Below are positions 1 through 64,000 of a stretch of 64,000 nt of DNA, one piece after another. A program made the position numbers and the translations under genes. The notes under the pieces are model-generated. The model searched no databases. It was not told the origin of the DNA and saw only the letters and a program-made list of their open reading frames with translations. The DNA is from Roseinatronobacter domitianus (GTDB taxonomy: Bacteria; Pseudomonadota; Alphaproteobacteria; Rhodobacterales; Rhodobacteraceae), in contig NZ_JALZWP010000011.1 in assembly GCF_023336755.1 (NCBI RefSeq), forward strand, positions 1-64,000. Direction: 5' to 3'. The number at the start of each line of letters is the position of its first letter. The first letter of the stretch is position 1.

Positions 1-133
1 GCAACCCATGCAACCTCATCTCCTGACATGATAACCAAAACAGCAATGCTTCCCGCCGCCTCAGCCAACCAACAACGTCCCCGCCGCCGGTGAAGCGCTA
101 TCTAGGCCACACGCTTTTTACACGCAACAGGAA

Positions 134-163
134 AATGACAAATTGGGCAAAAAATTTGTCATT
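134..163. promoter_or_regulatory. 11-bp inverted repeat upstream of the DUF302-like gene
   Basis: A perfect inverted repeat, AATGACAAATT (134-144) and AATTTGTCATT (153-163), is separated by 8 bases. It lies about 95 bases upstream of the start at 258, in an AT-rich patch that looks like a promoter. The size and symmetry suit a dimeric repressor or activator site. The regulator is unknown. Nothing else is recognisable in bases 1-257. Confidence 0.45.
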
Positions 164-257
164 GCCCGATCTTCCGGCAGGTTTGATCCAGATCACGGCA
201 GAAAAACAAAGATCTTATAGGTTCTTTAGCGTGCGAACTTCTTGGAAAGGAAAACAC

Positions 258-698
258 ATGTCTTACAAAGCGCTTGCTCTGGGTCTTGCTTTTGCTGCAG
301 CTAGCCCTGCACAGGCCGACAGCTTCTTTACATTCGAAGCCAACGGCACTTTCGAGGACGTGGTCTTCGAGGTGGAGATGGCCATCACCGGACGCGGCCT
401 TGTGATAGATTCGGTCAATCACATCGGCGCAATGCTTGCCCGCACCAAGGAAGATGTCGGCGGGACCGAGGATCTGTTCACAGGTGCGCAGGTGATGTCC
501 TTCTGTTCGGCCGATGTCTCGCGTCAGGTTATGGAAGATGATCTGATGAACATCCAATATTGCCCCTACGGGATCTATGTGTTCCAGCCTGCCGAAGATG
601 GCGCACCCGTCATGATAGGCTACCGCGAATATAGTGACCGCAGCATGCAGCCGGTCAATTACCTGTTGCAGCAGATCGTGGCGGATGCCTCTGATTGA
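258..698 (+). CDS. Exported DUF302-like protein
   Basis: This 146-residue protein starts at the ATG at 258, preceded by GGAAAGG; the frame is open further upstream without a ribosome site. Residues 1-20 form a clear signal peptide ending in SPAQA, so the product is periplasmic. The rest resembles the small DUF302 fold: an N-terminal strand-helix part (residues 27-66), then FCSADVSRQVMEDD and a strand around YCPYGIYVFQ. Two cysteines, in SFCSAD and QYCPYG, could form a disulfide. The biochemical role of DUF302 proteins is not established. It is probably monocistronic, with a hairpin at 744-773 downstream. The export call is strong; the family call is moderate. Confidence 0.65.
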   Translation: MSYKALALGLAFAAASPAQADSFFTFEANGTFEDVVFEVEMAITGRGLVIDSVNHIGAMLARTKEDVGGTEDLFTGAQVMSFCSADVSRQVMEDDLMNIQYCPYGIYVFQPAEDGAPVMIGYREYSDRSMQPVNYLLQQIVADASD

Positions 699-743
699 TC
701 GCGGATCAGTCACAAACGAACACGTTCCTTTGATTTGAAACAC

Positions 744-773
744 CAGGGCGCGACCGCTTAGCGGCGCGCCCTG
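744..773 (+). terminator. Strong hairpin after the DUF302-like gene
   Basis: CAGGGCGCG-A-CCGC pairs with GCGG-CGCGCCCTG around a TTA loop, giving 13 base pairs with one bulged A. It sits 45 bases after the stop at 698 and before the fasciclin gene. No T-run follows, so it may be a weak terminator or an mRNA-stabilising hairpin. Confidence 0.4.
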
Positions 774-873
774 TGACGTCAAGGCAGCTTCCCTGAAAGT
801 TGAGCGCAATCCAATCCTGCACGGGGGGCGTATCGCTGGTGTCATTACGGAAATGACCAATGGAGGTTATACT

Positions 874-1347
874 ATGTTCAAGACCACACTCAGCAGCGCT
901 GCAATCGCAATGGCTTTGGCAACACCGGTTGTCGCCAATGGCGCCGAAGGCACCATAGTCGATATCGCAGCAGGCGATGACCGTTTTGAGACGCTTGTTG
1001 CTGCCGTGACTGCTGCTGGCCTTGTCGACACATTGTCGGGCGAAGGACCGTTCACCGTGTTTGCACCGACGGACGACGCTTTTGCAGCGCTGCCAGAGGG
1101 CACGGTCGAGGGTTTGCTGAATGACATCCCCACCTTGACCGCAATTCTGACCTATCACGTTGTGCCAGGTGCCGTCATGTCGGGTGATCTGAGCGATGGC
1201 ATGATGCCAGCAACCGTGAATGGCCAGACCGTGACCATCGGAGTGGGTGACGGCGTGACCGTGGACGGCGCGAATGTGATCATTGCCGATATCGAAGCCT
1301 CGAACGGCGTGATCCATGTGATCGACTCGGTTATCCTGCCCGAATAA
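874..1347 (+). CDS. Secreted fasciclin (FAS1) domain protein
   Basis: A 157-residue protein starting at the ATG at 874, preceded by TGGAGG at 861-866. Residues 1-24 are a signal peptide. The remainder is a single FAS1 domain: the first conserved block is seen as [19 protein letters not shown] and the second around YHVVPGAV, followed by the terminal pattern [16 protein letters not shown]1 domains mediate adhesion or surface interactions, and short one-domain versions are common exported proteins in alphaproteobacteria. It is a single gene, convergent with hemE across the hairpin at 1371-1396. The specific partner is unknown. Confidence 0.9.
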
Positions 1348-1370
1348 TCACTCGTTAACTTGAAACGCTG

Positions 1371-1396
1371 CGGGCGGCCCTTCTGGCCGCCCGTTT
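1371..1396. terminator. Hairpin between convergent fasciclin gene and hemE
   Basis: CGGGCGGCC (1371-1379) pairs perfectly with GGCCGCCCG (1385-1393) around a 5-base loop and is followed by TTT on the plus strand. It lies between two convergent stops, so it may serve both. The T-run is short. Confidence 0.55.
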
Positions 1397-1401
1397 GCAT
1401 G

Positions 1402-2436
1402 TCAGGGCTTGAAGCTGCGGACCGTGTCGATCATCAGCGCCACATTCTCGGGGTCGGCATCGGGGGTTATTCCGTGGCCAAGGTTGAAAATATGCGGACC
1501 GTTGCGCAGGGCCGCGACGACCTTGCGGGTTTCATCCACCAGCTCTTGCCCCCCTGTCACCATGTGGCGTGACGCCAGATTGCCCTGCACACAGCCGTCT
1601 ATTTGCACATTGGCTGCGGCCCATTCCGGCGTGACCGAATCGTCAATCGCTACGCAATCCGCACCACTGGCCTTATGAAAGCCTATGTAATGCTCTCCGC
1701 CTTCACGCGGGAAGGCGATGACGGGAATGCCGGGATGGCGGGCTTTCAGCGCATCAATAATCCGCTTTGTGGGGGCAAGCGCGTATTTCAGGAACGCGTC
1801 GCCTTTCAGCGAGCCCGCCCAAGAATCAAAAATCTTGACCACTTCTGCCCCGGCCTTGATCTGCATCGACAGATATTCAATCGTGGCATCGGTGATCCGG
1901 TCGATCAGCGCATCAAACGCTTCCGGCGCACCCTCGCGCATGGCATGGGCCGGGCCTTGATCTTTGGTGCCACGGCCTGCGATCATATAGGTGGCGACCG
2001 TCCAAGGCGCACCGGCGAAACCGATCAGCGTGGTTTCGCTCGGCAATTCGCGCGACAGGATGCGCACGGTTTCATAAATCGGGTTGAGCGTGTCGTGGAT
2101 AGCATCGGTTGGCTTCAGCGCATCAACGCCCGCTTGGTCACTGATAGTGGACAGGCGCGGCCCCTCGCCCGTCACGAACCACAAATCGGCCCCAAGGGCT
2201 TGCGGCACCAGCAGGATATCGGCGAACAGGATTGCGGCATCAAACCCATAACGGCGGATCGGTTGCAGCGTGACCTCTGCCGCCAGTTCAGGATTATAGC
2301 ACAACGACAGGAAATCCCCGGCCTGCGCACGGGTTGCGCGATATTCCGGCAGGTAGCGACCAGCCTGGCGCATCATCCAGATGGGCGGTGTGGGTAGGGT
2401 TTCACCGGCAAGGGCGCGCAGAATGGTCTTTGTCAT
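1402..2436 (-). CDS. hemE: Uroporphyrinogen decarboxylase
   Basis: HemE decarboxylates the four acetate side chains of uroporphyrinogen III to give coproporphyrinogen III, in the cytoplasm, for haem and bacteriochlorophyll. The 344-residue product has the family's usual length and the signature segment [15 protein letters not shown] near residues 19-33, plus [13 protein letters not shown]. The start chosen is the ATG at 2436, with AAGGAGAA just upstream. The frame is open far into hemC on the other strand, but that extension has no homology value. It is divergent from hemC, with a PpsR/CrtJ-type site between them. Confidence 0.96.
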
Positions 2437-2483
2437 ATGGTTTTCTCCTTGGTCGCTCTTGTCGTCACAAGTCGGGCGCAAGT

Positions 2484-2501
2484 TGTCAAGTCTGCATGAC
2501 A
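2484..2501. promoter_or_regulatory. PpsR/CrtJ-type operator between hemE and hemC
   Basis: TGTC-N10-GACA at 2484-2501 matches the PpsR/CrtJ consensus TGT-N12-ACA. It lies 48 bases from the hemE start and 44 bases from the hemC start. PpsR/CrtJ represses photosynthesis and some tetrapyrrole genes in Rhodobacter. Whether this organism carries ppsR cannot be seen here. Confidence 0.6.
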
Positions 2502-2544
2502 CTCTGTGCTTGAAAGGTGCCATGTGCGGCGCTATGCAATTGCC

Positions 2545-3501
2545 ATGACACAGACATTCCCGACCCCCGACCAGCCCCTGAAAATCGGCACGCGCGGTTC
2601 CCCGCTGGCGCTGGCACAGGCCCATGAAACGCGAAGCCGCCTGATGGCGGCGCATGGCCTGCCAGAGGCGGCGTTCGAAATCATGGTCATCAAGACCACG
2701 GGCGATGACCGCACGCTGATCGACGCGGACCGCCCGCTGAAAGAAATCGGGAATAAAGGCCTGTTCACCAAGGAAATCGAAGAGGCGATGGTCGAGGGAC
2801 GAATCGACATTGCGGTGCATTCGATGAAGGACATGCCCACGGAACAGCCAGACGTGCTGACCTTGGGCTGTTACCTGCCGCGCGAAGATACACGCGATGC
2901 GTTCATTTCGCCCAGCACACAGGGCATTGCCGATCTGCCCAGCGGGGCGGTGGTCGGGTCTTCGTCTTTGCGCAGGCGCGCGCAACTGCTGAACAAACGC
3001 CCCGACCTGAAGGTTGTGGAATTTCGCGGCAATGTGCAGACCCGGTTGAAAAAGCTGCATGACGGCGTGGCAGATTGCACCTTCCTTGCCATGGCCGGGT
3101 TGAACCGCCTTGGCATGAGCGATCTGGCCAATGGCGGAATTGAGCCCGAGGACATGCTGCCCGCGATTGCCCAAGGTGCAATTGGCATTGAATGGCGCAT
3201 TGCGGATACGGCCACGGCAGAATTGCTCGTGCCCTTGCACGATACCCCCACAGGACAGCGGCTGGATGCAGAGCGCGCGTTTCTGGCCGGGCTGGACGGA
3301 TCGTGCGAAACCCCCATTGCGGGGCTTGCGCTGATCGAAGGCGACGAGATCTGGCTGCGCGGCGAAATCCTGCGGCCCGACGGCTCGCAAAAACTGGCAA
3401 CCGAAGGGCGGGCTTTACTGGCGGACGGGGCCGCCTTGGGCCGCGAGTTGGCGGCAGAGCTACGCGGGCGCGCGCCTGCCGGGTTCTTTGATTGGCTTTA
3501 A
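2545..3501 (+). CDS. hemC: Porphobilinogen deaminase (hydroxymethylbilane synthase)
   Basis: HemC polymerises four porphobilinogens into hydroxymethylbilane, a cytoplasmic step of tetrapyrrole synthesis. From the ATG at 2545 the protein is 318 residues, the normal length. Visible signatures are [12 protein letters not shown] near the N-terminus, the basic stretch [20 protein letters not shown], and Cys254 in [10 protein letters not shown], which should bind the dipyrromethane cofactor. An upstream GTG or ATG would add about 13 residues and has no better ribosome site. It is divergent from hemE and followed by a small gap before the convergent Abi-C gene. Confidence 0.96.
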
Positions 3502-3611
3502 GCCCGGCGCAGCAACCATGCGATTTCCTTACATGGAAGAACGGCTGCTATGCGGACGTTGCTGCCGTTTACAGAGTCTGCGCGAATCTCTTTTTCAAAG
3601 TTCTGCCATGG

Positions 3612-4514
3612 CTATTGATCGTCGATCCGTTGCTCCTCAATTCTCGCTTGCCATGTTTCAATCAGAAAAAGGGCCATGGACCCAGCAAGGTTAACCGTCA
3701 AAGCGGCATGACGCGGCTTGAATGGCACTCGTGAGCGCCCCCCAGCATGTGCATCACCGCCTTTGTTGCGCAAGGAACCAATACTTTGAACGACTCTTTG
3801 GCAGTTTCCCAGAATCGTTTTGAACACTTCTTCTTGGTGCTGGGATGGTGCGAGCTTTAAAACTTTTGCAGCTTCAGAATAAAGTTTCGGCACATTCCAT
3901 TTTGCCTCCCACTTTGCACCGCTGTCCTCAATGATGTGTTTGCAGACCTCTTCGAGGAGGGTGCTTGCGGCGGTTACGGCGCCGTCAGGGTCGGTTGTTC
4001 GCCGTTCCAAAGCCTTCGCCCAAAAAGCTTGCACAGCGGGAGCATCATAGACATCAAGACCGTCTGTGATTGTGGCGTCTGCCGCACCGCCACCTGACTC
4101 GAGGAAGGTCAATAGCGGTATGAAGGCGTCAGTAACGTGGCCTCGACGGATGGCCCACGAACCTGAACCACTTGCGACGCTCGATAATGCTGACCGCACA
4201 GAAGTGGCATCATTTGAGAAACACACGAAGTTCGGCAGAAGCCGCTTACTTGCCGGGTCTTCCATTAGCCTTAGCCTGGCTAGTTTGTACGCGGCCTCCG
4301 ACCCCCCTTGGGTCGTTAGGCCAATGATATTGTTTTTAAAAAATAGCGCACATTCAAAAAGGTCGTCAGGAATCTCAGGTTCAGCGAAATCGCCATATGT
4401 CATTAGCTGTCCTCGAACAAAGGCTTCCCGAATGTGGTCCAAGTGGCGATACAAATGAAAGGTCTCGAACGTTTGAAGCATCCAGACACCCGACATTCGG
4501 GGAAACCGCAGCAT
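3612..4514 (-). CDS. Abi-C (abortive infection C-terminal) domain protein
   Basis: A 300-residue protein whose C-terminal third matches the Abi_C domain: LLEEVCKHIIEDSGAKW, then PKLYSEAAKVLKLAPSQHQ, VFKTILGNCQRVVQSIGSLR and NKGGDAHAGG. Homologues are scattered, often near mobile DNA, and some are linked to phage abortive infection, but most are untested. The N-terminal 150 residues show no motif I recognise. An internal ATG 11 codons in is an alternative start. Its base composition is visibly lower in GC than its neighbours, and it stands alone between hemC and murC, which suggests acquisition by transfer. A defence role is inference from the domain only. Confidence 0.7.
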   Translation of the reverse strand: MLRFPRMSGVWMLQTFETFHLYRHLDHIREAFVRGQLMTYGDFAEPEIPDDLFECALFFKNNIIGLTTQGGSEAAYKLARLRLMEDPASKRLLPNFVCFSNDATSVRSALSSVASGSGSWAIRRGHVTDAFIPLLTFLESGGGAADATITDGLDVYDAPAVQAFWAKALERRTTDPDGAVTAASTLLEEVCKHIIEDSGAKWEAKWNVPKLYSEAAKVLKLAPSQHQEEVFKTILGNCQRVVQSIGSLRNKGGDAHAGGRSRVPFKPRHAALTVNLAGSMALFLIETWQARIEEQRIDDQ

Positions 4515-4574
4515 CGGTCAAAATGGACTCGAAGCCCTCAACCGCATTCTTTCACCGAGCGCCAAACACCAAGA

Positions 4575-5984
4575 TCAAGCCGCCGCCTTCAGGCGCGGCA
4601 CCAGCCCATGTGCCCAGCCTGAAATCGTGCCCGCGCCAAGGCAGACGACCATGTCACCGGGCTTGGCATGGGCGCGCACCAGTGCTTCCAAGGCTTCCTC
4701 TGTGTCCACGGCTTGCGCGTTGCGGTGGCCATGCGCGGCCAATCCTGCCAATAGGTCGTCGCGGCTGGCACCGGGAATGGGGTCTTCCCCGGCGGCATAG
4801 ACGGGGGCAATGCCCACGACATCGGCCTCGTTGAAGCAGGTGCAGAAATCTTCGAACAGGCTGGACAGGCGCGTGTAGCGGTGCGGCTGGTGCACGGCGA
4901 TCACGCGGCCCGTGCCGCCCAAAGCCTGCCGCGCGGCGCGCAGCACGGCGGCAATCTCGACCGGGTGGTGGCCGTAATCGTCGATGATGGTGACGCCACC
5001 CACCACGCCCACGCGGGTGAAGCGGCGGTTGACGCCGCCGAACTTCGCCAGCGCGGTCCGTATCTCTGCCGGGTTCATACCAAGGTGGCGCGCAGCAGCG
5101 ACAGCAGAAAGCGCGTTCGACACGTTGTGATCGCCCGGCATGGGCAGGCTACACCCTTCGATCAAGCGGTCCTCGTCCTGTAGCGCGATGTCAAAATGCG
5201 CCACACCTGCTTCATAGCGCAAGTTCACAGCACGAATATCGGCCTGCGCGTTGAACCCGAATGTTACGACCCGGCGATCGGTCAGCTTGGCGACCAGCGC
5301 CTGCACTTCGGGGTGGTCGGTGCAGCAGATGGCCAGCCCGTAGAAAGGTATGCCACTGGCAAAATCGTAGAAACCTTTGCGTAGGGCATCGAAATCGCCC
5401 CAATGTTCCATATGTTCCGGGTCTATGTTCGTCACAATGGCAATGGTCGCGGGTAGACGATTGAAGCTGCCGTCGCTTTCATCCGCCTCGACGACCATCC
5501 ATTCGCCTTCGCCTGCACGGGCGTTGGACCCGTAGGCATGAATCACACCGCCATTGATAACGGTCGGGTCCAGCCCACCTTCGTCCAGCAGCGCCGCGAC
5601 CATGGTCGTTGTGGTGGTTTTGCCATGCGTGCCCGCCACGGCGATATTCGAGCGCAGGCGCATTAATTCGGCAAGCATCTCTGCCCGGCGCACAACGGGC
5701 AAACCCGCGCGGCGCGCAGCTTGCAATTCGGGATTGTCCGGCTTGATCGCGGTCGACACCACGATCACGGCAGCACCGTCGACATTTTCGGCCGTCTGTC
5801 CGATGAACACCTCTGCCCCCAGGCTTTGCAACCGTTCCGTGATGGCGCTTGCCTTCAGGTCAGACCCTTGCACGCGATAGCCATGCGTCATCAGCACTTC
5901 AGCGATCCCCGACATGCCAATGCCACCAATGCCGATGAAATGAATGGGGCCAATATCGGTGGGCAGCTTGGTCGCGGGGCTCAT
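4575..5984 (-). CDS. murC: UDP-N-acetylmuramate--L-alanine ligase
   Basis: MurC adds L-alanine to UDP-MurNAc, the first amino acid of the peptidoglycan stem peptide, using ATP in the cytoplasm. The 469-residue protein carries the N-terminal Rossmann motif [12 protein letters not shown], the ATP loop [11 protein letters not shown] and the substrate segment [10 protein letters not shown]. The ATG at 5984 overlaps the murG stop by four bases (ATGA), indicating translational coupling; longer starts fall inside murG. It is the last gene of ftsW-murG-murC. The usual next genes (murB, ddl, ftsQAZ) do not follow. Confidence 0.97.
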
Positions 5985-7081
5985 GGGCGTTCCTTTCGGG
6001 CAAGGGCTTCGACCAAGCCGGTCAGCGCTTCGGTGGCATCCGCACGGCCCGCGCCCAGCGCGGCCTGGGCCATGCGCGCTGCGGCGTTTGGGGTGGTCAG
6101 GATCGAATGCAAGGTTTCGGTCAAGGCAGGTGCGGTGAACTTGCTTTCGGGAAAGACCACTGCCGCATCTACCCCGCCCAGCATCCGGGCATTCGCCACC
6201 TGATGGTTTGCCGCTGCCGCCGCATAGGGCACCAGAACCGCGGGGCGTCCTATCACCGATATATCTGCCACAGAGGACGCCCCCGCCCGGCTGATGACCA
6301 ACTGACACTCTGACAAGCGGCGCGGGATGTCGGAGAAAAACGGTGCAATGTCGGCTTTCACACCGCCAGCCTCGTAGGCGGCGACGACGCGGTCCATATC
6401 TTCCTCGCGCGCCTGATGCGCCACGGTCAGATTGCGTTTAAGATCGTCGGGCAAGGCGCTGATCGCCTCTGGCACCACATCCGACAGGATGCGCGCGCCT
6501 TGCGATCCGCCAATAACCAGCAGGTCCATCGGGTAATCGCCTGGCGAGATATAGCCTGCGCCGGCACGATCCAGAACCGCCGCGCGTACCGGGTTGCCGG
6601 TAAATTCGGCATTCAGCCCATCTGCCCCTTCGGTCGGCCAAGTGCCGCAAGCCAATTTATTCACGCGGCGCGCAAAGATCTGGTTCACACGGCCCAGCAC
6701 GCCGTTTTGTTCGTGTATCATACGCGGAACGCGCAGCAGCCACGCCGCCCCAAGCGCCGGGATAGACGGATAACCGCCAAAGCCCACCACCGCGCGCGGG
6801 CGGTCAAGCACCATTCCCAGCGCCGCTGCCAAAACACCAAATACCAGCTTGAACGGCACCTTGACCTTGTCTGCCAAGCCACCGCGCGCGAAGGTCGCGG
6901 CACTCACCGTGTCAATACGAACAGCGTCGGGAAACCCGCCCGCATAGCGCGCGCCGCGAATGTCAGTTGACAGCTTGACCCGCCAGCCGCGCGCGAGCAA
7001 CGCCTCGGCGAGCGCCTGCGCGGGAAACATATGCCCCCCGGTGCCGCCTGCCGCGATCAAGATCAGCGGTGTCTTGGCCAT
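5981..7081 (-). CDS. murG: UDP-GlcNAc:lipid I N-acetylglucosaminyltransferase
   Basis: MurG transfers GlcNAc from UDP-GlcNAc to lipid I, making lipid II on the inner face of the membrane. The 366-residue protein is of standard length, with the first glycine loop [17 protein letters not shown] near residues 13-29 and the second [10 protein letters not shown]. It follows ftsW by 16 bases and is coupled to murC by a four-base overlap. These features and the order ftsW-murG-murC are those of the alphaproteobacterial division and cell-wall cluster. Confidence 0.97.
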
Positions 7082-7097
7082 GGATATCCCCCCTGCC

Positions 7098-8261
7098 CTA
7101 TCCGCGCCGGGCGAGGATTTCGCCCATCTCGCCCTGCGGGCGCTGGCGCGTCAGTGCCAGAAGCATACCGATTGCAATGCCTGTCGCAAGCAGCGACGAG
7201 CCACCGTAACTGACGAACGGCAAAGTCATGCCTTTCGCGGGCAGCAGCCGCACCGCCACCCCCATATTGATCATGGCTTGCAGGCAGAAAACGGCGACGA
7301 TGCCGGTCCCGGCCAAACGGATGAACGTGTCGCGTTCGCGCATCAGGCGAAACAGCGACCGCAGCAGGATTGTCGCATAAAGCCCGATGATGAACACGAC
7401 CAACACCAGCCCGTATTCTTCGGCCGCAACCGCAATGATGAAATCGGTATGCGCATCTGGAAGGGACCACTTAACCCGCCCTTCGCCAAGGCCCGTGCCG
7501 AAGAAACCGCCTTCCGAAATGGCGTTTTGCGCATAGCCCATCTGAGTGCGGGGATCGACATCCTGGGCCAGAAACCCGTCTATGCGACGCGCAAAATGCT
7601 CTGAATTTTGATAGGCGACATAACCACCAACAATCGCCAGGGCCGCCAGCCCAGTCAGCACGGCGATCGAAGCCCCGGCCACAAAATACACCACCATCCA
7701 GCCTGCGGCGACCAGCGCGGCCTGCCCGAAATCCGGTTGAATGACCAACAGGCCCACCACCAAAAGCGTGACCCCGAAGGACAAGGCGCGCCCCGGAGGA
7801 CCGCCCACGTCCGAACTTGCGGCCATCAGCCAGGCGGCGAACACAGCCAGCATCGGTTTCAGAAACTCCGACGGCTGGATAGAGCCGATCCCGAAGCTAT
7901 ACCAGCGCACGGCACCTTTGCCGAAATCGGTCCCGAAAAACGGCAACAGGATCAGCCCGGTCAAGGTCAGCAGGAAGCCGATGGTGCCCAGCCTGCGCAC
8001 GCGTTCGGGCGATGCCATTGAAATCAGCAACATTGCCATGATCCCAAGGCCGCCAAAAACGACCTGACGCTCGACATAGTAAAAGGGTTCCAACCCGTTG
8101 CGCTGCGCCAGCGGCGGAGACGCCGCCAGCCCCAACAAGATGCCCACTGCCATCAGCAGCAGCACAGATGTCAGTGTCATTTTGTCGATGGTTCGCCACC
8201 AGCGCGGCAGAATCGGATCTTCCACGCGCACGGGTGCGGTGCCATAGACCATTTCCGTCAT
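7098..8261 (-). CDS. ftsW: Septal peptidoglycan polymerase FtsW (SEDS family)
   Basis: FtsW is the SEDS-family glycosyltransferase that works with FtsI at the division septum. The product from the ATG at 8261 is 387 residues with about ten membrane segments. Family blocks are visible as [12 protein letters not shown] (SEDS loop), [22 protein letters not shown] and, near the C-terminus, [15 protein letters not shown]. The frame could be extended 26 codons upstream, but the family N-terminus fits MTEMVYGT. It is the first gene of ftsW-murG-murC; murD, its usual upstream neighbour, is absent. Confidence 0.95.
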
Positions 8262-8354
8262 TGGGCTGTCCTGCTCGGGTTGCCTGTTATGCCCGTTTTC
8301 CGGGTCTGGTGCACACCCTACCCCGAAACAGGCCGTCAATCCAGCCCAAAGGCA

Positions 8355-9464
8355 TCAGACAGGCGTGAAGCCCCGGTCAGAGATTGCCATAGCGCGCCCC
8401 GTGCGGGCGGATTCTTGTGCGGCCATCCCCATCAGCACTGCCCAGATGCCATCATCCAACGACACCTCGACCGCACCTTGCCCGCGCACCACGTCGGCAA
8501 AACGGGCGTGCTGGTAGTAGGTCGACCCGTTATGATCGCCCGCCGCCAGTAGCGCGGGATCGACCGCGATATCTATGGCACGCGGACCTTTCGGGTCGCG
8601 CGGGCTCTCAATCAATTGCGGGACCGGCGGCGCGCCCAGATGCGCGGGCCAAAAGCGTCCCGGCCCCGGCACAAGACACTCAATCTTGCCCTTGGGGCCG
8701 ATGGCGGAAATCTCTTCCTGATACCGCGCCCCTTCGGCGAACATGCACAATTCCAGCATGGCGTGCGCGCCGCGTTTGAAATCCACGATGACATAAGCAT
8801 TATCCCAGATATCAGGCGTCTGTCCGTCATAGCTTTCATCCAGATGGTTCACGTCTTGCCCACCCGAGGCCATGATCCGCACCGGATCATCCTTCAGGAT
8901 ATGCCGCATAAGATCAAAGAAATGGCAGCATTTCTCTACCAGAGTGCCACCGGTCTGAGCGTTGAACCGGTTCCAGTCACCAACCTTTGGCAAAAAGGGG
9001 AAGCGGTGTTCACGGATCGTCAGCATCCTGATCCCGCCAGTCGCCTGCTCTGCCGTATCAATAAGTGCTGCGACGGGCGGCATGTAACGATACTCCATCG
9101 CCACCCAGACAGGTGCAGAAAGACCCAGCCCCCGAACCCTGTCCAGGTCGGTGGGGTCGGTGAACAAGGGCTTTTCCACCAATACCGGGCGCGGGCTGGC
9201 CTGCGCGATTTGTTCCAGCTGCGGCAAATGCATATGATTGGGGCTGGTGACGACAAGCGCCTCGACCATCCTATCGGCCAACAGCTCTTCCACGCTATCC
9301 ACAAATCGCGCGCCGGGCGCCAAAGCAGCAGCCTCGGCCCGCATGCCCGCATCCGGCTCAAAGATCGCACCGACATGCGCGCCCTCGACCAGCGCGATAT
9401 TGCGCAAATGTTCCTGCCCCATCATGCCACAGCCGATCATGCCGTAACAAATTGCCTTGCTCAT
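8355..9464 (-). CDS. Gfo/Idh/MocA-family NAD-dependent enzyme, candidate NAD+-dependent sulfoquinovosidase (SqgA-like)
   Basis: A 369-residue protein with an N-terminal Rossmann domain (GCGMMG, residues 11-16), the EKP motif typical of the family at residues 97-99, and a C-terminal beta-sheet domain with GGTLVEKCCHFFDLM. Members of this fold are dehydrogenases or redox-cofactor glycosidases. It is the last gene of an operon that otherwise matches the sulfo-SMO pathway for sulfoquinovose and lacks the usual GH31 sulfoquinovosidase. A GH188-type NAD+-dependent sulfoquinovosidase, a family known from this fold, would fill that gap. That assignment rests on context; a plain sugar dehydrogenase is the alternative. 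Its start has a good ribosome site (AGGACAGGAAA). Confidence 0.72.
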   Translation of the reverse strand: MSKAICYGMIGCGMMGQEHLRNIALVEGAHVGAIFEPDAGMRAEAAALAPGARFVDSVEELLADRMVEALVVTSPNHMHLPQLEQIAQASPRPVLVEKPLFTDPTDLDRVRGLGLSAPVWVAMEYRYMPPVAALIDTAEQATGGIRMLTIREHRFPFLPKVGDWNRFNAQTGGTLVEKCCHFFDLMRHILKDDPVRIMASGGQDVNHLDESYDGQTPDIWDNAYVIVDFKRGAHAMLELCMFAEGARYQEEISAIGPKGKIECLVPGPGRFWPAHLGAPPVPQLIESPRDPKGPRAIDIAVDPALLAAGDHNGSTYYQHARFADVVRGQGAVEVSLDDGIWAVLMGMAAQESARTGRAMAISDRGFTPV

Positions 9465-9474
9465 TTTCCTGTCC

Positions 9475-10182
9475 TTATTTCAGGCGCGACACATACTGCG
9501 CCACATTCGGGTCAAACCATGTTTCCGACACTTCCGCGCGTTGGTTGTCCTGCCCCCAGCTGATGCGCAGAATATGGCCCGCGACCGCGCCGGGCCGCAG
9601 GCCGAAGGCTGCAGGCGCAAAATCGGGGACGAGGCCGGTGCCGATCCGGTCCTCTGCCCGTGCGATCCACAGGCCAAGCTGCATACGGTAATGCAGATAA
9701 AGAGATTGCGACAACTCATCCGCATGCAATTCCCGCGCATAGGCACCGTCCAGCCAGATTTCCTCTACGGCCACCGGCTGGCCCGACAGCAGCCGCAACC
9801 GGCGAATGCGGTGCGCATCGGACGCGCTCCCGAAGTCGGGCAGATGCGCAGGCTTGGGGCAGCGCGCCACGTCCAGCACCTTGGCCGAGGGCAAGCCCCC
9901 TCCTGCAACCAGTTCCAGCCGGAACAGGGCATAAATACTGTCCACCTCTGGCAGAGCGCGAATGTAGTTTCCGGACCCATGCACCCGTTCCAGCAAGCCC
10001 TTGTCCGCCAAGTCTTGCAACGCCTTGCGCAAGGTGCCCACAGCCACGCCCAAGTCAGACGCCATCTCACGCTCCGGCGCCAGTCGCGCACCGTCCATAA
10101 GGCGCCCGGCGGCAATGTCCCGGATCAACAACTCACTGATCTGCTGGTAACGCGGCAAGGCGCCGCTTGGCGCGTCGGTCAT
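9475..10182 (-). CDS. GntR-family (HutC/FarR type) regulator with UTRA domain
   Basis: A 235-residue regulator. Residues about 8-75 form the winged helix-turn-helix (PRYQQISELLIRDIAAGR, then APEREMASDLGVAVGTLRKAL). Residues about 95-235 are a UTRA ligand-binding domain that senses a small metabolite. It lies inside the sulfoquinovose operon, five bases after the ATPase stop and ten before the Gfo/Idh gene, so it probably controls this operon, likely as a repressor released by a pathway intermediate. A candidate operator is the 14-bp palindrome at 16926-16939. Confidence 0.88.
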   Translation of the reverse strand: MTDAPSGALPRYQQISELLIRDIAAGRLMDGARLAPEREMASDLGVAVGTLRKALQDLADKGLLERVHGSGNYIRALPEVDSIYALFRLELVAGGGLPSAKVLDVARCPKPAHLPDFGSASDAHRIRRLRLLSGQPVAVEEIWLDGAYARELHADELSQSLYLHYRMQLGLWIARAEDRIGTGLVPDFAPAAFGLRPGAVAGHILRISWGQDNQRAEVSETWFDPNVAQYVSRLK

Positions 10183-10187
10183 GGCAC

Positions 10188-11297
10188 TCAGTCCACGGCT
10201 TCGCCAAGCCGCAGCCGAGCTTGCGCAATCCCGTCAGAGCGGAACACATGGCATAGGTCGGGCTGCACGCCCAGCACCACCTCTGCGCCGCGTGCAAGCC
10301 CGGTCTGGCCCGACATATGCACCGTCACCTCAACCCCGTCCGGGCCGCAGCAATAGAGGTAACTCTCTCCGCCCAATTGCTCGATATTCTCGACCGTGGC
10401 GGTAATTCCGTTCTCGCCCTCTGCGACAGGGTGCAAATGCTCCGGGCGCACCCCCAGATCGACCCTGTTGCCGGGGTTCAAGCCCCGGCCATCGACGCTG
10501 GCCTGCAATTCCCGCCCAGACGGGTCGCGCAGGCGCACACCAACACCATCCGCATCAACCACTTCGCAGGCAATGAAATTCATCCGGGGCGACCCGATAA
10601 ACCCGGCCACGAACTTATTCGCGGGCCGGTTATACAAATCGATCGGCGCGCCCTGCTGCTCGATCCGGCCATCACGCAAGACCACGATGCGGTCTGCCAT
10701 GGTCATCGCCTCGACCTGGTCATGCGTGACATACACCATCGTATTGCCAATGCGCCGGTGCAGACCGGCGATCTCACCGCGCATGGTCACGCGCAATTCG
10801 GCATCAAGGTTCGACAAAGGCTCGTCAAACAAGAATACCTTGGGCTCGCGCACCACCGCACGCCCGATGGCCACACGCTGTCGCTGCCCCCCCGACAGCG
10901 CCTTGGGCTTTCGGTCCAGATAAGGCTCCAGCTGCAACATGCGCGCGGCCTCAGTCACCCGCGCGTCAATCTCGGCCCGCGCCATTCGTATATTCTCCAA
11001 CCCGAAAGCAAGATTCGCACGCACGCTCATATGCGGGTAGAGCGCATAGGTCTGGAACACCATCGCAAGGCCGCGCTCGCTGGCACGCTGGTCATTCACC
11101 CGCTCCCCCCCAATCAAAAGGTCGCCGCCAGTTATCTCCTCCAACCCCGCAATCATCCGCAACAGGGTCGATTTCCCACAACCGGACGGGCCAACGAAAA
11201 CACAGAACTCGCCATCCGCGATCTCCAGATCCACCCCATGGATCACCCGCACAGCGCCGTATTCCTTGACAATCCCCTTCAGCGACAGCCCAGCCAT
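10188..11297 (-). CDS. Sugar ABC transporter ATP-binding protein (MalK/UgpC type)
   Basis: A 369-residue ATPase with Walker A GPSGCGKST, signature LSGGQRQRVAIGRA, Walker B in VFLFDEPLSNLDAE and the switch histidine in VTHDQVEAMT. A C-terminal TOBE/MalK-type regulatory domain fills residues about 235-369. It energises import by the two permeases encoded just upstream and the binding protein SmoF. The start has a strong GAGGAGG ribosome site. In this operon the substrate should be sulfoquinovosyl glycerol or sulfoquinovose. Confidence 0.93.
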   Translation of the reverse strand: MAGLSLKGIVKEYGAVRVIHGVDLEIADGEFCVFVGPSGCGKSTLLRMIAGLEEITGGDLLIGGERVNDQRASERGLAMVFQTYALYPHMSVRANLAFGLENIRMARAEIDARVTEAARMLQLEPYLDRKPKALSGGQRQRVAIGRAVVREPKVFLFDEPLSNLDAELRVTMRGEIAGLHRRIGNTMVYVTHDQVEAMTMADRIVVLRDGRIEQQGAPIDLYNRPANKFVAGFIGSPRMNFIACEVVDADGVGVRLRDPSGRELQASVDGRGLNPGNRVDLGVRPEHLHPVAEGENGITATVENIEQLGGESYLYCCGPDGVEVTVHMSGQTGLARGAEVVLGVQPDLCHVFRSDGIAQARLRLGEAVD

Positions 11298-11310
11298 AAC
11301 GCCTCCTCCC

Positions 11311-11388
11311 CTTCATCCTTGCCCCAAATATCCTGGGGGAGTCGCGCGTCCGCGCGACGGGGGCAAAGCCCCCTCAACAAAAGCCTTG
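11311..11388. repeat. Dispersed intergenic repeat, copy 1, with two hairpins
   Basis: The stretch begins CTTCATCCTTGCCCCAAATA, continues TCCTGGGGG, and ends in two hairpins: GTCGCGCG/CGCGCGAC and GGGGGC-AAA-GCCCCC. The same opening recurs at 21910, 37753 and, inverted, at 52438. It fills the gap between the ATPase and the permease. The hairpins could act as an intercistronic attenuator. Confidence 0.6.
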
Positions 11389-11400
11389 CGCCGCAGGCGC

Positions 11401-12444
11401 TCATTTTACGCCAGATTGGGCAATGCCCTGCGTGATGTATTTCTGCAAGAACGCGAACACGATGGTAATTGGCAGCAGCGTCAGCACGGTCATCGCCAAC
11501 AAGCTGGACCAGCTTGTCTGCAATTCGCCTTGAAAGCTGTTCAGCGCCAGTTGCAATGTGAACACTTCCGACCGGTTCAGCACGATCAGGGGCCACAGGA
11601 ATTCGTTCCAGCGCCACATGACCGAGAAGATCACCAAGACAGCCAGCGCCGGGGCAGACAGCGGCAGAACGATCTTCCAGTAGACCTTCCATTCGCTCGC
11701 ATTGTCCATCCGCGCGGCATCCAGCAGATCATCCGGGATCGTCAGCATGTATTGGCGCAGCAGGAACACGCCCGTGGGCGTCGCGATCGCAGGCCAGATC
11801 ACGCCCCAGTGGCTGTTGACCATGCCCATTTCGGAAATCACCAAAAACAAAGGCACCAGCGTGATCGTCGGCGGGATCATCAATGTTGCGATAATCAGAA
11901 CGAAGACCGCGTTGCGCCCGGTGAACTTGTATTTGGCCAGCGCAAAGGCGGCCATCGAATTGAACAAGACCGTCAGAACGGTCGCAACCACGGTGATGAA
12001 GGTCGAATTCCAGAAATACAGCATAAAGTTGAAGCGCTCAAAGACACCGGTGTAATTCTCGGTGGCGACACCGAATTCCCGCAAGGCGTCGCGGTCGCCG
12101 ATCGCCACGTTCAACCGCTCGGAGGGGTTGGCCGGATCGACCATCTGCGCATTCAGCCCAATGCGGCGCACCTGCGCCAGTTCGCGGCCTGCATGCTCGC
12201 CCGCGGTGATGGTGAATAACTGCAGCGGTTGCTCAAAACCGTCGACCTGCACCTCTATCGGCACCAGCGGCAGGAATTTGGGCGGGTATTCCTGCAAGGC
12301 CGCTTCGGTTTTGAAGCTGGACAACACCAGCCACATCACCGGTCCCAACATCAACACCACGCCAAGGCCCAGAAACCCGAAAGAGAGCCAGTCTGTCAGG
12401 TCAAACCCATGGCGCCCACGCCGCCCTAATATCCACCCAAACAT
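11401..12444 (-). CDS. Sugar ABC transporter permease (MalG-type)
   Basis: A 347-residue inner-membrane permease with six predicted membrane helices. The ATPase-coupling EAA loop is visible as DAARMDNASEWKVYWKIVLPL. Between the first and second helices lies an external stretch of roughly 100 residues (from about residue 50), larger than in most MalG-type permeases, which might contact the binding protein. The ATG overlaps the TGA of the upstream permease by one base, so the two are translationally coupled. It is a partner of SmoF and the ATPase in the sulfoquinovose operon. Confidence 0.92.
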   Translation of the reverse strand: MFGWILGRRGRHGFDLTDWLSFGFLGLGVVLMLGPVMWLVLSSFKTEAALQEYPPKFLPLVPIEVQVDGFEQPLQLFTITAGEHAGRELAQVRRIGLNAQMVDPANPSERLNVAIGDRDALREFGVATENYTGVFERFNFMLYFWNSTFITVVATVLTVLFNSMAAFALAKYKFTGRNAVFVLIIATLMIPPTITLVPLFLVISEMGMVNSHWGVIWPAIATPTGVFLLRQYMLTIPDDLLDAARMDNASEWKVYWKIVLPLSAPALAVLVIFSVMWRWNEFLWPLIVLNRSEVFTLQLALNSFQGELQTSWSSLLAMTVLTLLPITIVFAFLQKYITQGIAQSGVK

Positions 12445-13430
12445 CAGTTATCCCCCGATTGTTTGCGCGTGGCGGCAAGCTGCATCATCGTCAAAACGAA
12501 CAGCACACCGGCCATCAAAAGCGACGCCGCAGCCGCCAGCCCATACAGGCGCGGTCGGGTGGCAAAGCCCACATCATAAATATACTGGATCAACAATGTC
12601 GTGGCCGACCCCGGCCCGCCGCCAGTCAGGACATAGATTTCATCAAACGCCTGCACCGCGCGGATGACCGACAGGACCATCACGACCAGCATCGTCGGCA
12701 TCAAGAGCGGCAAGGTAATGCGCCACAGCGACCGCCAGCGCGGTGTGCCATCCATCTCGGCGGCTTCATACACATCGGACGGAATGGATTGCAGACCCGC
12801 CAGCAGGATCAGCACATAAAACCCCATGTTGCACCAGATCGATACGAACACGACCCAGAAGAACGCCCAGTCTGCCTCTAGCAGCCAGTTGACTGTGCCA
12901 AAGCCTGCGCCTTCAAGCCCGGCATTCAACACGCCATTGCGCTGCAATATCCATTTCCAGATCAGCGCCACGACCACGGGCGATAGCAGCACCGGGTAGA
13001 AAAACACTGCCCGGAAGAACCCGCGCAGCACAATGTCGCGGTTCAGGATCAGCGCGGTAATCAGTGAGAACAGGATCATGAACCCGACCTGCATCAGCAC
13101 AAACCAGCCGGTATTGCCGACCGCGCGCCAGAACAGGTCGCGATGGCAGGAGTTCGGGTCGAAATAGCTTTCGCAATCCAGCAGGCTGGCGAAATGCTCG
13201 GTGCCCACGAAGGGACGGTCGGCCAGCAGAATGCGGTCGCCACCGGTGGTGGCAAAGACGAAATTCAGGATGATCGGCAGAAAAGTGAACAGGCCGAAGA
13301 TCAGCAGGTTTGGCAGCAGGAATACCCATGCGATCCGGCTTTGCCCGAACAGGCGTTGCAAGGCCAGCATCGGGCGTTCGAACAGGTTGAACGCGCCATC
13401 ATAGGCTTGGGTGGCAAGCGTTTTCAGCAT
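12444..13430 (-). CDS. Sugar ABC transporter permease (MalF-type)
   Basis: A 328-residue permease with about six membrane helices; residues 1-30 are a cytoplasmic lead, followed by the first helix at LPNLLIFGLFTFLPIIL. The EAA loop is seen as EAAEMDGTPRWRSLWRITLP. It forms the heterodimeric channel with the MalG-type permease encoded directly after it. It comes after the binding-protein gene, separated by 86 bases that hold a hairpin, a usual arrangement that lets the binding protein be made in excess. Confidence 0.92.
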   Translation of the reverse strand: MLKTLATQAYDGAFNLFERPMLALQRLFGQSRIAWVFLLPNLLIFGLFTFLPIILNFVFATTGGDRILLADRPFVGTEHFASLLDCESYFDPNSCHRDLFWRAVGNTGWFVLMQVGFMILFSLITALILNRDIVLRGFFRAVFFYPVLLSPVVVALIWKWILQRNGVLNAGLEGAGFGTVNWLLEADWAFFWVVFVSIWCNMGFYVLILLAGLQSIPSDVYEAAEMDGTPRWRSLWRITLPLLMPTMLVVMVLSVIRAVQAFDEIYVLTGGGPGSATTLLIQYIYDVGFATRPRLYGLAAAASLLMAGVLFVLTMMQLAATRKQSGDN

Positions 13431-13457
13431 CTTGCGTCACTTCCTGTGCGAAGAAAG

Positions 13458-13491
13458 GACCGGCCCACCTGCGCAAGCTGGCAGGCCGGTC
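13458..13491 (-). terminator. Intercistronic hairpin after the binding-protein gene smoF
   Basis: GACCGGCC (13458-13465) and GGCCGGTC (13484-13491) form an 8-bp stem whose loop can also pair (CCTGC/GCAGG). It lies between smoF and the first permease gene. No clear T-run follows on the minus strand, so it is more likely an attenuator or 3'-end stabiliser than a full terminator. Confidence 0.45.
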
Positions 13492-13516
13492 ACGTCGGGA
13501 GGACACCCTGACGTTG

Positions 13517-14779
13517 TTACTGCGCGATCGCCTCGGCGATATCGGCATCAAGCCGCGTCAGCGCATCTTCAAGGCTCAACTCGCCCACAATGGCTTGGGT
13601 GATCCGCGCGGGCGTCGAGGTGTAGATCGCCCGGTTATTGGCATAGCCTTGCAGCGCATAGGCACTGTCCGCAAAGGTCGGAATCGACGCCGCAAACGTG
13701 GTCAGGGCCGCTTTCACATCATCGCTCACATCCTGATAGGCGATCCCCTGCTCTTGCAGAACGGAATTGGCCGGGATGTTGCGGGTCTGCGCCAGAACCG
13801 CGCCCTGCACCTCGTCACGCGCCATGAACTCCATCAGCTTGCCCACGGCTTCGGGGTGCTCGGTCTGTTTGAACCCGACAATGCCTGCGCCACCCGGCAT
13901 ACCCGTGCAAGCAACGGGGCCGCAGATACCGCCGGTGGCAACCCAATCGAACGCATCGCCAATGTCGCGGCCAAAGCGCCCGATCTGCCAGCTACCAGAG
14001 TAATACATCACAAGGTTCGCGTTGATGAATTCGGCGGCTGCGTCCTGATAGGTGCCACCACCCGCACCCGCCCAGACATCGCGCGCCAAAGTGCCGTCTT
14101 CGTGCCATGCGACGAACTGCTCGGCAAATGTGCGAAAGCCGTCATCGACCAGAATCGGGTCGCCATTCGCGTCGAAATAAGCCGCGCCATAAGACATGGC
14201 AGGACCGGCGAACCTGTGGCCAGTGCGGTCGATGGCCATGGCGAAATCGACGCCCACGGCATCGCGCACCGCGCGGCTGGCTTCGGCCCATTGCGCCCAT
14301 GTGGCCCCCGCACCCGGCATTTCGACGCCCGCTTGGTCAAACAGCGTCTTGTTTGCAAAACCGCCCGTCGCGGTCAGCTGGTCGACGATGTTATAGATGC
14401 CATCTGCGTTGTTGTCGCCCACACGCGCCCAAGCCAGCGACTGGCCGTAGCGCGCTTCGATCGCGTCCGCGTCGGACACATAGGGCCGCACATCCAGCAT
14501 GAAGCGGGCAAGACCGCCGTAATCGGTCACGCGCGCCAGATCGGGGCCTTCGCCCACTTCCAGTTGCACCGGCAAAGATTCGATGATCGAGGCATAAGGC
14601 ACCTCATCCACGATCACGGAAATACCGGGGTTCTCTGCCTCGAACGTGGCCATTTGCGCACCCCAGGCGGCACATTCGCTGCCATCCTGATAGCACATGA
14701 AACGCAATTCCTGTGCGCCTGCGGCACCAGCCGCCAAGACCAGCCCGAGGGCCGTGGTTGTTAGTGTGGTTTTCATCAT
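13517..14779 (-). CDS. smoF: Periplasmic sugar-binding protein, probably SmoF (sulfoquinovosyl glycerol binding)
   Basis: A 420-residue solute-binding protein of the sugar cluster. Residues 1-23 are a signal peptide (ending GAAGAQ), followed by ELRFMCYQDG. The start is the ATG at 14779 with GGGAGG upstream; an open extension of 62 codons has no ribosome site. The body includes VDEVPYASIIESLPVQLE, MYYSGSWQIGRFG and CTGMPGGAGIVGFKQT, which I recall as close to Agrobacterium SmoF, the binding protein for sulfoquinovosyl glycerol. Four cysteines may form disulfides. The ligand is inferred from this resemblance and the smoC-smoB context. Confidence 0.8.
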   Translation of the reverse strand: MMKTTLTTTALGLVLAAGAAGAQELRFMCYQDGSECAAWGAQMATFEAENPGISVIVDEVPYASIIESLPVQLEVGEGPDLARVTDYGGLARFMLDVRPYVSDADAIEARYGQSLAWARVGDNNADGIYNIVDQLTATGGFANKTLFDQAGVEMPGAGATWAQWAEASRAVRDAVGVDFAMAIDRTGHRFAGPAMSYGAAYFDANGDPILVDDGFRTFAEQFVAWHEDGTLARDVWAGAGGGTYQDAAAEFINANLVMYYSGSWQIGRFGRDIGDAFDWVATGGICGPVACTGMPGGAGIVGFKQTEHPEAVGKLMEFMARDEVQGAVLAQTRNIPANSVLQEQGIAYQDVSDDVKAALTTFAASIPTFADSAYALQGYANNRAIYTSTPARITQAIVGELSLEDALTRLDADIAEAIAQ

Positions 14780-14811
14780 CTTCCTCCCTTGATGAAAGTC
14801 CGGCCTTTTTA

Positions 14812-15714
14812 TCAGGGCACCTCTTGCCCGGCCGCTGCGGTCCATAATTCGAACCAGTCCTCCCGCGAAAGCGTCACGCGCGTCGCGTCTGCAATCCGTG
14901 CGATCCGCTCCAACGAATTTGTGCCCAGAACCGGCAGGATGCGCGCGGGATGCGCAAGCAACCATGCGATTGCCACGGCATCCGTGCCCACGCCCTGCGC
15001 TGTCGCGTGGCGTTCCAAATGCGGGCGCAGGCGCGTGGCTGCGTCCCCCTCACCGAACAGAGCGCCCCCTGCCAAGGGCGACCACGCCATCGGCGGCACG
15101 CCCAACCGTTGCAGATGCGCCAAATCGCCATTGGTAAAGCTGTCGCGCGCGATCAGGCTCATCTCGATCTGGTTGGTGCAAAGTTGCGTGGCCATCGCGG
15201 ATTGCAGCAAATCCCAATCCCATGGCCGGAAATTCGACACACCCACGGCACGAACCTTGCCTTCCGTCACAAGCGCGTCCAGTGCAGCCCCTGTTTCATG
15301 GTGGTCCATCATGGGATCGGGCCGATGTATTAACAGCAAGTCGATGTGGTCTGTCGCCATATGCGTCAGCGATGCCTCGACAGAGGCGCGGATATGCCGT
15401 GCGCTGGTATCATAATGCTTCACGCGGGCGCTGGCATATTTCCCAACGGGTGCCACGATATCGCATTTCGTGACCAGCTCGACCTTATCGCGCAGTCCGG
15501 GAGCAGCGCGGAACGCGGCCCCAAGGATCGCCTCTGCCTCGTATCCGCCGTAGATATCCGCCTGATCCATGGTCGAAATGCCTTGGGCCAGACAGGCTTC
15601 GACCTTGGCCTGCACATGGGCTGGACTGGTATCTGCATCATCGCCCAGCCGCCACATGCCATAGACAAGACGCGACAGGGTCAGGTCGTCGGTTAGGTTT
15701 ATACGGTCCATCAC
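14812..15714 (-). CDS. smoB: Aldo-keto reductase, probably SmoB (6-oxo-glucose reductase)
   Basis: A 300-residue TIM-barrel aldo-keto reductase with the full catalytic tetrad at the usual spacing: Asp50 and Tyr55 in TMDQADIYGGY, Lys83 in ELVTKC and His130 in LLLIHRPDP. In the sulfo-SMO pathway SmoB uses NADPH to reduce 6-oxo-glucose, released by the monooxygenase, to glucose. The segments VYGMWRLGDDADTSPAHVQAK and VGVSNFRPWDWDLLQSAM fit SmoB as I remember it. The start overlaps the smoC stop by four bases, so the two enzymes are coupled. The general family is certain; the substrate is inferred. Confidence 0.82.
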   Translation of the reverse strand: MMDRINLTDDLTLSRLVYGMWRLGDDADTSPAHVQAKVEACLAQGISTMDQADIYGGYEAEAILGAAFRAAPGLRDKVELVTKCDIVAPVGKYASARVKHYDTSARHIRASVEASLTHMATDHIDLLLIHRPDPMMDHHETGAALDALVTEGKVRAVGVSNFRPWDWDLLQSAMATQLCTNQIEMSLIARDSFTNGDLAHLQRLGVPPMAWSPLAGGALFGEGDAATRLRPHLERHATAQGVGTDAVAIAWLLAHPARILPVLGTNSLERIARIADATRVTLSREDWFELWTAAAGQEVP

Positions 15715-16868
15715 ACACGTTCCCCCACGCCCAAGGGCGTTGCCGGTATTTCATTTGGCACGCGGCCATATTCATGCGGCAGCGAGCAGGTGTTGAGATG
15801 CGGCATAACCAGCCGCCCAAAATGCTGGCATTCGTCCAAATGCGGATAGCCAGAGAAGATAAAAGCGCGGATGCCCATTTTGCGATAGCGTTCCAGCTTG
15901 GTCAGCACCTGATCGGCACTGCCCACCAAAGCCGCCCCACAGCCAGAGCGCGCGCGCCCCACACCTGTCCAAAGGTTGGATTCGGTATACCCGAACGTGT
16001 CAGCCAGTTCCCGCGCGCGGGCCTGATGTGACACGCCAAGGCTGTCGCTGTCATGCGCGCGTTCGCGGATAAGCTGGCCATATTCATCATCCAGGTTGCT
16101 GACCAGATGGTCTGCGTAGTCGCGCGCCTCGGCCTCGGTGTCGCGGACAATGACATGCACGCGCAGCCCGTAATCCAAGGTCCGGCCATGCGCCTCGGCG
16201 CGAGCATGCACCGCGCGCATACGCTCTGCCAACTGATCTTCGGTTTCGGGCCACATCAGGTAGACATCGCATTGCGCCGCACACAGCTCCAGCGCATGAG
16301 GGGAATAGCCCCCAAAATACAAAAGCGGGCCGCCATTTTGCTGGTAGGGTTTGGCAGGCGCGGTCGGCACGCCTTTAAACTGGTAAATCTCGCCGTCGTG
16401 GTTAATCTCATCGCGTTCCCACGCCTGACGCAGAATCTGCACCACTTCATGGCTGCGCTTATAGCGGTAGGCGCTGTCTGCCACTTCGCCCGGAAAATCG
16501 GAACTGATGACATTCAGCGTCAGCCGCCCCTTCAGCATGTGGTCCAAGGTGGCCACCGTGCGCGCCAGCATGATCGGCTGCATTTCACCGCAGCGAATGG
16601 CGGCCAGCATATTAATGCGGTCTGTCACCTGAGAGGCGGCGGCAACAAAGCTGAGCGTATCCTGCCCGACCTGATAGCTGGACGGGCAAAGGATGTTGCG
16701 AAAGCCTTGAGCCTCGGCTGATGTCACGATGTCGCTGCAATGCTCCCAACTGGAACGCAGCTCGCCTTCGGGCACGCCCAGAAAGCGGTAATCATCCGAA
16801 CACAGCGCCGCGAACCACGACACCTCGGCCGCATCCAGATCGCCCGAAGTTACCGGCACGATAGTCAT
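15711..16868 (-). CDS. smoC: Flavin-dependent sulfonate monooxygenase (LLM class), probably sulfoquinovose monooxygenase SmoC
   Basis: A 385-residue LLM-class flavin monooxygenase of the SsuD subgroup, with ILCPSSYQVGQDTLSFVAA (residues 59-77), AIRCGEMQPIMLARTVATLD (90-109) and LTLNVISSDFPGE (117-129). Enzymes of this type use reduced FMN and oxygen to cut a C-S bond and release sulfite. With smoB and smoF directly downstream the likely substrate is sulfoquinovose, giving 6-oxo-glucose. The start is the ATG at 16868 after GAGGGGGAAG. It is the first gene of the operon. A dedicated flavin reductase (SmoA) is not adjacent. An alkanesulfonate or other sulfonate substrate cannot be excluded. Confidence 0.8.
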   Translation of the reverse strand: MTIVPVTSGDLDAAEVSWFAALCSDDYRFLGVPEGELRSSWEHCSDIVTSAEAQGFRNILCPSSYQVGQDTLSFVAAASQVTDRINMLAAIRCGEMQPIMLARTVATLDHMLKGRLTLNVISSDFPGEVADSAYRYKRSHEVVQILRQAWERDEINHDGEIYQFKGVPTAPAKPYQQNGGPLLYFGGYSPHALELCAAQCDVYLMWPETEDQLAERMRAVHARAEAHGRTLDYGLRVHVIVRDTEAEARDYADHLVSNLDDEYGQLIRERAHDSDSLGVSHQARARELADTFGYTESNLWTGVGRARSGCGAALVGSADQVLTKLERYRKMGIRAFIFSGYPHLDECQHFGRLVMPHLNTCSLPHEYGRVPNEIPATPLGVGERV

Positions 16869-16925
16869 GATCTTCCCCCTCTGCGCCCTGTTAAATCGAG
16901 CACTTTCGCCAGACCGTAGCAAAGC

Positions 16926-16939
16926 GATTTATATAAATC
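16926..16939. promoter_or_regulatory. Perfect 14-bp palindrome upstream of smoC
   Basis: GATTTATATAAATC is fully palindromic and lies 57 bases upstream of the smoC start, in an AT-rich region. Its position and symmetry suit an operator for the GntR-family regulator encoded in the operon. Divergent control of the ZIP gene at 17032 is also possible. Confidence 0.45.
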
Positions 16940-17000
16940 AATAATGTATCAATTTACGGATGCATCTTTTTGGTTGCACTTCCTCAGGGTCAAGACTAGC

Positions 17001-17015
17001 TTAGAATTATTCTAA
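17001..17015. promoter_or_regulatory. Irr-like iron control element upstream of the ZIP transporter
   Basis: TTAGAA-TTA-TTCTAA is a 6+6 inverted repeat with a 3-base spacer, matching the core of the alphaproteobacterial Irr box (ICE) as I recall it. It ends 16 bases before the ZIP start, where it would overlap the transcription or translation start. Control by Irr is inferred. Confidence 0.5.
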
Positions 17016-17031
17016 TATTGGGATAGCCAGG

Positions 17032-17772
17032 ATGACCGAGCCAACCCTTCTGATCGTCTTCATCGCCGCTGTTGTCACCGCGCTGGCAACCGGGTTGGGT
17101 GCCTTGCCCTTATTGGCGGTAAAATCCATGTCCGCGCGCAGCTTGGCCTTGGGCAACGCGCTTGCGGCTGGGCTGATGCTGGCGGCCAGCGTGACGCTTG
17201 TTATGGAAGGGTTCGACTTATCGGCCCTGCGCACCGTGGGCGGCATTGTGCTGGGGGTCGTGCTGATCTGGCTGGTCAAGAAATTGCTGGACCGGCAAGG
17301 CGAGGTCAGCTTGGGCGATTTGCAAGGCGCGGATGCCGCAAAAATCCTGATGATTATGGGCGTGATGACCGCGCATTCCGCCGCAGAGGGCATCGGTGTT
17401 GGCGTCGCCTTTGGCGGCGGGCGCCCCTTGGGGGATCTGATAACGCTGGCGATTGCGTTGCACAATGTCCCCGAGGGGCTGGCAATCGCGCTAATCATGG
17501 TCCCGCGCGGGGCATCTGTCGCCAAGGCTGGCTGGTGGGCGATCGTGTCATCGCTGCCGCAACCGCTGCTGGCAGTTCCGGCCTTCCTGTTCGTGCTGTA
17601 TTTCGAACCGGTTCTGCCCGTCGGGCTTGGCTTGGCCGCCGGGGCAATGCTGTGGATGATCTTTTCCGAACTGCTGCCCGAAGCGCAGGAACAGGCTGAC
17701 AACTCCACCATCGGGGTGATCGTAACGCTGGCCTTCGCCGCCATGATGGCCGTGACGCTGGTGATGGGCTAG
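17032..17772 (+). CDS. ZIP-family divalent metal transporter
   Basis: A 246-residue inner-membrane protein with about eight membrane helices. The metal-site motifs of the ZIP family are present: MTAHSAAEGIGVGVAF around residues 111-126 (helix 4) and ALHNVPEGLAIALI around residues 142-155 (helix 5), with the paired H and E residues that bind Zn, Fe or Mn. It is transcribed divergently from smoC. The Irr-like box at 17001-17015 suggests iron-linked control. The ion transported cannot be told from sequence. The start has only a weak ribosome site. Confidence 0.9.
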   Translation: MTEPTLLIVFIAAVVTALATGLGALPLLAVKSMSARSLALGNALAAGLMLAASVTLVMEGFDLSALRTVGGIVLGVVLIWLVKKLLDRQGEVSLGDLQGADAAKILMIMGVMTAHSAAEGIGVGVAFGGGRPLGDLITLAIALHNVPEGLAIALIMVPRGASVAKAGWWAIVSSLPQPLLAVPAFLFVLYFEPVLPVGLGLAAGAMLWMIFSELLPEAQEQADNSTIGVIVTLAFAAMMAVTLVMG

Positions 17773-17774
17773 CG

Positions 17775-19754
17775 TCAGTTCCCCCCGAACAACCCGCGCA
17801 GCCCTTCGCCGATTTCTTCGCCCAATCGCTGTTCGACGCCGCGCCGCAATGTGTCTTCAAGCGTTTCACCCTCTTCGGCTGTCACGCCGAGTTCATCCGC
17901 GATCTTGGCCTCGGCTTCTGCGCGCGCACGCTCTTCCAGTCGCCGGGCTTCTTCACGCGCGAGCGATTCCAATCGCTCCCGTTCCTCGGCAAGCCGTTCA
18001 CGGGCCAACGCCTCCATGTCCAGCCGGAAGCGCGGCGCGCTCCATGGCCCTGTAACCATCAGGGGCACCCGCAGCGCATTGCCCTCTTCGTCTCTCAATG
18101 CCGACGGAACAAGACGGTAGTCCAGCGTCTGCGCACCAAGCCCGACCTGCCCCTCGCCTGTGACCTGCACGCGTGCCGAATCGAACAGCAGGTCGTCGTT
18201 GCTCAGCACGCCATCCGTGACCACAAAGCTACCTGTGATGCTGTTGTAAATAGTGCTGGTGCCTTCCCCGACATACCCCAAGTCGAGGTTGCGCAACATG
18301 CCCGCAAGGTCGAGCCCAAGGATCTCTCCCTCGGAAAAGGACAGCGCCCCCTCGCCCCGCAGGCTGTTCATGATTGCGTGCAGGCTGTTGCCAGACCCCA
18401 GAAGGTCAAGACGCCCCTCGGCCGTGCCCTCCAGACGCTCGAACCCAGCTGTGTCGCGCAAGAGTTGCAACAGGCTTATGCCGCTGGCTTGCAGATCAGC
18501 CCGTGCCGACAGGCCGGACCGATTATTGACAACGACCTGCCCCGTCACGCCACCCCCGAACAGCCGCGCTTCCCGAATCTCTGTCACCGCACGCGCGTTG
18601 TCGATGGTGCTGCGCAGACGGATCGGGCCAAATGTGCCACTGTCGCTGCGCAACTCGTTCAGGGAAATAGAGATATCGCCGTCCAGAGCACTCAGGGCCG
18701 AAGCGTCTATCGGGTCGCGTGACCAACCCGCTTCTGCCTGTGGTGCGCCCCCACTACCGGCCCCCCGCAGGTCCAGCACTGGAACCGTGATTTGTGCATC
18801 CACGTGCGGGCGGGGGCCGGTCAGGGTAATATCCGCCGCCGCGGTCAGGGCGATATCGCCAATATTTGCCGCGCCACCGCGCACAAACACTTCCCCGCCC
18901 GTGGTATGCGTAAGCTGCCCCGAGAATGTCAGCGGCCGCAAGTTTGCAGGCAATTCCGCGCCCGATTGCCCAATCGCAGCCATGACCGGCGCCAGCGCAG
19001 GAACCACCGTGTTGACCTGCCCTTCCGCCGCCATGTCGGCCAAGGACACGCGCCCCTCGAAACGGGCCTCTGCCCCGGCGATCTCGGCCTCTAGGTCGAT
19101 TGCCGTCAAACCACCATTCAGCAAGTTGCCTGCGTTCCCGGCTCGAAACACCACCGAAACCGGTTGGCCGTTCAATTGCGCCGAGCCGTCCAGTGACAGC
19201 GGCCCATCCATAACCGGAAGCGACATCGTGGCGTCCAGCCGTGTCACCTGTAAATCCATTCCGCTGGCATCATCTACATAGCTCAGGCTGCCATTGCGTA
19301 TTTCTGCCCGCGCCAAGGTCAGACCAGGTACGCCACCAGACCCGGAAGCCACTGGCTCTGCCGCTTCCGGCGACCCGAACTCCCATGTCGCGCGCCCATC
19401 CGCCCCGCGCCGCAACACGACTACTGGCGATTGCAGAACCACACGTTCCACCGCAACCGTGCCCGACAAAAGGCGCATCAGGTTCAGTCCGACATCCATC
19501 TCCTCGGCGCGCAGCATGTCGCCCCCGCCTGCCCAGTCGGGATTACCGATGGAAATATCCTGCGCTGTGGCCCCGATGACCGGGTAAACACTTAGCCCGA
19601 TCTCGCCTCCGATGGTCAAGCTGCGCCCGGTCGCGGCCTCGAATTGCTGCGCCGCAAGTGTGGCAAGCCGTTCGGTCGGAATGAAAACCAACGCTGCCAC
19701 CACCAAGGCGACAAGGCCGAAGACAACCGCCAACAGGGCTTTGACAAGACGCAT
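17775..19754 (-). CDS. AsmA-family inner-membrane/periplasmic protein
   Basis: A 659-residue protein starting at the ATG at 19754. A single N-terminal membrane helix (residues about 5-25) anchors a large periplasmic part. The AsmA pattern is seen in the N-terminal TGRSLTIGGEIGLSVYPVIG segment with ISIGNPDWA, and in the C-terminal half as EGRLDLLGSGNSLHAIMNSL and LDYRLVPSAL. Residues about 590-640 are a charged, coiled-coil-like stretch rich in Glu, Arg and Ala. AsmA-like proteins are thought to move or organise lipids between membranes, or to affect outer-membrane assembly. It converges closely with the ZIP gene (2-base gap). Confidence 0.88.
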   Translation of the reverse strand: MRLVKALLAVVFGLVALVVAALVFIPTERLATLAAQQFEAATGRSLTIGGEIGLSVYPVIGATAQDISIGNPDWAGGGDMLRAEEMDVGLNLMRLLSGTVAVERVVLQSPVVVLRRGADGRATWEFGSPEAAEPVASGSGGVPGLTLARAEIRNGSLSYVDDASGMDLQVTRLDATMSLPVMDGPLSLDGSAQLNGQPVSVVFRAGNAGNLLNGGLTAIDLEAEIAGAEARFEGRVSLADMAAEGQVNTVVPALAPVMAAIGQSGAELPANLRPLTFSGQLTHTTGGEVFVRGGAANIGDIALTAAADITLTGPRPHVDAQITVPVLDLRGAGSGGAPQAEAGWSRDPIDASALSALDGDISISLNELRSDSGTFGPIRLRSTIDNARAVTEIREARLFGGGVTGQVVVNNRSGLSARADLQASGISLLQLLRDTAGFERLEGTAEGRLDLLGSGNSLHAIMNSLRGEGALSFSEGEILGLDLAGMLRNLDLGYVGEGTSTIYNSITGSFVVTDGVLSNDDLLFDSARVQVTGEGQVGLGAQTLDYRLVPSALRDEEGNALRVPLMVTGPWSAPRFRLDMEALARERLAEERERLESLAREEARRLEERARAEAEAKIADELGVTAEEGETLEDTLRRGVEQRLGEEIGEGLRGLFGGN

Positions 19755-19863
19755 GACACACTCCACTTGCTTTGCTTACAGACCAAGCCTAACGGCCATG
19801 ACAGCGCTTGTCTTTCACAAATTCGACGGCCAAACTCTGCCCGACGGAATGAGGGAGGATCAC

Positions 19864-20616
19864 ATGTCAACGCAAAAGGTTGCGCTTGTCACGGGGGCGG
19901 CGCGCGGCATAGGGCTGGCCACCGCACAAAGCTTCGCAGCGCAAGGCTGGAACGTGTTGATGCTGGACCGCGACCATGCCGAGCTTGCGCGCGTGGTTGC
20001 CGATGTCCCCAGAGCGACCGCGCTCGATTGCGACATTTCCGACCCGGATGCCGTGGCCGCCAGTTTTACCGCACTCGACCAACTTGACTGCCTTGTAAAC
20101 AATGCCGGCGTGGCGCAGTTCGGCCCGATCGAAGCCTGCGATTTTGCCTTGTGGCGCAGTGTTATGGCCACCAATCTGGACGGCACCTTCCTGTGTTCTC
20201 AGGCAGCTTTGCCGCTGCTGAAGGCCAGCCGCGGGAACATTGTCAATATCGCCTCTATCTCTGGCCTGCGTGCCTCGACCCTGCGGGTGGCCTATGGCAC
20301 ATCCAAGGCTGCCGTGATCCAATTAACCAAACAGCAAGCGGCGGAACTGGGCGAATACGGCGTCCGCGCGAATTGCGTCTGCCCCGGCCCGGTACGCACC
20401 AAGCTTGCTATGGCAGTCCACAGCCAAGAGATTATCGACGCGTATCACGACGCAATCCCGCTCAATCGCTACGGGTCAGAGGCAGAGATCGCGGCCGCGA
20501 TCACTTTCCTTGCCTCGGAAAGCGCAAGCTACATTACCGGGCAGGTTCTGGCCGCCGATGGCGGCTTCGACAGCACCGGTGTGGGCCTTCCCGCGCTGCG
20601 AAAGGACACGCCATGA
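19864..20616 (+). CDS. SDR-family oxidoreductase
   Basis: A 250-residue classical short-chain dehydrogenase. The start at 19864 follows GAGGGAGGA; an open extension upstream is not supported. The cofactor loop TGAARGIG lies near residues 11-18, NNAGVAQFG follows, and the catalytic triad is in NIASISGLRASTLRVAYGTS with the Lys just after (Ser, Tyr, Lys). The C-terminal GQVLAADGG pattern is typical. Its stop overlaps the start of the SAF-domain oxidoreductase by four bases, so the two probably act in one pathway. The substrate, likely a polyol or sugar acid, is unknown. Confidence 0.9.
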   Translation: MSTQKVALVTGAARGIGLATAQSFAAQGWNVLMLDRDHAELARVVADVPRATALDCDISDPDAVAASFTALDQLDCLVNNAGVAQFGPIEACDFALWRSVMATNLDGTFLCSQAALPLLKASRGNIVNIASISGLRASTLRVAYGTSKAAVIQLTKQQAAELGEYGVRANCVCPGPVRTKLAMAVHSQEIIDAYHDAIPLNRYGSEAEIAAAITFLASESASYITGQVLAADGGFDSTGVGLPALRKDTP

Positions 20617-21899
20617 ACCTCACACGTCTGGCCGCTGAACGTGACCGCCCCATCCGCGCCGCCCTGATCGGCGCAGGCAAGTTTGGCTCTATGTTTCTTG
20701 CGCAAGTGCCGACCATCGCCGGGCTGGAGGTCGCCGTTATTGCCGATCTGGACCCCGACCGCGCCCGTGCCGCCTGCCGCACCGTGGGCTGGGATGACGC
20801 GCGCATCGCCGCCACGCGTTTCACCGACAATGGCCAGGATGCCGCCTGCGCCGACGTGGACGTGGTGATCGAAGCCACCGGCCACCCAGAGGCCGGGATC
20901 GCCCATGCCCTTGCCGCCATCAATGCAGGCCGTCACATCGTCATGGTCAATGTCGAAGCAGATGTGTTGGCAGGCGCGGAACTGGCCCGGCGTGCGACAC
21001 AAGCAGGCGTCGTCTATTCCATGGCCTATGGCGATCAGCCCGCGCTGGTGTCCGAAATGGTGGATTGGGCCCGCGCCACCGGGTTTGACGTGGCAGCCGC
21101 CGGCAAAGGCACCAAATACCTGCCCGCCTATCACCATGTCACGCCTGATGAGGTGTGGTCGCATTACGGCCTGACGCCCGACGCTGCCAAAGCCGCGGGC
21201 ATGAACCCACAAATGTTCAACTCGTTCCTGGACGGCACAAAATCCGCAATCGAAGCGGCGGCCATGGCCAATGCCTGCGGCTTGGACGTGCCGGAACAGG
21301 GCCTCGGCTTTCCGGCCTGCGGGGTCGATGATCTGGCCCATGTGCTGCGCCCCGAAAGCGCGGGCGGGCAGCTTGCCCGCGATGGTATGATTGAGGTCGT
21401 CTCATCACTCGAACGCGACGGGCGGCCCGTGTTTCGCGACCTGCGCTGGGGCGTCTATGTGGTGCTGAAAGCGCCGAATGACTACGCCGCCGCCTGTTTC
21501 AAACAATACGGCCTGCCCACCGACAGCACGGGGCGCTATGCCGCGATGTATAAACCCTTCCACCTGATCGGGCTGGAATTGTCGGTCTCGGTCCTGTCAG
21601 TCGCGCTGCGGGGTGAACCCACCGGGCAGACCCGTGATTGGCGCGGCGATGCCGTGGCGGTGGCCAAGCGCGACCTGCGCGCCGGAGAGGTTCTGGATGG
21701 CGAAGGCGGATGGACCGTCTACGCCCGCGCCACTTCGGCCCAAGCTAGCCGCGCGCAAGCGCTTCTGCCCATCGGGCTTGCGCATAGCGTAGCCCTGACC
21801 CGCGACATTCCCGCAGGGACCACACTGCGCATGCAGGATGTGGCGCTCAACGACAGCCTTAACGGCGTCCAGCTGCGCCGCCAAATGCTGGCGGGCTAA
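20613..21899 (+). CDS. Homoserine-dehydrogenase-like oxidoreductase with C-terminal SAF domain
   Basis: A 428-residue protein. Residues about 15-150 form an NAD(P)-binding Rossmann domain (ALIGAGKFGSMFLAQV) resembling homoserine dehydrogenase. A middle catalytic domain includes AAGKGTKYLPAYHHVTPDEV. Residues about 345-428 resemble an SAF (antifreeze-like) domain: AVAKRDLRAGEVLDGEGGW and ALTRDIPAGTTLRMQDVALN. Proteins with this layout take part in catabolism of four-carbon or branched sugar acids in some bacteria, but many are untested. It is not a true homoserine dehydrogenase (no ACT domain, no threonine genes nearby). It is translationally coupled to the SDR gene; no transporter adjoins. 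Confidence 0.75.
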   Translation: MNLTRLAAERDRPIRAALIGAGKFGSMFLAQVPTIAGLEVAVIADLDPDRARAACRTVGWDDARIAATRFTDNGQDAACADVDVVIEATGHPEAGIAHALAAINAGRHIVMVNVEADVLAGAELARRATQAGVVYSMAYGDQPALVSEMVDWARATGFDVAAAGKGTKYLPAYHHVTPDEVWSHYGLTPDAAKAAGMNPQMFNSFLDGTKSAIEAAAMANACGLDVPEQGLGFPACGVDDLAHVLRPESAGGQLARDGMIEVVSSLERDGRPVFRDLRWGVYVVLKAPNDYAAACFKQYGLPTDSTGRYAAMYKPFHLIGLELSVSVLSVALRGEPTGQTRDWRGDAVAVAKRDLRAGEVLDGEGGWTVYARATSAQASRAQALLPIGLAHSVALTRDIPAGTTLRMQDVALNDSLNGVQLRRQMLAG

Positions 21900-21909
21900 C
21901 CCTTTGCGA

Positions 21910-21933
21910 CTTCATCTTGCCAAAAATACTCAC
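21910..21933. repeat. Dispersed intergenic repeat, copy 2 (core only)
   Basis: CTTCATCTTGCCAAAAATAC follows the SAF-domain gene stop by 10 bases. It shares its core with copies at 11311 and 37753 and the inverted copy ending at 52438, but lacks the GC-rich hairpin tail. Confidence 0.5.
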
Positions 21934-22004
21934 GACACGGCGCTCGCCCCACGCGTGCCGAAAAGGTCTTTTGTGCTGGGCAAAAGCGCGCTATCCCGCC
22001 GCGC

Positions 22005-22448
22005 ATGACCCTGCGCCCAGAATTTTGGCACACAGTGCCCCTGACGGAAATGACCGCCCCCGAATGGGAGGCGCTTTGTGATGGCTGTGGGCGGTGCTGC
22101 CTGAACAAGCTGGAAGATATCGACACGGATGAACTGGTCTTCACCCGTGTTGCCTGTCGCCTGTTCGATGACAGCACGTGCCGATGTGCAAGCTACGAGA
22201 ACCGCAAGTCTCTGGTTCCGGAATGCGTGGTGTTAACGCCCAGCACCTTGCCGGATATCGCCTATTGGATGCCAGAGACCTGCGCTTATCGTTTGCTGCA
22301 TGAAGGGCATAAACTGCCGCTCTGGCATCCCCTGATAACGGGCGACCCGGACACGGTCCGGCAGGCAGGCGTGTCCATGCACGACCAAACCGTTTCTGAA
22401 AGTGTGGTGCCACTGGACGACTGGGAAGACTACCTTCTGGACGACTGA
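22005..22448 (+). CDS. YcgN-family cysteine-cluster protein (UPF0260)
   Basis: A 147-residue cytoplasmic protein. The family cysteine pattern is clear: CDGCGRCC near residues 25-32, then CRLF, CRCASYENR, PECVVL and CAYRLL, suggesting a bound metal or iron-sulfur cluster. The C-terminal half with GHKLPLWHPLITGD matches UPF0260. Function is unknown across the family. There is no obvious ribosome site before the ATG at 22005. Its last 19 bases overlap the convergent EamA transporter gene. Confidence 0.92.
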   Translation: MTLRPEFWHTVPLTEMTAPEWEALCDGCGRCCLNKLEDIDTDELVFTRVACRLFDDSTCRCASYENRKSLVPECVVLTPSTLPDIAYWMPETCAYRLLHEGHKLPLWHPLITGDPDTVRQAGVSMHDQTVSESVVPLDDWEDYLLDD

Positions 22449-23299
22449 AACCGCATTAGCAGCCACAGGTTCGAGATCAGCAGAACCGCGATTACGACCG
22501 CTCCGCCCCAGATCGCCCAGATGCCGGGGTCTTCCCCCAGAAGTGCCCAGACCAGCAGCGGTGCCAACACCGATTCCAGCAGCAGCAGCAACGACACTTC
22601 GGCAGAGGTGATGTAACGTGGCCCCATCGTCATTAACGATGAGGCGCAGGCAATGAACGCGCCATGCGCCAGCAGGAGTGGCCATTGCGCGGCCAGTGGC
22701 CCCATGACATCGGCGAAGGGCAACAGCACCAACGCCGCTCCGATCAGCGACACCGGCACGGCCGCCAGCATCGAGCGGCCGCGCAGCACCCGCAGCGCGG
22801 TCATGGCAGCGGCAAAGGCAGCGGCCACGCCAAGGGCCACCAGATCGCCTTGCCAGCTTGCGCCGACAGTTTCATGCGACCCTCGCAGAATAAGGCCCAG
22901 TCCCGCGAAAACACCTGCCATGGTCAGAACCATCCGCATGGAAATCGGTTCGGCCAAAAATATCCGGCTGAACACCGTGGCAAAAACTGGCGTTGCAGCA
23001 AGGATGAACACCACATTCGCAACGCTGGTAAGCGACACGGCCAAGACGAAACCACTGGCAGCAATGCCGAAAAAGATCAGATAGGCCAGACCCGCCCGGC
23101 CCGTCTGTGCAAGGGACGTGATCGACCGCGGCCCTTGTGTGGCCAGCACAAAGGCCAGAATCAACGCGCCCGCGATCAGGTTGCGCCAAAAGGCGGTCGT
23201 GATGGCCGGGGCATCGATCAACCGCACAAACAGCGAATCGGGCACAATGAAAAGCACGCCCAATGTGGTCAGGGCCAGACCTTTAACATGTTCACTCAT
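22430..23299 (-). CDS. DMT-superfamily (EamA) transporter
   Basis: A 289-residue inner-membrane protein with ten predicted helices arranged as two EamA repeats of about 140 residues. N-terminal markers include LFVRLIDAPAITTAFWRN, and the second repeat contains GPRYITSAEVSLLLLLE with a highly hydrophobic C-terminus. Such proteins usually export amino acids or other small metabolites. The substrate is unknown. The 3' end overlaps the ycgN-like gene by 19 bases on the opposite strand. Confidence 0.9.
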   Translation of the reverse strand: MSEHVKGLALTTLGVLFIVPDSLFVRLIDAPAITTAFWRNLIAGALILAFVLATQGPRSITSLAQTGRAGLAYLIFFGIAASGFVLAVSLTSVANVVFILAATPVFATVFSRIFLAEPISMRMVLTMAGVFAGLGLILRGSHETVGASWQGDLVALGVAAAFAAAMTALRVLRGRSMLAAVPVSLIGAALVLLPFADVMGPLAAQWPLLLAHGAFIACASSLMTMGPRYITSAEVSLLLLLESVLAPLLVWALLGEDPGIWAIWGGAVVIAVLLISNLWLLMRFQSSRR

Positions 23300-23326
23300 A
23301 GCGCCTTTGTCGGGCGCGCATGTGGC

Positions 23327-24331
23327 CTAGTCAAGCCGCAGATGCGCGTCTCGATACGCCGGACGCGACATACAGGCAGGCGGGTTGGACAAATACACGG
23401 CGCGGGCAATCGCACGGGCAAGGCAAGTGGCCGCAGCATGGCCCAAAGCGACCATGTCTCTCGCCGATGCGGCAGGTCCGGTGCCCGTGGATATTGCAAA
23501 GACGATATCCCCGTCGAACTGCGTATGCGAAGGCACAATGGCGCGCGCCATCCCGTCATGCGCGGCAATGGCCATCCGCGTAAGTTGGGCCTGAGTCAGC
23601 AAGGCGTCGGTGGCGACAATGGCCAAAGTCGTCGCCTCGCGCGCCAGTTTGGTCACGGGTGGCGCCGCGTAATCCGCCCGTGGCGCGGGGCCAAGCCCGC
23701 CGAATTCATCCTGCCACTCGAACGGCGCAGCCCAGAAATGCGGCCCCTGCCCAACCGTTACACTGCCTACCGGGTTGGCGGCCACCAGCGCGCCCACGGT
23801 GGCGCCGCCTTCTAGAACCCATGACGCAGAACCAAGCCCTCCGGCAAAATTAACCGTTGTCGCCCCCATCCCGGCGCCCTGACTGCCCAAGGCGAAATCG
23901 GGGGTAGCGGCCTGCAATGCTGCGCGCCCAAGCCCCGGATAAGGATTCGCGTCCCAGTCTTTTGCGCCATCATTTGCCAGATCGAACAGGATCGCGGCGG
24001 GCACGATGGGCACGCTTTTGCCTGCGACTTGATAACCACGGCCCTGCGCGCGCAGGCCGTCCATCACGCCCGACGCAGCGTCCAGCCCAAAGGCCGATCC
24101 TCCGGACAGCACAAGCGCATCCACCTGCTGCACCAGCCGATCCGGGGCCAGCAACTCTGTCTCTCGGGTGCCGGGCGCACCACCCATTATGTGTACCCCG
24201 GCCGCAAAAGGCGCATCGGCTGTCACAACCGTTACCCCGCTGGCCAGAGCGGCGTCGTGCGCGTTCCCGACCCGCAAACCGCACACATCGGTCAACCGAT
24301 TGCGGAGGCCGGGCCGGTCAGAGGGAATCAT
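23327..24331 (-). CDS. P1-family (DmpA/NylC-type) peptidase or amidohydrolase
   Basis: A 334-residue Ntn-like hydrolase of the P1 family, whose members self-cleave and act as aminopeptidases or amide hydrolases. The family pattern is seen as LTDVCGLRVGNAHD at the start, LVLSGGSAFGLDAASGVMD, GLGSASWVLEGGATVGALVA and, near the C-terminus, PSHTQFDGDIVFAISTG. The start is uncertain among nearby ATGs at 24331, 24337 and 24349, none with a strong ribosome site; the first matches the family N-terminus best. It overlaps the end of the upstream 138-residue gene by 14 bases, suggesting translational coupling. Confidence 0.88.
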   Translation of the reverse strand: MIPSDRPGLRNRLTDVCGLRVGNAHDAALASGVTVVTADAPFAAGVHIMGGAPGTRETELLAPDRLVQQVDALVLSGGSAFGLDAASGVMDGLRAQGRGYQVAGKSVPIVPAAILFDLANDGAKDWDANPYPGLGRAALQAATPDFALGSQGAGMGATTVNFAGGLGSASWVLEGGATVGALVAANPVGSVTVGQGPHFWAAPFEWQDEFGGLGPAPRADYAAPPVTKLAREATTLAIVATDALLTQAQLTRMAIAAHDGMARAIVPSHTQFDGDIVFAISTGTGPAASARDMVALGHAAATCLARAIARAVYLSNPPACMSRPAYRDAHLRLD

Positions 24332-24734
24332 CGGCATTCGACGTATCATTTTGTTGTGACCAATATTCCAGCAGATCACCTGCTGTCGCGGATTGCCGAC
24401 CCAGAAGCGACAGGTAAAGCACATCGACCCCAATAAGCGCCGCCTGTTTCCACAATTCCTGTGAACGCTGGCCGCTTGGGCCTGTCGTGCCGAACATGCT
24501 TTGCGTGGCATCTGCGGCAGAGGCAAGGACAAGGACGAGTTGCAACGCCGGCACCGTCGGCGCCAAGCGTGCAAGCTCCACGGGCAAAGCTGCCAAGGCA
24601 AACGACACATCCGCCACAGCATCGCACGCATAGGCAGTCATCTGCTCTATCTGGGGCTCTGTTGCCGGCGCGTCGGCGACCTGAGACGCCAAGCTGGGGG
24701 GTGCGCACCTTTCCGCCGGAATCCTACCACTCAT
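24318..24734 (-). CDS. Hypothetical protein, coupled to the P1 peptidase gene
   Basis: A 138-residue protein with no family I recognise. The middle (residues about 38-75) is mostly hydrophobic and alanine-rich, with FALAALPVELARLAPTVPAL and LVLVLASAADATQ, and could be a helix bundle rather than a true membrane segment. It precedes and overlaps the P1 peptidase gene, so the two are probably co-transcribed. The start could be at 24734 or at an internal ATG about 31 codons in. Confidence 0.6.
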   Translation of the reverse strand: MSGRIPAERCAPPSLASQVADAPATEPQIEQMTAYACDAVADVSFALAALPVELARLAPTVPALQLVLVLASAADATQSMFGTTGPSGQRSQELWKQAALIGVDVLYLSLLGRQSATAGDLLEYWSQQNDTSNADDSL

Positions 24735-24971
24735 TCAGTCTGCCTCGAACCAATACAGCACGTCATGACGATCAATGCTGCGTCTTGTGGGGTAAACGTT
24801 AGGCGGTTTTGTCAGGATTTGGCAACTTTCAACCTGCGCAATACCGATTTTGGGTCGTTTTCGTGCCAAACCGAATTGTGGACACCGTGGAATGTAAGAT
24901 ACACAGCATCGTGCCATGGCGGCATCAGACCCACAATATTCGAAGCACCAGCAAGGAGCCCAGACCCGACA

Positions 24972-27248
24972 ATGGCGGATCATTCGGACCCCAATGCCCA
25001 GTGGAAGACCCTGTCTGGTCTGGGAACAACGGCTGTAACAGCCTTGCTTTTCGTATTTTTCCTGCAATTCCTGCCCATTGTGGCCAGCGGCGAGCCTGTG
25101 CGGGTCGTCTGGGATTGGGTGCCATCGCTAGGTGTGCAGCTATCGTTCTGGATCGACGGGCTAAGCCTGATGTTTGCGCTGCTGATTACCGGCATCGGCG
25201 CCATGGTCATGCTGTATGCTGCGAAATATCTGGCCGGACATCCGCAATATAACAGGTTTGCGATTTACCTGTTCAGCTTCATGCTGTCCATGCTGGGGCT
25301 GGTGCTGGCGGACAACCTGATCGCGTTGTTCGTATTCTGGGAGTTAACCACTTTCACGTCCTATTTGCTGATCGGGTTCGTCCATACCGACCCGAAATCG
25401 CGCCGCAACGCCTTGCAGGCCTTGTTGCTGACAGCCACGGGCGGACTGGCCATGCTGGCAGGCTTCATCCTGATCGGCGCCACACAAGGCACGTTTGAGT
25501 TGTCGCAACTGAATGCGGCGGGCAGCATGGCAGAGCATCCATTCTACCTGCTGATCCTGATTCTTGTGCTATGCGGTGCGTTTACCAAATCTGCACAAGT
25601 GCCGTTCCATTTCTGGTTGCCGAACGCCATGGCCGCGCCAACGCCGGTTTCCGCCTATCTGCATTCCGCAACCATGGTCAAAGCTGGGGTCTACTTGCTG
25701 GCGCGCCTGCACCCATCCCTGTCGGGCAGCGATGTCTGGGTCTGGACATTGTCCATTTTCGGGGCCGTTACGGCGGTGTTTGCCTCTTTCATGGCGCTGC
25801 GCCAAACCGATCTGAAGCAGACGCTTGCCTATACGACCTTGATGGCCTTGGGCACCTTGGTCATGTTCCTTGCCGGGTCCAGCGGCTACGCGATCACGGC
25901 GGCGATGACCTTTCTGTTGGTGCATTCGCTCTACAAAGCCGGTCTGTTCCTGATTATCGGCATCGTCGATCACGCAACACATACCCGCGACGCGGATGTC
26001 CTGGGCGGATTGGCGCGTGCCATGCCGATCACCGCCGCCGCCGCCATTGCGGCCGGGCTGGCAATGGCCGGTGTGCCGCCCGTCTTGGGCTTTATAGCCA
26101 AAGAGGTCGCCTATGCAGGGGCGCTGGAAATGCAACTGTCGGTATTTGTGCTGCCCATGGCGCTGGCTGCTTTCGCGCTGATGTTCGCTGTGGCCGGTAT
26201 CGTGGCCTATAAGCCATTTTTCGGCCCGCAAGGCAAACTGCCCCATGCCCCGCATGAGGGGCCGTGGCCAATGCTATTCGGCCCGGTGGTGCTGGGCACG
26301 CTGGGCCTTGCGTTTGGCGTTCTGCCCGGAATTAGCGCCTATTACCTGATCGAACCCGCAGTAAACGCCGTTATGGGTGCGCCCGACAAGGGCGGCAGAG
26401 TCAAGCTCTGGGCCGGGTTCAACCTGCCACTGGTTCTAAGCCTTGTAACCTTCGCACTCGGCTTCGCGCTGTATCTGGGCCACCAGAAACTGCGCCGCGC
26501 GCTTATCTGGATAGAGGCACGCGGCCCCGATCTGGATGCAGGCTGGGACACGCTGCTGGACCGTTTCGTCACATTCACAAAAGCACAGACTGCGCTGATC
26601 CAGACAGGGGTTCTACGCCAATACATATTCGCTACCTTTGGCGTCTTTGCGGCAACCGTACTGGTTACGCTGGTGCTACGCGACGTGGGCGGCATAGAGC
26701 TGCGGCTAGCAAGCCTCAGCTTTATGGAATGGGGTGTGGCGCTCCTCATCGTGGCGGGAACAGTGGTGACTGCGCTGACATCGTCGCGCATTGTCGCCCT
26801 TGTCGCGCTTGGCGTGGTTGGCGTAGGCGTTGCCATGATTTTCATCATATTCTCTGCGCCGGACGTGGCCATCACGCAATTGCTGGTAGAATTGCTGGTG
26901 GTGCTTCTGATGGCCTTCGCTTTCCTTAAAATGCCGAATCTGGACCCGGACGGCGTACAAAAGCACAGCTTTGCAAATGCCGCCCTGGCTTGCGCAGTCG
27001 GTGTCGGAACAACGCTGACCTTGCTGCTGGTTGTCGACCAACCCTTCGACCGACGCCTGACAGAATTTTTTGAAGCGGCCAGTTGGACCGAAGCCTTCGG
27101 GCGCAACATCGTGAATGTGATCCTGGTGGATTTCCGCGCAATCGACACATTTGGCGAAATCGCCGTGGTCATGATTGCCGCAATCGGCGCGGCGGCCCTG
27201 CTGAAAGGGTTTGCGCGAAGCGGCAAAGCAGATGAGGCCAAGAAATGA
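24972..27248 (+). CDS. mrpA: Mrp-type Na+/H+ antiporter subunit A
   Basis: A 758-residue membrane protein starting at the ATG at 24972, with AAGGAG at 24954-24959. The first about 500 residues are NuoL-like, with the conserved helix segments VFWELTTFTSYLLIGF and SAQVPFHFWLPNAMAAPTPVSAYLHSAT (key Lys and His residues of the proton path). The C-terminal part carries the MrpB-like domain (ALGVVGVGVAMIFIIFSAPDVAIT). The Mrp complex exchanges cytoplasmic Na+ (or K+) for external protons, supporting salt and alkali tolerance. First gene of a seven-gene operon with overlapping cistrons. No promoter was assigned in the 237 bases upstream (24735-24971). Confidence 0.94.
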   Translation: MADHSDPNAQWKTLSGLGTTAVTALLFVFFLQFLPIVASGEPVRVVWDWVPSLGVQLSFWIDGLSLMFALLITGIGAMVMLYAAKYLAGHPQYNRFAIYLFSFMLSMLGLVLADNLIALFVFWELTTFTSYLLIGFVHTDPKSRRNALQALLLTATGGLAMLAGFILIGATQGTFELSQLNAAGSMAEHPFYLLILILVLCGAFTKSAQVPFHFWLPNAMAAPTPVSAYLHSATMVKAGVYLLARLHPSLSGSDVWVWTLSIFGAVTAVFASFMALRQTDLKQTLAYTTLMALGTLVMFLAGSSGYAITAAMTFLLVHSLYKAGLFLIIGIVDHATHTRDADVLGGLARAMPITAAAAIAAGLAMAGVPPVLGFIAKEVAYAGALEMQLSVFVLPMALAAFALMFAVAGIVAYKPFFGPQGKLPHAPHEGPWPMLFGPVVLGTLGLAFGVLPGISAYYLIEPAVNAVMGAPDKGGRVKLWAGFNLPLVLSLVTFALGFALYLGHQKLRRALIWIEARGPDLDAGWDTLLDRFVTFTKAQTALIQTGVLRQYIFATFGVFAATVLVTLVLRDVGGIELRLASLSFMEWGVALLIVAGTVVTALTSSRIVALVALGVVGVGVAMIFIIFSAPDVAITQLLVELLVVLLMAFAFLKMPNLDPDGVQKHSFANAALACAVGVGTTLTLLLVVDQPFDRRLTEFFEAASWTEAFGRNIVNVILVDFRAIDTFGEIAVVMIAAIGAAALLKGFARSGKADEAKK

Positions 27249-27667
27249 AATCGGTCATATTTGAAACCGGGGCGCGCTTGCTGGTTGCCCTGATCTTCGT
27301 GTTCTCACTGTTCATGTTGCTGCGCGGGCATAACCTGCCCGGTGGCGGTTTTATCGGCGGGCTTTTGGGGGCGGTGTCATTCATTGTCTACTCCTTGGCA
27401 AAAGGCCCGGCCGAAGCCCGCAAGGCGCTTCACATGGCGCCGGAAACCATCGCTGCCATTGGCCTTGGCATTGCGCTTCTGGCCGGGTTGCTTTCGTTTT
27501 TCATGGGCGATCCGCTCTTCACCGGCCAGTGGTTCTGGATTGGGGGGGACAGCTACGACACCGCCGTCTTTGCTCCAAACAGCATCCTGGTGTTCGACAT
27601 TGGCGTTTACCTTGTGGTGCTGGGCGGAATCCTCAGCCTCGCCTTTGCTTTCGACGAGGAGACCTGA
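27245..27667 (+). CDS. mrpB: Mrp antiporter subunit B
   Basis: A 140-residue MnhB-domain protein with four predicted membrane helices. The pattern LRGHNLPGGGFIGGLLGA near residues 22-39 is typical of MrpB. It overlaps the mrpA stop by four bases (ATGA) and is followed by mrpC after three bases. It forms part of the membrane complex of Mrp. Confidence 0.94.
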   Translation: MKSVIFETGARLLVALIFVFSLFMLLRGHNLPGGGFIGGLLGAVSFIVYSLAKGPAEARKALHMAPETIAAIGLGIALLAGLLSFFMGDPLFTGQWFWIGGDSYDTAVFAPNSILVFDIGVYLVVLGGILSLAFAFDEET

Positions 27668-27670
27668 ACC

Positions 27671-28036
27671 ATGGAAAGCCTGACTGCCATTTTAATAGGC
27701 GTGCTGACGGCTGCGGCCGTCTACATGATGTTAGCGCGAAACATCATGCGCTTCATGTTCGGTCTGATCCTGCTGTCGAATGCTGTGAACTTGACCATCT
27801 TTACCGCCGGTCGCATGACCAAGGGTGAACCGGCCCTGGTGCCCTATGGTCAGGACGCACCCCTGACTGACATCGGAAATGCCCTACCCCAAGCCCTGGT
27901 GCTGACCGCCATCGTGATCGGCTTTGGATTGCTGGCGTTCCTGTTGGCACTGGTGTTCGAAGCGTATCGCCGCCTGCACGTCGTCGATACCGACGCGATG
28001 CGCCATGCAGAACCCAAGGAGGATACCACGAAATGA
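27671..28036 (+). CDS. mrpC: Mrp antiporter subunit C (NuoK-like)
   Basis: A 121-residue protein with three predicted helices, homologous to NuoK of complex I. NIMRFMFGLILLSNAVNLTI near residues 22-41 and the helix with LPQALVLTAIVIGFGLLAFL are characteristic. Four-base overlap with mrpD. Confidence 0.94.
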   Translation: MESLTAILIGVLTAAAVYMMLARNIMRFMFGLILLSNAVNLTIFTAGRMTKGEPALVPYGQDAPLTDIGNALPQALVLTAIVIGFGLLAFLLALVFEAYRRLHVVDTDAMRHAEPKEDTTK

Positions 28037-29532
28037 GTTGGGTTCTGGTTATGCCGCTTGTGATTCCGTTCATCACGGCGGTGATCGCGTTCATATTACG
28101 CAATTCCCCAGCCAATCGGTGGGTGTCCGTTGTCGGATCGGTTCTGGCACTTGTTGCCGCCGCGGTCCTGATGGTTTCCGTTCTGAAAGAAGGGGTCGTC
28201 GCCGCGCAGATGTCGAACTGGAGCGCTCCATTTGGCATTACTCTGGTGGCGGATTACCTAAGTGCAGTCATGGTTGTCATCACCGCGATCACAGGGTTGG
28301 CAACCACTGTCTACGCACTTGGCGAGATCCCAGAAGAAACAGAGAAACTTGGCTTTTATGCCCTGTTCCAGACCCTGCTTGCCGGGGTCACAGGGGCCTT
28401 TCTGACAGGCGACCTGTTTAACCTATATGTCTGGTTCGAGGTGATGCTGATCGCATCCTTCTCTTTGCTGGTCATCGGGGGCGGCAAAGAAAGGCTGGAT
28501 GCGGGCATCAAATACGTTGCGCTCAACCTTGTCTCTACCTTGGTATTTCTGTCCGGGATCGGCATGCTCTACGGTGTCACCGGGACGTTGAACATGGCCG
28601 ACCTGCGCGGCGCCGTTGCCGCGGCAGAAAACCAAGGTTTGATAACCGTGATCGCGATGATGTTCATGGTGGGCTTTGGTGTGAAGGCCGCGGTATTTCC
28701 ATTGTTTTTCTGGTTGCCCGCCAGCTATCACACCCCCTATTTCGCGGTGTCGGCGGTATTCGCCGGGTTGCTGACGAAAGTGGGTGTCTACGCATTGATG
28801 CGCATGTTCAGCCTCGTCTTTGTTGGCGATATTGGCTTTACCCATGAAATACTGCTCTGGGTGTCATTGCTGACCATGTTCACAGGGGTGATCGGTGCGG
28901 CCGCACAAACGGATTTCCGCAAAATCCTGTCATTTCACATCATCAGCCAGATCGGCTACATGACCTTGGGCTTGGCCCTGTTCACGCCTTTGGCACTGAT
29001 GGGCGGCGTATTCTACCTCGTGCACCACATCATCGTGAAGGCAAACCTGTTCTTTGTCGCAGGCCTCGCCCGACAGTATGCCGGAAGCACCGATCTGAAC
29101 CGAATTGGCGGGCTGTATAAATCCGCCCCCTTGCTGGCGGCTTTGTTCATCATCCCGGCCTTTTCGCTGGCCGGATTCCCGCCCTTGTCCGGTTTCTGGG
29201 CGAAATACCTGATCGTGAAGGCGGCCTTGGAACTGAATTTCTGGTTCGTGACCTTCGTGTCTTTGTTCGTCGGTTTGCTGACCATCTATTCCATGACCAA
29301 GATCTGGGCCATGGCATTCTGGAAACCGCATCCAGACGGAATTGACCCCACCCCCAACCGCGCACCGCCGCAGGTAACACGGGCCATGATCCTGCCGATT
29401 GCCGCGCTGGCCGCGATGACCATCGTCATCGGGTTCTACCCGGAACCCTTCGTTCAATTTGCCGAGACAGCGGCAAACCAGCTTCTGGACCCAACTGACT
29501 ACGTCACGACTGTTCTGGGGGTGCAACCATGA
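28033..29532 (+). CDS. mrpD: Mrp antiporter subunit D (NuoN/M-like)
   Basis: A 499-residue membrane protein with about 14 helices, related to the antiporter-like subunits of complex I. Conserved regions are NLYVWFEVMLIASFSLL (with the key Glu), VKAAVFPLFFWLPASYHTPY and FHIISQIGYMTLGLALF. It overlaps mrpC and mrpE by four bases each. It provides one of the two ion-translocating channels of the complex. Confidence 0.95.
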   Translation: MSWVLVMPLVIPFITAVIAFILRNSPANRWVSVVGSVLALVAAAVLMVSVLKEGVVAAQMSNWSAPFGITLVADYLSAVMVVITAITGLATTVYALGEIPEETEKLGFYALFQTLLAGVTGAFLTGDLFNLYVWFEVMLIASFSLLVIGGGKERLDAGIKYVALNLVSTLVFLSGIGMLYGVTGTLNMADLRGAVAAAENQGLITVIAMMFMVGFGVKAAVFPLFFWLPASYHTPYFAVSAVFAGLLTKVGVYALMRMFSLVFVGDIGFTHEILLWVSLLTMFTGVIGAAAQTDFRKILSFHIISQIGYMTLGLALFTPLALMGGVFYLVHHIIVKANLFFVAGLARQYAGSTDLNRIGGLYKSAPLLAALFIIPAFSLAGFPPLSGFWAKYLIVKAALELNFWFVTFVSLFVGLLTIYSMTKIWAMAFWKPHPDGIDPTPNRAPPQVTRAMILPIAALAAMTIVIGFYPEPFVQFAETAANQLLDPTDYVTTVLGVQP

Positions 29533-30008
29533 ACGGCTTCTTGTTCAATCTGCTGTTGGCTTTTGCTTGGGCCGTGATGACAGGGGATTACAGCCTTAGC
29601 TCGCTTACGACTGGCGCTGTCCTTGGGTTTGTCGCGCTCTGGCTGTCGCAACCTCTGACAGGCATTGACCGGCTGTATTTCAAACGTCTGTATCGCATTA
29701 TATATCTGAGCCTGTTTTTCCTGTGGGAATTGCTGCTGTCCTCGGTAGAGGTCGCGTGGGACGTGATACGCCCTGTGCCCCGCAACAACCCTGGGCTGAT
29801 CGACATCCCGCTGACGGTCAAGAACGACTTCGAGATATTGCTGCTGACCAATCTCATCTCCCTGACACCGGGCACGCTTAGCGTAGATGTGTCCGAGGAC
29901 CGTAAGATACTAACCGTGCACGCCATGTTCGCGGATGACCCCGACGCGCTATGTAAAGATATCAAGGATGGGTTCGAGCGCCTAATCATGGGAGTGTTTG
30001 AGACATGA
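29529..30008 (+). CDS. mrpE: Mrp antiporter subunit E
   Basis: A 159-residue protein with two N-terminal membrane segments and a cytoplasmic C-terminal domain. The segment LLLTNLISLTPGTLSVDVSE is the family hallmark (MnhE). Four-base overlaps with mrpD and mrpF. Confidence 0.94.
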   Translation: MNGFLFNLLLAFAWAVMTGDYSLSSLTTGAVLGFVALWLSQPLTGIDRLYFKRLYRIIYLSLFFLWELLLSSVEVAWDVIRPVPRNNPGLIDIPLTVKNDFEILLLTNLISLTPGTLSVDVSEDRKILTVHAMFADDPDALCKDIKDGFERLIMGVFET

Positions 30009-30331
30009 CATCTGCCGTATTTCTGTCCATGGCAATTCAGATTTCGTTGTTCCTGATCCTTCTGGGGCTGGCCGTTGCGCTGATCCGCCTGGTCAAGGGA
30101 CCATCCTTGGCAGACCGTGTGGTTGCCCTTGATATGATGACCGTTACGATCATCTCTTTTTGCGGCGTCTATGCCGTATTCATGGATGAACCATCATTTC
30201 TGGACGTGGCCATCGTGCTGGCATTGGTCGGGTTCCTGGCAACTGTCGCACTGGCGCGCTACGCTGAAAAGCGCTTTCAACAAGAAGACGCGGAACGCGC
30301 CGACCCCGAAAAGGAGCAGTCAGATGGCTGA
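30005..30331 (+). CDS. mrpF: Mrp antiporter subunit F
   Basis: A 108-residue protein with three predicted helices; LIRLVKGPSLADRVVALD near residues 27-44 is the MrpF signature. The C-terminus is charged and cytoplasmic. Its stop overlaps the mrpG start by eight bases. Confidence 0.94.
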   Translation: MTSAVFLSMAIQISLFLILLGLAVALIRLVKGPSLADRVVALDMMTVTIISFCGVYAVFMDEPSFLDVAIVLALVGFLATVALARYAEKRFQQEDAERADPEKEQSDG

Positions 30332-30632
30332 TATTGTGATCGGTGCATTGCTTTTGGCTGGCTCTGGGTTTGTGCTGATCGCCGCAATCGGCATTGTGCG
30401 TCTGCCTGACCTGCTGACGCGGATGCATGCCTCGACCAAGGCCGGGACGCTGGGCGCATTGCTTGTTCTAGCGGGTCTTGCCCTGCATCAAGGGACGGGC
30501 GATATCATCAGCAAGGTTATTGCGGCAGCGCTGTTCCTACTGCTGACCGCCCCGATTTCGGCGCATATGATCGGACGCGCCCATGCGAAGCGCACGAAAT
30601 CGCTTCAGGGCAAGCCGGACAATGCCGACTGA
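30324..30632 (+). CDS. mrpG: Mrp antiporter subunit G
   Basis: A 102-residue protein starting at the ATG at 30324, preceded by AAGGAG. Three predicted helices and the MnhG signature IGIVRLPDLLTRMHASTKAG are present. The frame opens further upstream within mrpF but the family N-terminus begins here. It is the last gene of the mrp operon and converges with ggpS after 27 bases, with no visible terminator. Confidence 0.94.
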   Translation: MADIVIGALLLAGSGFVLIAAIGIVRLPDLLTRMHASTKAGTLGALLVLAGLALHQGTGDIISKVIAAALFLLLTAPISAHMIGRAHAKRTKSLQGKPDNAD

Positions 30633-30659
30633 ATGTCGGCGGCACAGAGGGGCGAGGGC

Positions 30660-32180
30660 TTAGGCGGCTGGGGCCATATGTGGACCTGTTCCATGGCGCT
30701 CGCGTTGCAGCGTGCGGAAATGCGCCATTTCGGAATGGGTCCATGCGGCAATGTCCCAAGTCCGGGCAGACCGGCGCAGGGCAGCCATGCGCGCGCTGGC
30801 CTCTTCCATCCCCATGGACAATGCCTGCTCCAAAGCCGAGTCCATCGAGGAATGCGAAAACGGGTTGACTGGGATTGCCCCATCCAGCAGCACCGCGCAG
30901 CCGGCGAATTCCGACAAGATCAGCGCGCCTGGGTGGGTCAGATCCCGCGCGGCGCAAAATTCGGACGCCACAAGGTTCAGCCCATCCGCCAGCGGCGTGA
31001 TAGATGCCATATCGGCCGCACGGTAATAAGCCACAAGCTGCGCGAGCGGAATCGCCTTGCTGACCAAAGTGACAGGCTGCCAGTCGAAACTGCCAAAGCT
31101 TCCATTGATCCGCCCGACCAGCCCTTCGATCGCGTCCTGAACTTCGGCATAGGCAGTCATGTTGCGGTTCGCGCCAACCGAAACCAACATCAGCCGAACC
31201 TTGCCTCGCAGATCGGAACGACGGGTCAAAAGCCGCTCAAAGGCTTCAAGCTGTTCAATATTTCCCTTGGTATAGTCGGTCCGCGATACTGATAAGATTA
31301 ACTTTGTTTCGCCAAGCTCCGCACGAATTTCGCGCACGCGCTCTGCCACTTCCGGCTTTTGCGCCAGTTCCTGAATGTAGTCGAAATTTACCCCGACAGG
31401 ATTGGTATGCACGCAGGTCGTGGACCCCATATGCTCCAGCATCAGCGGCATACGCCGGTCATTCAACGCAACACCCGTGGCGGACAACGTGCTGGGTGTT
31501 TCAGCCTCTGACACCAGCTTTGCACCCTTTATGGATCGCACCACAGCGGCGAAATTCTGGGCGTAGCGCGGGATGTGAAAGCCCACGCTGTCGCAGGTCA
31601 TCAAGCTGCCGATAATCTCTTCGCGCCACGGCAGCACGTTGAACATATCCGGCCCCGGAAACGGCGTGTGATGAAAGAAACAGATCGTGGCATTAGGTTT
31701 CAACTGCCGCAGATAGCCCGGCACCAGCCACAGGTTATAGTCATGCACCCAGATCACAGCTTCATCGGTGGCCTGTTCGGCGGCAGCTTCGGCAAAAGCC
31801 CAGTTCACAGCACGAAAGGTCGGCCAATCGACAGGATCATAATTGTAGCGTTCCTTGAACCCGTGCAGGATCGGCCAGAAGGCTTCTTTGCTGGTCACGT
31901 GGTAAAAGCTGCTGACCTGCTCTTTTGTCAGTGGAAGTCGGCTGACAGTGTAGGTGCCGAAACTGTCTGAAATCTCTATCACCGGCTCGAAACCGGGATT
32001 GGCGGTATCCTCGGCCTCTTTCCACGCGACCCATGCGCCACGATTGGCCTGCCCCAAAAACCCCTTCATCGTAGGCACAATCCCGTTCGGGCTGGAGTTT
32101 TCACGATACTGCACCTGCCCATCCTCGATCACCTCCTCATAGGGTTGGCGGTGGTAAACGATCACAAGGTCCGATTTCAT
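30660..32180 (-). CDS. ggpS: Glucosylglycerol-phosphate synthase (GT20)
   Basis: A 506-residue GT20 glycosyltransferase related to trehalose-phosphate synthase. It resembles cyanobacterial GgpS more than OtsA: the N-terminus LVIVYHRQPYEEVIEDG with NSSPNGIVPT, FYHVTSKEAFWPILHGF, WVHDYNLWLVPGYLRQLKP, FFHHTPFPGPDMFNVLPWRE and ITPLADGLNLVASEF. GgpS joins ADP- or GDP-glucose and glycerol-3-phosphate to give glucosylglycerol phosphate, precursor of a compatible solute for salt stress. It overlaps the HAD phosphatase gene by four bases, supporting a synthase-phosphatase pair. Trehalose-phosphate synthase activity is the alternative. Confidence 0.85.
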   Translation of the reverse strand: MKSDLVIVYHRQPYEEVIEDGQVQYRENSSPNGIVPTMKGFLGQANRGAWVAWKEAEDTANPGFEPVIEISDSFGTYTVSRLPLTKEQVSSFYHVTSKEAFWPILHGFKERYNYDPVDWPTFRAVNWAFAEAAAEQATDEAVIWVHDYNLWLVPGYLRQLKPNATICFFHHTPFPGPDMFNVLPWREEIIGSLMTCDSVGFHIPRYAQNFAAVVRSIKGAKLVSEAETPSTLSATGVALNDRRMPLMLEHMGSTTCVHTNPVGVNFDYIQELAQKPEVAERVREIRAELGETKLILSVSRTDYTKGNIEQLEAFERLLTRRSDLRGKVRLMLVSVGANRNMTAYAEVQDAIEGLVGRINGSFGSFDWQPVTLVSKAIPLAQLVAYYRAADMASITPLADGLNLVASEFCAARDLTHPGALILSEFAGCAVLLDGAIPVNPFSHSSMDSALEQALSMGMEEASARMAALRRSARTWDIAAWTHSEMAHFRTLQRERHGTGPHMAPAA

Positions 32181-32956
32181 AGCGGCAGCTCCGGTGGGGT
32201 TGCGTGCAGGGTGTGGGCGTGAATGGCTTCGATAATTCCACCTGCGCCAATATGGCGGCAGCGATGCGCGCGCGGCAGATGGGCGGTCGCGTTCAAAAGT
32301 TCAGCTTCAGAGCCACCGACCAGCGCGCCATGCAGACCCGTTTCAAACATGGACAGGTCGTTGAGCGTGTCGCCCGCGACCAGCACGCGCTCCGCTTCAA
32401 GCCCCAGATGCGCGATGAGCCGTAGCAGCGACGGCCCCTTGCTGACGCCGCGCGGCAATACATCAACAAAGCACCCATGCGAGACGATGGTATCGACTGC
32501 CAAATCCTCAAGCACGGTCAGCGCCGCGCGATCAAAGCTGGTATCGTATTCGTAGGATAACCGGTGGCGAAAAGGGACATTTTGTAACCGTAGCCCACCG
32601 ACCGACAGAAGCCGCGCTTGCACCTCTGTCGCCAATCCGTGCCAAGCTTGTGTGATCGGCATTTCAAGGTCGATCATGGGCTGGACGCGGCCAGACTCGA
32701 ATCGCGCGATGGTCGTTCCGACATCCCCGATCACAAATTCCGGGCTGGGCACGGTGCCATCCGCGCACAGGCTACCAATGAAGTCCGGATCGCGGCCAGT
32801 GACGAATATTAGCTGGACATCGGGCTGTTCGCGCAACCAATCGTAAAGCATGCGACGATGTTGCGGGCTACCGCCCAGAAAGGTTCCGTCCAGATCGGTG
32901 GCCAGCACCATTCGGGTGCTCTGCCCGGCCATGGGGCGGTGTGACAGGGTATCCAT
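32177..32956 (-). CDS. HAD-IIB phosphatase, probably glucosylglycerol-phosphate phosphatase
   Basis: A 259-residue HAD hydrolase of the sucrose/mannosyl-phosphatase type. Motif I is DLDGT (Asp21 and Asp23), motif II is FVTGRD, motif III is the Lys in SKGPSLLRL and motif IV is AGDTLNDLSMF. The cap domain inserted between motifs II and III selects the sugar phosphate. It precedes ggpS and overlaps it by four bases, so it likely removes phosphate from glucosylglycerol phosphate. It appears distinct from the cyanobacterial GgpP (StpA) family. In-frame ATGs at residues 9 and 16 are possible starts. Confidence 0.82.
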   Translation of the reverse strand: MDTLSHRPMAGQSTRMVLATDLDGTFLGGSPQHRRMLYDWLREQPDVQLIFVTGRDPDFIGSLCADGTVPSPEFVIGDVGTTIARFESGRVQPMIDLEMPITQAWHGLATEVQARLLSVGGLRLQNVPFRHRLSYEYDTSFDRAALTVLEDLAVDTIVSHGCFVDVLPRGVSKGPSLLRLIAHLGLEAERVLVAGDTLNDLSMFETGLHGALVGGSEAELLNATAHLPRAHRCRHIGAGGIIEAIHAHTLHATPPELPL

Positions 32957-33024
32957 AGAGCAAAGATGGACGCTGCGCGGCTTGGGTCCAAGCCAAGCCC
33001 GGACAGGAAGATACGAAACCTCAC

Positions 33025-33060
33025 CAAAAAAAGAAACCGCCCAAAATATGGGCGGTTTCT
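33025..33060 (-). terminator. Intrinsic terminator of cspA
   Basis: AGAAACCGCCCA (33032-33043) pairs perfectly with TGGGCGGTTTCT (33049-33060) around a 5-base loop. On the minus strand it is followed by a run of T (plus-strand A-run at 33025-33032). It lies 32 bases after the cspA stop and insulates the HAD-ggpS operon. Confidence 0.85.
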
Positions 33061-33091
33061 AAAATTCTTGCCCACAAAATGGGCGGTCGAT

Positions 33092-33298
33092 TTAGGCGAG
33101 TGCCAGGTTCGACGCAGATTCGCGGCCATCACGACCTTTTTCCAGATCGAAAGTCACTTTCTGACCATCGTCCAGACCGCGCAGGCCAGCGCGCTCAACA
33201 GCGGAGATGTGCACGAACACATCCTTGGAACCGCCATCGGGTTGAATGAAGCCAAAACCTTTGGTTGCGTTAAACCATTTCACGGTGCCAGTGGCCAT
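33092..33298 (-). CDS. Cold shock protein (CspA family)
   Basis: A 68-residue single cold-shock domain with both RNA-binding motifs: KGFGFIQ (RNP1) and VFVHIS (RNP2). It binds single-stranded nucleic acids and acts as an RNA chaperone. The start has TAGGAGA upstream. About 165 bases lie between it and the gap stop upstream; these could hold a long 5' leader, as in many cold-shock genes. A clear intrinsic terminator follows. Confidence 0.95.
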   Translation of the reverse strand: MATGTVKWFNATKGFGFIQPDGGSKDVFVHISAVERAGLRGLDDGQKVTFDLEKGRDGRESASNLALA

Positions 33299-33463
33299 GT
33301 GAATTCTCCTAATAGTGTGTCACTGCCCACGAAATGCGGCAGCTCGGCTCAGTCAGTGCAAGATCGATATCACTGTGGCCGGTAAAGGAGAACAGTCGTC
33401 GATAGAGGTAACATCGCAGGCATTTCCATACATGGGCACCATGCGTCTGGCAAGGAAATTCGC

Positions 33464-34444
33464 TCAGGGTAGCGCCGATAGACGCGCGGCCATATCCAAC
33501 ATACGACAGGAAAAGCCCCATTCATTGTCATACCAACCAAAGACCCGCAGCATGCCGCCGCTGGTCTGTTGAGTCTCTGCCAACGCCATGACGATGCTTT
33601 CTGGCCGTGCCCGCAGGTCGGTGGACACCAGCGGCCGGTCGGTCCAGCCGATCACCCCGCCCGCCCTTTGCATGGCGTGGTTAACCTGATCGACGGTCGC
33701 GGGCCGCTCCAACATGACACATAGATCGACCGCCGAGACAGAGGCCGTCGGCACCCGCACCGCGGCCCCCAGTAAACGACCTTCCAGTTCGGGCAAGACA
33801 CGTTCCACCAGCTTTTGCGCGCTGGTCGTTGTGGGCACCATCGACAGCGCCGCAGCGCGCGAGCGTGCCGGATCGCCGCGCGGGGCATCCACCGTAGGTT
33901 GGCTGCCCGTGTAGCAATGCACTGTGGTCATAAAGCCCGTCGCAACACCCCATTGATCGTGCAACAACCGCGCCAAGGGCGCGAGCGCATTGGTGGTGCA
34001 GGATGCGTTAGAGATCAGCTTGTGCCGACGGGTTAAGATGCCCTCGTTCGCACCCAGCACAACCGTAACCTCAGCCGCCTCGGACGGGCCAGAGATCAGT
34101 ATCCGCGACGCTCCCGCGCGCAAGCCACGTTCTGCAACCTCCGCTGTGTCGGCGCGACCGGTGCATTCCATGACCAGATCGACACCAGACAGGTCCAGCC
34201 GCGACAGGTCGCGCTCATGCGTCAGGCGCAGGCTTTGCGCGCCGATATGCAACTTGCCGTCAGCGGCCTTTACCGACTGTGGCCACGGTCCGAACACGCT
34301 GTCATATTCAAACAGGTAGGCGCAGGTTTCGGCATCGGCAATATCGTTGATCCCAACGATCTCAATGCCTGGCCAACCGCCTTTCAGCCACGCGCGCACC
34401 ACAGTGCGGCCAATGCGACCAAAGCCGTTCAGAACCACTTTCAT
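33464..34444 (-). CDS. gap: Glyceraldehyde-3-phosphate dehydrogenase family protein
   Basis: A 326-residue GAPDH-family enzyme from the ATG at 34444. It has the cofactor loop NGFGRIGR (residues 6-13), the catalytic Cys149 in SNASCTTN, His176 in TTVHCYTGSQ and the C-terminal WYDNEWGFS. The region TGSQPTVDAPRGDP differs from the more usual TGDQ or TNDQ pattern, so this is a divergent branch; erythrose-4-phosphate dehydrogenase is a possible alternative. It lies just after the bhc operon in the same direction, 58 bases from the bhcD stop, but nothing shows that it belongs to that pathway. Confidence 0.85.
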   Translation of the reverse strand: MKVVLNGFGRIGRTVVRAWLKGGWPGIEIVGINDIADAETCAYLFEYDSVFGPWPQSVKAADGKLHIGAQSLRLTHERDLSRLDLSGVDLVMECTGRADTAEVAERGLRAGASRILISGPSEAAEVTVVLGANEGILTRRHKLISNASCTTNALAPLARLLHDQWGVATGFMTTVHCYTGSQPTVDAPRGDPARSRAAALSMVPTTTSAQKLVERVLPELEGRLLGAAVRVPTASVSAVDLCVMLERPATVDQVNHAMQRAGGVIGWTDRPLVSTDLRARPESIVMALAETQQTSGGMLRVFGWYDNEWGFSCRMLDMAARLSALP

Positions 34445-34502
34445 AACGTGCCCTTCCGCTGCCACGCGCGCAGTTAGACCCGCGCGCGGGTCAGTTGCAA
34501 GG

Positions 34503-35465
34503 CTAGAGCGCGACCTCTATCGCGCTCCCATTGGCACGCGCCAGTTCCACGGCTTTCGACGCCACGGCGATATCCTGCAAACCGACCCCGGTGCCGTCGA
34601 ACAACGTCACCTCCTCGGCACTGGCACGCCCCTTATGGGTGCCGTTGATGACCGCACCGATGGGCGTAATCGCATCCGCCGTAATCAACCCCTGCGCAAT
34701 CGCGTGCTGCGCCTCGCCAATAGAAATGGATTGCGCGACCTCGTCGGTGAACACCGTGGCGCGGGCCAGAAGCGCCGGGTCTACCTCTTGCTTGCCGATC
34801 GTGTCGGTGCCCATGCAAGCGACATGCGTGCCAGGGCGGACATGCGCATCCATCAGGCTGGCCGCAGGGCTGGAGGTGATGGTGATAATCACATCCGCCT
34901 GCGCGCCCAAATCCTCTAGACTGACCTCCTCGAACGGCAGGCCAGCATCAGCAACGGCAGCCGCCAGACGGTCCATCATGTCGGGGTGGTAGTTCCACGC
35001 CACGACCTTCTCGAACTTGCGCTGCCGCAGCGCCGCGCGCATCTGGAATACCGACTGATGGCCTGCGCCAACCATACCCAGCACTTTGCTTTCAGGCCGT
35101 GACAAATGCGCGATCGAAATGGCAGACGCCGCCGCCGTGCGCAAAGCTGTCAGCAGGTTGCCGCCGACAGCCGCTTGCAGAATACCGGTGTCCGGGTCGA
35201 ACAGGAATACGGTTGACTGGTGATTAATGATGCCCTTGGCGGCATTGCCCGGAAAATAGCCCCCTGCCTTCACGCCCAGTTGCGCGCCCGCACGGTCCAA
35301 GCCGGACTTGAAACCATATTGACGCCCCTCGCCCAGCGCCTCGCGCACCACGGGGAAGTTATAGGCGTCATCACGCGCCATGGCGGAGAAAGTGGCTTCG
35401 ACAGCATCGAACGCGCTTTGGTCATCGACAAGCCCGCCAATGGCGGATTCGGGCACGATCCACAT
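34503..35465 (-). CDS. bhcD: Iminosuccinate reductase (ornithine cyclodeaminase/mu-crystallin family)
   Basis: BhcD reduces iminosuccinate to L-aspartate with NADH, the last step of the beta-hydroxyaspartate cycle, regenerating the amino donor. The 320-residue protein begins MWIVPESAIGG at the ATG at 35465, with AGGAGGC upstream. The fold signatures are FDPDTGILQAAVGGNLLTAL, LGMVGAGHQSVFQMRAAL (Rossmann loop) and TITSSPAASLMDAHVRPG. Alone it could be read as an ornithine cyclodeaminase, but the four-gene order and lengths identify bhcD. It is separated from bhcC by 121 bases with a REP-like double hairpin. Confidence 0.92.
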   Translation of the reverse strand: MWIVPESAIGGLVDDQSAFDAVEATFSAMARDDAYNFPVVREALGEGRQYGFKSGLDRAGAQLGVKAGGYFPGNAAKGIINHQSTVFLFDPDTGILQAAVGGNLLTALRTAAASAISIAHLSRPESKVLGMVGAGHQSVFQMRAALRQRKFEKVVAWNYHPDMMDRLAAAVADAGLPFEEVSLEDLGAQADVIITITSSPAASLMDAHVRPGTHVACMGTDTIGKQEVDPALLARATVFTDEVAQSISIGEAQHAIAQGLITADAITPIGAVINGTHKGRASAEEVTLFDGTGVGLQDIAVASKAVELARANGSAIEVAL

Positions 35466-35500
35466 GGGACAGCCTCCTGTTATGGGTGTTCGCAGAGAAA

Positions 35501-35567
35501 GAGGCCCCGGATCAGGTCCGGGGCACGGAGAGTAGGTGCTTGGGCTCCGGACCTGATCCGGAGCCTC
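35501..35567. repeat. REP-like paired palindromes between bhcC and bhcD
   Basis: Two 21-base arms (35501-35521 and 35547-35567) are inverted copies with one mismatch. Each also folds alone: GCCCCGGA-TCAGG-TCCGGGGC (35504-35524) and GCTCCGGA-CCTGA-TCCGGAGC (35544-35564). Such CCGGATC-AGG-TCCGG units look like alphaproteobacterial intergenic palindromes. Here it may protect bhcCBA mRNA or damp bhcD expression. Confidence 0.7.
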
Positions 35568-35586
35568 GCGGTCCTTTGCGGCAAGC

Positions 35587-36750
35587 TCAGTAAGCCTTGC
35601 CACGCGCGCTGACGGGCCAGAGGGTTTCGACCTTGCCCCCCCGGACACCGACATACCAGTCATGCACGTTGCAGGTCGGGTCGCAATGGCCGGGGACCAG
35701 TTTCAGTTTGTCGCCAACCTTCAGCACCGCGTCAGGATCGGCCACAACGCCATGCTCGTCCGAGCATTTGACGTATTTCACATCATCGCGCCCGTAGATG
35801 AACGGCAGGCCACTATCCACGGATTGCGCTTTCAGACCGGCATCGACAATTGCCTTGTCGGCCTTGGCGTGGCTCATCACGCTGGTCAGCAGGAACAGCG
35901 CGTTTTCCCATTCGCCTTGGTCAATGCGCTTGCCGTCCTTGTCCAGAATGCGCCCATAATCGGCATCCATGAAAGCATACGACCCGCATTGCAGTTCGTT
36001 ATACACGCCCGAATTGGACTCGAAGTAATACGATCCGGTGCCGCCGCCGCCAACGATGTCGCAGTCCAGACCTTCGGCTTTCAGCCCTTCAACGGCGTCG
36101 CGCACCATGGCAATGGAAATATCGACCTTTGCCTTACGCTCTTCATAGCTGTCCATGTGCTGCATCGCACCCTGATAGGCTTGGATGCCGGCAAATTTCA
36201 GCCCTTCAGCGGCGTCGATGGCTTTGGCAATCTCGACCACAGCAGGCGTGGTGGTCACGCCGCACCGGCCCGCACCGCAGTCAATCTCGACCAGACATTC
36301 GATCTGGGTTCCATGCTTGACGGCGGCTGCCGACAGGTCAGCCACATTGGCTACGTCATCGACACAGCAGATCGCACGCGCGCCAAATTTCGGGATGCGC
36401 GCCAAACGGTCGATCTTGGCCGGGTCGCGCACTTGGTTCGACACAAGCACGTCCTTGATGCCGCCGCGCGCAAAGACCTCTGCCTCTGACACCTTCTGGC
36501 AGCAGACACCGCAAGCGCCGCCAAGGCTTTCTTGCAGTTTTGCCACGTCAACGGATTTGTGCATCTTGCCATGCACACGGTGACGCATGCCATGCGCAGC
36601 GGCGTAATCGCCCATCTTCTTGATGTTGCGCTCCAGCGCGTCCAGATCAAGCACAAGACAAGGCGTCTGGATGTCAGCCTCGTCCATACCCGGCAACGCA
36701 GGAACATCAAAGCCTACTTCAAGGCCGTCAAATTTGGTCGGTGCGTTCAT
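35587..36750 (-). CDS. bhcC: Beta-hydroxyaspartate aldolase
   Basis: BhcC condenses glycine and glyoxylate to (2R,3S)-beta-hydroxyaspartate, using PLP and a divalent metal. The 387-residue protein from the ATG at 36750 (AAAGGGG upstream) has the D-threonine-aldolase-like fold: TPCLVLDLDALERNIKKM near residues 29-46, the PLP lysine region RVHGKMHKS (Lys62), and CLVEIDCGAGRCGV. The C-terminal VPGHCDPTCNVHDWYVGVRG carries the likely metal ligands (His and Cys). A longer upstream frame runs into bhcB and is not used. Confidence 0.94.
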   Translation of the reverse strand: MNAPTKFDGLEVGFDVPALPGMDEADIQTPCLVLDLDALERNIKKMGDYAAAHGMRHRVHGKMHKSVDVAKLQESLGGACGVCCQKVSEAEVFARGGIKDVLVSNQVRDPAKIDRLARIPKFGARAICCVDDVANVADLSAAAVKHGTQIECLVEIDCGAGRCGVTTTPAVVEIAKAIDAAEGLKFAGIQAYQGAMQHMDSYEERKAKVDISIAMVRDAVEGLKAEGLDCDIVGGGGTGSYYFESNSGVYNELQCGSYAFMDADYGRILDKDGKRIDQGEWENALFLLTSVMSHAKADKAIVDAGLKAQSVDSGLPFIYGRDDVKYVKCSDEHGVVADPDAVLKVGDKLKLVPGHCDPTCNVHDWYVGVRGGKVETLWPVSARGKAY

Positions 36751-36773
36751 AAGATTAACCCCTTTTATATCGG

Positions 36774-37745
36774 TCAGCCTGCCATCCAAGGCAGCTTGTC
36801 CAGATCCACATTGCCCCCGGTAATGATCACGCCTACGCGCTTTCCACGAAACACCTCGGGGTTTTTCAGAATGGTCGCCAAAGGAACCGCGCAGGACGGT
36901 TCCATCACGATCTTCATGCGCGCCCATGTCAGGCGCATTGCGTCGATGATTTCCTGCTCTGACGCCGTCAGGATATCGGTCACATGGTGTGACACGAAAT
37001 GCCACGTGTTTTCTTTCAGCGGCACCTTCAGGCCATCGGCGATTGTGTTGGGCGCATCATCGGCAATAATGTGCCCCGCCTTGAAGCTGCGATAAGCATC
37101 GTCGGCCTGTTCTGGCTCGGCTGCATAAATCTCGACACCGGGTGCGATGTTCGACAGCGTCAGGCAACAGCCCGAAATCATGCCACCGCCACCAATCGGC
37201 GCGATCACCGCATCCAGCCCTTCGACCTGCTCCATGAACTCACGCGAGCAGGTCGCCTGTCCGGCAATCACACGTGGGTCGTTATAGGGATGGACGAAAT
37301 CCGCCCCGGTCCGGGCCTGCACTTCGGCAAAGACCGCCTCGCGGCTGGTCGTGGACGGCTCGCACTCGGTGATTGTGCCGCCATAACCGATCACGGCGTC
37401 CTTCTTGGCCTGCGGCGCGGTGCGCGGCATAACGACGTTGCACGGTATCCCCCGCCGACCGGCCGCATAGCTAAGCGACAGGGCGTGGTTGCCGCTGGAA
37501 TGCGTGGCAACGCCTTTGGCGGCTTCCTCGTCGGACAGGCCGAAAACAGCGTTGCACGCGCCGCGCACCTTGAAGGCGCCCGCTTTCTGGAAATTCTCGC
37601 ACTTAAAGAATAACTCCGCCCCGGTCAGCTTGTTCATGAATTCGGAGGTCAGAATCGGTGTGCGGTGAATATATGGTTTGATCCGCTCATGCGCGTCCAC
37701 GACATCTTGATATGTCGGCAACGGCGCGTCTGTATGATCTTTCAT
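36774..37745 (-). CDS. bhcB: Beta-hydroxyaspartate dehydratase
   Basis: BhcB removes water from beta-hydroxyaspartate to give iminosuccinate. It is a 323-residue PLP enzyme of the serine/threonine dehydratase fold: the Schiff-base Lys59 sits in NFQKAGAFKVRGA, the substrate loop is THSSGNHALS (residues 81-90), and the phosphate loop is PIGGGGMISG. There is no C-terminal ACT regulatory domain, unlike biosynthetic threonine deaminase. The ribosome site is GAGGGCGAG. It lies between bhcA and bhcC, in the order known from Paracoccus. Confidence 0.94.
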   Translation of the reverse strand: MKDHTDAPLPTYQDVVDAHERIKPYIHRTPILTSEFMNKLTGAELFFKCENFQKAGAFKVRGACNAVFGLSDEEAAKGVATHSSGNHALSLSYAAGRRGIPCNVVMPRTAPQAKKDAVIGYGGTITECEPSTTSREAVFAEVQARTGADFVHPYNDPRVIAGQATCSREFMEQVEGLDAVIAPIGGGGMISGCCLTLSNIAPGVEIYAAEPEQADDAYRSFKAGHIIADDAPNTIADGLKVPLKENTWHFVSHHVTDILTASEQEIIDAMRLTWARMKIVMEPSCAVPLATILKNPEVFRGKRVGVIITGGNVDLDKLPWMAG

Positions 37746-37752
37746 CTCGCCC

Positions 37753-37800
37753 TCATTTCATCTTGCCGAAAATACTCCGGGGTGCGGGGCAGAGCCCCGC
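37753..37800. repeat. Dispersed intergenic repeat, copy 3, with hairpin
   Basis: ATTTCATCTTGCCGAAAATA then CTCCGGGGT, followed by the hairpin GCGGGGC-AGA-GCCCCGC (37784-37800). It sits between bhcB and bhcA. Related copies occur at 11311, 21910 and inverted at 52392-52438. Confidence 0.65.
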
Positions 37801-37816
37801 GTGCCCGGCCCCACCA

Positions 37817-39007
37817 TTACGCCGCTTTGGCAATTGGCTCTGCCGCGGTTCCGCGCAAATACTCCTGCGCTGCCGCCACGCCGCTGCCCAGCTTCACCGG
37901 CCAGCCCAGATCGGCCATGCACATCTCTGCCGTGGCCAGACCCGACAGCAGCATGACATCGGTCAGGCTGCCCAAATGGCCGATGCGGAACAGCTTGCCC
38001 GCGACCTCGCCTAGGCCCACACCGAAAGCGACGCCGTATTTGCTGGCTGCAAGCGTGACCACATCGGTGCCATTGAACCCTTCAGGCGCCATGACCCCGG
38101 TTACGGTGTCAGAATACAAGTCAGGCCGCGCGGCACAAACCTGCAAACCCCAACCACCCACCGCGCGGCGGGTCGCTTCGGCCAGCCGGTGGTGGCGGGC
38201 ATAGACGTTTTCCAGTCCCTCGGCCTTCAGCATGGCAATGCTGGCCGCCAGACCGTTAATCAGACCCACGGGCGGGGTGAACGGATAGCCACCCGCAGCA
38301 TAGCCTTTCAGCATATCGCCAAAATCGAAATAGGTGCGCGGCAGCTTTGCGCTGTCACGCGCCGCCAGCGCCTTGGGCGAGACACCCAGAATCGCCAGAC
38401 CGGCGGGCAGCATGAACCCCTTTTGCGAGCCTGCGACCGCGATATCAACGCCCCAGGCGTCCATCTCGAAGGGCATGGACGCGATGGAGCTGACGCCATC
38501 GACAAGCAGCAATGCAGGGTGGTTTGCCCCGTCCATCGCGGCGCGCAGGCCCGCAATGTCCGAGCGCACGCCGGTCGCGGTTTCATTATGCGTCGCCAGA
38601 ACCGCCTTGATGCTGTGGTCGGCATCGGCGGCCAGTGCCGCCCCCATAGCGTCGGTCGGACAACCCTCGCCCCACGGCGCGTCAATAATCTGAACATCCA
38701 GCCCGTGCCGCTGGCACAGGTCGATCCAGCGATGGCTAAACATGCCATGGCGCGCCGCCAGAACCTTGTCACCGGGTGACAGCGTATTGCTGATCGCGGC
38801 TTCCCAGCCGCCGGTGCCAGTGGCGGGCAGCAGCAGCACTTCGCCTGCGCTCATGCCCAACACCTCTTTCACGCCCGCAACGGCAGGCTGGAACACCGCC
38901 GCGAAAGCGGGCGAACGGTGGTCGATGGTCGGCATGTCGCAAGCCTTACGCAGGCTTTCGGGCATATTGGTCGGACCGGGGATGAAAACCGGGTTTTGTA
39001 AAGACAT
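37817..39007 (-). CDS. bhcA: Aspartate--glyoxylate aminotransferase
   Basis: BhcA transfers the amino group of L-aspartate to glyoxylate, giving glycine and oxaloacetate, the entry step of the cycle. The 396-residue class V aminotransferase starts at the ATG at 39007 after GAGGGGGAC. Visible are FIPGPTNMPE at the N-terminus, THNETATGVRSDI, LLLVDGVSSIASMP and the PLP lysine in VAGSQKGFMLPAG (Lys196). It is first in the bhcABCD operon, divergent from bhcR. A serine--glyoxylate aminotransferase reading is possible from the family alone, but the operon decides it. Confidence 0.94.
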   Translation of the reverse strand: MSLQNPVFIPGPTNMPESLRKACDMPTIDHRSPAFAAVFQPAVAGVKEVLGMSAGEVLLLPATGTGGWEAAISNTLSPGDKVLAARHGMFSHRWIDLCQRHGLDVQIIDAPWGEGCPTDAMGAALAADADHSIKAVLATHNETATGVRSDIAGLRAAMDGANHPALLLVDGVSSIASMPFEMDAWGVDIAVAGSQKGFMLPAGLAILGVSPKALAARDSAKLPRTYFDFGDMLKGYAAGGYPFTPPVGLINGLAASIAMLKAEGLENVYARHHRLAEATRRAVGGWGLQVCAARPDLYSDTVTGVMAPEGFNGTDVVTLAASKYGVAFGVGLGEVAGKLFRIGHLGSLTDVMLLSGLATAEMCMADLGWPVKLGSGVAAAQEYLRGTAAEPIAKAA

Positions 39008-39054
39008 AGTGTCCCCCTCATAGTGTTGACATTGGTTTGCCACTCATAGCCGCA

Positions 39055-39075
39055 TTTTTCAATTTTTTTGAAAAA
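39055..39075. promoter_or_regulatory. AT-rich inverted repeat in the bhcA-bhcR intergenic region
   Basis: TTTTTCAA (39055-39062) and TTGAAAAA (39068-39075) are perfect inverted repeats with a 5-base spacer. They lie 47 bases from the bhcA start in the 170-base divergent promoter, which is far poorer in GC than its surroundings. A second GAAA...TTTC pair follows near 39090-39105. These are candidate IclR-type BhcR sites. Confidence 0.45.
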
Positions 39076-39177
39076 TAATTACTATCTGTGAAAAAAGAGA
39101 ATTTCGTATTATCTATCAGAGGGTAAGTGTTTTTCATTTCCCTGCCTGCAGTGCAGCACACGGTAAAAAGGTAGTCT

Positions 39178-40005
39178 ATGACACAGGTATCCCGACGCGG
39201 ACGGCCTCGCGCCTTTCATGACAAGACAACACAGAACACCATCCAGTCACTGGATCGCGCGATGGCGATTCTGGAAACGCTGGCACGGTCTGAGGGGATG
39301 ACCTTGTCGAATCTCGCCGCTGCGTGCGGGCAGTCCACCGCCACGGTGTACCGCGTGCTGATTACCCTGCAACAGCGCGAAATGGTGGATTTGGAGCCCG
39401 CCGGGCAGGTCTGGCATGTGGGCGTCGGAACGTTCCGCGCGGGCACCTCATTTCTGCGCCGCACATCGCTGGTGGAGCGTGCGCGTGCGCCCATGCAAGC
39501 CTTGATGCGCGAAAGCGGCGAGACTGCCAATCTGGGTATTGAACAGCAGGACGAGGTTTTGTTCCTGACGCAGGTCGAAACCCATCAGGCGATTCGCGCC
39601 TTTTTCCCGCCCGGCACGATAGGCCCGATGCATGTGTCAGGTATCGGCAAGGCACTGCTTGCGTGGTTCGATGAGGGGCGCGTTGCGCAGGTTGTGGCGC
39701 GGCGCGGCTTGGAAGCCTTCACACCCGCATCCCTGACCTGTGCAGAGGATTTGCGCGCAGATTGTATTCGCACCCGTGCCCGCGGCTTTGCCTTTGACGA
39801 CGAAGAACGCGCACCGGGGATGCGTTGCATCGCCGCGCCAATCTTCAACCCGCATGGAGAGCCGGTGGCGGGGGTGTCGGTGTCTGGCCCGGCTTTTCGG
39901 TTGGAGACGGGCAATCTGGACCGGATCGGGGGTTTGGTGGTGAAAACAGCGGCTGAAATCACGGCGGCGACGGGCGGCACGATGCCCGGCGCAAAACCGG
40001 TTTGA
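39178..40005 (+). CDS. bhcR: IclR-family regulator of the bhc operon
   Basis: A 275-residue IclR-type regulator. Residues about 20-80 form the winged helix (SLDRAMAILETLARSEGMTL, then AAACGQSTATVYRVLITLQQ). Residues about 95-270 are the effector domain with ETANLGIEQQDEVLFLTQVE, MHVSGIGKALLAW and APIFNPHGEPVAGVSVSGPA. In Paracoccus, BhcR binds the bhc promoter and responds to glyoxylate; the same divergent position here supports that role. The start at 39178 has AAAGG upstream. Confidence 0.92.
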   Translation: MTQVSRRGRPRAFHDKTTQNTIQSLDRAMAILETLARSEGMTLSNLAAACGQSTATVYRVLITLQQREMVDLEPAGQVWHVGVGTFRAGTSFLRRTSLVERARAPMQALMRESGETANLGIEQQDEVLFLTQVETHQAIRAFFPPGTIGPMHVSGIGKALLAWFDEGRVAQVVARRGLEAFTPASLTCAEDLRADCIRTRARGFAFDDEERAPGMRCIAAPIFNPHGEPVAGVSVSGPAFRLETGNLDRIGGLVVKTAAEITAATGGTMPGAKPV

Positions 40006-40011
40006 CAATTC

Positions 40012-40026
40012 TGATTTATTTTGTCA
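40012..40026. promoter_or_regulatory. Iron-Rhodo-box (TGA-N9-TCA) upstream of hemP
   Basis: TGATTTATTTTGTCA fits the TGA-N9-TCA iron box predicted for Rhodobacterales iron-uptake genes. It lies 60 bases before hemP and just after the bhcR stop. It suggests repression in iron-replete cells by a RirA- or IscR-like regulator. Confidence 0.6.
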
Positions 40027-40086
40027 GGATTGGTCCACAGCCAACCGACAGGTCAGCCATGCCACTCCTGACCCGAGAGAGATACC

Positions 40087-40248
40087 ATGAACGCCATTAC
40101 CCGTTTCATCCCAGAAACAACGCCCACAGCGCCGGTGCATGATGTTTATAGCCTGACGCGCGGCGGCAATCTGGCACAGATTATACTGGACGGAAAAACC
40201 TACCAGTTGCGCATTACCCGCGCGGGCAAACTGATCCTGACCAAATGA
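40087..40248 (+). CDS. hemP: Hemin uptake protein HemP (small)
   Basis: A 53-residue protein, easily missed because of its size. The C-terminal part is typical of HemP: SLTRGGNLAQIILDGKTY followed by QLRITRAGKLILTK. HemP proteins are needed for haem uptake in several proteobacteria, and in some act as activators of the haem receptor gene. The start is the ATG at 40087 with GAGAGAG upstream. It stands alone between bhcR and the bztD stop, with an iron box upstream and a hairpin at 40249-40274. Haem-receptor genes are not in this window. Confidence 0.85.
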   Translation: MNAITRFIPETTPTAPVHDVYSLTRGGNLAQIILDGKTYQLRITRAGKLILTK

Positions 40249-40274
40249 AAACGGGGGCCAACCGGCCCCCGTTT
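40249..40274. terminator. Bidirectional terminator between hemP and bztD
   Basis: AAACGGGGGCC (40249-40259) pairs perfectly with GGCCCCCGTTT (40264-40274) around AACC. It starts right after the hemP stop and serves the convergent bzt operon as well, where the A-run gives a short T-run on the minus strand. Confidence 0.8.
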
Positions 40275-40295
40275 CGATGTGTGGCGTAGTCGTTC

Positions 40296-41102
40296 TCAAT
40301 GTCCTAGAATCTGGCTCAGGAACAGCTTGGTGCGGTCGGATTGCGGGTTGTTGAAGAACTCTTTGGGTTCGTTCTGCTCCACGATCTGACCTTGGTCCAT
40401 AAAGATCACCCGGTTCGCAACGGCCTGTGCAAAACCCATTTCATGCGTCACGCACAGCATGGTCATGCCTTCCTCTGCAAGGCTGATCATGGTGTCCAAA
40501 ACCTCTTTAATCATCTCCGGGTCAAGCGCTGATGTCGGTTCATCGAACAACATAATCCGCGGCTTCATGCACAAGGACCGCGCAATCGCAACGCGCTGTT
40601 GCTGACCGCCCGATAGCTGACCAGGATATTTATGGGCCTGTTCCGGGATCTTCACCTTTTCCAGGAAATGCATGGCCGTTTCCTCGGCCTCGCGTTTGGG
40701 AACCTTGCGCACCCAGATGGGCGCCAGCGTGCAGTTTTCCAAAATGGTCAAATGCGGAAACAGGTTGAAATGTTGGAACACCATCCCAACTTCGGAACGG
40801 ACCTTGTCGATGTTCTTCAAATCGCCCGTCAATTCGGTTCCGTCGACGATGATTTGCCCGGCCTGATGTTCTTCCAGACGGTTGATGCAGCGGATCAACG
40901 TCGATTTACCGGACCCGGAGGGACCGCAAATGACGATCCGCTCACCACGGTAAACCGTCATGTTGATATCGCGCAAAACATGGAACGAGCCATACCACTT
41001 GTTCATTCCCGTGATCTGGATCGCCAGCTCATCGCTGATCTGCATTTTGCTGGTGTCGATACTGCGATCAACGGGCATTTCGGCGGCAGCTACTTCCGAC
41101 AT
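40296..41102 (-). CDS. bztD: Glutamate/glutamine/aspartate/asparagine ABC transporter ATPase
   Basis: A 268-residue ATPase of the polar amino acid type, closely resembling Rhodobacter BztD. Walker A is GPSGSGKST, the signature is [14 protein letters not shown], and Walker B is in [15 protein letters not shown]. The segment [20 protein letters not shown] marks the N-terminal domain. The ATG at 41102 has AAGGAG upstream; a GTG three codons earlier is less likely. It is the last gene of bztABCD and ends at the shared terminator. Confidence 0.93.
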
Positions 41103-41114
41103 AGGTCGCACTCC

Positions 41115-42413
41115 TTAACGATGATCGGTCTTCAGCTTGCGCTCCAGATACATGGAATAGCGCGACATGCCGAAGCAGAAGATGAAAAACAAAGCCCCGA
41201 TGAAGATGAACAGCTCCCAATAGATGCCGTTCCAGTCCGTATCGGCGCGGATGGCGTTGGACAGCCCGATAGGGTCGAGCAGGCCGATGAAGACCACCAG
41301 CGTCGTATCTTTGAACAACCCGATAAAGGTATTCACGATGCCGGGAATTGCGATCTTCAGCGCTTGCGGCATGACGATCAACCGTTGCGCCTTCCAGTAA
41401 TCCAGACCCAGCGCATCGGCGGCCTCGTATTGGCCTTTCGGCAATGCTGCCAACCCGCCGCGAATGACCTCTGCCATATAGGCCGACGCAAACAACGTCA
41501 CCATGATGATAACCCGCAGGATCAGGTCAAAACTGGTGCCCGGCGGCAGGAAGTAGTTCAGCAGCAACGACGCTGTAAACAACAGCGTAATCAATGGCAC
41601 ACCACGAATAAACTCGATGAAGATAACGCAGACCGATTTCAGGAAAATCATGTCCGACTGGCGGCCCAGCGCCAGCAGGATACCAAACGGCAGCGACAAT
41701 GAGATACCCGAGACGCCGATCACGATGGAGATCAGGAAACCGCCGAACGCATCCGAGCGCACATATTCCAGCCCGATCGGCGCAACGGAATACATTGCAG
41801 CGTCAAAGGGTCCGGCAAGGAACACCCACCAAAGGAAAGTTCCGGCAACTGCGGCAATAACGCTGACCAAAGACGACAGCTTCGCCGTTGCCCTGAATGC
41901 CACATAGCCCACGACAAACCCCAAGAGCACCGAAATGGGCAGCCAGACCGACCCGCCCCAGAGCAGATGGTAGCCGATGAAGGGGAACAGCACCGAGAAA
42001 TAGAGCATCTTTCGCGGCACTTCCGAAAACAGGATCGGGGCCAGCGCGACCAACATCAGCACCATTGCCAGAACCGGGCGCCAGTAATGCTCTGGCGGAT
42101 AGAAGCCGAACAGAAGCTGATGCCAACGGTCTTTAATGACCGCGAAACAGGCGCCAGAGGTTCCATCCAGAATTGCGCGGCATTCACGCAATGATTCGGC
42201 GTTCCAGACTGTGTTCAACAACCACGGCCCGATTTCGATGATGATGAACCAGATCACCCCCAAGGAGGCAATCGTGAGGACGGAATTGAGCCAGCCAGAG
42301 AACAGGTTTTCGCGCAGCCACTTGATAACGCCCCGCTCGGTGACAGGTGGCTCTTGCTGGTCAAGCATGGTGTCACGCACATAACTGACGGTGTTGGAAT
42401 GGGTATCACTCAT
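41115..42413 (-). CDS. bztC: Amino acid ABC transporter permease BztC
   Basis: A 432-residue inner-membrane permease, longer than most polar amino acid permeases because of a large N-terminal section with extra helices, as known for BztC. The coupling loop is visible as EAADALGLDYWKAQRLIVMPQ and the channel segment as IEFIRGVPLITLLFTASLLL. It follows bztB after one base and pairs with it as a heterodimer. Confidence 0.93.
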   Translation of the reverse strand: MSDTHSNTVSYVRDTMLDQQEPPVTERGVIKWLRENLFSGWLNSVLTIASLGVIWFIIIEIGPWLLNTVWNAESLRECRAILDGTSGACFAVIKDRWHQLLFGFYPPEHYWRPVLAMVLMLVALAPILFSEVPRKMLYFSVLFPFIGYHLLWGGSVWLPISVLLGFVVGYVAFRATAKLSSLVSVIAAVAGTFLWWVFLAGPFDAAMYSVAPIGLEYVRSDAFGGFLISIVIGVSGISLSLPFGILLALGRQSDMIFLKSVCVIFIEFIRGVPLITLLFTASLLLNYFLPPGTSFDLILRVIIMVTLFASAYMAEVIRGGLAALPKGQYEAADALGLDYWKAQRLIVMPQALKIAIPGIVNTFIGLFKDTTLVVFIGLLDPIGLSNAIRADTDWNGIYWELFIFIGALFFIFCFGMSRYSMYLERKLKTDHR

Positions 42414-42414
42414 C

Positions 42415-43686
42415 TTACCGTTCCTTCAGCTTGACGCGATTGTTGTAGACGTTCATCGCACCAGAGATGCTTAGGCTGACCGCAAGGTAGATCAGCATCA
42501 TCAGCAGCATCCCCTCCAACTCGCGCCCGGTCTGGTTGATGCTGATACCCCCAAGCGTCGAGCGCAGGTCCATATATCCAACCGCCAAGCCCAGTGACGT
42601 GTTCTTGGTAATGTTCAAGTATTGCGAAATCAGCGGTGGGATAATCACCCGCAGCGCCTGAGGCAGGATCACAAGGCGCATGGTCTTGCCCGGTTGCATC
42701 CCCAGCGCAAAGGCCGCTTCGGTCTGACCACGCGAAATGGCCAGAATACCGGAACGCACATTCTCTGCCACGAAAGCGCCGGTGTAAATGCCAAGCCCCA
42801 GCCACATGGCAATCAACGAGTTGCGCATATGAATACCATCAGCGAAGTTGAAACCGCGCAATTCAGGGTATTCCAGATGTGCCCCGAAGAAGATGAACAG
42901 CAGTGCAACCGGACCGAACAGGACGCCCAGGCTTTTCCACCAGGTTTTCGGACGGATCCCGGTCGCATTCTGAACCGCCGTCGCATTCTTCAGAATGACC
43001 TTGTGGGCATAAATACCTACAATGATCGCGACCAGCACCAGCAACCAGTTGATCGACGGCGCAACCACACCAAGCGGCAAATTACCCAGGTCGTTTGAAA
43101 ACTGGATGGCAGGGACATAGACACCCCGATTGGTCACGGCCACGGAGTCGTTGAACAGCATGCTCGCGGTTGGTGTATCGCCCCGGAATGCCGACGGTGC
43201 GGGCATTGATTCGGTCATGATCGCGCCGAATATGATGATCCAGACCAGCGTTGGAATGTTGCGGAACAATTCCACATACACCGTCATAAGCCGCGCTACG
43301 ATCCAGTTATTGGACAGCCGCAACACACCCGCGATAACCCCTAGCACAGTTGCCAAGGCGCAGGCCATGACCGCAAGAATGGCCGTGTTCAGCAAGCCGA
43401 CCAACGCGGCCCGACCATGGGTCATCTGGCTGTCATATTCTATTGGTCGTTGGTTGATGTCGTAGCCGGCGGGGGCTGACAAGAATGCGAAACTGAAATC
43501 CTTGCCCAACGCACGCAGGTTGTTGATCGTGTTGTCGACCAACCAGGCAATCCCCAGCATCAGGGCAAATAGAAACACAATCTGGATCGTGATTGACCTG
43601 TAGCGCTGGTCATACAGCAACATGCTCAACCGGAAAGCCGTTTTCGGCGGCGCGGTCCGCGTGCGAAGATCGCTAGTGCTCGACAT
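42415..43686 (-). CDS. bztB: Amino acid ABC transporter permease BztB
   Basis: A 423-residue permease starting at the ATG at 43686 with AGGAGAG upstream. Like BztC it is longer than usual, with an internal periplasmic region. The motifs VYVELFRNIPTLVWIIIF and EAAFALGMQPGKTMRLVILPQ identify the amino acid permease family. It is separated from bztA by 109 bases that hold a strong hairpin, so it should be made in lower amounts than the binding protein. Confidence 0.93.
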   Translation of the reverse strand: MSSTSDLRTRTAPPKTAFRLSMLLYDQRYRSITIQIVFLFALMLGIAWLVDNTINNLRALGKDFSFAFLSAPAGYDINQRPIEYDSQMTHGRAALVGLLNTAILAVMACALATVLGVIAGVLRLSNNWIVARLMTVYVELFRNIPTLVWIIIFGAIMTESMPAPSAFRGDTPTASMLFNDSVAVTNRGVYVPAIQFSNDLGNLPLGVVAPSINWLLVLVAIIVGIYAHKVILKNATAVQNATGIRPKTWWKSLGVLFGPVALLFIFFGAHLEYPELRGFNFADGIHMRNSLIAMWLGLGIYTGAFVAENVRSGILAISRGQTEAAFALGMQPGKTMRLVILPQALRVIIPPLISQYLNITKNTSLGLAVGYMDLRSTLGGISINQTGRELEGMLLMMLIYLAVSLSISGAMNVYNNRVKLKER

Positions 43687-43751
43687 AAAACTCTCCTGTC
43701 GCTGCAAAGCTGCAACGTCTGGCCAAAGGCGCTCAGGGATTCGATGAAAAC

Positions 43752-43783
43752 GAAAAAACCGCGCCCCAAATCGGGGCGCGGTT
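43752..43783 (-). terminator. Internal terminator/attenuator between bztA and bztB
   Basis: AACCGCGCCCC (43757-43767) and GGGGCGCGGTT (43773-43783) form an 11-bp stem with a 5-base loop; on the minus strand a TTTTTT run follows. It has all parts of an intrinsic terminator, though the operon continues. Partial readthrough would favour the binding protein BztA. Confidence 0.8.
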
Positions 43784-43795
43784 ACTGTTTAAACC

Positions 43796-44815
43796 TTAGC
43801 GGAAGGGTGGTGCGTACAGCAGGCCGCCTTGGGTCCACTGTGCGTTCAGACCGCGAGCAAGGCCAATCGGGGTTTGCTCACCAATGGTCGAGGCGAAGAT
43901 TTCGCCATAGTTGCCTGCCGCAGAGATCGCACGCACGGCCCAGTCATTTTCCAGACCAAGCATCGCACCCAGTTCACCAGCGCTGCCCAACATCCGGTTG
44001 ATTTCCGGGTTGTCAGTGCCAGCAGCCAACTCTTCGATATTGGCAGAGGTGACGCCGAGCTCTTCAGCTGCGATAAGCGCATTCAAGGTCCAACGGACAA
44101 TGTCTGCCCACTGGTCGTCACCCTGACGCACGGCTGGCCCAAGCGGCTCTTTCGAGATGATCTCGGGCAGGATTGCGTGGTTACCCGGCTCCGGGAAGGA
44201 CGCGCGCGTTGCAGCCAGACCCGATGCGTCGGTGGTGTAAACGTCACAGGCGCCAGCCAGATACTGCTGCTGTGCTTCGGCATTGGTTTCGATCGGAACC
44301 GGCTCATAGCTCATGCCGTTGACACGGAAGAAATCAGCAAGGTTCAGTTCCGTCGTGGTGCCGGTCTGGATGCAGACGGTCGCGCCGTCCAGTTCCATCG
44401 CAGAGCTGACGCCCAACTCGCGGTTCACCATGAAGCCCTGACCGTCATAATAGTTGACGCCAGCGAAGGTGAAATTGAGGTCCACATCACGCGAGAAGGT
44501 CCACGTGGTGTTGCGGGCCAGCATGTCGATTTCGCCCGATGCCAACGCCGAGAAGCGTGTTTGGCCGGTGGTCGAGACGAAGTTGACAGCCATCGGGTCG
44601 CCCAGCACAGCAGCGGCTACTGCGCGGCAAACCGCCACGTCAAAGCCCTGCCAGACGCCATTTGCATCAGGAGCCGAGAAGCCAGCCAAACCGGTGGACA
44701 CGCCACACGCAATTTCGCCATTCGATTGCACGGTTTCCAACGTCGATTGGGCGCTTGCAGCACCAGCCAGAAGTGCGGATGCAGCAATAGTGCCGTAAAA
44801 TACGGATTTTCTCAT
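43796..44815 (-). CDS. bztA: Periplasmic glutamate/aspartate-type binding protein BztA
   Basis: A 339-residue binding protein with a signal peptide (residues 1-22, ending GAASAQ). The body shows GVSTGLAGFSAPDANGVWQG, AVNFVSTTGQTRFSALASGE, IDMLARNTTWTFSRD and TVCIQTGTTTELNLADFF, matching family 3 amino acid binding proteins close to BztA and AapJ. It captures glutamate, glutamine, aspartate or asparagine for BztBCD. It is the first gene of the operon and is followed by a terminator-like hairpin. Import of acidic amino acids could feed the amino donor pool of the bhc cycle; that link is inference. Confidence 0.93.
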   Translation of the reverse strand: MRKSVFYGTIAASALLAGAASAQSTLETVQSNGEIACGVSTGLAGFSAPDANGVWQGFDVAVCRAVAAAVLGDPMAVNFVSTTGQTRFSALASGEIDMLARNTTWTFSRDVDLNFTFAGVNYYDGQGFMVNRELGVSSAMELDGATVCIQTGTTTELNLADFFRVNGMSYEPVPIETNAEAQQQYLAGACDVYTTDASGLAATRASFPEPGNHAILPEIISKEPLGPAVRQGDDQWADIVRWTLNALIAAEELGVTSANIEELAAGTDNPEINRMLGSAGELGAMLGLENDWAVRAISAAGNYGEIFASTIGEQTPIGLARGLNAQWTQGGLLYAPPFR

Positions 44816-44895
44816 TGTTTCCTCTCTGTTGACGCCGCCTTGGCGGCGGTCTGCCCTTGTGGGCGATTAGCGATGGCGCATTTTTCACCATCTGC

Positions 44896-45153
44896 CTAAT
44901 CAATCTGCGACAAGCTTGGCCAAACGGTCAAGCCGTTAAACAGGTTATACCCTACAATTCGCAACATTTGCCTGTGAAAGGGGCAGGTCACAGGCAAAGT
45001 GTCGTGTCTTGTCCAAGAAAACACCCCATCGGCAATTCGGTCATATGCGTGCAGCCTGCCGAACAACGCGACATTAGGATGCGCCATCACCTGTTCAAAG
45101 GCGACATACCTTGGCGAGACAGGCTTGCGCGGCTTACGCGGCAAGGGAGGCAA
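44896..45153 (-). CDS. Possible small protein of unknown function
   Basis: An 85-codon open frame in the 410-base gap between bztA (44815) and the tRNA-Cys gene. The N-terminus is basic and proline-rich (PPLPRKPRKPVSPRY); the rest shows no motif I know. No strong ribosome site precedes the ATG at 45153, and other frames are open too, so it may not be expressed. The remaining bases of this gap hold only the expected bztA promoter region. Confidence 0.25.
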   Translation of the reverse strand: MPPLPRKPRKPVSPRYVAFEQVMAHPNVALFGRLHAYDRIADGVFSWTRHDTLPVTCPFHRQMLRIVGYNLFNGLTVWPSLSQID

Positions 45154-45225
45154 CGACAGCGGACCAATATCGCGAAGCAGCTTCGCGCTTTGGCTGCGGA
45201 TGATTTATCCGAAAGGCTGGAAAGC

Positions 45226-45299
45226 TGGAGGCGAGTACCGGAATCGAACCGGTGTACACGGATTTGCAATCCGCTGCGTAACCACTCCGCCAACTCGCC
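45226..45299 (-). tRNA. tRNA-Cys (GCA)
   Basis: On the minus strand a complete cloverleaf can be folded: the acceptor stem GGCGAGT/ACTCGCC, anticodon stem GGATT-GCA-AATCC with anticodon GCA, and T-arm with GGTTCGATTCC. The discriminator is U and a CCA end is encoded at 45226-45228. The 5' end is at 45299. Confidence 0.95.
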
Positions 45300-45335
45300 T
45301 CTGGATGCCGGAACTAGGGACTTGTCAGACAGACG

Positions 45336-45719
45336 TCAAGTGCGCTTCGCAGTCAGCGGCCCGATTCTGGTGCCAGCCAGAACATGCACATGTAGGTGTG
45401 GCACTTCCTGCATCCCGTCAGGCCCGGCATTCGAAATCAGCCGGTATCCCGCCTGTTCATTGGTCGGGCACACCCCAAGCTGCACACAGACAGCGCCGAC
45501 CGCGCGGGTGAAATCCACAATCTCTGCATCCGATGCCATGTCTGCGAAATGATCGTAATTCACATAGGCACCCTTGGGGATGACCAGCACATGGTGCGGG
45601 GCATGCGGGGCAATATCGTGAAAGGCCAGAGTGTGCTCGGTCTCTGCGACCTTGTTGCAGGGGATTTCACCTCGCAATATCTTGGCGAAAATGTTTTGGT
45701 CGTCATAGGTGTAGGGCAT
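45336..45719 (-). CDS. HIT-family nucleotide hydrolase (HINT type)
   Basis: A 127-residue protein starting at the ATG at 45719 (GGAAGG upstream). The histidine triad is seen as HLHVHVLAG near residues 107-115, with IFAKILRGEIPCNKV at the N-terminus. HINT proteins hydrolyse AMP-lysine or nucleoside phosphoramidates. The open frame extends 58 codons upstream but the family begins here. It is separated from the divergent sulfotransferase gene by 68 bases. Confidence 0.93.
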   Translation of the reverse strand: MPYTYDDQNIFAKILRGEIPCNKVAETEHTLAFHDIAPHAPHHVLVIPKGAYVNYDHFADMASDAEIVDFTRAVGAVCVQLGVCPTNEQAGYRLISNAGPDGMQEVPHLHVHVLAGTRIGPLTAKRT

Positions 45720-45787
45720 GGAACCTTCCGGCGTTCTGGCTTTTTCAAGATGATACGCGCCTGACGGTCCAAAGGAAAGGGACAGCC

Positions 45788-46630
45788 ATGCAAAGGCCCG
45801 CGAGCGGTATGAGTTTGCATCCCGGCCGACTGGCTGGCGGTCGTGCGTCGCGGACATGCGCGTTGGTCTACCGAGAGGTGCCGAAAGCGGCATGCTCGAC
45901 CATAGGCCAGCTTCTATATCACGCCGATCATGGCAACTTCTTCACGGGCGATATTCACGATGCCGGCCCCGAAGCCTTGCAATGGCCGGACCCGGCCTTC
46001 GACACTGCCCTTGGCCAGCCCGATCGTATGATTTTCGCGGCAGTGCGGAACCCCTATTCGCGGCTATTGGCCTGCTTTTTCGACAAAGTCAGTACCCAGC
46101 AGCGTGACGGCAGTTTCTACAGGGGGAACTTGCGCGACGTGCTGACACAGCATTATGGCGCTGATCTGGACGCCAAGGCAGATCCGCGCCCGGCCTTCCG
46201 GCGTTTTGTGCTGTTCATACGCGACACGCTGCGCAACCGGGACAGGTTTTGGTATGATCGCCACTGGACCCCGCAAGCGCAGCACTTGCGGTCTTTCACG
46301 GTGAACGGGCTGCTGTTCGATCACCTGTTCACAGTCGAAACCTTCGCCAGCGGGGTCGCGCCGATCTTGACACGGATACCACCCGACAGGCGGCCTGCCC
46401 TGTTGCCCCGGTTCAACGTCACCCGCAGACCCGACCTGCCGACCGAAAGCTACTTCGACGACCTGACCCTGCATCTTGTGCACGAGATTTACCGTTGGGA
46501 TTTCGACCTGTTCGGCTACGCAGCTTTCGAACCTGCCCAGCGAACCGCGACGCACCCGCTGGATCTGGACGCGATCAATCAACGCCTGGCAGATCCGCAT
46601 CCGCCGCATTGGGCCTGTCTGGGCGGCTAG
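45788..46630 (+). CDS. Sulfotransferase-family protein (HNK-1/carbohydrate sulfotransferase type)
   Basis: A 280-residue protein. The PAPS-binding signatures of Golgi-type sulfotransferases are visible: the 5'-phosphosulfate loop as YREVPKAACSTIGQLL (residues about 28-43) and the 3'-phosphate site as FAAVRNPYSRLLACFFDK (about 82-99). Bacterial members usually sulfate surface sugars. No signal peptide is evident. An internal ATG at residue 8 is an alternative start. It is a single gene that converges with the lytic transglycosylase gene (6-base gap). The acceptor is unknown. Confidence 0.82.
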   Translation: MQRPASGMSLHPGRLAGGRASRTCALVYREVPKAACSTIGQLLYHADHGNFFTGDIHDAGPEALQWPDPAFDTALGQPDRMIFAAVRNPYSRLLACFFDKVSTQQRDGSFYRGNLRDVLTQHYGADLDAKADPRPAFRRFVLFIRDTLRNRDRFWYDRHWTPQAQHLRSFTVNGLLFDHLFTVETFASGVAPILTRIPPDRRPALLPRFNVTRRPDLPTESYFDDLTLHLVHEIYRWDFDLFGYAAFEPAQRTATHPLDLDAINQRLADPHPPHWACLGG

Positions 46631-46636
46631 CCGGGA

Positions 46637-48607
46637 TCAACGACCCCGGATCAGACTTTCAAGTCCAATCGGCTGCACGCTGCCTGCCAGGCGGCTGCGA
46701 TAGACGACCTGCGATTCGGCGACACGCATGATGTAGTTGCGGGTTTCAGCGAAGGGCACCCGTTCCACCCATGACACGAAATCCACCCGTGGGTCGCGCG
46801 GGTCGCCAATTTCGGACACCCAGCGGCGCGGACGCCCCGGCCCGGCATTATACCCTGCCGCGACCAACCCCAATGAGGGCCCGAATTCATCACGCAACTC
46901 GGCAAGATAGGCGGCCCCCAGCCGCATGTTCAGGGCGGGATCAAGCGTCAGGTCCAGCGGATCGAACGCAACCGCCAGTTTGCGCGCCATCATCTGCCCG
47001 GTGCCCGGCAAAAGCTGCATCAGGCCGCGTGCGTCTGCGCGGCTGCGCGCGCGGGGGTCAAATTCGCTTTCGCGCCGCGTAATTGCAAGGATCAGGTCCG
47101 CCGGTGCAGAGCTTGCATCCACGGGCTCGGCGGGCAGCGGGAAATAGGCGCGTGGCAGAACAATGCCGTTTTGAACCGCGATCTTGGCCAGTTTCAACGC
47201 GAAATTCGGTTCGTTCCAAGCCAGCATCAGGTCAGTCAGCGCACCAAGTTCGGCCTCTGCCGTTAATTGCGTGGCCAGATGCATCAAAAAGCGGCGTGCC
47301 TCATACCAGTCGCCCATATCGTAAAGCAGCTTGGCAGCCGCCAGCAGATCAGACTGGGCCAAAGCCGTTTCTTGCCAATCAGGATAGACCGGGCCATCGA
47401 TCAACGCCGCGTCAAAAGACAGTCCGATCCGGTCGGCGGCCAGTTGCCCGTAATAGGCTGTCTGATGTTCTGCCGCGAATTCATAAGCCGCCCGCGCCGA
47501 GATCGGGTCGCCCGAAGCCTCATGGGCGCGCCCTTCCCAATAGCCCGCCCGACCCAAAGAGATTGGGCTGGACACACGCACCCGCAAGGCACGAAAATGT
47601 TCCAGCGCCTGTTGCGGGTCGTCCAGATGCTCCAGGGCCAAGAAACCGGCCAGAAATGCCAGATCGACGAAAGCGATCCCGTCTTCCAGCCCATTTGGTG
47701 TGGCAAGGGCATAGGCCTTGGCATAGTCGCCATCCGACATTGCACCGCGCACAAGTGCCACGCGCCGCGACGTCCAAGCCTCGGGGCGCCCCAAACCTTC
47801 AGGCGCGCGCGATTGCTGCAACATCAGGTCGGCGGCGCTGTCGCGGCTAACCTGGTCATAGCGAAAATCGAACCGGTCATGAGCAAGGCCCGGATGGTTG
47901 CGCAAAGGTTCTGGAACTGCGGCCACAAGTGCGTCCACCCCCGATTGCCGCTGCTGAAGCGCAATACGCGCACGGGCCAGCGCCTGCCGGTCAGGATCAA
48001 TGCGTGGCAGGCTGCGTTCCGCCGCGTCGCGCGCGCCATCCCATAGCAGCGCGTCCACCCGATCTGCATGCAGGGCGCTTAGTTCATCGCTGAATGCGTC
48101 AAGCAATCGCCCCTCGGAATCGTCCGTCAGTGGCGCCTCAAGCCATAGGTTGCGCGCCAAGGCATTTGCGCGTCCCCGGTCAACCTCGCGCAGGGCAAAG
48201 GCCAAGGCAAACCTGCCCTCATGCGTTACAGGGGCCCGTCCTTCGAAAAACCCCCGCACCTGCGCGGCATCGGCATTTTCCAATTCCGCTTCGGCCACGC
48301 GTTGCAACCGATCTGCCAAGGGCCAATGCGCGTGACCATCCAGAAAGCGCGCATAGGCTTCCAAACTTCCGGTGCCGTTGCGCAGGAATGTCCAGTCCAC
48401 AAGGCTCTCAGCGACCGCCCCCAAGGGCGCCAATGGCCTGCGCGCGGCGTCCAGATCACCCGCTTGCGCGGCGTCCAGAGCGTTCCCCAATACCCCCAAA
48501 ATACGCGGTGGAGGCGGCGTGTCTTGCGAGAGCACGGGCGATACCCCAATGCCCAAGCCCACGAAAAGGCAGGCTGTCGCCCATGTCTTGGCGCGGCGCA
48601 GTTGCAT
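46637..48607 (-). CDS. Soluble lytic murein transglycosylase (Slt family)
   Basis: A 656-residue periplasmic enzyme starting at the ATG at 48607 with GAGGAG upstream. Residues 1-26 are a signal peptide. A long alpha-superhelical region (about 40-470) is followed by the catalytic SLT domain: ILAITRRESEFDPRARSRAD with the catalytic Glu, ARGLMQLLPGTGQMM, and VAAGYNAGPGRPRRW. It cleaves peptidoglycan glycan strands to 1,6-anhydro ends during wall turnover. Divergent from dapA; their promoters share 110 bases. Confidence 0.94.
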   Translation of the reverse strand: MQLRRAKTWATACLFVGLGIGVSPVLSQDTPPPPRILGVLGNALDAAQAGDLDAARRPLAPLGAVAESLVDWTFLRNGTGSLEAYARFLDGHAHWPLADRLQRVAEAELENADAAQVRGFFEGRAPVTHEGRFALAFALREVDRGRANALARNLWLEAPLTDDSEGRLLDAFSDELSALHADRVDALLWDGARDAAERSLPRIDPDRQALARARIALQQRQSGVDALVAAVPEPLRNHPGLAHDRFDFRYDQVSRDSAADLMLQQSRAPEGLGRPEAWTSRRVALVRGAMSDGDYAKAYALATPNGLEDGIAFVDLAFLAGFLALEHLDDPQQALEHFRALRVRVSSPISLGRAGYWEGRAHEASGDPISARAAYEFAAEHQTAYYGQLAADRIGLSFDAALIDGPVYPDWQETALAQSDLLAAAKLLYDMGDWYEARRFLMHLATQLTAEAELGALTDLMLAWNEPNFALKLAKIAVQNGIVLPRAYFPLPAEPVDASSAPADLILAITRRESEFDPRARSRADARGLMQLLPGTGQMMARKLAVAFDPLDLTLDPALNMRLGAAYLAELRDEFGPSLGLVAAGYNAGPGRPRRWVSEIGDPRDPRVDFVSWVERVPFAETRNYIMRVAESQVVYRSRLAGSVQPIGLESLIRGR

Positions 48608-48717
48608 GGCAACTCCTCTTTTGAGCTTGAAAATCATGCAGCTTCGTTCTAACCGCCACAAATCCTGCGACAACACACAATCGCGCAATCGGGCGCGCAA
48701 CCTTGGGGGACAGGCAC

Positions 48718-49596
48718 ATGCAGATCAGGGGTTCGATACCGGCTTTGGTCACACCCTTGAAAGATGATGGGCTGGACCTTGATGCGTTGCATACCCTTGT
48801 GAACTGGCAGATCGCCGAAGGTTCACACGGTCTGGTGCCTGTGGGGACAACCGGCGAAAGCCCGACGCTCAGCCATGATGAGCATAAGCGGGTTATCGAA
48901 GAGGTCGTGCAGGCAGCGGCGGGCCGCGTGCCGGTGATCGCGGGTGCCGGGTCCAACAACACGACCGAGGCGATTGGATTTCTGCGCCATGCCGAGGCGG
49001 TCGGCGCCGATGCTGCCCTAGTCGTCACACCCTATTACAACAAGCCGACGCAAGACGGATTGATCGCGCATTTCACCGCGCTGCACGATTCATGCGATCT
49101 GCCAATCATCATCTACAACATCCCCGGTCGCTCCGTGGTCGACATGATGCCCGATACGATGGCGCGTCTGGCAGAGCTGCCCCGCATCATCGGGGTAAAG
49201 GACGCCACCGGCAGGCTGGAACGCGTCAGCTTGCAACGCATGACGTGCGGCCCCGATTTCATCCAGCTTTCGGGCGAGGATGCAACCGCGCCGGGGTTCA
49301 ATGCCCAGGGCGGGATAGGCTGCATTTCGGTTACGGCAAACGTGGCACCTAGACTGTGCGCCGAATTTCAAGAGGCGACACTGACAGGTGATTATGCCCG
49401 CGCGCTGGAAATTCACGACCGGCTGATGCCTTTGCATGTGGCGATTTTTGCCGAACCGGGGCTGGTTGGTGCGAAATACGGCCTGTCGCGTCTGGGCAAA
49501 TGCCGCACCGATGTTCGCCTGCCGTTGCTCGGCCTGACGGCAGCCGCACAGGCGCGCATGGATGCCGCCATGCGCCATGCCGGGTTGCTCAATTAA
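48718..49596 (+). CDS. dapA: 4-hydroxy-tetrahydrodipicolinate synthase
   Basis: DapA condenses pyruvate and aspartate semialdehyde, the first committed step to lysine and diaminopimelate. The 292-residue protein from the ATG at 48718 (GGGGGA upstream) has the usual length. Signatures are [18 protein letters not shown], the tyrosine in [11 protein letters not shown] and the Schiff-base lysine in IIGVKDATG. Its last eight bases overlap the convergent exonuclease/phosphatase-type gene. Confidence 0.96.
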
Positions 49597-50596
49597 GCGA
49601 TAGGTCGACCCAGACCGGTTTATGCGCGGTGTTCGTAGCTTTAAGCAAATCTGCCAAAGGCGTGTCCGGCAGCGGCCATAGCACACCCGATGCGTGCACC
49701 GTCACATCAGATGACGGCAGAACATAGCTGACCCGTAAATTTCCCTGCGGGCCATCCCAGTCCACAGTGTCGTGCTCTGGCGGGCCAAGATGGTCGGGGT
49801 CGGCAGCCAACTTTCCGCCCGGCCCGGATGGACGTGGGTCTTGCAGCCGCGGATGAGCAAGCAGGTGGCGCATCGCGTCTGACATGCCGTCCCCGTCGAA
49901 CGGGTCAAGATTGCTGCCGCCGACCAGAATGAAAGGGGCATCCGGCGGCACATCCGCCAATTTTCCCGACAGCCAAAGCGACCAGAACGCGGATTCGTCA
50001 TGGTTGCGGTTCAGATTGCGGTCAGGATGGTCGCCAAACCGTGGCGGACCCGCATGATAGGCCAGCAGCCAGAGTTCCGCGCCAGTTGGCAACAGGACAG
50101 GCAAGGCAATATGTGCGACACTCGACAAGCGGTGCACCGCAAGTTGCGACGAGGTTGCGCCGGAAAACAGCCGGGCATCGGGCACATCGCGCCAGAGCGT
50201 TTGACTGAAATCACGCAACCTCTCAGTTGCCCATGGATGCTTCGACAAAAGTAACAATGCCCGCGCACCCGGATATCCTCCGTAACCATGCGCGTCGTCT
50301 TCGCCATGCGCCCAGCCATCGCCGTTCAGGTCAACCCCGCTTGGCATACCGGCGTTCGGGGTGGGCGCCAACATATGGGGCATATGATGACCCTGTTCGG
50401 CAATCAGGCTATTGAACGCAGCCGCCGTGTGGCCTTGCGCGTCATAGTCCACACCGGACAAGACCAGAATGTCAGGCACGAGCCCGGCAATGACCTGCGC
50501 CATCGCAACAGTATTCGGGCGTCGCTCCAGAATTGCTCCCAAGGCAGCCCCCGGCCCGGCTGCGGCAAAGTCGATCCGCCAGAAAGCAACGCGCAA
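49589..50596 (-). CDS. Endonuclease/exonuclease/phosphatase-family protein, probably exported; start unresolved
   Basis: At least 335 residues from a TTG at 50596. Family features are RVAFWRIDF at the N-terminus, [33 protein letters not shown] and [20 protein letters not shown] with the Asn and Asp of the active site. Upstream of the TTG the same frame encodes AVCLFLICLCGPVAA, a signal-peptide-like stretch, but no ATG, GTG or TTG begins it. A basic lead (MQRKRQLCLC, from a TTG at 50702) is present in another frame, so an indel or unusual start is possible. Substrate is unknown. Overlaps dapA by eight bases. Confidence 0.75.
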
Positions 50597-50649
50597 GGAA
50601 TTTCCATCCGGAGCCGGCGGAAAGGCCGCGACCGGCCCGCACAGGCAAA

Positions 50650-51618
50650 TCAGGAATAGGCAGACCGCGCAGGCAAAGGCACAGCTGCCTCTTCCTCTGC
50701 AATGCGGCGGCGTTGCAGGCGGATCAGTTGTGCGACACGATACATCGCGATGCCGCGCATAATCAGGCTGAACGGAATGAATGCCCAGAATGCCACCCCC
50801 CAGACCAGCGTTAGACCCACTTCAAACGTGATGGGCTGCACCAGCAAGCTGGAAAGATGCAGCAACACCGGCAACGAGAATGGCAGAACAAGCCCTAACA
50901 GACCGTTAATCTGCGCATCCCGCTCTAGTCGCTGCACGACATCGACCCCTTTGGTCGGGTCAAAATTGGGCAAATTGATCCAGACATTGAAGGAACTGCC
51001 CTTCGCGGGCCAATACCCCGTTGCCATCGCGCCGATAAACACCAGCAGGCCGACAAAGCACATGACGAAAGCCAGAGCCGCGCTTGCCATTACGTTCAGC
51101 AGATGCTCGACCGGCAAGCCCTGCGGCAAGGACAAGACCAAAAGACGGATCGGACTGAAGCTAAAATCGAACGCCGAAGCCAGCCAAAGCGCAGTTGCGC
51201 CCAGCGCGCCACCATCGCCACTCTCAAGCCCGCGCTGCAACAAGGCCAGCGCAAGAACAACGGCAACCAACATACCGAAACGCAAGCGGTTATAGGGCTT
51301 GGCATCCCGAAACTCTATCAATCCAGGATAGGCAGCGGCATATTCCGCCATGACAACCGCAGCGGAAATCAGCGCAATCAGCGTTGCCGCCTGCGCGACA
51401 TCCTGCGAGATTGCGGGCAACAACATTGCCGGCAGCAAAACGAAGGCCGCGACCAGCAGGCCGCGCAAGAAACTTTGTGCCACATGTGACATGGACGCTC
51501 GACTGCCTCGTCTCGGTGCCTGATGCAGAGTTGATCCCCGCAACGTTTTCATTGTTCTCAGTTTTTCGGTCAGTCCGTTAAAACGGAACTGCCTTAATGT
51601 TGACACAATGTTGCTCAT
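50650..51618 (-). CDS. Integral membrane protein of unknown function
   Basis: Up to 322 residues with about seven hydrophobic segments, for example GLLVAAFVLLPAMLLPAI, AATLIALISAAVVMAEYAAA, GMLVAVVLALALLQRG, FVMCFVGLLVFIGAMATGY and GLVLPFSLPVLLHLSSLLV. A soluble stretch SFNVWINLPNFDPTKGVDVV lies between two of them. I do not recognise a family; similar membrane proteins occur in Rhodobacterales. The start is uncertain: ATGs at 51618, 51552 and 51492 are possible, the last placing the first helix near the N-terminus. Confidence 0.7.
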   Translation of the reverse strand: MSNIVSTLRQFRFNGLTEKLRTMKTLRGSTLHQAPRRGSRASMSHVAQSFLRGLLVAAFVLLPAMLLPAISQDVAQAATLIALISAAVVMAEYAAAYPGLIEFRDAKPYNRLRFGMLVAVVLALALLQRGLESGDGGALGATALWLASAFDFSFSPIRLLVLSLPQGLPVEHLLNVMASAALAFVMCFVGLLVFIGAMATGYWPAKGSSFNVWINLPNFDPTKGVDVVQRLERDAQINGLLGLVLPFSLPVLLHLSSLLVQPITFEVGLTLVWGVAFWAFIPFSLIMRGIAMYRVAQLIRLQRRRIAEEEAAVPLPARSAYS

Positions 51619-51711
51619 TTTTGGTCATCCTAGCAAGAGGCACTCTTACTATCCGGAAGAGATGAGGCAATTTCGAGTTCGAACTGTCGCGTCTTTGCAT
51701 CAAATTTGTGG

Positions 51712-51740
51712 AAAAAAAACGGCACCAAAATAAGGTGCCG
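51712..51740 (-). terminator. Intrinsic terminator of leuD
   Basis: CGGCACC (51720-51726) and GGTGCCG (51734-51740) form a 7-bp stem with a 7-base loop, followed on the minus strand by eight T residues (plus-strand A-run 51712-51719). It lies 25 bases after the leuD stop. Confidence 0.85.
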
Positions 51741-51765
51741 CTGGAAAATCGTTATATTTCAGGAT

Positions 51766-52371
51766 TCAGACCCAAGGACGAGCTTGTGCCGCCTGCGCCT
51801 CAAAAGCGTCAATTGAAGCTACTTTCTCAAGCGACAAGCCAATATCGTCCAACCCGTTCAGCAGACAATGCTTCTTGAACGGGTCAATCTCGAAGTTGAA
51901 CACGCGGCCGTCGGCCCCGGTGACGGTCTGTTCGGCCAGATCCACGGTGATGCGCGCATTCTCGCCCTTGCGAGCGTCTTCCATCAGCGAGTCCACTTGC
52001 TCTTGCGGCAAAACGATCGGCAGAATGCCGTTCTTGAAGCAGTTATTGTAAAATATATCGGCAAAGCTGGTCGAAACCACACAACGGATCCCGAAATCAA
52101 GAAGCGCCCAAGGTGCGTGTTCGCGCGACGAGCCGCAGCCGAAATTGTCGCCCGCGACAAGGATCTGCGCGTTGCGATAGGCTGGTTGGTTCAGCACGAA
52201 ATCGGGGATTTCTGCACCGTCTTGCGTGTAGCGCATCTCGTCGAACAGATTAACGCCCAAACCCGACCGTTTAATGGTCTTCAGGAATTGCTTGGGAATA
52301 ATCATGTCGGTGTCGATATTGACCAGCGGCATGGGTGCTGCGACGCCTGTGAGGGTGGTGAATTTTTCCAT
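51766..52371 (-). CDS. leuD: 3-isopropylmalate dehydratase small subunit
   Basis: LeuD forms the swivel subunit of isopropylmalate isomerase with LeuC in leucine synthesis. The 201-residue protein from the ATG at 52371 (AGGAGAAG upstream) has [17 protein letters not shown] near the N-terminus and the family signature [20 protein letters not shown]. It follows leuC across a 68-base gap that holds a dispersed repeat. Confidence 0.96.
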
Positions 52372-52391
52372 AGGTCTTCTCCTGGCTGGAA

Positions 52392-52438
52392 GAACTGGGG
52401 CTTTGCCCCAGACCCCAGGATATTTTTGCAAGGATGAA
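52392..52438. repeat. Dispersed intergenic repeat, copy 4 (inverted), with hairpin
   Basis: Read on the minus strand it begins ATTTCATCCTTGCAAAAATA, continues TCCTGGGGTC, and ends in the hairpin TGGGGC-AAA-GCCCCA. It fills the leuC-leuD gap. It matches copies at 11311, 21910 and 37753. Confidence 0.65.
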
Positions 52439-52439
52439 A

Positions 52440-53852
52440 TCAGGCGGGTTCGACCATAAGGTCACGCACATCGGTCAGACGCCCGGTGATGGCGGCAGCG
52501 GCGGCCATGGCAGGTGACATCAGATGCGTGCGCCCGCCCCGTCCCTGGCGCCCCTCGAAATTGCGGTTCGAGGTGGCGGCGCAGCGCTCGCCCGGTGCAA
52601 GCTGGTCCGGGTTCATGGCCAAGCACATGGAGCAGCCCGCCAAACGCCATTCAAAGCCTGCGTCGATGAATATCTGCGCCAGCCCTTCTTCTTCGGCCTG
52701 TGCGCGAACAAGGCCCGATCCGGGCACGACCATGGCGCGTTTGACCTTGATCTTCTGGCCCTTGAGAATGTCGGCAGCGGCGCGCAGGTCTTCGATCCGA
52801 CCATTGGTGCAAGACCCGATAAACACGGTGTCGATTTCGATGTCGTTCAGTTTCTGACCCGCGGTCAGCCCCATGTAATCGAGCGCACGGCGTGCGGCAT
52901 CGACCTTGCCGCCGGTGAAGCTGGCGGGGTCGGGAACTGTGCCGGTAATGGGCAGCACATCTTCGGGAGAGGTGCCCCAGGTGACAACCGGCGCGATGTC
53001 TTCGCCACGCAAGGTGATGACCTTGTCCCACTGCGCATCGTCATCTGAGTAGAGGGTTTTCCACCAAGAAAGTGCCGCGTCCCATTGCGCGCCCTTGGGC
53101 GCATGGGGGCGGCCCTGCACATAGGCAAAGGTCTTTTCATCGGGTGCGATCAGGCCCGCGCGCGCGCCGCCTTCGATGGCCATGTTGCACACGGTCATGC
53201 GCCCTTCCATCGAGAGTTCACGAATCGCCTGCCCGCAATATTCGATGACATAGCCCGTGCCGCCCGCCGTGCCGGTGGCACCGATCACGGAGAGGGTGAT
53301 ATCCTTGGCAGTCACGCCGGGCGGCAGTGAGCCGGTGATCTCTACCTTCATATTCTTGGATTTCTGCTGAATCAGGGTCTGGGTGGCCAGAACATGTTCC
53401 ACCTCGGACGTGCCGATGCCATGCGCCAGCGCGCCAAACGCGCCATGGGTGGCCGTGTGGCTGTCGCCGCAGACCACGGTCATGCCCGGCAACGTCCAGC
53501 CTTGTTCGGGGCCAACGATATGCACGATGCCCTGACGCACATCCGATACCGGATAATAGTGAATGCCGAATTGCTTCGCATTCGTGTCGAGCGCTGCGAC
53601 CTGAATGCGGCTGTCTTCGGGCATCTGGTCAGGGTTGTCGCGCCCTTCGGTGGTGGGCACGTTATGGTCGGGGACAGCGATCGTCTTGTCTGGCGCGCGA
53701 ACGCTGCGGCCAGCCATCCGCAACCCTTCAAAGGCTTGCGGGCTGGTCACTTCATGGACCAAGTGGCGGTCAATATACAGCAGGCTGGTGCCATCGGCAT
53801 CTTCGTGCACGACATGGGCATCCCAGATCTTGTCATAGAGGGTCTTTGGCAT
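52440..53852 (-). CDS. leuC: 3-isopropylmalate dehydratase large subunit
   Basis: LeuC carries the 4Fe-4S cluster that isomerises 2- to 3-isopropylmalate in leucine synthesis. The 470-residue protein shows the aconitase signatures [36 protein letters not shown] and [13 protein letters not shown], which include the three cluster cysteines. It is the first gene of leuCD. The 281-base divergent region to rsfS (53853-54133) should hold its promoter; I saw no leader peptide or riboswitch there. Confidence 0.97.
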
Positions 53853-54133
53853 GGCGATATCTCTCGGGAAAAGCGGAAATTTGGCTTGGCTTTCAGGGCG
53901 CGCCGATACTGCGCGCGCGGACGATCAGGGCAGCCGTGCCAAAACCGATCGGTTCTCTCGGGTAAAACGCTGCGGCAGGCGCGCGTGATCTGTCATGTCG
54001 AAAAAGCGATACATGCCATGTTAGATACGCCCATTCCGGCCCCATGGCAACGGTTTCACGTTTGCGCATTTCTTCATCAATAACGCGGTTGCGCCGTGCA
54101 GGGTGATTGAGATAAGGCCGCGCGAATGTTATC

Positions 54134-54559
54134 GTGCTTTTATCGCAATTTCTGGAGGATCAACCCCTGTCCTACTCCGACCCGACCGCATTCGCGGCAC
54201 ACCCCGCCTCTGCCCTGCCGCTGAGCAGCGCTGCGGTTCTGGAACTGGTTCTGTCGTCCTTGGACGATGACAAGGCCGAGGATGTGGTCCAGATTGACCT
54301 CAAGGGTAAATCCGCGATGGCGGACACGATGGTCGTTGCCTCTGGTCGATCAACTCGGCAGGTAGCCGCTATGGCCCAAAAGCTGATGGACCGCCTGAAA
54401 GAGACCTTCCGCCTGACCGCCCGCGTTGAAGGCAAAGACACCGGCGACTGGGTGCTGATCGACACGGGCGATGTGGTGGTGCATATCTTCCGCCCTGAAG
54501 TGCGCGAATTCTACCAGCTTGAAAAGATGTGGCAGGATATCGGGCGATCTGGCGCCTAA
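54134..54559 (+). CDS. rsfS: Ribosome silencing factor RsfS
   Basis: RsfS binds ribosomal protein uL14 and blocks subunit joining in stationary phase. The core from about residue 33 matches the family: VLSSLDDDKAEDVVQIDL, DTMVVASGRSTRQVAAMA, DWVLIDTGDVVVHIFRPEVR and FYQLEKMW. The start is unclear. The GTG at 54134 has no ribosome site, while a CTG at 54167 follows GGAGG (54154-54158) at eight bases and would give 130 residues. It is coupled to rlmH after three bases. Confidence 0.92.
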   Translation: MLLSQFLEDQPLSYSDPTAFAAHPASALPLSSAAVLELVLSSLDDDKAEDVVQIDLKGKSAMADTMVVASGRSTRQVAAMAQKLMDRLKETFRLTARVEGKDTGDWVLIDTGDVVVHIFRPEVREFYQLEKMWQDIGRSGA

Positions 54560-54562
54560 GCC

Positions 54563-55033
54563 ATGCGCCTGCATATCTGCGCGGTGGGCCGGCTGCGCAA
54601 AGGCCCGGAACGCGCATTGATCGACGATTACCGCAGCCGCTTTGATCGCACCGGGCGCGCCCTTTCGCTTGGCCCGTGCGAGGAACACGAGATAGATGAG
54701 CGCAAGGCGACCAGCCCATCGGCGCAAGCACCATTACTGGCACGCGCTGCCCCGGATGGTGCGCATCTGGTGGCGCTGGATGAGCGTGGGGTATCTCTGA
54801 CATCCCCTGATTTTGCGCGATTGTTGGCGGAAACCCGCGACCGGGGCACACGCGACATGGCGTTTCTCATAGGCGGAGCAGATGGGCTAAGCCCGGAAAT
54901 GCGCGCGCAGGCCGATACCTTATTGTCTTTTTCGCAGATGGTGTGGCCGCATATGCTGGCGCGCGTTATGCTGGCAGAACAGATTTACCGCGCCGCGACC
55001 ATTCTGTCGGGTAGTCCCTATCATCGGGAATGA
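54563..55033 (+). CDS. rlmH: 23S rRNA pseudouridine-1915 N3-methyltransferase
   Basis: RlmH methylates pseudouridine 1915 in helix 69 of 23S rRNA. The 156-residue SPOUT protein has the usual length, with LDERGVSLTSPDFARLLAE, the cofactor loop FLIGGADGLS and the C-terminal PHMLARVMLAEQIYRAATIL followed by YHRE. It forms the common rsfS-rlmH pair and lies just after rsfS. Confidence 0.97.
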   Translation: MRLHICAVGRLRKGPERALIDDYRSRFDRTGRALSLGPCEEHEIDERKATSPSAQAPLLARAAPDGAHLVALDERGVSLTSPDFARLLAETRDRGTRDMAFLIGGADGLSPEMRAQADTLLSFSQMVWPHMLARVMLAEQIYRAATILSGSPYHRE

Positions 55034-55109
55034 AAAAGCCAGAATGCGCGGCAGCGGCCCTTGAGGACATCGAACAAGGGTTGCGCCATAGCCTCATACA
55101 GGCCTATTT

Positions 55110-56015
55110 TTACCAGCCATCGGCATTGCGGCTGCCAAATTTCTCGACCAGAAAATCAATCAGCGCACGGACCTTGGGCTGGGTGTAGCGGCCCGACGGG
55201 TAGACCGCGTGCAAGCCCTGCACATCGCGTGGCAGGTCAGGGATGACATCTTCAACCATTCCCGATTTCATGGCATCCGCATAAAGGAAGCTGGGCAAAT
55301 AAGCGATGCCAAGCCCGTTGATTGCCGCTGTCAGCAGCGACTGCCCGTCATTGACAGAGAACCATGTTGCCGAACGCACTTGCCGCACTTCACCCGATGG
55401 GGCGGTGATCTTCCACATCGAAGACGCGGCATTGTGCGAATAATAGAGCAAGCGGTGCGCGTTCAGATCATCCAGCCGGTCTGGACGGCCATGTTCCGCC
55501 AGATAGGCGGGCGATGCGATCAGGCGCTGTGTGGTTTCACAAACCTTGCGGGCGCGCAAGGTGCTATCATCCATCTCGCCCATGCGGATGGCCAGATCGA
55601 ACCCTTCGGAGATGAGTTCGACATAGCGGTTTTTCAGCACCATATTGACCGAGACATCAGGGTAACGGTTCAGGAACTCGCCCAAAATCGGGGACAGATG
55701 GGTGGCCCCGAAATCTGTTGGCACCGCCAGCCGCAACACACCCGAAGGGGCCGATTGCATGGCAGTGACAAGGCTGTCGGCTTCGCCTGCATCGTTCAGC
55801 ACGCGCCGGGCGCGGTCATAATAGGCAAGGCCAATATCTGTGGGGCTGACGCGACGGGTGGTGCGGTTCAAAAGCCGCGCTCCCAGACGGGTTTCCAGCG
55901 AGGACACATGCTTGGACACCGCGGATTTTGAAATCCCCATCTTTCGCGCCGCATCGGTAAAGCCGCCTTGGTCTACCACCGTGGCAAATGCTTCCATCTC
56001 GGTCAGTCTGTCCAT
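55110..56015 (-). CDS. LysR-family transcriptional regulator
   Basis: A 301-residue regulator from the ATG at 56015; a GTG two codons earlier is also open. The N-terminal helix-turn-helix is seen in FTDAARKMGISKSAVSKHVS with LETRLGARLLNRTTRRVSPT. The C-terminal effector domain starts near residue 88 and includes VNMVLKNRYVELISEGFDLA, like the group that often controls an adjacent oxidoreductase gene. Its neighbours are rlmH (convergent) and clpB (divergent), neither an obvious target. Confidence 0.92.
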   Translation of the reverse strand: MDRLTEMEAFATVVDQGGFTDAARKMGISKSAVSKHVSSLETRLGARLLNRTTRRVSPTDIGLAYYDRARRVLNDAGEADSLVTAMQSAPSGVLRLAVPTDFGATHLSPILGEFLNRYPDVSVNMVLKNRYVELISEGFDLAIRMGEMDDSTLRARKVCETTQRLIASPAYLAEHGRPDRLDDLNAHRLLYYSHNAASSMWKITAPSGEVRQVRSATWFSVNDGQSLLTAAINGLGIAYLPSFLYADAMKSGMVEDVIPDLPRDVQGLHAVYPSGRYTQPKVRALIDFLVEKFGSRNADGW

Positions 56016-56151
56016 CGTCACGCCTCAAGAAACCAATTCAATAGACAGGCATCTTTGTCGCCAATTCAGGCAAGAATGCGGAACAGGCGCGGCTTTCGCG
56101 CGACACGTTGCCGGGTGGCATCAAAAAGTGCGCGGAACTGGCTGTGCCAAT

Positions 56152-56182
56152 CTTGCAACAGTGCCGGGCGCTGCCCACATAT
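56152..56182 (+). promoter_or_regulatory. Candidate heat-shock (sigma-32) promoter of clpB
   Basis: CTTGCAA (56152-56158) and CCCACATAT (56174-56182) are 15 bases apart and resemble the sigma-32 pattern CTTGAA with CCCCAT. They lie about 80 bases before the clpB start, a sensible distance for a heat-shock gene. Confidence 0.5.
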
Positions 56183-56260
56183 GGGTCAAGGCCCGCCATG
56201 ACCTTTGCGCTGCATGTCAGGCAAAGCCGCGAACCGGGTGCTGAACGAAAGGACAATACT

Positions 56261-58870
56261 ATGAATATGGACAAATTTACCGAACGTGCCCGCGGTTTCA
56301 TCCAGGCGGCGCAAACCATCGCAATACGGGAAGACCATCAGCGGCTGGTGCCCGCGCATCTGCTGAAAGCGTTGCTGGATGACAGCGAGGGGATGGCGGC
56401 AAAGCTGATAACCCGCGCCGGTGGCGCGCCGGATCAGGTGGCGCAATCGAACGATCTTGCGCTTGCCAAGCTGCCCAAAGTGCAAGGCGGCGACGGCCAG
56501 GTTTACATGGACCCGCAGATGGCAAAGGTCTTGGACCAAGCGCAGCAGGTGGCGCAGAAGGCAGGCGACAGTTACGTCACGGTAGAGCGATTGCTAACCG
56601 CACTGGCGCTGGTGAAGTCTGGCGCCAAAGACGCGCTGGATGCCGGGGCTGTGACCGCGCAGAATCTGAACACCGCGATTGAAGACCTGCGTAAAGGGCG
56701 CACGGCGGACTCGGCGTCTGCCGAAGACAGTTATGAGGCACTCAAGAAATACGCGCACGACCTGACGGACGCCGCACGCGCCGGCAAGATTGATCCCATC
56801 ATTGGCCGCGATGACGAGATCCGCCGCGCCATGCAGGTTTTGTCGCGCCGCACCAAGAATAATCCGGTTCTGATCGGTGAACCGGGCGTGGGGAAAACCG
56901 CGATTGCCGAAGGGTTGGCCCTGCGCATCGTCAATGGCGATGTTCCCGAATCCCTACGCGACAAGCGCCTTATGGCCCTCGATATGGGCGCGCTGATTGC
57001 CGGTGCGAAATATCGCGGCGAGTTTGAAGAACGGCTAAAAGCGATCCTGTCGGAAGTGACCGCTGCCGAGGGCGAAATCATCCTGTTCATTGATGAGATG
57101 CATACGCTGGTCGGCGCGGGCAAATCCGAAGGCGCAATGGATGCTGCGAACCTCATCAAGCCAGCCTTGGCGCGCGGCGAGTTGCACTGCATCGGTGCGA
57201 CCACGCTGGACGAATACCGCAAGCATGTGGAAAAGGACGCCGCCTTGGCCCGTCGTTTCCAACCCGTGATTGTCGAGGAACCGACGGTCGAAGACACCAT
57301 TTCCATTCTGCGCGGGATTAAGGAAAAATACGAACTGCATCACGGTGTGCGCATTTCGGATTCGGCGTTGGTCACGGCGGCGACCCTGTCGCACCGCTAC
57401 ATCACCGACCGTTTCCTGCCCGACAAGGCCATCGACCTGATGGACGAAGCCGCCAGCCGGCTGCGCATGGAAGTGGACAGCAAGCCAGAGGAACTGGATG
57501 CGCTGGACCGCGACATCCTACAAAAGCAGATCGAAGCCGAGGCGCTGAAGAAAGAGGATGACGCGGCCTCCAAGGACCGGCTGGAAGGGCTGGAGCGCGA
57601 ATTGGCAGAGCTGCAACAGCGCAGCGCCGAGATGACAGCCACGTGGCAGTCCGAGCGCGACAAGCTGGAAGAAGCCCGCCAGATCAAGGAAAGCCTTGAT
57701 CGCGCGCGGATCGAGCTGGAAACGGCCAAGCGGACGGGCGATTTCGCCACCGCTGGGCGGCTGCAATACGGTGACATCCCAGAGCTAGAGCGCAAACTGG
57801 CAGAGGCAGAAGCGCGTGAGGCCGAGAAGATGGTCTCTGACGCCGTGCGCCCTGAACAGATTGCCGAAGTGGTCGAACGCTGGACGGGGATTCCCACGTC
57901 CAAAATGCTGGAAGGCGAGCGCGAGAAGCTGCTGCGCATGGAAGACGAGCTGCGCAAGCGCGTCGTCGGGCAGGACAGCGCATTGCGGGCCGTGGCAAAT
58001 GCGGTGCGCCGCGCACGCGCGGGGCTGAATGATGAAAACCGCCCGCTGGGCAGTTTCCTGTTCCTTGGGCCGACCGGCGTAGGCAAGACCGAACTGACCA
58101 AGGCCGTCGCCGCTTACCTGTTCGATGACGATCAGGCGATGGTGCGGATCGACATGTCCGAATTCATGGAAAAGCATTCGGTGTCGCGGCTGATCGGTGC
58201 TCCTCCGGGATATGTCGGGTATGATGAAGGCGGTGTTCTGACCGAAGCGGTGCGGCGGCGTCCCTATCAGGTCATCTTGTTCGACGAGGTCGAAAAGGCC
58301 CATCCGGACGTGTTCAACGTGCTGTTGCAGGTGCTCGATGACGGGGTGTTGACCGATGGTCAGGGGCGCACGGTCGATTTCAAGCAAACGCTGATCGTGC
58401 TGACCTCTAACCTCGGCAGTCAGGCCTTGTCGCGCCTGCCCGAGGGGGCCGACGCCGATGCGGCTCGCGCCGAAGTGATGGAAGCCGTGCGCGCCCATTT
58501 CCGTCCCGAGTTCCTGAACCGGCTGGATGAAACCGTTATTTTCGACCGACTGGCCCGGACGGATATGGATGCGATTGTCGATATCCAGATCGGGCGGTTG
58601 CTTAAGCGGCTTCTTGCGCGCAAGATCACGCTAGACTTGGATGAGAGCGCGCGCGCTTGGCTGGCCGATAAAGGCTATGATCCGGTCTACGGTGCCCGGC
58701 CCCTGAAACGGGTGATCCAGCGCCACCTGCAAGACCCATTGGCACAGTTGCTGCTGGGCGGACAGCTTATGGACGGCCAAACCGTGCCGATCACGTCAGG
58801 GCCAGATGGGCTGGTGATCGGGGATCATGTCGCTGATGATCCCGAAATGCCCAAAGCCGCGCTGCACTGA
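56261..58870 (+). CDS. clpB: ATP-dependent disaggregase ClpB
   Basis: ClpB forms a hexamer that, with DnaK, pulls proteins out of aggregates. The 869-residue protein begins [18 protein letters not shown] at the ATG at 56261 (AAAGGA upstream). The N-terminal domain (1-about 150) is followed by the first AAA+ module ([13 protein letters not shown], near residue 205), a coiled-coil M domain (about 410-525; residues [20 protein letters not shown] lie in it) and the second AAA+ module ([13 protein letters not shown], near residue 605). The frame opens further upstream but without support. A heat-shock-type promoter and a strong hairpin flank it. Confidence 0.97.
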
Positions 58871-58883
58871 CGCAACCAACCAT

Positions 58884-58911
58884 CCCGTCCTGCTGGAACA
58901 GGCAGGACGGG
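58884..58911 (+). terminator. Hairpin after clpB
   Basis: CCCGTCCTGC (58884-58893) pairs perfectly with GCAGGACGGG (58902-58911) around an 8-base loop, 13 bases after the clpB stop. The T-run is weak, so termination may be partial. Confidence 0.6.
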
Positions 58912-58998
58912 TCGTCCTATCGTGCCATGATGCGCATCAAGGCAGCAGGATACCTTCTCTGCTACAGCTTGGCACTGTAGATGCAGAAAGGCGACGCA

Positions 58999-59361
58999 AT
59001 GACAATCGAATACCGCGAAGATGACGCAACCCGCACAGCCGAAATCCTTGTCAGCGGCAAGATCACAGTCGAAGACTACATTGCGGCGGTGGAACCAATG
59101 CAGGCTTTCATCGACCGCCATGGGACCGTCAAGTTCATCGAAATCATCGAGAGCTTTTCGGGCGTAGACTCCTTGATACTTTGGCCGGGCATCAAGTTCG
59201 ACTGGAAGAACATCAGCAAAATCAGTCATGTGGCGGTGGTCTCGGACCTTGGTTGGGTCGGGCCGATGTCAAAGGCCGCGGGGGCGCTCATCTCGTCAGA
59301 TGTGAGATTCTTCGAAATGGATGATCTGGAAGCCGCGCGGGCATGGGTTAAACAGGCCTGA
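58999..59361 (+). CDS. SpoIIAA-like (STAS-fold) domain protein
   Basis: A 120-residue protein from the ATG at 58999, with AAAGG at 58987-58991; an ATG six codons earlier is less likely. It matches the SpoIIAA-like family: EILVSGKITVEDYIAAVEPM, VKFIEIIESFSGVDS and KISHVAVVSDLGWVGPMSKA. STAS-fold proteins of this kind are of unknown role, possibly lipid- or partner-binding. It is probably monocistronic. Confidence 0.8.
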   Translation: MTIEYREDDATRTAEILVSGKITVEDYIAAVEPMQAFIDRHGTVKFIEIIESFSGVDSLILWPGIKFDWKNISKISHVAVVSDLGWVGPMSKAAGALISSDVRFFEMDDLEAARAWVKQA

Positions 59362-59427
59362 CCCGTGCGACAGCGCCGCGCGTCAGGAAAGGCGTATCCC
59401 CCATCGCGCAGCTCTCCCGTCCCAAAG

Positions 59428-59823
59428 TTATGACCCGGACACGCCCGGTATAACGCGGTCAAGCGCCTCGGGCACGCTTGCTGCCGTTTGCGGTTTGGGT
59501 GCCGTCATATCCGCGATGGCAGATGCAAGGAAAGTGCTGTAGCGGTCCGGGGCAACGGCCTGCGCCAACACCCCATCGACCGAAACATGCTCCAGCAACG
59601 GCGCGACCATGGCTAGATAGGCGTCCTGCCCGTTTTGCGAAATCAGGAACGTCTTGAGCAGGAACAAGACCACTCCCAGCCCCACAAAATACCGAACGAC
59701 GCCAGCGGCGAAGGCGACACGCCGATCTCGCACCGTTGCGCGATATTTCGGATTTTGCTTCAAATGCGCGCGCAGGACCGATTCGCGCCGCGCATCAAAG
59801 TCTATCATCTGTTTCGGTGTCAT
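59428..59823 (-). CDS. Hypothetical protein with one membrane segment
   Basis: A 131-residue protein. Residues 1-35 are charged and cytoplasmic, residues about 36-65 contain one membrane segment (FAAGVVRYFVGLGVVLFLLK), and the remainder is probably periplasmic. No family recognised. It lies upstream of prmA on the same strand? No: both are on the minus strand, and its stop at 59428 is 87 bases upstream of nothing coding before the prmA stop side, so it follows prmA in transcription order and may be read through from it. Confidence 0.6.
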   Translation of the reverse strand: MTPKQMIDFDARRESVLRAHLKQNPKYRATVRDRRVAFAAGVVRYFVGLGVVLFLLKTFLISQNGQDAYLAMVAPLLEHVSVDGVLAQAVAPDRYSTFLASAIADMTAPKPQTAASVPEALDRVIPGVSGS

Positions 59824-59910
59824 ACCCTCAAACCCCGCAATTGCCGTTTCTGGGCCTTAGAACACCATGGAAATCGGGCACAAACTTGGCGCAGGGCGGG
59901 CACAGGCGCG

Positions 59911-60780
59911 TTAGTTTCGCGACAAAGTTAACGTCGCCCAATCACCGATGTCTTCGCGGTGATGCAACGAGAAGCCCGCATCGAGATAGGCGGCCAGAAC
60001 GGTCTCGGCCTGCTCCACCAACAGACCCGACAGAATGGCATATCCCCCCTGCCCGATCATCCGCCCCATCTCTGGTGCCAGCGCGATCAATGGTCCCATC
60101 AGAATATTGGCAAAGACAAGGTCGAAGGGCGCTGCGGCGATCAGGTCTGGATGGTCAAAGCCCGTGGCCTCCAAGCAGATCACCCGACCGTCCAGCGCGT
60201 TGGCAGTCACATTGGCCTGCGCGACCTCGACCGCAATGGCGTCAATATCACTTGCCAGAACCGGGTCGGGCCAGATCTTGGCTGCCCCCATAGCCAGAAC
60301 AGCGGTGCCGCAGCCAATATCGGCCACGCGCTTGCCCCGAAAACCGTCCGTATCCAGCCGGTCCAAAGCGCGCAGGCAGCCCAGCGTCGTGCCGTGGTGG
60401 CCAGTTCCAAACGCCATTGCCGCTTCGATCAACAGGCCGACGCGCCCCTCTGGCAACTTCTCGGCGTCATGGCTGCCATAAACGAAGAACCGACCCGCCT
60501 CGACCGGCGACAAGTCACGCTTGACCTTCGCAACCCAGTCAATTTCAGGCAGTTCCGATACAACGAAAGTCTTGGCACCAAAAGCCTGCGCCAGAAGCGT
60601 CAGTTCGACATCATCCGGCATGTCGATGAAATAACCACCGACTTCCCAAAGGCCCGACCCGTCCTCCATCTCGAACACGCCAACGCCGGTGGGTTCGGGG
60701 TCCATGTTCTCCATGGCCTCGGACAGCGCATAGGCAGCGGCTTCAGAATTCAGCGTCGTGATCGCGGTGAAGGTGGTCAT
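59911..60780 (-). CDS. prmA: Ribosomal protein L11 methyltransferase
   Basis: PrmA trimethylates ribosomal protein L11 using S-adenosylmethionine. The 289-residue protein from the ATG at 60780 has an N-terminal recognition domain (residues 1-about 105), the family segment AAMAFGTGHHGTTLGCLRAL, the SAM motif VADIGCGTAVLAMGA and FDLVFANILMGPLIAL with the catalytic-loop Asn. The open frame extends 72 codons upstream through a GC-rich gap with no ribosome site and is not used. Confidence 0.95.
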   Translation of the reverse strand: MTTFTAITTLNSEAAAYALSEAMENMDPEPTGVGVFEMEDGSGLWEVGGYFIDMPDDVELTLLAQAFGAKTFVVSELPEIDWVAKVKRDLSPVEAGRFFVYGSHDAEKLPEGRVGLLIEAAMAFGTGHHGTTLGCLRALDRLDTDGFRGKRVADIGCGTAVLAMGAAKIWPDPVLASDIDAIAVEVAQANVTANALDGRVICLEATGFDHPDLIAAAPFDLVFANILMGPLIALAPEMGRMIGQGGYAILSGLLVEQAETVLAAYLDAGFSLHHREDIGDWATLTLSRN

Positions 60781-60869
60781 GGGGCATGCTTTCGCGGCAA
60801 GGATACTTCCGCCGCGATACAGCCGCCCCCGGCCACGGTCAAGCGCCGCACCGGCCCCAAGACGAAAGT

Positions 60870-60942
60870 GCGCCCGCGCGTGGGTCGGGCGGCGCGCAAG
60901 GGTGGGGGGGGTGGGCGCGACGACCGAGCCACGCGCGGGCGC
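60870..60942. repeat. 14-bp inverted repeat in the msrA-prmA gap
   Basis: GCGCCCGCGCGTGG (60870-60883) and CCACGCGCGGGCGC (60929-60942) are perfect inverted copies 45 bases apart, within an extremely GC-rich spacer that also has a run of eight G. The right arm ends two bases before the msrA stop. It could act as a terminator-like structure. Confidence 0.5.
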
Positions 60943-60944
60943 GG

Positions 60945-61595
60945 TCAGGCCGTCAAACCCACGGGGCAACTCACGCCTGTTCCACCAATCCCGCAATAGC
61001 CATTCGGGTTCTTGTGCAAATATTGCTGGTGATAATCCTCGGCATAATAAAATTCCGGCGCGGGCAGAATTTCCGTCGTGATCGCGCCGTAACCGGCTTG
61101 CAGCAAGCGCGGCGCAAAAGCGTCGCGGCTGGCCATCGCCGCAGCCAGTTGCGTATCGCCATAAGCATACACCCCGGAGCGGTATTGCGTGCCCCGGTCA
61201 TTTCCCTGCCGCATGCCTTGGGTCGGATCATGCCCTTCCCAGAATTTCGCAAGCAAAGCTTCGTAGCTGATCTGGGCGGGATCGAAGATCACGCGCACCA
61301 CCTCATTGTGGCCAGTCTGACCTGTGCAGACCTCTTGGTATGTCGGGTTGGGCGTAAAACCACCCGCATAGCCCACCATCGTCAGCCAGATGCCCTTTGA
61401 CTGCCAAAAGATGCGCTCCACACCCCAGAAGCAGCCCATGCCGAACATCGCCTGATCCATGCCCTCTGGCACAGCCGCCTTAAGCGGACGATCCCAGATC
61501 GCATAGCGCTCTGCCGTTGCGATCGGGTCAGCGCGCCCCGGCAAGGCTTGGGCGGCATCCGTCATCTGGATTTTCTTGGGGCTGAAGCCAAACAT
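60945..61595 (-). CDS. msrA: Peptide methionine-S-sulfoxide reductase MsrA
   Basis: MsrA repairs methionine-S-sulfoxide in oxidised proteins. The 216-residue protein has the catalytic Cys55 in [10 protein letters not shown], the family segments [20 protein letters not shown] and [20 protein letters not shown], and two C-terminal cysteines (201 and 210) that can act as resolving residues. A lead of about 45 residues precedes the catalytic domain, as in E. coli MsrA. The start has AGGAGAG upstream. No signal peptide, so cytoplasmic. Confidence 0.95.
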
Positions 61596-61650
61596 CGCGC
61601 TCTCCTGTGTTGCTATGCAGTAGATAAATCAGAACAGCGCGACTGCAAGG

Positions 61651-62256
61651 TCACTCGCCCGGTCGTGACAAGCTGAACACATCACGCACCACAGCGTAAT
61701 CCCGATAGCCACACCGGGCGAGCGGCTGAAACCGCGTAATGTCGAACTTCCCGTCCACCATGCAATCATCGCGAAGGTGGACGCCCATGACCTCGCCCAC
61801 GACAATGAAATTCGCTTCGCCATCCAACTGGATGATCTGGCGCATTTCGCATTCCAGCGCAGCGGGGGCATTTGCCACGCGCGACGCGGCGATCACGTGG
61901 CAATCTGCGCGCGCAATGCCTGCATGGTCGAACTCATCCACCTCGCGCGGCCATGCGCCGGAACTTGCATTCATCACGTCGCGGGCCGCAAATTCCACCA
62001 CGTTCACGCAGAACACGCCGGTTTCACGGATATTGGCGACCGAATCCTTGGTGCCGTCCCGGTCTGGCTTTGCACTGGTCGAGGCGAACATGACCTGTGG
62101 CGGCGTATAGGCCACGGCGTTGAAAAACGAATAGGGCGCAAGATTGTCACGCCCGTCGGCACCCCGCGTCGCAATCCAGCCAATCGGGCGTGGCGCGATC
62201 ACGGCGTTGAACGGGTTGTGCGGCAGGCCGTGTCCGGCTTTGGGTTCATAGAACAT
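61651..62256 (-). CDS. Flavin reductase-like (FMN-binding split barrel) protein
   Basis: A 201-residue protein from the ATG at 62256 (AAAGGAA upstream). It matches the flavin reductase-like family of split-barrel flavoproteins: FNAVIAPRPIGWIATRGADG, NLAPYSFFNAVAYTPPQVMF and the later FIVVGEVMGVHLRDD. Some members supply reduced flavin to monooxygenases, while others have unknown substrates. It could in principle feed SmoC, which has no adjacent reductase, but it is 45 kb away and belongs to a different subgroup from typical SmoA, so the link is speculative. Confidence 0.87.
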   Translation of the reverse strand: MFYEPKAGHGLPHNPFNAVIAPRPIGWIATRGADGRDNLAPYSFFNAVAYTPPQVMFASTSAKPDRDGTKDSVANIRETGVFCVNVVEFAARDVMNASSGAWPREVDEFDHAGIARADCHVIAASRVANAPAALECEMRQIIQLDGEANFIVVGEVMGVHLRDDCMVDGKFDITRFQPLARCGYRDYAVVRDVFSLSRPGE

Positions 62257-62329
62257 CGCGGCGTTTCCTTTGATTTGCGCCCAACCTAGCGCCATGCTAA
62301 CCGCGCCGCCAGACCATGCGGGAAAAGCC

Positions 62330-62836
62330 ATGCAGTTAGCGCGCGAAACCCCGACCGACTGGTGGGAGGTCGAGGCCCTCTACGACCTGTGTTTCGCGCC
62401 GGGGCGTGAAGCCTTGTCATCTTACAGGTTGCGCGACGGCGGCGACCCGGTGGCCGAACTGTGCCTGCTGCTACGCGACGACAGTGGCGTGGCCGCCGCG
62501 ATCCGCTATTGGCCTGTTCGCGTCGGCGCGGCGCGCGTGCTGTTGCTGGGGCCAATCGCTGTGCACCCTACTCATCAAAGCGAAGGGCTGGGCGGCTGGT
62601 TGATCCGCGAATCGCTGGACCGCGCGCGCGATCTTGGCTGGACACGGGTGCTGTTGGTGGGCGACGCGCCCTATTACAGCCGGTTCGGCTTTGCCCGCAT
62701 GCACGACGTAAAAATGCCTCCCCCCACAAATCCGGCGCGGGTGTTGGGGCTGGCACTGGTGCCGGGTGCCTGGGACGGGGTTTGCGGTCAGGTGGAAAAG
62801 CCAGACCAGCCCTATTCTACCAGCGATGCAACATAG
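62330..62836 (+). CDS. GNAT-family N-acetyltransferase
   Basis: A 168-residue protein from the ATG at 62330, with GGGAAAAG upstream; in-frame ATGs at 62270 and 62294 are weaker. The acetyl-CoA binding motif is in VHPTHQSEGLGGWLIRESL, followed by LLVGDAPYYSRFGFAR, which places it near the YhbS-like group. The acceptor is unknown. Its last 25 bases overlap the convergent ptsP gene. Confidence 0.88.
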   Translation: MQLARETPTDWWEVEALYDLCFAPGREALSSYRLRDGGDPVAELCLLLRDDSGVAAAIRYWPVRVGAARVLLLGPIAVHPTHQSEGLGGWLIRESLDRARDLGWTRVLLVGDAPYYSRFGFARMHDVKMPPPTNPARVLGLALVPGAWDGVCGQVEKPDQPYSTSDAT

Positions 62837-64000
62837 TCCAACAAGGCCGGGCGCGCGCTCTCCAGACCACGCACCTGCACCCGCGCGATCAGCTCGGAAA
62901 CCTCGTTCAGGTTTGACCGCCGGATCAACGACTTGACCGGACCGATAGACGCAGGGCGCATGGACAGCGCAGAAATTCCGATCCCGGCCATGGCCAGTGC
63001 ATCGACCGGGCGTCCCGCATCTTCACCACAGAAAGACAGGACCGTTTCGGTTTCGTGGCAGCGATCCACGATCTTTTGCAGAAAGGTCAGAAAGCTGACA
63101 TTCAGCGTGTCATAGCGGCGGCGCACCAGTTCGTTTTCGCGGTCGGCGGCAAAGAAGAACTGCTTCAGGTCATTGCCACCAATAGAGATGAAATCAACCT
63201 CGCGGAAGAAGCTCTCCGGCGCATAGGCCAGTGACGGCGTTTCCATCATTGCACCGACCTTCAACTTGGAAGGGAGTGAATGGCCAAGACGGCGCTCGCG
63301 CTCTATTTCCCGCATCAGCGTGTCACGCGCACGGGTGAATTCTTCCCCTGTCGCCACAAGCGGAAACATCACACTCAGAGGACGGCCCGCCGCCGCGCGG
63401 ATAAGCGCCTGCAACTGCATCCGCAGCACACCCGGTTTGTCGAGGCCAACGCGCAGCGCACGCCACCCCATAGCCGGGTTCGGCTCGTCTGGGCGTTTCA
63501 TGTATGGTGCGACCTTGTCGGACCCGATATCGAGCGTGCGGAAATGCACGCTTTTGCCCGCTGCCGCATCCAGAACGCGCGCATAAGTCGCCACAAGTTC
63601 CGACCGCCGCGGCATGCGTTCGCGGATCAGGAACTGCAATTCTGTCCGGAACAGACCGACGGCTTCGGCCCCCGACGTCGGCAGCGATGGCAGGTCCGCC
63701 ATAAGCCCCGCGTTCATCTTCAGTATTACCTGCGTGCCGCACCGCCCCACGGCGGGTTTGTCGCGCAGGCTGGCATAGCGTTCCTGCGCCTTGGCCTGCA
63801 TCGCCATCTTGTCACGAAACGCACTTGTAATGCTGTCATCCGGGCGCAGATGCACCACACCTTCAGTGCCATCGACAAGAATGTGATCCCCGCTTAGCGC
63901 ATCGGTTGTAATGCGCGGCACGTTGATGACCAACGGTATTGCCAAAGCCCGCGCCACGATGGTCGCATGGCTGCCGACCGCGCCTTCCTCCAGCACCACG
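62812..64000 (-). CDS. ptsP: Phosphoenolpyruvate--protein phosphotransferase PtsP (EI-Ntr), C-terminal part
   Basis: The 3' part of an enzyme I-type gene, cut by the window end; about 395 residues are seen. The phosphoryl-acceptor histidine is in AVGSHATIVARALAIP, the PEP-binding barrel includes AEAVGLFRTELQFLIRER, VHFRTLDIGSDKVAPY and DFISIGGNDLKQFFFAADR, and the active-site Cys is in VLSFCGEDAGRP. In alphaproteobacteria with a nitrogen PTS this protein passes phosphate from PEP to NPr for regulation rather than sugar import. The expected N-terminal GAF domain would lie beyond the window. PtsI without GAF is the alternative. Confidence 0.92.
   Translation of the reverse strand, partial: VVLEEGAVGSHATIVARALAIPLVINVPRITTDALSGDHILVDGTEGVVHLRPDDSITSAFRDKMAMQAKAQERYASLRDKPAVGRCGTQVILKMNAGLMADLPSLPTSGAEAVGLFRTELQFLIRERMPRRSELVATYARVLDAAAGKSVHFRTLDIGSDKVAPYMKRPDEPNPAMGWRALRVGLDKPGVLRMQLQALIRAAAGRPLSVMFPLVATGEEFTRARDTLMREIERERRLGHSLPSKLKVGAMMETPSLAYAPESFFREVDFISIGGNDLKQFFFAADRENELVRRRYDTLNVSFLTFLQKIVDRCHETETVLSFCGEDAGRPVDALAMAGIGISALSMRPASIGPVKSLIRRSNLNEVSELIARVQVRGLESARPALLDYVASLVE

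Follow-up and report, generated by a model that had tools for sequence, protein, structure and literature searches.

Between the divergent hemE and hemC genes of Roseinatronobacter domitianus lies a palindrome of the form TGTC-N10-GACA, and the question that it raises is whether this word is a working operator of PpsR, the aerobic repressor of photosystem genes, or a by-product of promoter sequence. The comparisons described below point to a functional site as the most likely answer, and we consider it probable that the palindrome is a working PpsR operator and a relocated version of a known target; from these comparisons we infer both binding and repression. The window is the whole 64-kb stretch of DNA that was analysed, and its features around the site are as follows.

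1402–2436, minus strand: hemE, uroporphyrinogen decarboxylase (TIGR01464, E = 3.9e-123; PF01208)
2437–2544, no strand: hemE–hemC spacer of 108 bp between divergent genes (from the gene calls)
2484–2501, no strand: candidate PpsR-type operator TGTC-N10-GACA, TGTCAAGTCTGCATGACA (from the sequence and a matrix score of 17.3 bits)
2484–2489, minus strand: presumed hemE −35 box, TTGACA, coinciding with the left half of the operator (from conservation)
2505–2522, no strand: second-best spacer match, TGTGCTTGAAAGGTGCCA, probably no site (2.8 bits)
2510–2515, plus strand: presumed hemC −35 box, TTGAAA, 8 bp after the operator (read by eye)
2533–2538, plus strand: presumed hemC −10 box, TATGCA, spaced 17 bp from TTGAAA and with 6 bp left to the ATG (read by eye; weak)
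2545–3501, plus strand: hemC, hydroxymethylbilane synthase (TIGR00212, E = 5.8e-98; PF01379 and PF03900)

A PpsR-type palindrome in the hemE–hemC spacer

The window sequence bears out the original observation of a TGTC-N10-GACA word near the centre of this spacer: the hemE start codon occupies positions 2436–2434 on the minus strand and hemC starts at 2545 on the plus strand, leaving 47 bp between the site and hemE and 43 bp between the site and hemC. The word expected of a PpsR/CrtJ operator is TGT-N12-ACA, preferably as TGTC-N10-GACA; the preferred form is present, with the same half-sites and inner spacing as in the paired operators of photosynthesis operons. A matrix built from 12 ChIP-bound R. 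sphaeroides sites, with the R. sphaeroides hemE site held out, scores the window site at 17.3 bits and the held-out site at 17.8 bits; mononucleotide shuffling of the window gives something above 17.3 bits in 3 of 20 cases.

Significance by count was considered and rejected. The strict form occurs once in the window against 0.67 expected by chance, with at least one occurrence in 51 of 100 shuffles, and the looser TGT-N12-ACA occurs 5 times against 8.6 expected, so that place and conservation, rather than number, are what matter for this site. Across the genome, the matches listed comprise 61 palindromes and 29 occurrences of the reversed word, an excess that is suggestive only.

PpsR/CrtJ sites typically come in two (PMC9144470), and those beside the photosynthesis genes of this genome are mostly paired, whereas the window spacer has one strong site. 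A second PpsR site within it was sought by matrix scan and rejected, the best further match reaching only 2.8 bits. Second-best matches in the family sample described below have median scores of −2.5 bits in ppsR+ and −3.3 bits in ppsR− spacers, and reach at least 8 bits in 7 of 58 and 1 of 79 spacers, respectively. Two spacers of the R. sphaeroides type (L032 and L085) also have one strong match, so a single site does not exclude the window spacer as a target.

PpsR and photosynthesis genes in the genome

The palindrome had been read as a hint of phototrophy, with ppsR and photosynthesis genes as the things to look for; both kinds of gene were found in the genome (3.36 Mb, 55 contigs). The encoded PpsR (TIGR02040, E = 1.9e-128, 428.9 bits against a cut-off of 275.4) carries PAS and Fis-type helix–turn–helix (HTH_8) domains and matches the solved PpsR structure 4hh2 over its PAS part (E = 1.6e-98). 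The protein encoded directly before ppsR has weak B12-binding matches (PF02310 below cut-off, PF02607 just above) and an NCBIfam CarH match below cut-off, and is taken by its place for AerR/PpaA. The genome also encodes two reaction-centre proteins (Photo_RC, PF00124) together with bchC, bchN, bchE, bchG, crtD, crtI, crtA and bchF (PF07284). A bchF–bchN fusion, suspected from a 607-residue frame, was rejected, as bchF ends at a TGA overlapping the bchN start. The matrix scan placed strong PpsR-type sites beside bchC and crtD, before bchE, before bchG, and in the gaps separating bchF from the AerR-like gene and crtI from crtA; the sites beside these bch and crt genes are mostly close pairs.

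Judged by its gene content only, the organism is a phototroph; among named relatives, its HemC comes closest to that of Roseibaca ekhonensis (95%), followed by an unclassified MAG (94%) and Roseibaca sp. Y0-43 (92%). The inferred phototrophy is supported by PpsR, the two reaction-centre proteins, the bch and crt genes with their PpsR-type sites, and the tracking of ppsR by the site across the family. The motif alone would have been insufficient for that conclusion, given the 0.67 chance matches expected, and because half of it can be a plain −35 box it is by itself poor evidence for phototrophy.

Association of the site with ppsR across the family

The family sample comprised 179 genomes, about one per genus, with Photo_RC in 70 and PpsR in 72. 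There were 177 hemC matches in 175 of the 179 genomes, and spacers were taken from 150 of the 177 (149 genomes). Eleven of the 150 places (5 ppsR+ and 6 ppsR−) were dropped for having no divergent hemE in the stretch, leaving 139 spacers from 138 genomes; matrix-score counts omit two more ppsR− spacers by length (81 to 79). A named set held 80 loci, of which L038–L087 served for the ppsR comparison, with 49 genomes searched for ppsR and 48 counted (L076 dropped, L072 left out; L088–L117 lay outside the ppsR search). L040, the same assembly as L009, was dropped from the pairing, box, half-site, matrix and HemE + HemC tree analyses. One row of alignment A1, G032_L011, covered the wrong stretch and was excluded.

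TGT-N12-ACA is present in 41 of 58 ppsR+ hemE–hemC spacers of the family sample against 3 of 81 ppsR− spacers, and TGTC-N10-GACA in 32 of 58 against 2 of 81, whereas 11 altered words or spacings appear in 0 or 1 spacers per group. The named set gives 23/26 against 2/22 for the loose form and 12/26 against 1/22 for the strict form. Fisher's test on the loose form in the family sample returns p = 4.9e-18, for genomes that are not independent. A short tree with little support (7 of 181 inner branches starred) yields on its supported branches only 4 independent pairs, too few to decide; over all branches, our own pairing gives 44 pairs, of which a median of 25 run as expected and 1 runs the opposite way. 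By words, the site mostly accompanies ppsR and is rare in its absence; the contrast is weaker by matrix, with 11 bits reached in 44/58 ppsR+ and 16/79 ppsR− spacers. Seventeen of the 58 ppsR+ spacers have no TGT-N12-ACA, and 6 of these still reach 11 bits. The sequence comparison indicates that photosystem control extends to this tetrapyrrole trunk gene pair in many phototrophic Rhodobacteraceae.

PpsR was found in G135 and G148, for which the Photo_RC search returned no match, and partial loss or another role of PpsR is a possibility. Genome G111 has two hemC copies (L210 and L219), each with a divergent hemE and its own PpsR-type site, and one hemC copy is about 8 kb from the reaction-centre genes. 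The idea that the sites of ppsR− genera are left over from a lost phototrophy was set aside, 3 of 81 being too few to tell a relic from chance.

Position and proposed relocation of the site

Both hemC and hemE are said to have been named as PpsR targets by Moskvin et al. in 2005. In R. sphaeroides (Cereibacter), the same palindrome lies between the equivalent genes, hemE RSP_0680 and hemC RSP_0679. A PpsR site at hemE was found there by ChIP-seq, with a 2.23-fold change of hemE and a weak peak (1.7-fold) in the ChIP table (PMC4344238). A caveat to the original reading is that this R. sphaeroides site is at a different place from that in the window. The 18-mers of L032 (family sample) and L085 (named set) match the R. 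sphaeroides ChIP motif in reverse complement and lie 17 bp before hemC, as does the site of L087, whereas the window site is at 43 bp and shares bases with the presumed hemE −35 box. The R. sphaeroides-type place, about 17 bp before hemC and on its presumed −35 box, holds no exact site in the window.

Among the family sample's ppsR+ spacers, 41 have a site, which stands 14–18 bp before hemC in 31, at 37–51 bp in 5 (two of which are from the genus of the window) and elsewhere in 5. Those of the −17 type begin one base into a TTGTCA box, mostly 35–36 bp before the hemC ATG, that is taken for the hemC −35 box. Where a TTGTCA/TTGTAA box is present, the distal ACA follows in 28/38 ppsR+ against 3/40 ppsR− spacers; the hemC-side half-site comparison in the named set showed no usable contrast (4/11 against 0/3). 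TGAC fills positions 14–17 in 27/51 ppsR+ and 17/68 ppsR− spacers, and the last base at this place is A in 31/51 and 9/68 and G in 14/51 and 48/68, respectively. Many ppsR− genera, L017, L123, L134 and L157 among them, have near-sites of the form TGTC...TGACG, one base off the PpsR palindrome, at the −17 place, which weakens the contrast; these could be remnants of operators or simply promoter sequence.

In the clade of the window (Roseibaca/Roseinatronobacter, 19 rows), 18 of 19 members have TGT-N12-ACA at 43–45 bp before hemC with TGTCAA as its left half, and none of the 19 spacers has it at 14–18 bp. Six of the 19 have the strict form, the inner bases varying. All 16 ppsR+ members carry the site at 43–45 bp; the three rows that gave no PpsR match are L050, L059 and L054. 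L059 has neither PpsR nor Photo_RC nor the site; an assembly gap may explain the lack of ppsR in L054, which does have Photo_RC. L050 (Roseinatronobacter sp. HJB301) is without PpsR and Photo_RC, yet its spacer keeps the strict palindrome TGTCAAGCCCGCAGGACA, perhaps a relic of recently lost phototrophy.

The full HemE + HemC tree has 42 rows, of which 24 group at 100/99 support and comprise the window clade (92/90), the Rhodobaculum group (100/99) and L011 as an open fork. The site is at 37–38 bp in 3 of 4 members of the Rhodobaculum group and at 17 bp in L011. Among the 18 rows outside, all 10 with a site have one at 17 bp except L083 (42 and 47 bp), and L066 has a second at 79 bp. As these outgroup sites are nearly all at 17 bp, −17 seems to be the ancestral place and −43 a derived one. 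The free quick tree is 56 log units worse than a tree holding both shifted groups together, and the trees fit either one relocation or two.

Tentatively, and as a proposal that may well be wrong, the ancestor would have had its PpsR site over the hemC −35 box, and the Roseibaca/Roseinatronobacter clade would have exchanged it for one over the hemE −35 box, with −35 boxes supplying half-sites and lineages toggling control as ppsR comes and goes. Because a −35 box already gives one half-site, very few base changes would suffice to create, shift or remove PpsR control of the heme trunk. It would be a modest example of operator turnover, the contacted promoter changing while regulation seems to persist. 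The part of the literature read on PpsR/CrtJ with heme genes, on Roseobacter and on site turnover contained no report of a relocation of the hemE–hemC site. The changed position and the promoter covered appear to be the new part, the link of PpsR to hemE being already known in R. sphaeroides.

Promoter boxes and proposed mode of control

The left half of the site, TGTCAA, is the reverse complement of TTGACA. A TGTCAA-type box is found 30–95 bp from hemE in 70/83 ppsR+ and 89/103 ppsR− spacers, and being about equally common in both it is probably the hemE −35 box. Mainly the right half of the site therefore argues for PpsR. The presumed hemC −35 place holds TTGTCA/TTGTAA in 8 of 19 window-clade members, TTGAAA in 3 and other words in 8. 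If TATGCA at 2533–2538 were the −10 box, a weak assignment, the hemC message would be leaderless. A promoter scan of 2380–2600 found no promoter, so the boxes rest on reading by eye and on conservation.

PpsR would bind 2484–2501 under oxidising conditions, where it would cover the hemE −35 box with the left half of the operator and stand 8 bp upstream of the presumed hemC −35 box. A block of hemE is the simplest predicted consequence: hemE would be lowered directly and hemC perhaps more weakly, and the supply of tetrapyrrole precursors would be fitted to the demand for bacteriochlorophyll. The single site suggests mild control, in line with the 2.23-fold change and 1.7-fold ChIP enrichment in R. 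sphaeroides. In R. capsulatus, qPCR comparing aerobic with photosynthetic growth showed only a 1.8-fold difference for hemC, and several other hem genes did not react (PMC5643017).

The palindrome could also have arisen by chance, GACA happening to stand at the fitting distance beyond a hemE −35 box (plus-strand TGTCAA), with PpsR inactive here. One half of the word is a frequent promoter box, and both the 0.67 strict matches expected in the window and the 3 of 20 shuffles exceeding 17.3 bits somewhere agree with such an origin. It is nonetheless unlikely, given that 18 of 19 clade members keep TGT-N12-ACA at the same place despite varying inner bases, and given the 41/58 against 3/81 division of spacers by ppsR.

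Granting that PpsR binds, it might act mainly as an anaerobic activator of hemC, or in both ways, which we regard as quite improbable. The site is upstream of the presumed hemC −35 box, the usual place of an activator, LAerR can turn R. capsulatus CrtJ into an activator (PMC9144470), and the B12-binding, AerR-like protein is encoded directly before ppsR; but the operator also covers the presumed hemE −35 box, and R. sphaeroides hemE is listed as PpsR-repressed (PMC4344238). It is very unlikely that another regulator with the same word uses the site, or that it is common to PrrA/RegA with PpsR a bystander, since the word fits a matrix from PpsR ChIP sites and goes with the presence of ppsR. Any regulator that travels with phototrophy is nevertheless confounded with ppsR, and a PrrA ChIP peak at hemC/hemE in R. 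sphaeroides (PMC4263372), in the same spacer, means that other regulators may share it. A working PpsR operator remains the preferred reading.

Neighbouring and other loci

Just downstream of hemC, on the minus strand at 3612–4514, is a gene with an abortive-infection C-terminal domain (PF14355); a tblastn search of the 80 named hemC loci returned no relative of this gene, which suggests a recent insertion. Next to hemE, at 853–1347 on the opposite strand, a fasciclin-domain protein (PF02469) is encoded.

Elsewhere in the genome, two PpsR-type palindromes of 16.2 and 21.3 bits (L243, 4287–4304 and 4424–4441; G000 contig C4, 39287 and 39424) lie between a flavin amine oxidase gene and rpoE–chrR, whose sigma factor and anti-sigma factor govern the response to photooxidative stress. 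The R. sphaeroides PpsR ChIP table (PMC4344238) has no rpoE–chrR site. A site of at least 13 bits is present in the corresponding stretch of 11 of 29 relatives' rpoE–chrR loci, and these sites could link photosystem control to stress control.
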